A program made the translations under genes and the position numbers. Positions 1 to 33,009 of a DNA stretch of 33,009 bases are shown here, one piece after another. The DNA is from an uncultured Erysipelotrichaceae bacterium (lineage in GTDB: Bacteria > Bacillota_I > Bacilli_A > Erysipelotrichales > Erysipelotrichaceae). The DNA is taken from assembly GCA_902793635.1 (NCBI GenBank), contig CADBEA010000024.1:1-33009 (forward strand), written 5' to 3'. The notes under the pieces were generated by a model. The model was not told the DNA's origin and did not search any database. It saw only the letters and a list, made by a program, of their open reading frames with translations. The number at the start of each line of letters is the position of its first letter. Position 1 is the stretch's first letter.

Positions 1-73
1 GATCTGATAATGCCTATTTCGGCAGATAAGAAAAAGAGGTGTAACCTCAAGGTGCCTGATGAGCGATCATCAT

Positions 74-835
74 TTACCTATTCGTTACAGCCCCTTTTTT
101 CTTTTTCATCTTTTTGACAAAATACATGGCCGGTTTCTTCGGCACCAGACGGGAAAGCCGGTTGATCATGCCGGGGATGATCACCGTCTGTCCGCTTTTC
201 ATCTTCTCATAGGCATACACCGCGCAGTCTTCCGCCTTCATGGCAAAGGCAGGAATACTCTGACGTGATTTGCGGTAGAAGGACGTTGCGGCAGGCCCCG
301 GACACAGACAGCACACATGCACACCGCTGCCTCTGACCTCTTCCGCCACAGCTTCCGTATAACGCAGTACATAGGCTTTGGATGCGTAATACGAGGCAAT
401 ATAGGGACCGGGCAGAAAAGCGCCGGTGGAAGCCACATTCATGATCGTGCCGCTGTTTCTTTCCAGCATGTCTCTGAGGAACAGACTGGTCAGAACCGTC
501 ACGGCGGTAATATTGACATTGATCATCGCCTCATCCTGTTCCGGCGGGATGCGCCAGGCGGCATCCGCTGTGCCCAAGCCGGCATTGTTGATCACATAAT
601 CGATCTTTCTGTGCTTCAGTTCCTCATACAGTTCCGCGGCGGAATGCGGCAGACTGAGGTCTTTGCCGATCACCGTCACATCAACAGCAAATGTATCTTC
701 CAGCAATTGTTTCGCCTTCTGCAGTTTTTCCATATCGCGGGCTGTCAGGATCAGATCAGTTCCGTCCCTGGCAAAGCATTTTGCCAGTTCCAGACCGATA
801 CCTTCCGAACCGCCCGTTATCAATGCAAGTGTCAT
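74..835 (-). CDS. Short-chain dehydrogenase/reductase (classical SDR)
   Basis: This 253-residue protein has the classical SDR layout. The glycine-rich nucleotide loop TGGSEGIG is at residues 7-14, NNAG at 83-86, the catalytic Ser near 136 and the YxxxK pair at Tyr149/Lys153. Arg33 just after the second strand suggests NADPH rather than NADH, which is an inference from the family. The C-terminus is short and very basic (a run of lysines), unlike a secreted or membrane form. The ATG at 835 is the natural start for the Rossmann fold. It is divergent from the LD-carboxypeptidase gene, with 70 bp between the two starts. The substrate cannot be told from sequence; DltE/YqjQ-like oxidoreductases are the nearest family I recognise. 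Confidence 0.9.
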   Translation of the reverse strand: MTLALITGGSEGIGLELAKCFARDGTDLILTARDMEKLQKAKQLLEDTFAVDVTVIGKDLSLPHSAAELYEELKHRKIDYVINNAGLGTADAAWRIPPEQDEAMINVNITAVTVLTSLFLRDMLERNSGTIMNVASTGAFLPGPYIASYYASKAYVLRYTEAVAEEVRGSGVHVCCLCPGPAATSFYRKSRQSIPAFAMKAEDCAVYAYEKMKSGQTVIIPGMINRLSRLVPKKPAMYFVKKMKKKKGAVTNR

Positions 836-905
836 CTGCGCTTCCTTTTCTTCCCTTATTGTATCAGCCGATGATGTTATACTGATAGCAGACTTGAGGT
901 GACTT

Positions 906-1889
906 ATGATCTATCCTGCATTTTTGAAGAAAAACGATACCATCGGTATCTGCGCGCCAAGTGCTGGCGTCGGCCGCAAACTGGAAGACTTTGACCGTTC
1001 GCTTCAGACCCTGAAGAAGAAAGGCTGGCGGATCAAAGAAACAGCGTCTGTCCGTATCAATGATATGCGCGGCGGTAATGCAGAAACACGGGCGGCAGAA
1101 CTAGTTTCGCTGTTCAAAGACGATGAAGTTGATTTCGTCATGGCGGCAGCCGGCGGTGATTTCCTGTTTGAAATTCTGCCGTATGTCGACTTCCGGACGA
1201 TGAAGAAAAATCCCAAATGGCTGATGGGGGCCTCCGATCCGACCGGACTGCTTTTCCCCTATACGACAAAATATGACGTCGCCACCATTTACGGCTGCAA
1301 TGCCGGCAGCTATGATATTTCGCCGCTTCCGACCTTTCTGAAAAACAATCTGAAGATCATCAGCGGTGATCTGCCGGTCCAGAAAAGCTTCCGGAAGTAT
1401 ATGAAAACACCCGGCTTCCTGGCGGAAAAGATCGAATATGACACACCGGTCAGATGGCAGGGAACAGTCGATTCACTGCATGTGCAGGGCCGCTGCATCG
1501 GCGGCTGCATTGACGTGCTGAAAGATGTGATCGGCACGAAATTTGACGGTGCGAAGGATTTTGTAAGACGCTATAAAGATGACGGTATCATCTGGTATTT
1601 TGATGACTTCTCACTGGGTGCCGAAGTATTCTACCGCACCCTTCTGCAGATGCGCTATGCCGGCTGGTTTGAAAATGCCAAAGCGGTCATTGTCGGCCGG
1701 GTTCTTTTCGAATCGAGTGACACCGGTATGAGCTACGAAGATGCCATCCGTCTGGCTTTCCCGGATATTCCTGTTCTCTATCAGGCTGATATCGGTCATA
1801 CAATACCGTCCATGACAATGATCAACGGCGCAATCCTTGATCTGGAGTATAAAAATCATAAATCAGCCCTTACATTCTTACTCAAATAG
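906..1889 (+). CDS. LD-carboxypeptidase, peptidase family S66 (LdcA/MccF-like)
   Basis: The protein has 327 residues, the usual S66 length. It starts with the family opening LKKNDTIGICAPSAG and carries the nucleophile elbow MGASDPTG with Ser110. The C-terminal histidine is His298 in ADIGHTIPSM. The residue aligning with the catalytic Glu lies in WYFDDFS near 231-237 and seems to be Asp rather than Glu, so the triad may be conservatively altered. Family members trim tetrapeptide stems in cytoplasmic murein recycling or cleave microcin C-type adducts. The ATG at 906 has GAGGTGA a few bases upstream. It is single-gene, with the tRNA-Ala promoter embedded in its 3' end. Confidence 0.88.
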   Translation: MIYPAFLKKNDTIGICAPSAGVGRKLEDFDRSLQTLKKKGWRIKETASVRINDMRGGNAETRAAELVSLFKDDEVDFVMAAAGGDFLFEILPYVDFRTMKKNPKWLMGASDPTGLLFPYTTKYDVATIYGCNAGSYDISPLPTFLKNNLKIISGDLPVQKSFRKYMKTPGFLAEKIEYDTPVRWQGTVDSLHVQGRCIGGCIDVLKDVIGTKFDGAKDFVRRYKDDGIIWYFDDFSLGAEVFYRTLLQMRYAGWFENAKAVIVGRVLFESSDTGMSYEDAIRLAFPDIPVLYQADIGHTIPSMTMINGAILDLEYKNHKSALTFLLK

Positions 1890-1898
1890 GGATATGAT
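1870..1898 (+). promoter_or_regulatory. Sigma-A type promoter of the tRNA-Ala gene
   Basis: TTACAT at 1870-1875 and TATGAT at 1893-1898 are separated by 17 bp. Transcription would start near 1905, about 12 nt before the mature tRNA 5' end. The -35 box lies inside the last codons of the upstream carboxypeptidase gene. Confidence 0.55.
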
Positions 1899-1916
1899 AT
1901 ATGCGCACGTCCATTT

Positions 1917-1989
1917 GGGGCTTTAGCTCAGCTGGGAGAGCGCATGGTTCGCAATCATGAGGTCGCGAGTTCGATCCTCGTAAGCTCCA
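1917..1989 (+). tRNA. tRNA-Ala (anticodon CGC)
   Basis: A 73-nt cloverleaf can be folded by hand. The 7-bp acceptor stem is GGGGCTT/AAGCTCC with the G3-U70 wobble that marks tRNA-Ala. The D arm contains AGCTCAGCTGGGAGAGC, the anticodon stem CATGG/TCATG encloses loop TTCGCAA with anticodon CGC, and the T arm contains GTTCGATCC. The discriminator base is A1989. CCA is not encoded, since the next bases are CTG, so it must be added enzymatically. Confidence 0.96.
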
Positions 1990-1997
1990 CTGTAAAA

Positions 1998-2036
1998 AAC
2001 GCTGAAATGTCATAAGACAGCTTCAGCGTTTTTTCT
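1998..2036. terminator. Bidirectional rho-independent terminator after tRNA-Ala
   Basis: AACGCTGAA at 1998-2006 pairs perfectly with TTCAGCGTT at 2022-2030 and is followed by TTTTT. The 5' side is preceded by a run of A, so it also works leftward for the small gene ending at 2053. Confidence 0.88.
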
Positions 2037-2052
2037 TTCCTGTCAGAATCGA

Positions 2053-2319
2053 TTATCCGATCATCGCAATGATTTCTTCCAGGCTGCGGCCATAGAACTT
2101 TCTCGCCATGTAAATAAACCGGTCTATGGTCGGAAAGTATTTCAGGATACAGTCAATATCTTCCTCATCTGCCGTGGAAGCATTCAGCCGTTCCAGAATA
2201 CCCGGACGTTCCTGTAAAACTTTGATATAACCCTGCAGGTCTTCGTTGGTTGGATCCACACCGCCGGCCGCATTCCGCAGCAGATCCTCCGGCATGGCTG
2301 TCTTTTCTTTCGCGTTCAT
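2053..2319 (-). CDS. Small hypothetical protein with a double-glycine-like N-terminus
   Basis: I do not recognise a family. I chose the ATG at 2319 (88 residues) over an in-frame ATG 11 codons upstream because GGGAG lies 9 nt before it. The first 20 residues end MPEDLLRNAAGG, which resembles the double-glycine leaders of exported peptides in Bacillota. The remaining 68 residues are predicted helical and acidic, rich in Asp/Glu/Ile, and end in a basic-aromatic stretch (FIYMARKFYGRS). No peptidase-ABC transporter or modification enzyme lies nearby, so export is speculative. It converges with the tRNA gene and shares its terminator. Confidence 0.6.
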   Translation of the reverse strand: MNAKEKTAMPEDLLRNAAGGVDPTNEDLQGYIKVLQERPGILERLNASTADEEDIDCILKYFPTIDRFIYMARKFYGRSLEEIIAMIG

Positions 2320-2415
2320 TTTCATCTTCTCCCATTCTGATACTTCCATCATATAGCGAAGTGTTTCCGAAAGATTATTTCAAATGTATTTTTACGGCAA
2401 ATTGTTTTTCTGACA

Positions 2416-2437
2416 GCATGCGAATAGCCGCGCATGC
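2416..2437. repeat. Inverted repeat upstream of the M20D amidohydrolase gene
   Basis: GCATGCG (2416-2422) and CGCATGC (2431-2437) form a perfect 7-bp inverted repeat around an 8-nt spacer, 42 bp before the start codon. A TATACT -10-like box follows at 2449-2454. It could be an operator, but nothing shows which regulator would bind. Confidence 0.35.
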
Positions 2438-2478
2438 ATGTAATATACTATACTGTCTGTAATTGATGAGGTGAGATC

Positions 2479-3873
2479 ATGAACGAAAGACAGACAACGC
2501 TTGTAAACAACGCCGACAAATACCGGCCGATGGTTCTGGAAGCGGAAAGATGGCTCTGGAAACATCCACAGACCGGTTACACCGAATGGGAAGCTCACAA
2601 TTATCTGGTTGAAAAGTATCAGGAACTCGGCTATGAGCCGGTGCTGGCCGGAAAGATCGAAGGATTTGGCGACATTCCCGGTTTCTACGTGGATGTCAAT
2701 ACCGGCAGGGAAGGTCCTGTGCTGGCTGTTTTCGGCGAACTGGACGCGCTGGATATCGCCAACCATCCGGAATCCGTCAACGGCATGACACATTGTTGCG
2801 GACACCATGCCCAGTCAGCTGCCCTGCTTGGCCTGGCGGCGGCTCTGAAAGAGGAAAACGCACTGGACGGGCTTTGCGGAACCATCCGGCTGATTGCCGT
2901 GCCGGCCGAGGAAATGATCCAGCTGAATTTCCGGGAAGAACTGCGGCAGAAAGGCGTCATAAAATATCTTGGCGGCAAAACCGAATTCATGCACAGAGGC
3001 ATTCTTGACGGCGTCGATCTGGCCATGATGGTGCACGGCACAGCGGCCGGTGAAGGAGAGCCGTATGATTTCGAGTGCGGTTACGGCAGTAACGGCTGTA
3101 TGGCCAAAACGATCCGCTTCAAAGGCAAATCAGCACATGCCGGCGGTGCTCCGCATCTCGGCATCAACGCTCAGTACGCGGCCATGCTTGGCCTGCAGGC
3201 TGTCAACGACCTTAGAGAAACCTTCCCCGATCAGGATACGATCCGTTTCCATCCGATCATGATGGGTGTCAACTGCGCGGTCAATATCATTCCTGATGAA
3301 ATGAAAATCGAAAGCTATGTCCGCGGTAAGACTCTGACTGCGATCAAGCGTGAGAATACAAAAGTCAACCGGGCGATGGCCGGAGCCGCCCTGGCGATCG
3401 GAGCCGGCGTGGAACTGAGAGACCGGCCGGGATACGCACCGGAACATCACGACAGAGAATTCATGGAACTGGTGGAAGCCTGCTGCAAGGATCTCGTCGG
3501 TGCCGATCGAGTCAGTTTTGATTACGATGACTGGGGAACCGGCTCATCTGATTTCGGTGACATCACCTGCGTCATGCCGGGTGTGCAGTTCAATGCCGCT
3601 GGTGCGACAGGCACCTTCCACGGTATCGACTTCAATCCGGCTGATCCGGACAGATTATGTATGAACTCCATCAAAGCCCAGCTGTTCGTCATCGACGCGC
3701 TGCTGTGTGATGAAGGCAGTGCCGCGAAGAAAATCGTCGCGGCATACAAACCGGAATATCCTTCCGTCAAAGCCTATCTGGAAGCCATTGATATGATGGT
3801 GCTGGACAAGGACGCGGTCGTCTATGACGCCGACGGCAATGCCACGGTCGACTTCCAGAACAAACCCGCATAA
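2479..3873 (+). CDS. M20D-family amidohydrolase (AbgB-like)
   Basis: This is a 464-residue metallo-amidohydrolase. The metal-site motif THCCGHH is at residues 104-110 (Cys107, His109, His110) and the catalytic PAEE at 142-145. A dimerization-domain segment reads GKSAHAGGAPHLGINA, and FHGIDFNP near the C-terminus supplies the last ligand region. The THCCGHHAQ form and the length fit the p-aminobenzoyl-glutamate hydrolase subunit B branch better than IAA-amino-acid hydrolases. The start has GAGGTGA upstream at good spacing. It is monocistronic, ending at a strong terminator. The true acyl-amino-acid substrate is unknown; no AbgA-like partner is adjacent. Confidence 0.87.
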   Translation: MNERQTTLVNNADKYRPMVLEAERWLWKHPQTGYTEWEAHNYLVEKYQELGYEPVLAGKIEGFGDIPGFYVDVNTGREGPVLAVFGELDALDIANHPESVNGMTHCCGHHAQSAALLGLAAALKEENALDGLCGTIRLIAVPAEEMIQLNFREELRQKGVIKYLGGKTEFMHRGILDGVDLAMMVHGTAAGEGEPYDFECGYGSNGCMAKTIRFKGKSAHAGGAPHLGINAQYAAMLGLQAVNDLRETFPDQDTIRFHPIMMGVNCAVNIIPDEMKIESYVRGKTLTAIKRENTKVNRAMAGAALAIGAGVELRDRPGYAPEHHDREFMELVEACCKDLVGADRVSFDYDDWGTGSSDFGDITCVMPGVQFNAAGATGTFHGIDFNPADPDRLCMNSIKAQLFVIDALLCDEGSAAKKIVAAYKPEYPSVKAYLEAIDMMVLDKDAVVYDADGNATVDFQNKPA

Positions 3874-3896
3874 ACATTACATATATAAACAGAAAT

Positions 3897-3921
3897 AGAG
3901 CAGCGCAGGCTGCTCTTTTTT
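3897..3921 (+). terminator. Rho-independent terminator of the M20D gene
   Basis: AGAGCAGC (3897-3904), loop GCAG and GCTGCTCT (3909-3916) are followed by a T run to 3921. Confidence 0.9.
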
Positions 3922-3924
3922 CGT

Positions 3925-4788
3925 TCAGTGATTCCAGATATTGGCCGGCCGGTAGACCAGGTTGCCGGCACCGCCGTCCAGACGGTTCATGAAACGGTCC
4001 GTTTCCCTGACCCGCCGTCCGTCTCCGTAAGGATTCAGACCGCCGGCAATTGTTCCGACATGATTTCCTTTTTTTTCTTCCGCCATGACTTCTTCACACA
4101 GGGCGATCAGATCGTCGACAGTACGCTTCAAAGCGACCGGCGCGCCATGACAGATAATAAATGTGTCATAGGCGTCTTCCATGCTTTTCAGCCGCTGCAG
4201 GGCATGATAATAGTTCTCCAGAGTGTCCGACGTCTCACAGCAGAGCAGCGTATTCTGATTGGCCGCATCGCCCATGAAGATCATCCGGTTGGTCCGATCA
4301 AGATAAGCCGTCGAGCCGAAAGTATGCCCCGGCATGGCCACCGCTTCCAGACACCTGCCGCCAAGATCGAAAACATCATGATCGTGAACCGGCTGCGGAT
4401 TGATTTTGCGGCAGCGGACGATCATTTCATCCGGACACGGACTGCCCTGCGGATTCATGATATGATGCATCATCATATAATACCCTTTTCTTGATTCATA
4501 GCTGTTGGTATCCGCATGCAGATCGGGAATATCCTTTTCCGGTATGTATACCTGTTCGTCCGCAAAGGTATAGATATTGCCGGCATGATCGGGATGCACG
4601 TGCGTGATGAGAACCGTGACAGGCTTGTCGGTCAAGGTTCTGACAAATTCCGCCAGATTGCCGATGCCTGTTCCGGTATCAATCAGAGCTGCTTTTTCCT
4701 TTCCCTCGACGAGATAAAAGAAGACGCCGCTCAGATCAGTGATCAGTGTTACGCCGTTGGCCAGCGGCGCGGTTTTAAAGTATTCCAT
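3925..4788 (-). CDS. MBL-fold metallo-hydrolase
   Basis: The 287-residue protein opens with ALIDTGTGIGN and carries the metal motif THVHPDHAG (His63, His65, Asp67, His68). A further histidine is in MPGHTFGSTAYLD, the bridging Asp in FMGDAAN and the last histidine in IICHGAP. All ligands of a dinuclear glyoxalase-II-like site are present. A roughly 70-residue helical insert rich in Met and His sits between the first motif and the MPGH strand. The start has AAGGAG seven bases upstream. It follows the amidase-like gene after a terminator, so it may depend on read-through or its own weak promoter. The substrate is not predictable. Confidence 0.88.
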   Translation of the reverse strand: MEYFKTAPLANGVTLITDLSGVFFYLVEGKEKAALIDTGTGIGNLAEFVRTLTDKPVTVLITHVHPDHAGNIYTFADEQVYIPEKDIPDLHADTNSYESRKGYYMMMHHIMNPQGSPCPDEMIVRCRKINPQPVHDHDVFDLGGRCLEAVAMPGHTFGSTAYLDRTNRMIFMGDAANQNTLLCCETSDTLENYYHALQRLKSMEDAYDTFIICHGAPVALKRTVDDLIALCEEVMAEEKKGNHVGTIAGGLNPYGDGRRVRETDRFMNRLDGGAGNLVYRPANIWNH

Positions 4789-4809
4789 TTTGTTCTCCTT
4801 CCGGTATGC

Positions 4810-4830
4810 AAAAAGAGGGCAATCCCCTCT
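4810..4830 (-). terminator. Terminator after the amidase-like gene
   Basis: On the minus strand AGAGGG (4830-4825) and CCCTCT (4819-4814) form a stem around a short loop, followed by TTTTT. It directly abuts the stop codon at 4831. Confidence 0.7.
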
Positions 4831-5610
4831 TCAGTTCTTCGGCTTTGCGGCTCTTGCGTCAATGCCGTAGTAACGGCAGAGCGCATTGTAATACAGCTCG
4901 GCTGTCTTACGATAGCCTTCTTCATTCGCCCAGGCTGAGACATCTGTCTCGTTGCTGACATAGATCTGTTCCGTGACAACAGCCGGTATAAGTGTCTTTT
5001 CCATGATCGTCCAGGTGGCGAGCTCATAGTTATTCTGATCGTCTTCAGGAACAACTTTCAGCTGGTACTTGTCTTCACCGATTGGCTCATAGTACATATA
5101 ATTCACTTCCGGACTCAGATCGTCCGCAAAGGTTTCCTGAATCGCATGGGCCAGTTCCAGACTGCGCTCATGACCATCCGAAGCCGGCTGTTCGGCATAA
5201 ATATGCATGCCGGTCTTCTGCGGATCGGGATCGTAGCCGGCATGAATGCTCAGCACCAGGTCCGCCTTGGACTCATTGACTTCCCTGACAATATTCAGGA
5301 TCGCCCGTGAAGTGCCGGCACTATGCGTGCGCAGCACGATGAAACGGTCGTCGTCCGCCAGTCTTGTACATAAGGCGTTGACCACGCCTTCATTGAAATC
5401 CGCTTCATTGATCAGTCCGGTATAGCCGGTCTGTTCACCGCCGTATGCGGCATCCACAGCGATGACGATCTTGTCATGACTGAGATGCAGGCAGCCGGCA
5501 AATGTCACACCGATGCCCAGAAAGACGAGCAGAACTGTCAGGACCACAGCCAGCGGATTCCTGATTTTTTTCTTTTTCGCAGTATTTTTAGTTTTTCCGT
5601 TATCCGTCAT
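4831..5610 (-). CDS. Membrane-anchored N-acetylmuramoyl-L-alanine amidase-like protein (Amidase_3), altered zinc site
   Basis: The 259-residue protein has a basic N-terminus (KKKKIR), one hydrophobic segment at about residues 20-40 ending FAGC, and then an Amidase_3 domain. The FAGC could be a poor lipobox or just the end of a membrane anchor. The domain keeps the second ligand region (Glu69 in GLINEADFN), the SIHAG histidine (His123) and the C-terminal catalytic Glu (VVTEQIYVSN, Glu214). The first motif, normally DAGHGG, reads DAAYGG, so the first zinc histidine is Tyr56. It may be inactive or a binding protein. Its ATG overlaps the stop of the HAD gene (ATGA), so the two are translationally coupled. 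Confidence 0.82.
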   Translation of the reverse strand: MTDNGKTKNTAKKKKIRNPLAVVLTVLLVFLGIGVTFAGCLHLSHDKIVIAVDAAYGGEQTGYTGLINEADFNEGVVNALCTRLADDDRFIVLRTHSAGTSRAILNIVREVNESKADLVLSIHAGYDPDPQKTGMHIYAEQPASDGHERSLELAHAIQETFADDLSPEVNYMYYEPIGEDKYQLKVVPEDDQNNYELATWTIMEKTLIPAVVTEQIYVSNETDVSAWANEEGYRKTAELYYNALCRYYGIDARAAKPKN

Positions 5611-6440
5611 CTGTATTGTCCTTCAAGTTCTTCCAGCTGCGCATCAGCTTTCATATGATCAATGATTTTCTTCATCAGCACTTCCATGTCACTGCCTTCG
5701 CGGTAGTCAGCCGCGGCCATGTAATTCGCCCGACCGTCATCGATCAGTTTCCGGGCTGTCTTCTCAGCTCTGGCAGATTCGCTGTTATACACCGCGATGG
5801 ACCGGCCGCCGTATTCCTTTACCAGCCGCATACAGGGAATATCCGTGATGCCGTCGGCGATATAAACCATTCTGGTAAACGGCAGAGGCCGCTTCTTCGG
5901 ATCGACATATTCATTCAGATCCTTGTCGTCATTTTCGTCAAGTACCTGTTTGTTGATACGGAAGATATACTGTGTCTTGGTTGTATAGTTGACGATCTGA
6001 GCCGGCCATACGGCAATCCCGTTTTCATAGAAATAACGGCAGGCATAGATCCTGGTAAATTCATCCGCAATCGGAACCGCTTCAATGATTTCCTTCATGC
6101 CGGAAGAAATAATGTAATGTTCGATCAGAAAGCCGGCTTTGCGGCCGTACTCGTTGATTCTTTTAAACCATGTCTGCACACCGGGATAAAGAACGATTTC
6201 CTTGCCGAGGTCGAAAAACATATCTTTGCGCAGCGGATTGTTCTGCTCGGCGAATTTATGCTGAAGCACATACAGATAGGCACTGATGCTGTCCATATAA
6301 TTGCGGACAGTCAGTTCCGTTACCTCGTTCCAGAATTCTCCCGGATTGTCATAGCCAAGAGCCGGAATCAGACTGTATTCCTGCATATCCTTGGTGCAGA
6401 GGGTTTTGTCAAAATCATATATCAGAGCGGCTTTCTTCAT
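5607..6440 (-). CDS. HAD-superfamily hydrolase (phosphatase-like)
   Basis: This 277-residue protein begins ALIYDFDKTL, with HAD motif I DxDxT at Asp9/Asp11. Motif II is the Ser of HYIISSGMKE and motif IV is YIADGITDIP, corresponding to GDGxxD. The cap between motifs I and II is about 90 residues and helical, the C1 arrangement of phosphoserine-phosphatase-like enzymes. The substrate is unknown. It is the first gene of a leftward pair and its stop overlaps the start of the amidase-like gene by four bases. A good TATAAT lies only nine bases before the ATG and no Shine-Dalgarno is visible, so translation may be nearly leaderless. Confidence 0.87.
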   Translation of the reverse strand: MKKAALIYDFDKTLCTKDMQEYSLIPALGYDNPGEFWNEVTELTVRNYMDSISAYLYVLQHKFAEQNNPLRKDMFFDLGKEIVLYPGVQTWFKRINEYGRKAGFLIEHYIISSGMKEIIEAVPIADEFTRIYACRYFYENGIAVWPAQIVNYTTKTQYIFRINKQVLDENDDKDLNEYVDPKKRPLPFTRMVYIADGITDIPCMRLVKEYGGRSIAVYNSESARAEKTARKLIDDGRANYMAAADYREGSDMEVLMKKIIDHMKADAQLEELEGQYR

Positions 6441-6449
6441 AACTTTTAT

Positions 6450-6476
6450 ATTATAGCATTATTTGCCGGCCGTCAG
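6450..6476 (-). promoter_or_regulatory. Promoter of the HAD/amidase-like pair
   Basis: TATAAT lies at 6455-6450 on the minus strand with a weak CTGACG -35-like box at 6476-6471 (15-bp spacer). The predicted start of transcription is about 3-4 nt before the ATG at 6440, leaving no room for a ribosome binding site. Confidence 0.5.
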
Positions 6477-6486
6477 CGGGGCAACT

Positions 6487-6510
6487 AAAAATCCTGTCAG
6501 ATGACAGGAT
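6487..6510 (-). terminator. Rho-independent terminator of pepV
   Basis: On the minus strand ATCCTGTC (6510-6503), loop ATCT and GACAGGAT (6498-6491) are followed by TTTTT. Confidence 0.88.
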
Positions 6511-6521
6511 CTTCAGATTCT

Positions 6522-7883
6522 TTAAAGACTCAGCAGCTTCAGAATGGCGCTGACGTAGATTTCCGCCTGCAGAAGCAGTTCGTTAACCGGCACCCATTCG
6601 TTGGTATTGTGGATCCTATAGTCCTTGCCGGGGAAGGCACAGCCGAAGGCAATCGTGTTCTCGATTTCCTTGGCATATGTACCGCCGCCGATCGTCATCG
6701 GCATTGTTTCAAAATCACCGGTGACTTCCTGATAGGCACTCAGCAGGGAAGAAACCAGGGGTGAATCCGGCGGGAAGAACAGCGGTTCGACACCGTGCAG
6801 GACTTCCACTTCACCGCCTTCATCGGAAAGACGGTCCTTCATCATGCCGATGACCTTGCGGGAACAGAGTGTTACCGGGAAGCGGATGTCGATCGATCCT
6901 TCCACGATGCCGTCCTTCATGCCGATCACGCCGGCATTCAGGGTCAGGGCTCCGTATTCATCCTCGCATTTGCAGCCAAGTCCTTCACCGTCAGTGTTCA
7001 GACCGATATGTGAGCAGTAGAAATTCACAAACGGATCCTGATAGCCGGCTTCCTTCAGGCCCATGAAGAGCCAGGAAATGGCATTGACACCAAGTTCCGG
7101 TGTGCTGGCATGTGCCGCCACACCGACGACCGTGATATCGATTCCCTTTTCACTTTCCTCGATGGAGAATTCCAGGTCGTTGTTATTGAAATAATCTTCC
7201 AGTTTCTTTCGGGAGAAGCTGGCTTTGTCGACAGTCACCGTGCACTTCGGACAGACGACATTTCTGGCTGTGCCGCCTTCAATGGCCCGAATGCCGGTCA
7301 GCTTGGAACGGTAGACAGCCGCGACCATGCCCTTTTCACCATGCACACCCGGGAATTCGCCGTCCGGTGTGAAGCCATAATCACAGGAGCCTTCCTTTTC
7401 AACGTAATGCTCAAGGCATTTCGAACCGTTCTCTTCATTGGTTCCCATGATCAGACGGATCCGTTTATGCAGCGGAACATTCATATCACGGATCACCTTC
7501 ATGGCAATCATTGCGGCAACAACAGCACCTTTGTCATCACTGACACCGCGGCCGTACAGGATGCCGTCCTTTTCCGTCATGACAAACGGATCGGTATCCC
7601 AGCCGTCATCTTTACGGGCCGGAACGATGTCCAGATGTCCGACGATGCCGATCATCTTTTCGCCTTCACCCATTTCGGCATAGCCGGCGTAATGATCCAC
7701 GTCCTTTGTGCGGAATCCGTCTTTGGCCATCATGTCCAAAGCAGTCAGAAGCGCTTCTTTCGGTGCTTCACCAAACGGCGCGTCTTCCTTTGCCTCACCC
7801 ATTTCACTGTTAATGGCAACCAGTCTGCCAAGTCTGGCAAGCAGTTCGCCGCGATATCCGTTAACCATAGATTTTACATCCAT
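6522..7883 (-). CDS. pepV: Dipeptidase PepV-type (M20 family)
   Basis: At 453 residues it matches PepV/Xaa-His dipeptidase length. Metal-binding motifs are GHLDIVPA (His83, Asp85), the bridging-Asp region GRGVSDDKG (Asp116/Asp117), the catalytic GTNEENGS (Glu150/Glu151) and the C-terminal GGGTYAKE with a later HNTNEWV histidine. The enzyme cleaves dipeptides with an N-terminal L- or D-residue in the cytoplasm, feeding peptide use. The ATG at 7883 follows a very strong AGGGGGG. It has its own TATAAT promoter and a terminator, so it can be transcribed apart from the upstream xth gene, which runs the same way with 47 bp between. Confidence 0.93.
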   Translation of the reverse strand: MDVKSMVNGYRGELLARLGRLVAINSEMGEAKEDAPFGEAPKEALLTALDMMAKDGFRTKDVDHYAGYAEMGEGEKMIGIVGHLDIVPARKDDGWDTDPFVMTEKDGILYGRGVSDDKGAVVAAMIAMKVIRDMNVPLHKRIRLIMGTNEENGSKCLEHYVEKEGSCDYGFTPDGEFPGVHGEKGMVAAVYRSKLTGIRAIEGGTARNVVCPKCTVTVDKASFSRKKLEDYFNNNDLEFSIEESEKGIDITVVGVAAHASTPELGVNAISWLFMGLKEAGYQDPFVNFYCSHIGLNTDGEGLGCKCEDEYGALTLNAGVIGMKDGIVEGSIDIRFPVTLCSRKVIGMMKDRLSDEGGEVEVLHGVEPLFFPPDSPLVSSLLSAYQEVTGDFETMPMTIGGGTYAKEIENTIAFGCAFPGKDYRIHNTNEWVPVNELLLQAEIYVSAILKLLSL

Positions 7884-7912
7884 AGCAGTTTACCCCCTGA
7901 AAAACATTCTTA

Positions 7913-7918
7913 ATTATA
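7913..7918 (-). promoter_or_regulatory. -10 box of the pepV promoter
   Basis: A perfect TATAAT on the minus strand sits 29 bp before the pepV ATG and about 12 nt before its AGGGGGG site. The -35 region is poor (TTCTTT-like) and overlaps the end of xth. Confidence 0.5.
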
Positions 7919-7930
7919 CAGGATTCATAC

Positions 7931-8686
7931 TTATAAAGAAATAATCAGTGAAACCGGACAGTGGTCCGATCCGAGGATGTCATTATGAATTCCGGCTTCC
8001 GTAACTTTGTCCATGATTCTTTCCGAAACAAGGAAATAGTCAATGCGCCAGCCGGTGTTTCTTTCCCTTGCCTTGAAGCGGTAGCTCCACCAGGAATACT
8101 TCACTTCTTCCGGGTAAAGAGTACGGAAAGTATCGCAGAATCCGGCAGCCAGCAGCTGGGTCATCTTCTCTCTTTCCTCATCTGAGAAGCCGGCGTTCTT
8201 ATGATTCGTTTCCGGATTTTTAATGTCGATTTCGTTATGGGCGACATTCAGATCACCGGTGTAGATGACCGGTTTGACGGTGTCAAGCTTTCTGAGATGC
8301 GCCTTCAGAAGTTCTTCCCATTCCATGCGGTAAGGCAGACGGGCAAGACCATCCTTGGAATTGGGCACATAAGCGCAGACAAAATAGAAATCCGGGTATT
8401 CGAGGGTGATCACACGTCCTTCTTTTGTCGTGTCGCCTTCAATTTCATACTGCACGGACAGCGGCTCGCTGCGGGTATAGACCAGCGTGCCAGAATAGCC
8501 TTTTCTTTCGGCGCTGTTCATATACATATGATAGCCGGCGAAGCGCATGTCGTCTTCCAGCTGTTCCGGCTGCATCTTTGTTTCCTGCACCGCGAAAATA
8601 TCCGCGTCAGCATTCCGGAAGAAATCCGCAAATCCCTTTTTCATACAGGCCCGCAGCCCGTTCACATTCCATGATACAAGTTTCAT
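7931..8686 (-). CDS. xth: Exodeoxyribonuclease III / AP endonuclease (ExoA)
   Basis: The 251-residue protein has the full EEP-fold exonuclease III signature. It shows SWNVNGLRA (Asn7), AVQETKMQ (catalytic metal ligand Glu35), TGDLNVAHNEID, a WWSYRFKARERNTGWRIDY block and the terminal GSDHCPVSL with the catalytic Asp-His. It repairs abasic sites and 3'-blocked ends in base excision repair. The ATG at 8686 overlaps the last codon and stop of the aminopeptidase gene (ATGA), indicating coupled translation. Length and motifs match B. subtilis ExoA. Confidence 0.96.
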   Translation of the reverse strand: MKLVSWNVNGLRACMKKGFADFFRNADADIFAVQETKMQPEQLEDDMRFAGYHMYMNSAERKGYSGTLVYTRSEPLSVQYEIEGDTTKEGRVITLEYPDFYFVCAYVPNSKDGLARLPYRMEWEELLKAHLRKLDTVKPVIYTGDLNVAHNEIDIKNPETNHKNAGFSDEEREKMTQLLAAGFCDTFRTLYPEEVKYSWWSYRFKARERNTGWRIDYFLVSERIMDKVTEAGIHNDILGSDHCPVSLIISL

Positions 8687-10485
8687 CTTTTCACTTTCCT
8701 GGTCGCCTCACGCAGCCATTTCTTCTCTTCTTTGTTCAGATACGGAGAGAGGATCCGGTATACATTCTGATGGTAATCGTTCAGCCAGCCGATTTCCTCG
8801 TCGTTCAGATACTTCAGATCGACAGCTTCCAGATCATACGGGCAGTAGGTGACATCTTCGAAATACAGGAACTGTCCGTAGAAGTTCTTTTCGCCTTTGG
8901 TTACCAGCAGTTCATTCTCAATGCGGATGCCGAGCTTGTGCGGCATATAAACGCCTGGTTCGTTGGTGACGATCATGCCCGGTTCAAGCCGGACAGCCGG
9001 ACGGGCAGCCGTGCCCATACCCCAGCGGATGCCGTGCGGGCCTTCATGAACACTGAGCACATGTCCGACACCGTGGCCGGTGCCGCACTGATAATCGATA
9101 TTGATATCCCATAACGGACCGCGGGCCAGAATATCCAGGTTATTGCCGCAAGTGCCGTAAAGGAAACGGGCATGACCGAGTGCCATGTGTCCTTTCAGCA
9201 CCTTGGTATACAGCATCTTCTCTTCTTTCGTCAGGCGGCCGAGGGAAATCGTTCTTGTGATATCCGTCGTGCCGTCTTTATATGTTCCGCCCGAGTCCAC
9301 CAGCAGGAAGCCGCGCGGTTCCACTTTGGCATAATTCTCTTCCGTTGCCGAATAATGCATCATCGCGCCATTGGCCTGATAAGCGGAGATGGTCGGGAAA
9401 GACGGCTCGATATAGTCTTTCTGGGCAGCCCGCAGATCATAGAGATAATTCTGGGCGGTCACTTCCGTCATCTTTTTTTCACCGACTGTTTCCTTGACCC
9501 ATTTGATGAAGCGCACCATGGCAATGCCGTCTTTGATGTGGGCATTGCGGATGTTGCGGATCTCCGTCTCATTCTTGACAGCCCTGAACAGCAGTAATGG
9601 TGAAGGTTCATTCAGAATACGGTTGTCTTCCGGAAGTGCGGCATACAGTTCCGTATTCAGACTGCGCAGTGACGCCCAGACGGTTTTGTTGTGCAGAACG
9701 GCAAGATCTTCCGCCAGTGCTTCATAAGCCCGGACGGTAACACCGTTGTCCTGCAGATATTTTTCCGTCCGTTTCGTCAGTTTGGCGGAATCGATATAAT
9801 AGCAGACACCATCCATGGTCACCATTGCGAAAGCATAGGAAACCGGTGTGCAGGCAATGTCATTGCCGCGGATATTCAGCAGCCAGCAGGGATCTTCCAG
9901 TGCGGTCAGGATCAGGACATCAGCACCCTTTTCCTGCATCTTCGCACGGGTGCGGCTGATTTTGTCCGGCACGCTTTCACCGGTATACTTCTGCGCCAGC
10001 GTGTAGATCTTTTCCTGCGGCATGGCCGGACGTTCTTCACCCCACACTTTGCCGGCCAGATCATGATGCACAGCCAGACTGGCATTCTTCTTTTTCAGGA
10101 CTTCCTTCAGATACCGGGAAGAAGCTGCCGAAACGACCCGGCCGTCATAGCCGAGGACACCGTTTTCCGGTGTATTGGCAGCCAGGAAGGACAAAGGATC
10201 CATAACGCCTTCCTGTCCCATGCGCATCAGTTCCACACCGGTTCCCGCCAGTTCCTGTTCGGCCTGGGTGAAATAGCGGCCGTCAGTCCACAGACCGGCG
10301 AAATCCTGCGAAACGATCGTGCATCCCGCTTCACCGGAGAATCCGGAGATGAATGATTTGCACTTAAAATAATCAGCGGTGTATTCTTCGGAAAGATGAT
10401 CGTCCTCATTCGGAATGTAATAGATATCGATTCCTTCCTCTTTCATGTATTGTCTCAATAAAGCGACCCGTTCTTTTGGTGTCAT
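8683..10485 (-). CDS. Xaa-Pro aminopeptidase, long form (M24B)
   Basis: I chose the ATG at 10485 (600 residues) because AGAGGC lies six bases upstream and the preceding in-frame stretch is basic and non-conserved. Two creatinase-like N-terminal domains (about 1-310) precede the M24 pita-bread domain. The metal ligands are visible in DGTTDITRTI, GTGHGVGHVLSVHEG, TNEPGVYMP and GIRIENELLV. This three-domain form resembles eukaryotic XPNPEP1 and removes N-terminal residues preceding proline. It heads a leftward group with xth and is divergent from the P-type ATPase homologue. Confidence 0.94.
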   Translation of the reverse strand: MTPKERVALLRQYMKEEGIDIYYIPNEDDHLSEEYTADYFKCKSFISGFSGEAGCTIVSQDFAGLWTDGRYFTQAEQELAGTGVELMRMGQEGVMDPLSFLAANTPENGVLGYDGRVVSAASSRYLKEVLKKKNASLAVHHDLAGKVWGEERPAMPQEKIYTLAQKYTGESVPDKISRTRAKMQEKGADVLILTALEDPCWLLNIRGNDIACTPVSYAFAMVTMDGVCYYIDSAKLTKRTEKYLQDNGVTVRAYEALAEDLAVLHNKTVWASLRSLNTELYAALPEDNRILNEPSPLLLFRAVKNETEIRNIRNAHIKDGIAMVRFIKWVKETVGEKKMTEVTAQNYLYDLRAAQKDYIEPSFPTISAYQANGAMMHYSATEENYAKVEPRGFLLVDSGGTYKDGTTDITRTISLGRLTKEEKMLYTKVLKGHMALGHARFLYGTCGNNLDILARGPLWDINIDYQCGTGHGVGHVLSVHEGPHGIRWGMGTAARPAVRLEPGMIVTNEPGVYMPHKLGIRIENELLVTKGEKNFYGQFLYFEDVTYCPYDLEAVDLKYLNDEEIGWLNDYHQNVYRILSPYLNKEEKKWLREATRKVKR

Positions 10486-10792
10486 ACTATGCCTCTCTTT
10501 CGACTTCTGTACTCTATCATACCTTTTTTTCTTCCTTCTTGTCTTCTGATGAACCAAAAACACAAACACTGTAAGTTTTTCAGCCGGATATCCCGGTCTC
10601 GCAAATACCCTTCCTGCATGTATAATCAAAGTATGAAGAACACCGTTGTTTCCATTTCTGTCTCACTTCTGACCCGTACCACAGACACGGTTCTGATTTC
10701 ACAGGGATCTGTTTCTGTCTGAAGCAGGTCTTTCTTTTTGCCGGCCGCAAATTTGACGGGAAATGATTTTTCATTAGAATTAATGAGGTATT
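10486..10792. other. Divergent intergenic region between aminopeptidase P and the ATPase homologue
   Basis: No gene is supported in these 307 bp. Rightward, TTGACG (10753-10758) and TAGAAT (10775-10780) are spaced by 16 bp and would start transcription at about 10787, inside the GAGGT ribosome site of the ATPase gene, which is awkward. A perfect TATAAT at 10621-10626 lacks a -35 partner. A weak TTTGC/GCAAA inverted repeat brackets CGGCC near 10736-10750. Confidence 0.4.
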
Positions 10793-12913
10793 ATGGCTAT
10801 CACACAGAAAACATTTTCGGTTTCCGACATTTCCATTCAGGTCAGTGCCGATTCCATTGAAAGAAAGGTTCGATCGCTGAGCGGTGTCAGAACAGCATCC
10901 ATCAGTATTGAAAACCATACCCTTTCCGTGGAATTCGACGATGAGCTGATCAGTCCGAACCGTATCATACAGGCTGTCCGGGAAGCCGGCTACCAGGCTT
11001 ATCTGAAAGAAGAGACGGAAGAGACATCCGTCCCGGCTGACCGTCATGTTTTTTCCCTGCCGTTAGTTCTCTGCGGCCTGCTTGGCGTTATCGTCATCAT
11101 CTGCCGGTGGCTTCCTTTCGGCCTCTGGATCGCTCCCTGTTTCAGTCTGGCAGCGTTCTTTCTGGCCCGCGGCATTTTCCCGGATGCCGTGCGGGAATTG
11201 AAAAACCCCAAAAACATAAACATATTCTTCGCTGTCCTGATGGCCTGTCTGACCTTTGTCTTTGGCATTGTCCTGCTGATAAGGAAAGATGTCCGTGCCA
11301 TATTGTTTTTCGCGGACAATTCCTGCGCTCTTTTCTATGCCATGCTGATCAGGGATTGGCTGCGGTTCCGCCGCAACGCCTATATCCAGCCGCATCACAC
11401 ACCGCTGCCGCGGACGGCTGCCGTTTATAAAGATCATCATGAAACCATGGAAGCTGTCAGCGACCTGAAAGTCGATCAGATCATCGTCATCCGTCCCGGT
11501 GAGATCGTTCCGGCGGACGGCCGGGTGTACAAAGGCTTCGCGGTCATGGATGAGTCAGCTCTGACCGGCTGGGAGAAACCGGTCGAAAAGACAAAAGGAT
11601 CCTATGTATATGCGAACTCAAAATGTCTGAAAGGATCCATTGCCCTGAAAGCCGAGAGGGTCGGCAACACGACAGCGATGATGAAGCTTGCGGAAATGGC
11701 TGAAAAAACAGCTTCCGACGGATCCTTCCGTTCACCTTTCAAGAGTTTTACCGCCAACCTGTTCCTGTATACATTGCTGGCGGTTCTCCTGTCCGGCCTT
11801 GGCTGGTTTACCCTGCGTCATGATCCTGTCTTCGCTTTCGCGGCTGCCATGTCAGTTCTGGCCTGTGCTGCACTGCCGGCGCTCTCCCTGACTTCCGCCA
11901 ACGCGGTCATGCATTCCGCCCGCGGTGCGGCTGCTGAACATATTCTGTTCCGCACGGTGGATGCTTTGGAAATGACCGGGCAGGTGGATCTTGCTGTGAT
12001 GGAACAGAATCATTCCATCACTGACAACCAGCTGACCGTAACCGACTTTATTCCCGCTTCCGATTTATCGGAAAGCGAGTTCGAATATATCGTCTATGCT
12101 TTGGAAAGCCGTTCTGATCAGCCGTTCGCAAGAGCGGTTATCCGCTATCTGAAAACCCGCCGGATCGCCGGCATCGACAAACAGGAGTTTGCCCGGCTCA
12201 GTTCCCGCGGCCGGCAGGCAATTCAGTCCATGAGCCGCTATTCCGCCGGTTTCATGGATGAGATCCTCAGCCGCGGTATCGACACTGATGCCTGGGATCC
12301 GCTGATCAGCCGGCTGCGCCAGGAAGGCAAACGGGTTCTGCTGTTTACCGAAGACGAACGGATCATCGGCGTCATCGCAGCGATCAGGCCGATCCTGCCT
12401 GGTGTACCTGAGGCTGTCGGCGAACTGCAGAAAATGGGTATCGACATCTGTCTGCTGAGTGACGGCAGTATTGATGAGTCTCTGCTGCTGCAGAATGAAC
12501 TGCAGCTGGAAAATGTCATCCACCAGCCGGCCCGCTATGAAATTGAACGTCTTCTGCAGAATGCCTCGGAAGCCAATAAAGTCAGTGCGTATCTGTCCGG
12601 TGACCCGCATCACATCAATGCCGTGCCGGCCGACGTGTCTGTCATTATCGGTTCCGGTGCGGAAACTTCCTATGAGAATGTCGGTCTGCAGCTGACAAGA
12701 AAACGGCTCTCGGATTTCATCAAAGCCATCCGTATTTCCCGTGATCTCAACAGCCGTATCCAGTATGCCGAACTGGCCGTAATCATTTATCACGCCGCCG
12801 CGGTTTCTCTCTTCGGCTTTATCCTGCCGCAGTTTATTCCTTATCAGATGCCGCTTCTGATTCCGCTGACCTGCTCGGCTGCAGCTGTCTTTGCGGCATC
12901 CCGTTTCCATTGA
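10793..12913 (+). CDS. P1B-type metal ATPase homologue with all catalytic motifs lost (pseudoenzyme)
   Basis: The 706-residue frame has the complete CopA/ZntA layout: an HMA-like domain (1-72), membrane segments at about 88-180, an actuator domain, two further helices, P and N domains and a terminal helix pair. The motifs are gone. The HMA loop has no CxxC. The actuator TGE is TGW (258-260). The ion-site CPC is replaced by CAALP (358-362). The phosphorylation DKTGT is replaced by MEQNHS (403-408). SEHP reads SDQP (441-444), TGD reads SDG and GDGxND is SGDPHHIN (602-609). Flanking family residues (DESALTG, ADVSVIIGSG) remain and no frameshift is seen. It probably does not hydrolyse ATP; a structural or sensory role is an inference. 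RBS GAGGT precedes the ATG. Confidence 0.85.
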   Translation: MAITQKTFSVSDISIQVSADSIERKVRSLSGVRTASISIENHTLSVEFDDELISPNRIIQAVREAGYQAYLKEETEETSVPADRHVFSLPLVLCGLLGVIVIICRWLPFGLWIAPCFSLAAFFLARGIFPDAVRELKNPKNINIFFAVLMACLTFVFGIVLLIRKDVRAILFFADNSCALFYAMLIRDWLRFRRNAYIQPHHTPLPRTAAVYKDHHETMEAVSDLKVDQIIVIRPGEIVPADGRVYKGFAVMDESALTGWEKPVEKTKGSYVYANSKCLKGSIALKAERVGNTTAMMKLAEMAEKTASDGSFRSPFKSFTANLFLYTLLAVLLSGLGWFTLRHDPVFAFAAAMSVLACAALPALSLTSANAVMHSARGAAAEHILFRTVDALEMTGQVDLAVMEQNHSITDNQLTVTDFIPASDLSESEFEYIVYALESRSDQPFARAVIRYLKTRRIAGIDKQEFARLSSRGRQAIQSMSRYSAGFMDEILSRGIDTDAWDPLISRLRQEGKRVLLFTEDERIIGVIAAIRPILPGVPEAVGELQKMGIDICLLSDGSIDESLLLQNELQLENVIHQPARYEIERLLQNASEANKVSAYLSGDPHHINAVPADVSVIIGSGAETSYENVGLQLTRKRLSDFIKAIRISRDLNSRIQYAELAVIIYHAAAVSLFGFILPQFIPYQMPLLIPLTCSAAAVFAASRFH

Positions 12914-12933
12914 CAATAAGAAATGAGGCAATC

Positions 12934-13752
12934 ATGAAACAGAACCTGCACACCCATACCGTCTACTGTGACGGCAATGACACACCGGAAGAAATGGTGC
13001 TTACTGCCATTGAAAAACACTTTGATATCCTCGGTTTCAGCGGTCATGGCCATGTCGAATATGACGACTATGCCATGAGTCTTACCGATACAGTGAATTA
13101 CATCCGTGACGTTAATATCCTCAAAGAGAAATACAAAGATCAGATCCGCATCTATCTCGGCACGGAAACCGATGTGCTCTTCAGGATCGAAGACAAAACG
13201 CCGTATGACTATATGATCGGCAGTGTGCACTGCATCGAAAAAGACGGCAATGTCTTTCCGGTCGATTATTCGAGAGAGGTCTTTGAAAAATATCTTCAGG
13301 AATGGTACAGCAATGATTTCCTCAGCCTGGCAAAAGATTACTGTTCCTATTACCGCGTTCTGAAAGAATGGCCGGAAATCGATATCATCGGTCATCTCGA
13401 TCTGATCACCAAATACAACGAAGACGAATCCTATATCCGGTTTGACGATCCCGCCTATGTCCGGATCATGACGGACGCCATTGACGCTCTCGGCACGGAC
13501 AGGATCTTCGAAGTCAATACCGGTGCGATTGCCAGAGGCACCCGCCGGACACCTTATCCGGCTTACAACCTGCTGTGCTATCTGAAGGAAAAAGGCGCGC
13601 GGATCATGCTGAACAGTGACTGTCACAACCGGAACGATCTAGACTGCTGTTATCCGCAGGCCCTTGCCATGATCAGAAAAGCCGGGTTCCGCTCAATGAG
13701 TGTCCTGACGGACAGCGGTTTTACGGAAACGGACATTGACCTGTTTGATTAA
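12934..13752 (+). CDS. PHP-domain phosphatase (histidinol-phosphatase-like)
   Basis: I chose the ATG at 12934 because GAGG sits six bases upstream and the protein then begins MKQNLHTHTVYCDG, the PHP motif I (His6, His8). The further PHP ligand motifs are GFSGHGHVEY, an ETDV strand, IGSVHC, IIGHLDLI and LNSDCHNRND. The 272-residue length fits the HisK branch (histidinol-phosphatase). No other his genes are near, so the true phosphoester may be different. It follows the ATPase homologue by 20 bp in the same direction and probably shares its transcript, ending at the strong terminator at 13757-13793. Confidence 0.88.
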   Translation: MKQNLHTHTVYCDGNDTPEEMVLTAIEKHFDILGFSGHGHVEYDDYAMSLTDTVNYIRDVNILKEKYKDQIRIYLGTETDVLFRIEDKTPYDYMIGSVHCIEKDGNVFPVDYSREVFEKYLQEWYSNDFLSLAKDYCSYYRVLKEWPEIDIIGHLDLITKYNEDESYIRFDDPAYVRIMTDAIDALGTDRIFEVNTGAIARGTRRTPYPAYNLLCYLKEKGARIMLNSDCHNRNDLDCCYPQALAMIRKAGFRSMSVLTDSGFTETDIDLFD

Positions 13753-13756
13753 CCCC

Positions 13757-13793
13757 AAAAAAAGATCCCTTTCTTTACAGGGATCTTTTCTTA
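13757..13793. terminator. Strong bidirectional terminator
   Basis: AAGATCCCT (13762-13770) pairs with AGGGATCTT (13779-13787), flanked by a run of A on the left and TTTT on the right. Rightward it ends the PHP gene. Leftward the minus-strand copy is followed by TTTTTTT and would end the predicted RNA transcribed from 14227. Confidence 0.88.
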
Positions 13794-14054
13794 ATTATAG
13801 TTTTTTTTTAAATTTCCGATTTGCTGTTTTCGGTGAAATGTCACTTTCTTTTTTTTCTTCTCATGCGATGCTTTCACCATCGCCATGAAATATTTATTTC
13901 TATGTTTACAGCTTTCGCTGCATGATTTCAATATTCAGTTGTTAACCGAAATTTGCCATTGGTCTGCCCTCATGCAGACTTTCACTTTCTTTTTAGTGAA
14001 GCTTTGTTTTTTCTACGTCCCCCTGGACATTTCTGCATTTATCCAAGTGGACGG

Positions 14055-14084
14055 TTAGTGAATTTCGAGTAAAATCTCCTTCAT
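14055..14084 (-). CDS. Nine-codon mini-ORF 2 (MKEILLEIH)
   Basis: ATG at 14084 follows AGGAGG with an ideal 8-nt spacing and ends at TAA after nine codons. It is homologous at DNA and peptide level to the mini-ORF at 14190 (MKEVLLNYN). Its codons 5-6 contain TTTACTC, which is complementary to GAGTAAA upstream in the same transcript. It may be a leader peptide or a signal; no transporter or receptor is adjacent. Confidence 0.4.
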   Translation of the reverse strand: MKEILLEIH

Positions 14085-14160
14085 GATCAATACCTCCTTT
14101 GTCAGTACTGATTCTTTTTTTACTCAATTTCTTTTTTTACGTCTTCTTTTCAGAAGACTT

Positions 14161-14190
14161 TTAATTGTAATTGAGCAATACCTCTTTCAT
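14161..14190 (-). CDS. Nine-codon mini-ORF 1 (MKEVLLNYN)
   Basis: ATG at 14190 follows AGGAGG with 8-nt spacing, identical to mini-ORF 2. Codons 6-8 include CTCAATT, which pairs with AATTGAG 40 nt downstream to enclose the GAAA-loop hairpin. Just upstream, ATCAAGGAGGTACGG looks like a third copy whose ATG has become ATC. The predicted transcription start is about 37 nt before the ATG. Confidence 0.4.
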   Translation of the reverse strand: MKEVLLNYN

Positions 14191-14233
14191 GATCCGTACC
14201 TCCTTGATGATTGGTACTTCTATCTTCACTTTT

Positions 14234-14262
14234 AATATATCAATGCCATGGCTGAATGACAG
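14234..14262 (-). promoter_or_regulatory. Leftward sigma-A promoter of the mini-ORF/RNA unit
   Basis: CTGTCA at 14262-14257 (four of six consensus positions) and TATATT at 14239-14234 (five of six) are separated by 17 bp on the minus strand. Transcription would begin near 14227. Confidence 0.45.
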
Positions 14263-14287
14263 TCTTTTATTTCAAATTTATTTTGTA

Positions 14288-14293
14288 TATAAT
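14288..14293 (+). promoter_or_regulatory. -10 box of the nudC promoter
   Basis: A perfect TATAAT lies 37 bp before the nudC ATG; the -35 (TTTTAT, 17-bp spacer) is weak. The 30-nt leader holds GGGAG followed by the small hairpin GCCC-GAAT-GGGC, which would have to be looped out to bring GGGAG near the start. Confidence 0.45.
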
Positions 14294-14329
14294 AAATTTG
14301 TTGGGAGCCCGAATGGGCATTTTCTTTAT

Positions 14330-15148
14330 ATGATACAGGATATATACCCTTATAAGCTGCACAATGAATATCTTCCGCGCTCACCCCGCACCGGTGATTA
14401 CCTGTTTGCCTTTGCCGGCTCTCAGGCTGTTGTCAAGACGGATGAGACTTTTTTCCGTTTTGAAGATCTGGCATATTACAGCAGCTATACGTTTCTGTTT
14501 GAAATCAACAGCACCGGATTTTTTCTGATCGATGAACCGGAAGCATCCCACGTCACGATACCCGTCCGCTCGTTGCGCAGCTATCAGCCGCAGTATCTTG
14601 CCTTCGCGGCCGTTACCGCCTGGCAGCTGTACCAGTGGATGAATGACAACCAGTACTGCGGCCGCTGTTCCTATCCGATGATCCGCGACAGAAAAGAACG
14701 GGCCATGCGCTGTGAAAGATGCGGAAACATCGTTTATCCGAAGATCTCACCGGCTGTGATCGTCGCGGTCATCAATGAAAAGAATCAGATTCTCGTGACG
14801 AAGTTCGCACACAGCACTTATAACAACTACGCACTGATTTCCGGTTTTACCGAGATCGGTGAAACAATTGAGGAAACCGTGATCCGGGAAGTCAGAGAGG
14901 AAGCCGGCATCGATGTGGAACATCTTCACTATTACAAATGCCAGCCCTGGTCTTTCTCTTCCACCCTGCTGTTTGGCTTCTTCTGCCGTGTCAAAGGCAA
15001 AGATACCATTACCATGGATGAAAGTGAACTGAAAGTCGCCAGGTGGGCTGGCCGTGATGAAGATATCGACAGTCCCGATACCGTATCACTGACGTCCGAA
15101 ATGATCCGGCTCTACAAGAAAGGTCAGGTAAGTTTTGATGGACTTTAA
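14330..15148 (+). CDS. nudC: NADH pyrophosphatase / NUDIX hydrolase (NudC-like)
   Basis: I used the ATG at 14330 (272 residues) because the longer in-frame extension is non-conserved and crosses the promoter. The protein has an N-terminal NudC-type domain, a zinc ribbon (Cys110, Cys113, Cys128, Cys131) and a full Nudix box, G-x5-E-x7-REVREEAG, beginning at Gly172. The diagnostic CQPWSFSSTLLFGF follows at about 204-217, matching SQPWPFPxS of NADH pyrophosphatases. Such enzymes hydrolyse NAD(H) to NMN(H) and AMP, and some members decap NAD-capped RNA. No good Shine-Dalgarno is visible. The 3' end overlaps the GH13 gene by 11 bp. Confidence 0.88.
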   Translation: MIQDIYPYKLHNEYLPRSPRTGDYLFAFAGSQAVVKTDETFFRFEDLAYYSSYTFLFEINSTGFFLIDEPEASHVTIPVRSLRSYQPQYLAFAAVTAWQLYQWMNDNQYCGRCSYPMIRDRKERAMRCERCGNIVYPKISPAVIVAVINEKNQILVTKFAHSTYNNYALISGFTEIGETIEETVIREVREEAGIDVEHLHYYKCQPWSFSSTLLFGFFCRVKGKDTITMDESELKVARWAGRDEDIDSPDTVSLTSEMIRLYKKGQVSFDGL

Positions 15149-16448
15149 TCAGGTGCTCTATCAGATCTATCCGCTGGGTTTCTGCGGCGCGCCGAAGCAC
15201 AATGACGGTGTTCAGGTCAGCAGGATCCTGCGGGTGATAGACTGGATTCCCCATTTCAAAAAACTCGGTATTACCGCGATCCTGTTCAACCCTGTTTTCG
15301 AAAGTGACAGACACGGCTATGACACCCGCGACTTCAGCAGGATCGACTGCCGTCTTGGTTCCAATGATGACTTTGTCGCCGTATGCAATGCCCTGCATGA
15401 TGCCGGCATCAAAGTGATCCTGGACGGTGTATTCAATCACGTCGGCCGCGGCTTCGGTTATTTCCAGGACGTTATACAGAGAAAATGGGATTCCCCGTAC
15501 AAAGACTGGTTCCATATCAACTTTGACGACCACAATCATCAGGACGGCTTCTGGTATGAAGGCTGGGAAGGTCATAACGAACTGGTCAAACTGAACATGA
15601 ATAACGAAACAGTGCGCCGTTATCTGATCGAACGGGCTGATCAGTGGATCGCTGAATTCGGCATTGACGGCCTGCGTCTCGATGTTGCCTACATGGTTGA
15701 TCGGAACTTCATGCGGGAACTGTGCGGCCATATCCGCTCCTATGATCCCGATTTCCTTTTTATCGGTGAAATGATCGGCGGTGACTACAACGTTCTGATG
15801 CAGGACGGCCTGCTCGACAGTGTCACCAACTATGAATGCCGCAAAGGCCTATACTCCTCGATGAATTCAAAAAACCTGTTTGAAATCGGTCATTCCCTGA
15901 ACAGACAGTTCGGCAGTGATCCCTGGACACTTTACCGCGGCCGGCATCTGCTTTCCTTCGTGGACAACCACGACGTTGACCGGCTGGCCAGTGTTCTGAG
16001 CGATGCAAGAGATCTGCCGCTGACCTATGCCCTGATGTTCGCCATGCCGGGCATGCCATGTATCTATTACGGCAGCGAATGGGGTGTCAAAGGGGCCAGG
16101 ACAAAGTTCACCGACCATCAGCTGCGGCCGGAATTCAAAACGCCGGAGTGGAATGATCTGAGTGACTATATTGCCCGTCTTTGTGAAATGCGCCGGTCAT
16201 ATTCCGTTTTCACCGACGGTGACTACAAACAGGTCTGGCTGCAGAACCAGCAGTATGTCTTCCGCCGTCGCAACGCAAAAGGCCAGCTGACCTTCGCTGT
16301 CAACATCAGCGATCAGCCGGTGGATGCCCACTTCGATCCGGAAGTGCAGGACGGCATCGACCTGTTCCAGAAGAAAAAGATTCACTTCTCTTCACCGATC
16401 CGCCTGGAAGCGAAAACGGCTTATTTCTGGTATACCGACTGGATCTGA
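15138..16448 (+). CDS. Glycoside hydrolase family 13 (alpha-amylase/neopullulanase-like)
   Basis: The 436-residue single-chain TIM-barrel protein shows all GH13 regions. These are VILDGVFNHVGRGF (region I, about 94-106), GIDGLRLDVAYM (nucleophile Asp182), FIGEMIGGDYN (acid/base Glu211) and SFVDNHDVDRL (His278, Asp279), with a small C-terminal beta domain. There is no signal peptide, so it acts in the cytoplasm, probably on imported malto-oligosaccharides or cyclodextrins. It lacks the N-terminal starch-binding domain of classical neopullulanases. The ATG at 15138 lies inside the nudC end, suggesting coupled expression. Confidence 0.9.
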   Translation: MDFNQVLYQIYPLGFCGAPKHNDGVQVSRILRVIDWIPHFKKLGITAILFNPVFESDRHGYDTRDFSRIDCRLGSNDDFVAVCNALHDAGIKVILDGVFNHVGRGFGYFQDVIQRKWDSPYKDWFHINFDDHNHQDGFWYEGWEGHNELVKLNMNNETVRRYLIERADQWIAEFGIDGLRLDVAYMVDRNFMRELCGHIRSYDPDFLFIGEMIGGDYNVLMQDGLLDSVTNYECRKGLYSSMNSKNLFEIGHSLNRQFGSDPWTLYRGRHLLSFVDNHDVDRLASVLSDARDLPLTYALMFAMPGMPCIYYGSEWGVKGARTKFTDHQLRPEFKTPEWNDLSDYIARLCEMRRSYSVFTDGDYKQVWLQNQQYVFRRRNAKGQLTFAVNISDQPVDAHFDPEVQDGIDLFQKKKIHFSSPIRLEAKTAYFWYTDWI

Positions 16449-16456
16449 ATCTGAAA

Positions 16457-16494
16457 AAAAGGCTTCTGAGATATATCTATCCCAGAAGTCTTTT
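16457..16494. terminator. Bidirectional terminator between GH13 and the pseudouridine synthase
   Basis: AAAAGGCTTCTG (16457-16468) pairs with CAGAAGTCTTTT (16483-16494) with one G-T pair. The gene on the minus strand ends inside this structure at 16477. Confidence 0.8.
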
Positions 16495-17349
16495 CATATC
16501 ATCAGCAGGTTCACATTCGATCTGAACAGGTTCCCTGGTAAACGGCTGTTCAAAAACCAGTTTTGAACAATGCAGAGCCGGCCGCGGTATTTGTTCCGTA
16601 TGTCCGCCATACAGTCTGTCACCGCATAACGGATGGCCCGCGTATGCCATACCGGCCCGGATCTGATGGGTGCGGCCGGTAATAATGGACACATGCAGGA
16701 CAGACAGGCTGCCATATTCGGCAGTCACTTCATATTCTGTCACACATTCCTGGCCGTCTCTGGCAATGCGGCGGTCACGATGACCTTCCTTCTTCGCCAG
16801 CCGGTAGCGCAGGATACCCTTTTTTTCTTCAAAAAGTCCTTCCGCGATGGCTGTATAAGTCTTTTTCAAAAGACCTTCTGTCCGCTGACGGGAAAGTCTT
16901 GCGGCCGCCGGCTGATTTTTCGCATACAGCATTATGCCGGAAACATCCTTGTCAAGCCGGCCTACTGCCCGGATCGTGAAGGATGGGCCGTAATAGTTCT
17001 GCAGCAGCGTGCCCATATCGTCATCGAGATGTTCATGGCTGGGATGACACGGCATGCCGGCCGGTTTGTTGACGACAACAAGGTCCTCGTCTTCGTAAAG
17101 GATCTGCGGTCTGCCGCTGATCCGTGTGTAGTGAGCCAGATCATAGTCGGGAAAACTGATTTCCAGTCTGTCACCGGTCTGCACAACAGCGGTGATATAG
17201 GCGGAACTGCCGTTGAGCAGGATCCCGTTTTCAGCAAACTTCAGACGCGAGATCTCACGTCTGGAAAGACCGACGGACTGAGACAAAACGGCCTTGATCT
17301 TAAGGCCGTTTAAATCTTCAGTAATCGGTATGACGATCGTTTTACGCAT
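16477..17349 (-). CDS. RluA-family 23S rRNA/tRNA pseudouridine synthase
   Basis: I chose ATG 17349 (290 residues) because the frame further upstream is antisense noise inside prfB and GAGG lies just before this ATG. An S4-like RNA-binding domain spans about 10-65, followed by the catalytic RluA domain. That domain has VVNKPAGMPCHPS, GRLDKDVSGIMLYAK with catalytic Asp133 (Val replaces the usual Thr before SG), the TGRTHQIR motif and GDRLYGG. It isomerises specific uridines in structured RNA. It is four bases downstream of prfB, so it is translationally linked to it. Length and S4 domain fit the RluD/YlyB group, but the exact site specificity cannot be assigned. Confidence 0.9.
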   Translation of the reverse strand: MRKTIVIPITEDLNGLKIKAVLSQSVGLSRREISRLKFAENGILLNGSSAYITAVVQTGDRLEISFPDYDLAHYTRISGRPQILYEDEDLVVVNKPAGMPCHPSHEHLDDDMGTLLQNYYGPSFTIRAVGRLDKDVSGIMLYAKNQPAAARLSRQRTEGLLKKTYTAIAEGLFEEKKGILRYRLAKKEGHRDRRIARDGQECVTEYEVTAEYGSLSVLHVSIITGRTHQIRAGMAYAGHPLCGDRLYGGHTEQIPRPALHCSKLVFEQPFTREPVQIECEPADDMKRLLG

Positions 17350-17353
17350 ATCC

Positions 17354-18458
17354 TCAGCCCTGGATCTGGCTGCGCAGATAGCTGTCGATGAAACCGTCCA
17401 GATCACCGTCCATGACGGCCTGGATATTGCCGGTTTCATGAGCGGTGCGCAGATCCTTGACCATGGAATACGGATGGAAGACATAGGAGCGGATCTGGGA
17501 TCCCCATTCATTCGCCTTCACTTCACCGCGGACCGCAGCCGCACGTTCTTCGTTCTCACGGATCTTTAACTGCAGCAGTTTCGATTTCAGCATGTTCAGG
17601 CACGCTTCACGGTTCTGCAGCTGTGATCTCTGGGTCTGACAGAAGACGACAATACCGGTCGGCTTATGGGTCATACGCACGGCACTGTCGGTCTTGTTGA
17701 TATGCTGACCGCCGGCACCGGAAGAACGCATGGTAATGACATCGAGATCCTTGTCGTCGATTTCAATATCCACATCATCCTCGAACTGAGGCATGACTTC
17801 CACCGAGGCAAAACTCGTATGTCTTCTGGCGTTCGAGTCAAACGGTGAAATTCTGACCAGACGGTGAACACCGTTTTCCGCTTTCAGATAGCCGTATGCC
17901 ATCGGACCTTCGATCAGCACCGAACATGACTTCATGCCGGCTTCTTCACCTTCCTGATAATCCATCAGGGTGATCTTGTAGCCGTGCCGTTCCGCCCATC
18001 GCATGTACATACGGTACAGCATGGAAGCCCAGTCCATGGCCTCGGTTCCGCCCGCGCCCGGGTGAATTTCGAGAATGGCATTGTGGTTGTCATATTCACC
18101 GGACAGAAGAACCTGAATCTCGAAGGCGTCAAACTTCTTCATGACATCAGTGTATTCTTCTTCGATGATCTCGTTCATATCCGGATCAAAAGATACCGAC
18201 AGTTCACTGATTCCTTCGGCAAGATCGGAAAGTCCGGCACTGAGACTTTCATAAGTGTCCAGCAGTCCCTTCAGCTGGTTTGTTTCGCGGATGATCTTCT
18301 GAGCTCTCTTCTGGTCGTTCCAGAAATCAGCCGCATTCATCAATTCGTTATTTTCGTTAATTTTCTCCTGCTTAGACGCGAGGTCAAAGAGAGGAGCCAA
18401 GCGACTCCAATTTGGCCTGGCTGCGAGCTACGCTCTGTTTCATTTCAAATAATTCCAT
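17354..18458 (-). CDS. prfB: Peptide chain release factor 2, made by programmed +1 frameshift
   Basis: Translation starts at ATG 18458 behind AGGAGG and reads 24 codons (MELFEMKQSVAR...) to an in-frame TGA at 18386-18384 in CTTTGAC. A +1 shift skips T18386 and continues from GAC at 18385 to the stop at 17354-17356, giving 367 residues, the usual RF2 length. The GGQ motif is in SGAGGQHINKTDSAVR. RF2 recognises UGA and UAA, and the in-frame UGA makes its synthesis self-regulated. The gene starts two bases after the secA stop and is followed by the pseudouridine synthase, so all three probably share a transcript. The usual Shine-Dalgarno stimulator before the shift site is missing. Confidence 0.95.
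18383..18408 (-). promoter_or_regulatory. prfB frameshift site with an upstream hairpin
   Basis: On the minus strand GGAGTC-GCTT-GGCTCC (18408-18393) forms a six-pair stem (one G-U) ending three bases before the shift codon CTT of CTTTGAC (18389-18383). The position is where AGGGGG normally lies in bacterial prfB genes. Confidence 0.7.
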
Positions 18459-18459
18459 A

Positions 18460-20820
18460 TTAAGCCTCCTGTTTCTGCTGAGCAGGGACGACACGGACGT
18501 TCATGCAGTAAGTCACGATGTCCTGTGAAATCGTCTGCATCATTCCCTGGAATAATTCATAACCTTCCTGGACATATGCCTGCAGCGGGTTCTTCGAAGC
18601 ATAGCCTCTCAGACCGATACCGTTGCGCAGCTTGTCCATTGTATCGATATGGTTGGACCAGGCACGGTCAAACATTCTGAGAGCGACTTCCTTTTCGATT
18701 CCCAGCATACGTCCTCTGATCGGTTCGATCTTCGTTTCATAATCCTGCCATGCCTTATCAAGGCAGATCTGGATGATATCGTTATTGTTTTTGCCTTCGA
18801 TTTCCGCAACCGACACAAGATCCTTGAAGCCGATATCGTTCAGACCTTTGACCAGGCTTACGCAGTCAACTTCCATCTGACGGGATTCCGGATCAACGTG
18901 GGAAGCGACCATGTCGGAAATGACCCGGCGGAACATATCATGAATGACGGAATGAACATCGTCATTTTCGAGAATGAAGTCTCTCTGTTCATACATGGTC
19001 TCACGCTGCTGACGCATGACGTCGTCATACTGAAGCAGCTGTTTACGGGCATCGTAGTTAACGCCTTCCACACGTCTTTGGGCACTGGAAATTGCCTTGG
19101 TGACCGTCTTGGATTCAATGACTTCGTCACCCAGTGAGGCGAACAGGCCTTCCATACGTTCGGATCCGAAACGGATCATCAGGTCATCCTGTACGGAGAC
19201 AAAGAAACGGGACATACCCGGGTCTCCCTGACGTCCGGAACGGCCGCGCAGCTGATTGTCGATACGTCTGGATTCATGACGTTCCGAACCAAGGACACAC
19301 AGACCGCCGAGTTCCTTGACACCTTCGCCGAGCTTGATGTCGGTACCACGGCCGGCCATGTTGGTGGCAATCGTAACCGCACCGATACGTCCGGCATGGG
19401 CAATGATGTCCGCTTCACGGGCATGGTTCTTCGCGTTCAGCACCTGGTGGGGAATCTTCCGTTCCTTCAGGTACTTGGAAATCAGTTCAGATGTTTCAAC
19501 AGCGATCGTGCCGACCAGGATCGGCTGGCCTTTGGCATGCCGTTCGACGACTTCGTCGACAAGCGCCTTGAATTTCGCCTTCTTGGTGCCATAGACAGCA
19601 TCCGGATAGTCAATACGCTTGATCGGTTTGTTGGTCGGAATCTCGACAACAAACATGTTATAGATTTCCAGGAATTCTTCTTCCTCTGTCTTGGCGGTAC
19701 CTGTCATACCGGCCAGCTTGTTGTACAGACGGAAGAAATTCTGATAAGTGATCGTCGCCAGGGTTGTTGTTTCCTGTTTGATGGAAATGCCTTCCTTGGC
19801 TTCCACAGCCTGATGCAGACCGTCAGACCACTGACGTCCCTTCATCAGACGGCCGGTGTTCGGATCGACGATGACGATTTCGTCTTCTTCCTCATCCACG
19901 ACATATTCAACGTCACGCATCATGACATAGTTTGCCTTCAGCGCCTGGTTGATATGGTGAAGCAGCTGGGTGTGTGTCAGATCGTACAGATTTTCGACCC
20001 GGAAGACACGCTCAGCCTTGGAAACACCCTGTTCCGTAAGCTGTACGGAACGGCTCTTGACGTCGACCTCATAGTCCTCTTCTTCCTTCAGACGTTTGAC
20101 AAACCGGTCAGTCTGCAGATAAAGATTTGCTGTCTGTTTCTGGCCGCCGGAAATAATCAGCGGTGTCCGGGATTCATCGATCAGGATCGAGTCGACTTCA
20201 TCGACGAGCGCGAAATTCAGACCGCGCAGAACTCTGTCCTGCACTCTTGTGACCATGTTGTCACGCAGATAGTCGAAACCCAGTTCCGAGTTTGTCGTAT
20301 AGGTAATATCACACGCGTAAGCTGCCCGTTTCTGTGGTTTGGAAAGCTGACGCAGATTCAGACCGACTGTAAGACCCAGCCATCTGTGAATCTGACCCAT
20401 CCATTCCGAGTCACGCTTGGAAAGATATTCATTGACGGTAACGACATGCACGCCCTTTCCTTCCAGAGCATTCAGGTAAACAGCCATGACAGAAGTCAGT
20501 GTCTTACCTTCACCGGTCTTCATTTCCGCAATATCGCCGCCCTGCAGGACAGCAGCACCCATCAGCTGCACCGGATACGGGAATTCCCCGATCACACGGC
20601 GGCAGGCTTCACGGGCTGTCGCGAAAGCTTCTGTGAAAATATCGTCCAGCGTTGCCCCGTTGGCAAGTTTTTCCTTCAGATAAGGAGTCATTGCCTTCAG
20701 GTCTTCATCTGACATGTTTTTGTATTTTTCTTCCAGTTCAAGAACTTTCTGGATCTTCTTTTCTACCTGTTTCAGTCTACGGCCATCTTCATTGAACAAT
20801 TTGGATATCAAATTTGCCAT
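18460..20820 (-). CDS. secA: Preprotein translocase ATPase SecA
   Basis: The 786-residue protein has the complete SecA motor. Walker A is MKTGEGKTLTS at about 100-110, the DEAD-like box is VDEVDSIL, the preprotein cross-linking domain follows, and GTDIKLGEGV and QLRGRSGRQGDPG form the second nucleotide-binding fold. A helical wing/scaffold domain ends the protein. It ends at VVPAQQKQEA without the C-terminal zinc-finger linker found in many SecA proteins, as in several Bacillota. It drives Sec-dependent export at the membrane. ATG 20820 follows TGGAGG. A near-consensus promoter lies 34 bp upstream and prfB begins two bases after its stop. Confidence 0.98.
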   Translation of the reverse strand: MANLISKLFNEDGRRLKQVEKKIQKVLELEEKYKNMSDEDLKAMTPYLKEKLANGATLDDIFTEAFATAREACRRVIGEFPYPVQLMGAAVLQGGDIAEMKTGEGKTLTSVMAVYLNALEGKGVHVVTVNEYLSKRDSEWMGQIHRWLGLTVGLNLRQLSKPQKRAAYACDITYTTNSELGFDYLRDNMVTRVQDRVLRGLNFALVDEVDSILIDESRTPLIISGGQKQTANLYLQTDRFVKRLKEEEDYEVDVKSRSVQLTEQGVSKAERVFRVENLYDLTHTQLLHHINQALKANYVMMRDVEYVVDEEEDEIVIVDPNTGRLMKGRQWSDGLHQAVEAKEGISIKQETTTLATITYQNFFRLYNKLAGMTGTAKTEEEEFLEIYNMFVVEIPTNKPIKRIDYPDAVYGTKKAKFKALVDEVVERHAKGQPILVGTIAVETSELISKYLKERKIPHQVLNAKNHAREADIIAHAGRIGAVTIATNMAGRGTDIKLGEGVKELGGLCVLGSERHESRRIDNQLRGRSGRQGDPGMSRFFVSVQDDLMIRFGSERMEGLFASLGDEVIESKTVTKAISSAQRRVEGVNYDARKQLLQYDDVMRQQRETMYEQRDFILENDDVHSVIHDMFRRVISDMVASHVDPESRQMEVDCVSLVKGLNDIGFKDLVSVAEIEGKNNNDIIQICLDKAWQDYETKIEPIRGRMLGIEKEVALRMFDRAWSNHIDTMDKLRNGIGLRGYASKNPLQAYVQEGYELFQGMMQTISQDIVTYCMNVRVVPAQQKQEA

Positions 20821-20853
20821 AAAACCTCCATTTTTTTAGCCTCAAGCCCTAAT

Positions 20854-20882
20854 ATTATACAGATATCAGGTATAAAAGGCAA
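20854..20882 (-). promoter_or_regulatory. secA promoter (sigma-A type)
   Basis: TTGCCT at 20882-20877 and TATAAT at 20859-20854 are spaced by exactly 17 bp on the minus strand. The start of transcription would be near 20847, 27 nt before the ATG. Confidence 0.75.
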
Positions 20883-20888
20883 TGAATC

Positions 20889-21491
20889 CTATAACCATCT
20901 GACATTTGCGGAAACCGCATAAATACACACTTTTCCGGCCTTCCTGCCAAGTGCCGCAAGAGCTCCCAGCGTCGTCGCTCCGGTCGTGATGGTATCATCA
21001 CACAGCAGGATCTTTTCCGGCAGCTGAACACCGTCCTTCAGGGCAATGTAATCCCGCATGGCAAGACGTTCCTCACGGCCCAGATGTTTCTGATCCTGAT
21101 CAGCCACTTTGACAAATGGTTCAATCATTGGCATCTTCAGACAGGCAAACATCAGACGCAGATGGCTGAAACCGCGGCGGTTTGTTTTCTCTTCGCTGCT
21201 GGGCAGCAGACACAGTGTATAGCCACGGTAGCGAAAGCGCAGCCGGCTGACGACCTCATACAGAAAAACGTCCTGCAGAGCTTCATCATTCAGTTCCTTG
21301 AACTGAATCAGGCAGCGGGAAAAAGCGTCGTTGTATACATAGGAACTTTCCACCGGCACACCGTCAAGCCGGAAACGGATGTGTTTCTTCCGCCACTGGC
21401 TGCGGCAGTTCTCACAGAGCGGATCCTGCGGATCGAACAGGTCACGGAAGGTTCCTTCATCACGGCTTTTGCCGCACATCAGACAGCGCAT
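20889..21491 (-). CDS. comFC: ComFC-like phosphoribosyltransferase-fold competence protein
   Basis: The 200-residue protein starts with a four-cysteine zinc motif (CLMC at 3-6, CENC near 26-29). It ends with the PRPP-loop ILLCDDTITTGATTLGA of the phosphoribosyltransferase fold. This is the ComFC/GntX pattern; ComFC acts with ComFA in DNA uptake during transformation. It overlaps the 3' end of the comFA remnant by 13 bp and would normally be cotranscribed with it. Because comFA is cut by the element upstream, comFC now has no obvious promoter of its own. Confidence 0.9.
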   Translation of the reverse strand: MRCLMCGKSRDEGTFRDLFDPQDPLCENCRSQWRKKHIRFRLDGVPVESSYVYNDAFSRCLIQFKELNDEALQDVFLYEVVSRLRFRYRGYTLCLLPSSEEKTNRRGFSHLRLMFACLKMPMIEPFVKVADQDQKHLGREERLAMRDYIALKDGVQLPEKILLCDDTITTGATTLGALAALGRKAGKVCIYAVSANVRWL

Positions 21492-22165
21492 GCGTTCGCC
21501 TCCCTGAGGGAAGCGGCACAGCGTTCCGCCTTTTCACTGCGCCGCCGGCAGAGAAACAGCACGTCCCCTTCCGGATACGCGAAGACCCGTCCCACCCGGC
21601 CGGCCATCTGAACCAGTCCCGCTTCATCAAAGATCCGGCTGTCCGCCTGAAAGACACAGACCTGAACATTTTCAATCGTCAAACCCCGCTCCATCACAGT
21701 CGTGCACAGCATCACGCCGTTTTTCTTCTCTTTGAATTTCCTGATTACTTCATCCCTGTTTTCGGTGTGACTGGTGCACAGACAGCACGAAAAGAATACC
21801 GACAGGAAATAATACAGATATTGGGCTTTTCTGATCGACGGCACAAACACCATGCAGGACTGTCGGCGGTGCTTCCGCAGCCACTGGATCAGTGAGAAAA
21901 ACATGATCTTATCCGGAACGACTTTAATTTCCGGAACCGGTAATGGGTGCCCGTGCGGTCTTCGGTTCAGAACGAGACGGATCAAAGTTCCCTCTTTTTC
22001 CTTTTTCAGCAATTCCTGATCCGGTGTGGCACTCAGACAGATCATATGCCCTTTCCGGCAGGTTTCGGCAATGCCGTGCAGCACCTCATTGCCGCGGAAG
22101 GGAAACGCGTCCGGCTCGTCCAGAATCAAAAGATCGAACGTCCGGTAATAGCGGTAGAGCTGATG
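21479..22165 (-). pseudogene. comFA: comFA 3' remnant, interrupted by a mobile element
   Basis: The leftward frame from about 22165 reads HQLYRYYRTFDLLILDEPDAFPF, the Walker B/DExD region of ComFA. It then shows LSATP (motif III), TTVMERGLTI (motif V) and QMAGRVGR (motif VI) to the natural stop at 21479. The zinc-binding N-terminus and Walker A half are missing. Upstream of HQL the frame runs into mobile-element DNA and contains no ComFA sequence. A TTG at 22129 could start a 216-residue fragment but has no ribosome site. ComFA is the helicase-like ATPase that pulls single-stranded DNA into the cell, so transformation by this route should be lost while the element is inserted. Confidence 0.88.
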
Positions 22166-22180
22166 CCTCTTCTTTATTAT
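22160..22180. other. Element/chromosome junction (attachment-site half)
   Basis: ComFA homology (HQLYRYY) ends at about 22165 and the recombinase frame reads straight through the junction for about 26 codons of out-of-frame comFA DNA. The exact crossover dinucleotide cannot be fixed without the other end or an empty site. Confidence 0.6.
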
Positions 22181-22736
22181 CTATATGCAATTCAACACCC
22201 TCACTGTTCCATACTGGGTGCAATGCTTTTTTGCGTCGGCGATCCTCTTTAAACCCACTTCCGTCAATACTTCTTTGAGATCCCCCTTTGAAAACAAAGG
22301 TAATTAAGTAAGGATCTGGTTCTCCGTTCGTATAACCACCCACAAGTATCGTTTCCACAAGAAGGTCAAATATTTCCGGACTAAATGATTCTAGACATTC
22401 TGAACCACTTAATACTTTTTTGAAATCATCTATGCTTCTGAAACTGTCTTCTTGACGTTTATAGGCATTTTTGAGATTTTCTTCCTCTTCTTTTAGTCTC
22501 TCCAGTTTCAGGATGTTTTCCTGCCGTTTCGCTTCATACTCATCATTATTGATTTTTTCTTCCATCAATAGGTCAATCATGCGCAGATTTCTGTCAGTAA
22601 TATCTTTTTGTTTTTTACGGTTTTCTGCTAATTCTGCATTAATGTCCGTATGGAATATAGCTCCCTTTGATGATTCTATAAGATCGATTATGATCTCATT
22701 CTTTTCTTTCACAAGTTTGTTGAAGCATCCATACTT
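22166..22736 (-). pseudogene. C-terminal fragment of a large serine recombinase
   Basis: The open frame (from the stop before 22736, GTG at 22712) encodes a long charged coiled coil of about 90 residues. A compact tail follows with FDLLVETILVGGYTNGEPDPYLITFVFKGG, the pattern at the end of Tn4451/TnpX-type large serine recombinases. The N-terminal catalytic resolvase domain and zinc ribbon are absent; upstream is only 88 bp before the coupling-protein stop. A seven-codon ORF (MDASTNL) behind GAGGTG overlaps the GTG as GTGA, so a fragment could still be translated. Its position against the comFA junction is where an element's integrase normally sits. I consider it inactive alone. Confidence 0.72.
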
Positions 22737-22793
22737 TTACACCTCATTCCCTTTATTCATCTGTTGAAACTTGTACTGTTTCTAAACACTTAC

Positions 22794-22808
22794 GGGGCAA
22801 ATTGCCCC
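22794..22808. repeat. Element palindrome copy 1
   Basis: GGGGCAAATTGCCCC, extended to 17 bp by flanking C/G. It lies 15 bp after the coupling-protein stop, between that gene and the recombinase fragment. Confidence 0.9.
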
Positions 22809-22823
22809 GAATACTTGTTTCTG

Positions 22824-25298
22824 TTATTTCTGTTCCTTCAATGAAGTATTTTGCAGATCATAGTATGCAGACTTCTGCTTTTCTGAGCAATCAGGTTCTT
22901 TTGCAACGTCTGTTTTCGGCTCGATCTTTTCTTCCTTCACATAAAATGCAGCAGTACTCTGCTCTTTCACCTTTGCTGAGTGCCTCAGGTCGAAATACGG
23001 TACATGTTTCATTTGCCGGCTTACCGCAATATCCCCCTTTGGCATATCCGGATAGAAACAGTAGTCCCGGTATCCCAGTAGCCTTGTCAGAACCGGATTC
23101 TTACGCAGCTGAATAATCAGTGCTTCACCCATGGACAGTTTCGACAGCCGCTCAGTCGATATGACTGCCCGTTCGTCATATCTGCCCTGTTCTTCGTTCC
23201 AGATCAGTCTCTTCCCTGCTTTTTCAGACACTGTTTTGAGTGTATCCGGATCTCCGCCCATCAGATAGGCAAAGTTCTGCATATTATTCATCAGTGTATG
23301 CGCAACTTCCTTGCCATATCTTCGTTCCAGCTGTGATGTATCCTGGACTGCCAGGGTCAGCCGGAAGCCGGCAGACGCACCAAAGCTGACCATATTATCA
23401 ATGCTTTTGAGGGATGGCATGATACCTGCTTCATCGAAGATGCAGTTCACAGGATATGGCATCCTGCCTCCGCATTCTCTCGCCACAGACATTGCTTCCT
23501 CATACATCTGTTCAATGAACATTGACACAAACGGATAATACGTTGATTTGTCACCGTGGACTATGATGAATACCGCTGTTTTCTTTCTGGCAATATCCTT
23601 CAGATCAAAGGTGGATCGGGAAGTCATCCGCATGACAGATTCACTCATCGTCATCATCCGGCTCTTATCCGAAAAGACAGAGTCAATGGATCCTTTGGTC
23701 GGCCCCGGTGCTGCCGCATACTGTGCCAGGCTGGTAACGGATTTATCTGTCGTATTCCGGTATTTCTTCAGATACTCGGCTAGCAGCGTATTCCCGCGCT
23801 TGTCGACTGCTTCCGCACCGGCCATCGCGACCTGTTTGATGGACTTGAAGTGGATCAGATCCTCCTTAAGCGGCATCTGATCACCGGTGTCCGGATCTGT
23901 TACCGTCTCTTCTAGAAGAAGATTCGCGTATCCGACGATCAGCTCCCCTGCCTGCGAATTCCAGAACCTTCCGTTCGCGTCTTTCTCATCAAACGTCATG
24001 ATGTTGGCGATATCCTGCAAAGCTTCCTGTGCGGCAGATGTATCCAACTGCGGAGCGTCATCCATAATACTGTTGATCTCATTGATGATCCGGTTTCTTT
24101 CTGCATCATCATGTTCAGTTTCCAGCCGGTGATGCAGCTCCTTCAGGTATTCGTCATATTCCCTGTAATAGGCATTCAGACTATCTTTGTGTGTCTTCTG
24201 TGCTTCACGGTATTTGCTGATGGCAATCCCGAGAGGATTCCAGCAGTCTCCCTTCTCCGGATTGATGAAGTCAAGGAAATAGACATCATACCCATCTTCA
24301 ATCAGCTTTTTAACATGTGTCTCCTTCAGTTCACCCTTCGGATCATTAATTACCATGGATTCGCCTGTCATCCGCAGCAGATCGATCATGATGCTGATAA
24401 TACTGTAGGATTTGCCGGCGCGTGTGGTTGCTACGATCATGCTGTGGCAGTCGGCGGCATTCACATACACCCGATTCCTGTAGGTGATGACAGGAAAGCC
24501 ACCTCGCCGTTTCACCGGCTGTCCTCCGATCATATACTTCTGCTTTGTATTCATCTTATGAACGTCAGAAAGCTTCAGTTTAGTAACCAGTCTGTTCCAG
24601 AACCACTTTGGCGGATCGAACACATCATCACAGTAATCCCTCAGATGCATCCGCAGCATCCGCTCTCGCATGATATACGGACTGCATCCGGACCAGTCCT
24701 GATGGATCAGGCTAAACACATAACCGACCATCACAAACATTACTGCCGTAAAACAAAGATGGTACAGTGATCCGATTAGCTCCTGGACTGCAGTCGGATC
24801 AGGACTCGTTCCCTGAATGCTCATAAACCCGAGTTCCCACAATGAACGGATTCCGTAAAACAGCACACAGATGATCTGCCGAACCCCATAAATGGCAAGC
24901 AGCTGACCGATCAGTATCTCCGGTTTCTCATAATCCACATTGCACAGGTGCCCGCTGGAATCGAATTCCAGCCTGGTCAGTCCCTTCTTCGCTTCATGCA
25001 GACGGGCAAGATGTTTATAGTTACGGTGCTCATCCAGGGTCAATGACCTCTTCCTGTTCTTCCCCTTCCTGCTTTTTCGGATGAACTGGTTATAGAAGAT
25101 ATCCAGGATGAAATACAGCGCGATCCCGTTCAGCAACAGGAAGTAATCCCAGTTGCCGGTAAAAAAAAGAAGACCTGCATCAGCACTGAATGCCAGTGTC
25201 CGATACAGGTAAACATATGCCACCTCAATACCCAGCCAGTAAACCACAGCCAGTACAGATAATGACAGCAGGAAAAAGGTAACTGTCTTCTTCACCAT
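22824..25298 (-). CDS. VirD4/TraG-type T4SS coupling protein
   Basis: This 824-residue protein has four predicted membrane segments in its first 200 residues (about 5-32, 50-68, 130-152, 172-200). A VirD4-type ATPase follows, with Walker A ATTRAGKS at 290-297, the NDPKGEL motif at about 318-324, CIFDEAG (Walker B) at 619-625, and the sensor region LAVQDTSQLERRYG. It links the relaxosome to the type IV channel and energises DNA transfer at the membrane. ATG 25298 starts one base after the relaxase stop, so expression is coupled. The C-terminal 40 residues are charged and unconserved, typical of relaxosome-contact tails. It is full length with no frameshift. Confidence 0.93.
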   Translation of the reverse strand: MVKKTVTFFLLSLSVLAVVYWLGIEVAYVYLYRTLAFSADAGLLFFTGNWDYFLLLNGIALYFILDIFYNQFIRKSRKGKNRKRSLTLDEHRNYKHLARLHEAKKGLTRLEFDSSGHLCNVDYEKPEILIGQLLAIYGVRQIICVLFYGIRSLWELGFMSIQGTSPDPTAVQELIGSLYHLCFTAVMFVMVGYVFSLIHQDWSGCSPYIMRERMLRMHLRDYCDDVFDPPKWFWNRLVTKLKLSDVHKMNTKQKYMIGGQPVKRRGGFPVITYRNRVYVNAADCHSMIVATTRAGKSYSIISIMIDLLRMTGESMVINDPKGELKETHVKKLIEDGYDVYFLDFINPEKGDCWNPLGIAISKYREAQKTHKDSLNAYYREYDEYLKELHHRLETEHDDAERNRIINEINSIMDDAPQLDTSAAQEALQDIANIMTFDEKDANGRFWNSQAGELIVGYANLLLEETVTDPDTGDQMPLKEDLIHFKSIKQVAMAGAEAVDKRGNTLLAEYLKKYRNTTDKSVTSLAQYAAAPGPTKGSIDSVFSDKSRMMTMSESVMRMTSRSTFDLKDIARKKTAVFIIVHGDKSTYYPFVSMFIEQMYEEAMSVARECGGRMPYPVNCIFDEAGIMPSLKSIDNMVSFGASAGFRLTLAVQDTSQLERRYGKEVAHTLMNNMQNFAYLMGGDPDTLKTVSEKAGKRLIWNEEQGRYDERAVISTERLSKLSMGEALIIQLRKNPVLTRLLGYRDYCFYPDMPKGDIAVSRQMKHVPYFDLRHSAKVKEQSTAAFYVKEEKIEPKTDVAKEPDCSEKQKSAYYDLQNTSLKEQK

Positions 25299-25299
25299 A

Positions 25300-27081
25300 T
25301 TATCTTGTCCTCCGTGAGAGTGTCTTCTGATTGTTCAGATATACCTCGATCTCATTCTCGATCCTTCCCTGAAGATGATGGATCTTTTCATCGTTATGCA
25401 GATATCCGGATATCTCATTTCCAACAGAGCGGCTTTGAAAATGTCCCCACATTGACCTGGCAACCCTCGCTCTCTGCACCTCATCGAAAGCTTTCGGATT
25501 ATGGCTGTCCAGATAATCAACTGCCGGCTGAAACCCATGAACAGCGGATGAGATCAGACAGCGATACCCTCCTTCTTTATCCCGTTCGGTTCGCTTTCCG
25601 TAAATCATTTCGATGCCCAGCATATACTCGGAGACACCGTCTCCGTTCGCCATACCGGCATAGAGAGCGTTCATCCCTTCAGTAATCTCCTTTCTGGCAA
25701 AACATATCTTAGCCATCAGCGGATAGGAATGTATTGATCCTTCTTCTATGGCTTTCAGGCAATGCATCTTCGCAAGATTCAGATTCCTGCTGGTTCCTTC
25801 TCCGAAGAATTCCATTTGGGCCAGTTTGTGATGAATACAGGCTGCAGTACGAGGATCACAGTCAGAGTTGAGTATTTCCTCATACCGATAGTAAATACCG
25901 TCAAAAATGGCCTTATTCGGCCTCTGAGAGGACTCCAGAGCTTCGCGGTGTTCCTTTCTGAGATCCTCATACTCTTTATGGATCACTTCAGACCTGCCGC
26001 TTCGTTCCTTATCCTCTGTTTCATCCATCCAGCTGACCAGCTGCCTGCCGCTTACCCAGGATCTGTATACCGGACGGTCCTGAAACTTTCGTATCTCTCT
26101 GAGGATGATATTGCCGATCTCAGAGTGCAGCTTCTTCAGTTCTGTCTTTCGGATCGTGCTTTCATCCGCATCATTTTTCATTGCCTGATCCAGCGGGTCC
26201 AATGCGCGGAGATAATCTTCATACGCTTTTTTCAGATGATCCGACTGCAGCAGCTGATCCGTGATCCTGTCAATGCTTTCACGGTATGGAAGTATATTGT
26301 AGGAACCGTACTGCATTCTGCCGGATCTTGGCAAAGCTGCCGCAAGCGCCTTGATACTGTCGATTTTGCTGAAATCAACGGTATGCAGCGCCTCCATCAT
26401 CTCTTCCTTTTCCTGATCCTTCAGCCGGAACTGTGTTTCATAATCATTCCCGGTCAGTTCCCTGATGGTCTCTCTTACCGTCATCTCCTTGGCGATGATC
26501 TGTTTCAGTGTCTTCAGCTGTTTTTCAGTAAATGATCCTTTATCCCGGGTATGGATCTTCTCCATAAAGACAACATGCATATGCGGATGTTTCTTATTGT
26601 TGTGGTAATCCATCCACCAGATCATGTTCTGCGGATCAAAGCCCACTTTTCTGAAAAACTGCGGCAGGATCTTCTCAATCACTGCTGCGTAATCCGCCTG
26701 ATGATACAGGTGATTCTTATGGGCTTCTTCATAGGATTCCATGGAAATTACCATATCCCAGATCAGATCCCCGGGCTTGTTGAAGGCAGCGGATCCTATC
26801 CTTCGCAGTTCTTTTCTCTTTTCCGGAGTCAGTACACCGATCGAGGAGACTGTGGATCCGGATGCCGCTCCTTCTCTTGCGGTATAGCCAATAAAGCCAT
26901 CCTCAAACAGTGTGAGCTGATCCTTGATATTCTCCTCGACCGCATCCTTTCTGCCGGTATAGTCCATATAGCCGTTGTATCCAAAAATCATTTTGTCATT
27001 CATGATTCCCTTGAATCTGGAATTCTTCGGTGCCTGCTTTCCCCATTCAAAGAAACGGATGGTATCAATGATCTTCGGCAT
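25300..27081 (-). CDS. MOBP/MobL-type relaxase with Sel1-like C-terminal repeats
   Basis: The 593-residue protein has a YMDYTGRKDA motif at about 38-47 that probably holds the nicking tyrosine. The metal-binding histidines are in HNNKKHPHMHVVF (His160, His165, His167, His169). This matches the MobL/MobP3 relaxases of Bacillota elements. Residues about 400-550 contain helical Sel1-like repeats (KMHCLKAIEEGSIHSYPLMAKICF, ALYAGMANGDGVSEYMLG in shortened form). The relaxase would cut at oriT and stay bound to the 5' end. It overlaps the upstream 80-residue gene by 17 bp and has only a weak ribosome site, so translation is likely coupled. The nic sequence at 31698-31705 fits a MOBP enzyme. Confidence 0.88.
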   Translation of the reverse strand: MPKIIDTIRFFEWGKQAPKNSRFKGIMNDKMIFGYNGYMDYTGRKDAVEENIKDQLTLFEDGFIGYTAREGAASGSTVSSIGVLTPEKRKELRRIGSAAFNKPGDLIWDMVISMESYEEAHKNHLYHQADYAAVIEKILPQFFRKVGFDPQNMIWWMDYHNNKKHPHMHVVFMEKIHTRDKGSFTEKQLKTLKQIIAKEMTVRETIRELTGNDYETQFRLKDQEKEEMMEALHTVDFSKIDSIKALAAALPRSGRMQYGSYNILPYRESIDRITDQLLQSDHLKKAYEDYLRALDPLDQAMKNDADESTIRKTELKKLHSEIGNIILREIRKFQDRPVYRSWVSGRQLVSWMDETEDKERSGRSEVIHKEYEDLRKEHREALESSQRPNKAIFDGIYYRYEEILNSDCDPRTAACIHHKLAQMEFFGEGTSRNLNLAKMHCLKAIEEGSIHSYPLMAKICFARKEITEGMNALYAGMANGDGVSEYMLGIEMIYGKRTERDKEGGYRCLISSAVHGFQPAVDYLDSHNPKAFDEVQRARVARSMWGHFQSRSVGNEISGYLHNDEKIHHLQGRIENEIEVYLNNQKTLSRRTR

Positions 27082-27307
27082 TCACGTCTTCTTTCTCCCC
27101 ACTGCCGTTCAGTTCATTCTCAAGAAGACTCATCTTGCGCTGAAACTCTTCTTCGATCCTAACCGCCTGACGAAGACTCCTTTCCAGCAGGATCTTCTCT
27201 TTCCTGCGTTCCTCAAGTTCCTGTTTATTTAAAGCCATCTCTGCATTCAGTTCTTCGATCCGCGCCGTTGTCTTTTTCAGACGTCTGGCAATATCCTCGC
27301 TGTTCAT
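27065..27307 (-). CDS. Small coiled-coil protein, probable relaxosome accessory
   Basis: Almost the whole 80-residue protein is one charged amphipathic helix (residues about 3-68) with heptad-like leucines and many Glu/Lys/Arg. No catalytic motif or membrane segment is seen and I cannot name the family. It begins within an ATGA overlap with the upstream gene's stop and overlaps the relaxase start, so it is made in step with the relaxase. Small coiled-coil proteins in this position often help relaxase loading, which is an inference from context. Confidence 0.75.
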   Translation of the reverse strand: MNSEDIARRLKKTTARIEELNAEMALNKQELEERRKEKILLERSLRQAVRIEEEFQRKMSLLENELNGSGEKEDVNAEDH

Positions 27308-27618
27308 ATGATCCAGCCCTCCTCATATACAAGCTCATCATCATTCAGATATTCGATCCTGACCGGTTCTTTTTCACCGTTCTGCATCGGGACCAGTTCT
27401 CTGCGGAGTTCATCTATAATTCCAGAATCGGCTTTGTTCAAAAAGCCTCCGATAAAGGATTTTGCCAGCAGATTATCCATCAGATCCGTCACGACGGTCT
27501 CATTCCACCGGTTGGTCATGATAAAAGACGCGATATTCTCTATCGTTCCTTCAAAAAAGACAGCGTCGCCGTGATAACCGTTGCTGTCATATACATATCC
27601 AATTACAGTTTCCTTCAT
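27304..27618 (-). CDS. Hypothetical protein of the transfer operon
   Basis: I took ATG 27618 (104 residues) because it forms an ATGA overlap with the stop of the PcfJ-like gene. The longer in-frame extension is just that gene in another frame. The protein looks like a small alpha/beta domain starting ETVIGYVYDSNGYHGDAVFF, with an acidic C-terminus (LNDDELVYEEGWII). I do not recognise it. It sits between the PcfJ-like protein and the relaxase accessory, with four-base overlaps on both sides. Confidence 0.72.
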   Translation of the reverse strand: MKETVIGYVYDSNGYHGDAVFFEGTIENIASFIMTNRWNETVVTDLMDNLLAKSFIGGFLNKADSGIIDELRRELVPMQNGEKEPVRIEYLNDDELVYEEGWII

Positions 27619-29438
27619 ACACCACCCAGGACATATGCGTTCTGTCCTGCCACATAATCTTCTATACACTGTCGCATCGCATCCTGAACCATTGGATGAT
27701 CCTTCCGGTAGTCTTCCATCCATTCCTCAATCAGATCGTAGTCACTGACTTCCAGCAGATGATCGTATTCCAGTTCCTCCGCTATCTTCTGCAGCTGCGG
27801 TACAAGATTATCTCCATGATCCGGCAACTCAACAGATCTCTCAGCTTTGGGGCAATTTGCCCCAAGCATCTCCTGAATACTATGGAAATGATTCTTTTTC
27901 TTCTCCTGGATCAGCCCCATCCACCGGTCCAAGAAGTCCGACTGCGCCTTATCGTGTACCGGCTGATTGAATGCCAGGTATTTCTGACGGATCACGTCAC
28001 ACTCCGGATTGATTTCAACCGTGATCAGAGATTTTTCGGGATGTGCTGTTTCTCTCATGACATAGATCAGTGACTGATGGTTGAGGATCCTCTGTCCATA
28101 GGAACCAACGCAGTTGCGCTGTTGCTTCGCCTCATCGATCAGATCTGTGTGATTCCGGATACCGCGAATAAAGAAAACATCTTCCGAATAATCATTCTCC
28201 GAAAGATATTCACAGGCATGTTCCATTTTCTTTTCCATGATCTCATCGCGCTTCTCACGGATCGTCCTTGCGGTCACATCGTGTTCCCGTTTCAGGCTGT
28301 CCGAATCAATGCGTGGTTTGATTTCAAGCTGTTCACACATCGTCAGGTAATCATTCAGCAGCGGGAACGCTTCTCTGGCAGTGATTGCCTGAAAGGTATC
28401 CAGTCTCTGCAGATAGTTCATCAGTGTACTCCACGTAAAGACAGGTTTCCCCTCATATTTCCGGTTCAGGATGGAATTTACGGTCTTCATGTCTTCGGCA
28501 TCGAAATGTGCCCAGTATGCCTGCTGTATCGTATCCTTTGACAGTTTTCCGGTCTTGGCCATTTTCCGGTACACATCCCATATATCCAGATCCGTTTCAC
28601 CACGAAGCGTCGTATAGACATCCTTGGAAGTCTTGAAGATATTCTTTAGCTTTGTTCCGGGCTGTGTCAGACGGTTAAACGCGTCGATCTCCTTAGACTG
28701 TCTCCAGAACCCGCGGATCCCGCTCTCCGCAAAGTCATAACCTGCTTTCACCAGCTGCTCCAGCTGCGGACAGGTAAAGAAATACAGCGGATTCACACAG
28801 TCATACTGTTTTGCGGTTTCCTTTGCATAGGGATTCGTCTTCTCCAGGATCTCCCATAGCTTCAACTGACTGTTCAGCAGCATGTACGAGCCCGGTTCCG
28901 GATACTTGGCATACACCTTCCATTTGCTGGTCTCCAGTTTCTGCAAGGTGATCGGCTGATCAAAATCGATCAGTTTTCCATCATCATAGTCTCTGGTTGC
29001 CTGATAAGAGACATACAGCATGGAATTGAAATGAAGTGTGATCTTGTTTGACCACGGCACACCGTTCTCATCCACGTAAATTATTACGGTCGAAAGATCC
29101 TTCTGCGAAGAAGGCAGTTCAAGACAGTTCATCTCTGATCTTGTTCTTCTTTCAGATACCATCAATCGATTCTTTATAGCTACTGCACACACATTGGATC
29201 TCCATCCGGCTGGGATTCGGATCAGCGGTTCCGGATCCGTAATTCCCTTCAGTCTTGCGGCATGTGTGAAGAAGTCTTCAAGCGTGCTGCTGTTAATCAG
29301 ATTCATCAATGCATCCGGTGGATTCGTTGATTCAGGATCCGCTACACCTTTCAGCACGGATTTGCCAAGCTTGTTCATCTCCTTTGGGGAATCACTCAAG
29401 ATATCAAACAGCGATAACTGTTCTCCAAGTTGTGTCAT
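27615..29438 (-). CDS. PcfJ-like protein of conjugative elements
   Basis: I preferred ATG 29438 (607 residues) since GGTGAAG lies six bases upstream; an ATG four codons earlier is possible. A helical N-terminal half is followed by the PcfJ-type domain around 420-520, with QQRNCVGSYGQRILNHQSLIY in outline, a MRETAHPEKSLITVEI strand and a QKYLAFNQPV segment. PcfJ is encoded with the relaxase in enterococcal pCF10, but its biochemical role is not established. The 15-bp element palindrome lies inside this gene near residue 525 and is translated as GANCPK. It heads the operon continuing through the relaxase and coupling protein, with an ATGA overlap to the next gene. Confidence 0.78.
   Translation of the reverse strand: MTQLGEQLSLFDILSDSPKEMNKLGKSVLKGVADPESTNPPDALMNLINSSTLEDFFTHAARLKGITDPEPLIRIPAGWRSNVCAVAIKNRLMVSERRTRSEMNCLELPSSQKDLSTVIIYVDENGVPWSNKITLHFNSMLYVSYQATRDYDDGKLIDFDQPITLQKLETSKWKVYAKYPEPGSYMLLNSQLKLWEILEKTNPYAKETAKQYDCVNPLYFFTCPQLEQLVKAGYDFAESGIRGFWRQSKEIDAFNRLTQPGTKLKNIFKTSKDVYTTLRGETDLDIWDVYRKMAKTGKLSKDTIQQAYWAHFDAEDMKTVNSILNRKYEGKPVFTWSTLMNYLQRLDTFQAITAREAFPLLNDYLTMCEQLEIKPRIDSDSLKREHDVTARTIREKRDEIMEKKMEHACEYLSENDYSEDVFFIRGIRNHTDLIDEAKQQRNCVGSYGQRILNHQSLIYVMRETAHPEKSLITVEINPECDVIRQKYLAFNQPVHDKAQSDFLDRWMGLIQEKKKNHFHSIQEMLGANCPKAERSVELPDHGDNLVPQLQKIAEELEYDHLLEVSDYDLIEEWMEDYRKDHPMVQDAMRQCIEDYVAGQNAYVLGGV
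27849..27863. repeat. Element palindrome copy 2 (inside the PcfJ-like gene)
   Basis: GGGGCAATTTGCCCC, the inverse-centre form. It is in frame within the coding region between the PcfJ-type domain and the C-terminal tail. Confidence 0.9.
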
Positions 29439-29452
29439 TATCTTCACCATTA

Positions 29453-29491
29453 AAGGGAATGCACATTCATTTCACTGAAGTACATTCCCTT
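29453..29491 (-). promoter_or_regulatory. Leader hairpin before the PcfJ-like operon
   Basis: AAGGGAATGTAC and GTGCATTCCCTT (minus strand) can form a 12-bp stem with one G-U or mismatch around a 15-nt loop, ending just before the start region of the PcfJ-like gene. It may control operon expression; a T run for termination is lacking. Confidence 0.45.
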
Positions 29492-29505
29492 CCCTTTCGG
29501 TCATC

Positions 29506-29565
29506 ACTGCAGATTATTACTCCTGCCTCTGTGGGTTTCATCCAACACTGGCAGGAATCTGCAGT
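29506..29565. repeat. Large two-part hairpin between cargo and transfer operon
   Basis: ACTGCAGATT (29506-29515) pairs perfectly with AATCTGCAGT (29556-29565), and CCTGCC (29522-29527) pairs with GGCAGG (29550-29555). On the right the arms are contiguous; on the left six bases bulge out. The inner loop can form a further five-pair stem. It lies within the 172 bp between the SDR stop and the PcfJ-like start, where no gene is seen. Confidence 0.6.
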
Positions 29566-29585
29566 CATGCCATCATTTCTTCTTT

Positions 29586-29600
29586 GGGGCAAATTGCCCC
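29586..29600. repeat. Element palindrome copy 3 (left flank of cargo)
   Basis: GGGGCAAATTGCCCC, 10 bp after the SDR stop codon. It is in opposite centre orientation to the copy at 31026, so the SDR/TetR pair is bounded by an inverted pair. Confidence 0.9.
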
Positions 29601-29610
29601 ATAAGTCATT

Positions 29611-30366
29611 TTATTTTCCCGCACAGAATCCACTGTCAACCGGAATAACTGTTCCATTGATGAAGGAAGAATCTTCTTCAAACAGGAACGCCACAACTCT
29701 GCCGATCTCCCATGGCATGCCAAGCCTTCCTGCGGGGTTAGAAGCGGCCCATTGTGCATAGATCTCCGGAGCTGTCTCCTTATACGGAGCCACAAGCTCT
29801 GTTTCAATCGTACCGGGAGCTACAGCATTAACAGTGATATTCTGCTTTGCCATATCCAAGGCAACACCCTTTGTCAGACCAACAATGGCGTGCTTACATG
29901 CGTTATACAGTGCCATACCGGTCGAACCTAACAGGCCTGCTCCGGAAGTCGTATACACGATCCTGCCAAACCCGTTTTCTTTCATCATCTTGATCTCTTC
30001 GATCGTGCAGATCATGTGGCATTTCACGAGGATACCAAGTTCTTTGTCGATCTCATCTTCCGTCACTTCTTCGAAAGACTTCGGCAGGATTCCAAAACCG
30101 GCATTGTTGAACGCACAATCCAGTTTCCCAAATGTATCCTTTACATACTGAAAACTCTCGATAATCTCTTTTGAGTCAAACAGATTACAGTGTCTGTAAT
30201 ATGTCTTTCCCCCGATGGAGTTTGCTTCTGCAATAACATCATCAGCTTTTTCATCCTGAATATCGAAGATGACTGTTGTATAGCCTCTTTTGGCAAGTTC
30301 CATTACTGTTCCTTTGCCGATACCGCTTAATCCGCCTGTAACTACTGTAACTCTATTGTTTTCCAT
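29611..30366 (-). CDS. Cargo short-chain dehydrogenase/reductase
   Basis: The 251-residue classical SDR has TGGLSGIG at 10-17, NNAG at 87-90, catalytic Ser141 and YNACK with Tyr154/Lys158. The PGTIETEL block follows and a C-terminal GTVIPVDSGF is the usual strand before the end. Asp35 at the end of strand two suggests NAD(H). The substrate is unknown. ATG 30366 follows AGAGG. It is divergent from a TetR-family regulator with a perfect palindrome between them, so it is most likely the target of that regulator. It is unrelated in detail to the chromosomal SDR at 74-835. Confidence 0.92.
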   Translation of the reverse strand: MENNRVTVVTGGLSGIGKGTVMELAKRGYTTVIFDIQDEKADDVIAEANSIGGKTYYRHCNLFDSKEIIESFQYVKDTFGKLDCAFNNAGFGILPKSFEEVTEDEIDKELGILVKCHMICTIEEIKMMKENGFGRIVYTTSGAGLLGSTGMALYNACKHAIVGLTKGVALDMAKQNITVNAVAPGTIETELVAPYKETAPEIYAQWAASNPAGRLGMPWEIGRVVAFLFEEDSSFINGTVIPVDSGFCAGK

Positions 30367-30392
30367 TTTTCTCTACCTCTTTGCCAATACAA

Positions 30393-30411
30393 TATCAACA
30401 TATTGTTGATA
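30393..30411. promoter_or_regulatory. Palindromic operator between SDR and TetR genes
   Basis: TATCAACATATTGTTGATA is a perfect 8-bp inverted repeat with a 3-bp centre; one more flanking A/T pair extends it. It lies in the 108-bp divergent intergenic region, 27 bp from the SDR start, and a half-site (TATCAAC) recurs near 30449. It is the probable site of the adjacent TetR-family protein. Confidence 0.65.
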
Positions 30412-30474
30412 TAATAACCATCAGTTAAGATTATTTGGCTTGTTTATCAACGCTTTGAAAGGAAATGTCGATTT

Positions 30475-31020
30475 ATGGAAAACAGACGATCAAAAATCAC
30501 AAAGAAAATGATCAAGGACGCACTGACCGAGCTTCTGGAAAAAGAAGAACTCCGATTCATCTCTGTTCGCATGCTGTGCGAACTGGCAGATCTGAACCGC
30601 AGCACTTTTTATCTTCATTACGAAACAATGGATGACCTGTTGGCAGAGTATACAGAAGATCTGATGAAAAATGTATGGACAAGTGATTCCATAAATCTGA
30701 GTGAGAAAGACTATCAGAAAACACTAAAATATATTTTAGATCATCAAGCTTCCTATAAAGCACTATTGAAATCCGGACTTTATCACAGATATATTCTTTC
30801 AGAATACGGAAAAATAGATTTTGAAAATAATGCAGCCCTAAAGAACACCGACCAAGAAGCCTTTATGCTGATGAGCTCTTACGCAGTATCCGGTATGGAG
30901 CAGATGATATTGTATGTTTTAGAACACCCCGAAATCTCTGTTTCAGCAGAGGAACTGGCAAGAGTTATGTATCAAATGAATGCTTTTAGCTATAAACAGA
31001 TTCAAGTACTTTCGCGCTGA
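30475..31020 (+). CDS. TetR/AcrR-family transcriptional regulator
   Basis: The 181-residue protein has an N-terminal helix-turn-helix of TetR type at about 8-55, with ISVRMLCELADLNRSTFYLHY spanning helices 2-3 and the conserved FYxHY. A helical ligand-binding C-terminal domain follows, resembling the TetR_C_8 type common in Bacillota. The gene is visibly more AT-rich than its neighbours, suggesting separate acquisition. It is divergent from the SDR gene and ends six bases before palindrome copy 4. It probably represses the SDR gene and itself; the inducer is unknown. Confidence 0.88.
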   Translation: MENRRSKITKKMIKDALTELLEKEELRFISVRMLCELADLNRSTFYLHYETMDDLLAEYTEDLMKNVWTSDSINLSEKDYQKTLKYILDHQASYKALLKSGLYHRYILSEYGKIDFENNAALKNTDQEAFMLMSSYAVSGMEQMILYVLEHPEISVSAEELARVMYQMNAFSYKQIQVLSR

Positions 31021-31025
31021 TATAT

Positions 31026-31040
31026 GGGGCAATTTGCCCC
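31026..31040. repeat. Element palindrome copy 4 (right flank of cargo)
   Basis: GGGGCAATTTGCCCC, five bases after the TetR stop and seven bases from the end of the convergent ribbon-helix-helix gene. Confidence 0.9.
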
Positions 31041-31047
31041 AAGCCTG

Positions 31048-31506
31048 TCATCCGATGATCGTCTCCGATTCATTCTCCGGCTGGATCACCTTCAACTCCC
31101 GTGCCACCTTCTCCGGGATCAGCAGATCCCATGGCATCGTCATGTACAGCAGATTCTCCACACCATCCCTTGCCCGGTCAATGTTCAATCCCTTGCACAG
31201 CAGTCTCATATATTCCCTGGACTCCCTCGACAGCATGTTGATGGTATTGTTCGAACGGATCAGTGCCGACATGTATTTCCGGAACACATGTTCAATCACC
31301 TTTTCCAGTCGCTGCATATACGGATCGCTCCACTGGTCCGCCAGCATCGCCAGATAATAACTCTCGATCGCCTCATTGATGATCTCGGATCTGCCTTTTG
31401 CTTTTCTGTTCATCTTCTCCGCCTTTTCCGTATCCATCTCCTGCAGATGCTTCAGCATGCTCCTGACATCCTCATTGATCCTGAAGGCTATGACTTCCCT
31501 TGCCAT
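31048..31506 (-). CDS. Ribbon-helix-helix protein, probable oriT-binding accessory factor
   Basis: I chose ATG 31506 (152 residues); the longer frame would translate the palindrome and has no better ribosome site. The N-terminus REVIAFRINEDVRSMLKHLQ fits a beta-strand plus helix of the MetJ/Arc fold, completed by the GRSEIINEAIESYY helix at about 40-53. The C-terminal 90 residues are helical and unknown. Its gene lies directly beside the predicted oriT, transcribed away from it, the arrangement of NikA/TraJ/MobC-like accessory proteins that bind the oriT repeat arm. The GTAATAC repeats upstream are candidate sites for autoregulation. Confidence 0.72.
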   Translation of the reverse strand: MAREVIAFRINEDVRSMLKHLQEMDTEKAEKMNRKAKGRSEIINEAIESYYLAMLADQWSDPYMQRLEKVIEHVFRKYMSALIRSNNTINMLSRESREYMRLLCKGLNIDRARDGVENLLYMTMPWDLLIPEKVARELKVIQPENESETIIG

Positions 31507-31533
31507 ATCTATTCTTTCATCATCCTTTCCTTT

Positions 31534-31548
31534 GGGGCAAATTGCCCC
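31534..31548. repeat. Element palindrome copy 5
   Basis: GGGGCAAATTGCCCC, 27 bp upstream of the ribbon-helix-helix start codon. Confidence 0.9.
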
Positions 31549-31556
31549 GAAAACCC

Positions 31557-31619
31557 GTATTACATGTGTCATACGTAATACAGGTGAAACGTAATACCTT
31601 TGTATAACCGATGTAATAC
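31557..31619. promoter_or_regulatory. GTAATAC repeat cluster upstream of the ribbon-helix-helix gene
   Basis: GTATTAC at 31557-31563 (inverted) and GTAATAC at 31575-31581, 31591-31597 and 31613-31619. TTTGTATAAC also occurs twice, at 31599-31608 and inside the oriT hairpin at 31679-31688. The cluster could bind the ribbon-helix-helix protein. Confidence 0.5.
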
Positions 31620-31673
31620 TGAAAAAAACGCATTGCCATCACCAAACTGCCCGTTGGGCTGTTCTCAAACCGG

Positions 31674-31705
31674 GGGATTTTGTATAACGAAATCCCTTAT
31701 CCTGC
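31674..31705 (+). other. oriT: Predicted origin of transfer (oriT) with IncP-type nic site
   Basis: GGGATTT (31674-31680) and AAATCCC (31690-31696) form an inverted repeat, and TATCCTGC follows at 31698-31705. This matches the IncP/MOBP nic consensus YATCCTG/Y. The predicted nick lies after G31704, exactly 8 nt from the repeat arm, as in RP4. Nicking the plus strand would send the right-hand side first and the relaxase genes last. Confidence 0.7.
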
Positions 31706-31741
31706 TATATATATAAAATCTACCTTTTCACGCCTGTTTGA

Positions 31742-31759
31742 GGCAGCGGATCAGCTGCC
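31742..31759. repeat. Perfect hairpin after the SseB-like gene
   Basis: GGCAGC (31742-31747) and GCTGCC (31754-31759) around a six-base loop, 10 bp beyond the stop at 31770. No T run follows on the minus strand, so it is at best a weak terminator or part of the oriT region. Confidence 0.4.
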
Positions 31760-31769
31760 CCGGACCGCT

Positions 31770-32156
31770 TCAGTTCAGACTCTTTCTTCGCAGCTGGGCA
31801 AGCGTGAGGAAGGTGTTCATCTGACTTTTCAGGATCAGCGCCGGCAGTTTCTGTTCCGGATTGAGCGCGATCCCGAAGCATTCTTCGTCCTGAAAGACCA
31901 TTTTGTTTAACTCAAACACGGAAATGCGGACGGTCCGGATGCCATCAGGAACCATCGCCGGATCCGAATAAACCGCGTAATATCTGTTGCCCTGCTCATC
32001 ATTCACGCAAAGGATCCGCTCCTTTTCCGTGTCAAACGCTGCCAGGATCTTCTCCTCGTCCTCATTCATGTCCATGAAACGCACGAAGACTCTGGCAAAA
32101 GTTTTCCTTGAAGGATAGGCATAAAAGTGCTGAAGCAGAAGATGCAGTTCATCCAT
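31770..32156 (-). CDS. SseB-like domain protein (tentative)
   Basis: I chose ATG 32156 (128 residues), which has AGAGG nine bases upstream; a GTG eight codons earlier has no site. The order of elements fits the SseB N-terminal domain, a small alpha/beta fold: a helical start, a YYAVYSDPAMVPDGI strand region, then ECFGIALNPEQKLPALILKS near the end. The GIALNP core followed by a hydrophobic strand is the best match. Function in this family is unclear. It lies between oriT and the CHAP gene, with 130 bp and tandem stem-loops separating it from the latter. Confidence 0.6.
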   Translation of the reverse strand: MDELHLLLQHFYAYPSRKTFARVFVRFMDMNEDEEKILAAFDTEKERILCVNDEQGNRYYAVYSDPAMVPDGIRTVRISVFELNKMVFQDEECFGIALNPEQKLPALILKSQMNTFLTLAQLRRKSLN

Positions 32157-32226
32157 TGTTGTTTTCCTCTTTCGTTCCACCGATCATAGATCAGGAATTC
32201 CAGAATGAAAACAGGCTGTGGATAAA

Positions 32227-32266
32227 CTCCATGAATCATGGAGAAAACGGTTGAACATGGCAACCG
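32227..32266 (-). terminator. Tandem stem-loops ending the CHAP gene
   Basis: On the minus strand CGGTTG-CCATGTT-CAACCG is followed by TTTTC (32266-32245), then CTCCATG-ATT-CATGGAG by TTTAT (32243-32227). A third CCATGGAG lies at the CHAP stop codon. The first stem is a reasonable rho-independent terminator. Confidence 0.6.
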
Positions 32267-32286
32267 GTATGGCATAATCCATGGAG

Positions 32287-33009
32287 TTACGGGCCGTACA
32301 TTCCCTCCAGGACAGCGCCATAAGAATTCAGAAACGCCTGGAAACTGCTGAACTTTCTGACTCTGAAGCCATAGGAATTGGCCGCCGTCGCGTTGCATTC
32401 GCTGATCAGAACCGAGCCGTCTGCCCCTACGCCTTCAATAAAAACAGCATGCCGCACTGATCCAAAACGAATCGAGGCGATCGACTGCGGGATCGGACTG
32501 TTCGGGTCTCTGGAGTAAGTGCCGCTGCCCGGAGAGACATGATCGATGGCCACGAGCTGGTTCCAGTTGTTCGGCAAAGGGAATCTTCCGTCCGGATTGT
32601 TCACTTCCCAGAAGCGCCCGGCGGCATAACTGGAGCAGATCATCTTGTTCCACTTGCCTGTGATCGAGGCGATCAGACATCGGTCATACGGCCAGGCGAT
32701 GTGGTTATTGGCGTCACAGACACATGGATTGCCATGGATCCCATCAGGATCGAAGCAGTAATACTTGCTGTCGAAGTCGATCACAACACCTTCCATCTCC
32801 ATGATTCCGCCCGGCTGGATATCTCCGGGATCCTGTCCCTCTTCACCGCCACCGTGAGGATGGTCGTATGTATCACCATATTTCCAGGGATGTGAAGTCG
32901 CAAACAGCAGCATCGGATTGAAGTACCGTTCGGCACCTTCATCAAGGAAATATGTCTTCACTGACACTTCATCAGAGAAGCCGAGGATCTCATTCTGTTC
33001 CAGTTCATC
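32287..33009 (-). CDS. CHAP-domain cell-wall hydrolase, partial (start outside the window)
   Basis: The frame is open to the right edge, so only the C-terminal 240 residues are visible. The last 120 residues look like a CHAP amidase/endopeptidase. The nucleophile cysteine is in KMICSSYAAGRFWEV, the histidine in VRHAVFIEGV and the third polar residue in LISECNAT, with the typical end YGFRVRKFSS. Upstream is a Gly/Asp/His-rich stretch (HPHGGGEEGQDPGD) and a DFDSKYYCFDPDG segment. In conjugative elements of Bacillota such enzymes open the peptidoglycan for the T4SS. No signal peptide or anchor can be judged because the start is missing. Confidence 0.75.
   Translation of the reverse strand, partial: DELEQNEILGFSDEVSVKTYFLDEGAERYFNPMLLFATSHPWKYGDTYDHPHGGGEEGQDPGDIQPGGIMEMEGVVIDFDSKYYCFDPDGIHGNPCVCDANNHIAWPYDRCLIASITGKWNKMICSSYAAGRFWEVNNPDGRFPLPNNWNQLVAIDHVSPGSGTYSRDPNSPIPQSIASIRFGSVRHAVFIEGVGADGSVLISECNATAANSYGFRVRKFSSFQAFLNSYGAVLEGMYGP

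Follow-up and report, generated by a model that had tools for sequence, protein, structure and literature searches.

Why should a 15-bp near-palindrome recur five times within a single mobile element, and what reads it? This is the question raised by the window, the whole stretch of 33,009 nucleotides (contig C24 of an uncultured Erysipelotrichaceae bacterium) that was analysed here.

The palindrome and the element that carries it

All five copies of GGGGCAAWTTGCCCC listed in the initial annotation were recovered as exact matches, with A or T at the centre according to the strand, and their gene contexts are broadly those it had described, namely gene ends, the region before a gene start and one position within codons (Table 1). 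The arms of the palindrome are often longer than in the 15-mer, taking the form CTTGGGGCAA-N-TTGCCCCAAG. With up to three mismatches allowed, 10 matches were observed compared with 1.08 in dinucleotide shuffles, which is far above chance as had been claimed, and for the 21-bp extension TTTGGGGCAANTTGCCCCAAA the corresponding numbers (again with up to three mismatches) were 5 observed and 0.00 expected. The 22 kb of chromosome in the window contain zero copies of GGGGCAAWTTGCCCC, and none occurs in the 78 contigs that make up the rest of the assembly (79 contigs, 2.43 Mb); a reversed control pattern gave 0 matches in the scan of the same assembly. Taken together, the shuffles and the own-genome scan rule out a chance or compositional repeat, and the spread over the host chromosome that had been held out as possible counter-evidence was not found. 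The earlier view that the copies are not terminators also stands: an intrinsic terminator, consisting of a GC stem and a T run, was considered and rejected because no T run lies 3' of any of the five copies.

For the reading frame of the RHH-like protein, neither Pfam nor PADLOC gave a match and NCBIfam gave no credible one, and PADLOC detected no defence genes among the scanned proteins of the window's element. When the relaxase was used as query, no close relative was found in the genome contigs, plasmids yielded only about 24% identity and phages yielded nothing. At the element end a comFA-like gene is apparently split (window positions 21479-22712), its helicase C-terminal half being followed directly by the serine-recombinase-like remnant; it looks as if the element had inserted into a competence gene.

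Table 1. Features of the window's element, in order of position
Feature	Position	Strand	Evidence or context
Serine-recombinase-like C-terminal remnant at element end	22086..22712	-	by eye; no Pfam match
Palindrome copy 1	22794..22808	+	after virD4, before recombinase remnant; exact match
VirD4-type coupling protein, CD1115-like	22824..25298	-	PF02534 1.3e-42; NF045973 5e-60, below curated cut-off
MobL/MobP3-type relaxase	25300..27081	-	PF18555 3e-18; NF041499 5e-37, below curated cut-off
PcfJ-domain protein	27615..29450	-	PF14284 1.1e-15
Palindrome copy 2	27849..27863	-	within pcfJ-like gene, codons G-A-N-C-P; kept in L246 and L250
Palindrome copy 3	29586..29600	+	intergenic, between SDR gene (cargo) and pcfJ-like gene; cargo-slot boundary
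SDR oxidoreductase, cargo	29611-30366	-	Pfam
Cargo SDR and TetR	29611..31020		flanked on either side by a palindrome (copies 3 and 4)
TetR-type regulator, cargo	30475-31020	+	Pfam TetR_N, below its gathering score
Palindrome copy 4	31026..31040	-	between convergent ends of tetR and RHH-like genes; other cargo-slot boundary
RHH-like (MobC-type accessory) protein, 152 aa	31048..31506	-	RHH-like N-terminus by eye; homologues in L246, L250 and G093
Palindrome copy 5	31534..31548	+	28 bp upstream of RHH-like start codon (31506), just 5' of Shine-Dalgarno
CHAP-domain protein, transfer region	32287..32967	-	PF05257 1.7e-4, below gathering score

Palindrome dialects and ParB loci in related elements

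GGGGCAAWTTGCCCC is one element-specific version, or dialect, among many. Within the window's genus it is absent from 58 of 70 genomes, and genome G126 carries 18 copies; 17 of these lie between 563,055 and 588,067, within a single 25 kb element (element A). Element A is an integrative conjugative element (ICE) encoding ParA, ParB, an ArdC-type antirestriction protein, a VirB4-type ATPase, an RHH-like protein, a MobL-type relaxase and VirD4, and its relaxase and VirD4 share 39% and 38% identity with their counterparts in the window. The same chromosome harbours three further elements, B, C and D, in which GGGGGCGAAACGCCCCC is dominant with 9-12 copies each; this palindrome also occurs in 7 copies in an element of genome G194. 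C and D (G126:C1, 1538-1562 kb and 2325-2354 kb) are nearly identical inverted copies of one another. The ratio of A-type to B-type copies is 17:1 in A, 1:12 in B and 0:9 in C and D, and the lone B-type copy in A stands in front of a gene with 97% identity to its counterpart in B. At one spot where elements A and B have near-identical flanks, the palindrome is either TTGGGGCAAATTGCCCCAA or TTGGGGGCGAAACGCCCCCAA, both arms having been switched jointly, and at two places element A has GGGGCAAATTGCCCC and the G194 element has GGGGGCGAAACGCCCCC. It is evident that the palindrome sequence varies between elements and is (almost) uniform within one. Erysipelotrichaceae conjugative elements with ParA and a divergent ParB, many of them drawn from fragmented assemblies, carry palindromes of the same build (arms of 7-10 bp, centre mostly of 1-4 bp), mostly 2-17 per element. 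Single palindrome copies are also present outside recognisable elements, and when viral contigs were scanned with the bare 15-mer there was one site per stretch among the matches listed.

Loci were found by profile searches with ParB-like proteins across the family and the order, and repeated palindromes were then called de novo in their vicinity. The palindromes obtained include TTTGGCATGA-N-TCATGCCAAA (10 copies), AATTGGTATGA-N-TCATACCAATT (7-11), ACATGGACA-N3-TGTCCATGT (9), TGTGGCAA-N-TTGCCACA (5), GTGGTAG-N3-CTACCAC (5), GTAGCAA-N-TTGCTAC (3) and AACGTGGAAA-N-TTTCCACGTT (2), besides others. A repeated palindrome was called at 17 of 40 ParB loci, whereas none of 120 Markov shuffles and none of 5 chromosomal stretches yielded one; the remaining 23 ParB-like loci, mostly more distant ones, gave none in this de novo census. 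The copy nearest to parB lay within 350 bp in 20 of 23 loci, which is an upper estimate since the palindromes of C42, G305C43 and G304 were recognised partly by their nearness to parB, and within 35 bp in 14 of 23. Five loci of one genus (G181, G136, G305, G300 and G304) have only one or two copies, adjoining or just downstream of parB; in one group there are just two, which lie 3-6 bp past the stop codon of parB and roughly 250 bp further on. This is the layout of a plain, classical centromere, and elsewhere the site has spread to 10-17 copies.

Profile comparison places the protein family within the ParB fold: its profile matches solved ParB (4umk, 9e-15), Noc (1e-9) and Spo0J (4e-9), and the CTP-pocket motif G-x-R/K-R is present as GHRR, GERR or GHKR. 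A single ParB protein scored 21.1 bits against PF02195, below the gathering score of 26.3. The AlphaFold models of ParB (pLDDT 61, from a 2-sequence alignment) and of the RHH-like protein (pLDDT 48) are of low confidence and too poor for use, and fold searches with the former, which listed no ParB, are uninformative either way. In element A the ParA gene (AAA_31, 1e-39) lies directly upstream of parB, and adjacent ParA and ParB homologues are found in B, C, D, G031 and the two stretches L242 and L249.

The latter two came from the opposite direction, a blind scan of genome contigs with nothing but TTGGGGCAAWTTGCCCCAA as query. Almost all of the 11 stretches retrieved belong to gut bins of Solobacterium, Erysipelotrichaceae or other Firmicutes, and two of them, L242 and L249, encode a ParA (51% identity to that of A) and a ParB (39-40%), with the palindrome 32 bp past the parB stop codon. 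Element A has the very same helix segment, TGISDGTVK (recognition helix ISDGTVK), and the same palindrome as well. Since their G+C content (0.465) is near that of the window's element (0.463) and unlike that of A (0.354), L242 and L249 may represent the par region of an element of the same type as the window's. The cognate ParB of the window's element would in this way be assigned through relatives with an identical palindrome.

The window contig ends at position 33009, and no ParB with an ISDGT helix was found in the window's own assembly. The sole ParB fragment there, on contig C42, has the helix ISDGSV and the palindrome GGTGCAAGTTGCACC nearby. Along this contig (L193, G000:C42, 1-2100) the ParB fragment is followed by GGTGCAAGTTGCACC before a ribosome-binding site and then by a recombinase-like C-terminus, the G+C content being 0.40 at the element end compared with 0.51 beyond. 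Contig C42 is probably the end of a second element in the same genome; the idea that it forms the other half of the window's element is unsupported because the palindrome differs.

Specificity, site placement and alternative readings

The recognition helix of ParB tracks the palindrome. Among 11 odd-centred site types, the residue preceding the conserved V/I of the helix is T or S where half-site position 2 is T (7/7), and Y or F where it is C (4/4), an association between helix residue and half-site base with a Fisher p of 0.003; even-centred types were left out of this table as their register is uncertain. Helix distance and site distance are likewise correlated (Mantel r 0.37, p 0.006). It should be underlined, however, that the N-terminal domain of ParB correlates with site distance to a similar degree (r 0.43 versus 0.40 for the helix; partial r for the helix 0.37, p 0.014), and shared descent therefore contributes to the helix-site correlation. 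A simpler scheme with only two palindrome types and two helix types proved wrong, as G031 combines a B-like helix with a dialect of its own.

On these sequence comparisons, the palindromes are very probably parS-like sites, comparable to KorB operators, that are dispersed over the members of an ICE family with genes for ParA and a divergent ParB. Of the roles suggested in the initial annotation, the centromere-like and the regulatory one are favoured, given that copies adjoin parB in relatives and that the recognition helix tracks the palindrome, whereas nothing was found in support of packaging or replication control.

The placement of the sites bears on whether they act as DNA or as RNA. In 12 elements, 69 of 97 sites are intergenic versus 17% expected at random, and 39 of 97 are followed by a start codon at a distance of 10-40 bp, versus 3% of random and 14% of random intergenic positions; genes were called by a simple script for this purpose, and single assignments are approximate. 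The excess just 5' of start codons would also suit an mRNA stem-loop before the ribosome-binding site that tunes translation or stability, perhaps via an element-encoded RNA-binding protein. However, the sense-strand centre may be A or T, AAA or TTT, within one element, so that the loops differ and the duplex site stays the same, and the occurrence of both orientations relative to the gene favours a duplex-DNA site. Moreover, the identity of copies within an element exceeds what structure alone demands, copies are also found between convergent genes and inside codons, and the half-site is tracked by the helix of a DNA-binding protein, all of which makes the hairpin quite improbable. Copies are kept at homologous places in the related elements L246 and L250, a conservation whose lack the initial annotation would have counted as refutation, including the codon-internal copy in the pcfJ-like gene, where the alignment is 75% identical. 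Other coding-region copies (L145 4266-4549; L140 1183-1198 and 12590-12605) lie within linkers of low complexity in secreted or membrane proteins, where the peptide shifts with the dialect (GQIAP versus GGETPP).

A different reader of duplex sites would be the RHH-like protein itself, acting as autorepressor and relaxosome accessory. Two copies flank its gene in the window, L246, L250 and the G093 remnant, and at the last of these no ParB was found. Yet B, D and G194 have one dialect in common and differ in their RHH strands (RIDIRV, EIHFRA and RLQIRV), which makes such a reader less likely; several elements have copies beside parB only, and elements A and L242 share both ParB helix and site. 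We consider this reading highly improbable. The G093 locus (L146 10030-10640; G093:C12:16030-16631) consists of an RHH-like gene between two copies amid housekeeping genes (lysS, dnaC-like), and with no other element genes seen nearby it is a remnant or solo unit.

The palindromes also bound a cargo slot, which is occupied by SDR and TetR genes, by two SDR genes and MerR, or is empty. In L246 and L250 one palindrome separates the RHH-like from the pcfJ-like gene and there is no cargo, whereas in the window two palindromes (copies 4 and 3) enclose SDR and tetR genes that are absent from these relatives, and it is precisely at the second palindrome that the alignment with them starts again. The corresponding slot of G260 (L254) contains two SDR genes and merR between two copies (names given by eye from translations). 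Such precise boundaries, together with the B-dialect copy in A and its nearly identical downstream gene, could be taken to mean that the palindromes are recombination joints, that is, module or cargo boundaries for gene exchange and not protein-binding control sites. This would leave unexplained the copy beside parB, the helix-site correlation, the in-place dialect conversion and the conserved codon-internal copies, and we give it hardly any credence. Most likely, the cargo junctions at palindromes are a consequence of such sites lying between genes.

Proposed function and known systems

If the palindromes are parS-like sites, a ParB dimer would, as the sequence correspondence suggests, read both half-sites through its helix-turn-helix. 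By analogy with KorB, Noc and NAH7 ParB, a CTP clamp may load at every site and then slide along the element, and the resulting ParB coat could be used for partition of the excised circle as well as for silencing of transfer and cargo genes, as KorB of RK2 does. The relatives have the ParABS traits of a ParA gene directly before parB, a ParB fold with the CTP-pocket motif and an inverted repeat near parAB, and the elements have the KorB-type trait of multiple dispersed sites (5 in the window, 17 in A, 9-12 in B, C and D). The system most likely derives from ParABS, with dispersed sites, and would work like KorB. A broader proposal, possible though on balance unlikely, is that a private ParB-parS dialect of each ICE marks most of its gene modules, partitions and silences them, keeps co-resident elements separate and provides joints for cargo, which is then re-marked in the dialect of its new owner.

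With at least a dozen putative ParB-site specificity pairs in a single protein family, these elements form a natural series in which the evolution of ParB specificity can be tested directly. They would also extend KorB-style control of a whole element to integrative elements in Firmicutes of the gut, and they suggest that several related elements can coexist in one chromosome through different dialects and that palindromes frame the cargo slot. Searches of the open-access literature turned up no account of sites of this kind in such elements, nor of a dialect series or of cargo boundaries; KorB of RK2 and NAH7 ParB are the precedents.

Several known systems resemble the one proposed here in part. 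Noc-NBS and Spo0J-parS of Firmicutes have in common with it the ParB fold and short palindromes at many sites, and their specificity is set by few residues of the DNA-binding domain (PMC7383237), but they are chromosomal, with one conserved site sequence per family and without a link to mobile elements. BisD of ICEclc is, according to the accessible parts of PMC7423338 and PMC12704722, a ParB-like regulator of transfer competence in Pseudomonas and thus likewise a ParB-like protein of an ICE; in those parts, unlike here, dispersed element-specific sites were not found described. In NAH7 (IncP-9), ParB binds parS and activates T4SS genes, and inverted repeats (six in that case) are spread over the conjugative plasmid, some near transfer genes (PMC12421886); NAH7, however, is a Pseudomonas plasmid with few sites and no dialect series. 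A parallel is also drawn with KorB of RK2 (IncP-1), whose operators OB are dispersed palindromic sites for partition and gene silencing (PMC11790492), 12 binding sites being named in a title which that source cites. Both are ParB-family proteins of conjugative elements with many dispersed palindromic sites, but RK2 is a Gram-negative plasmid, whereas the present sites belong to Erysipelotrichaceae ICEs, lie mainly just before ribosome-binding sites and would serve a putative regulation by a distinct, divergent ParB, with a site sequence of its own in each element.
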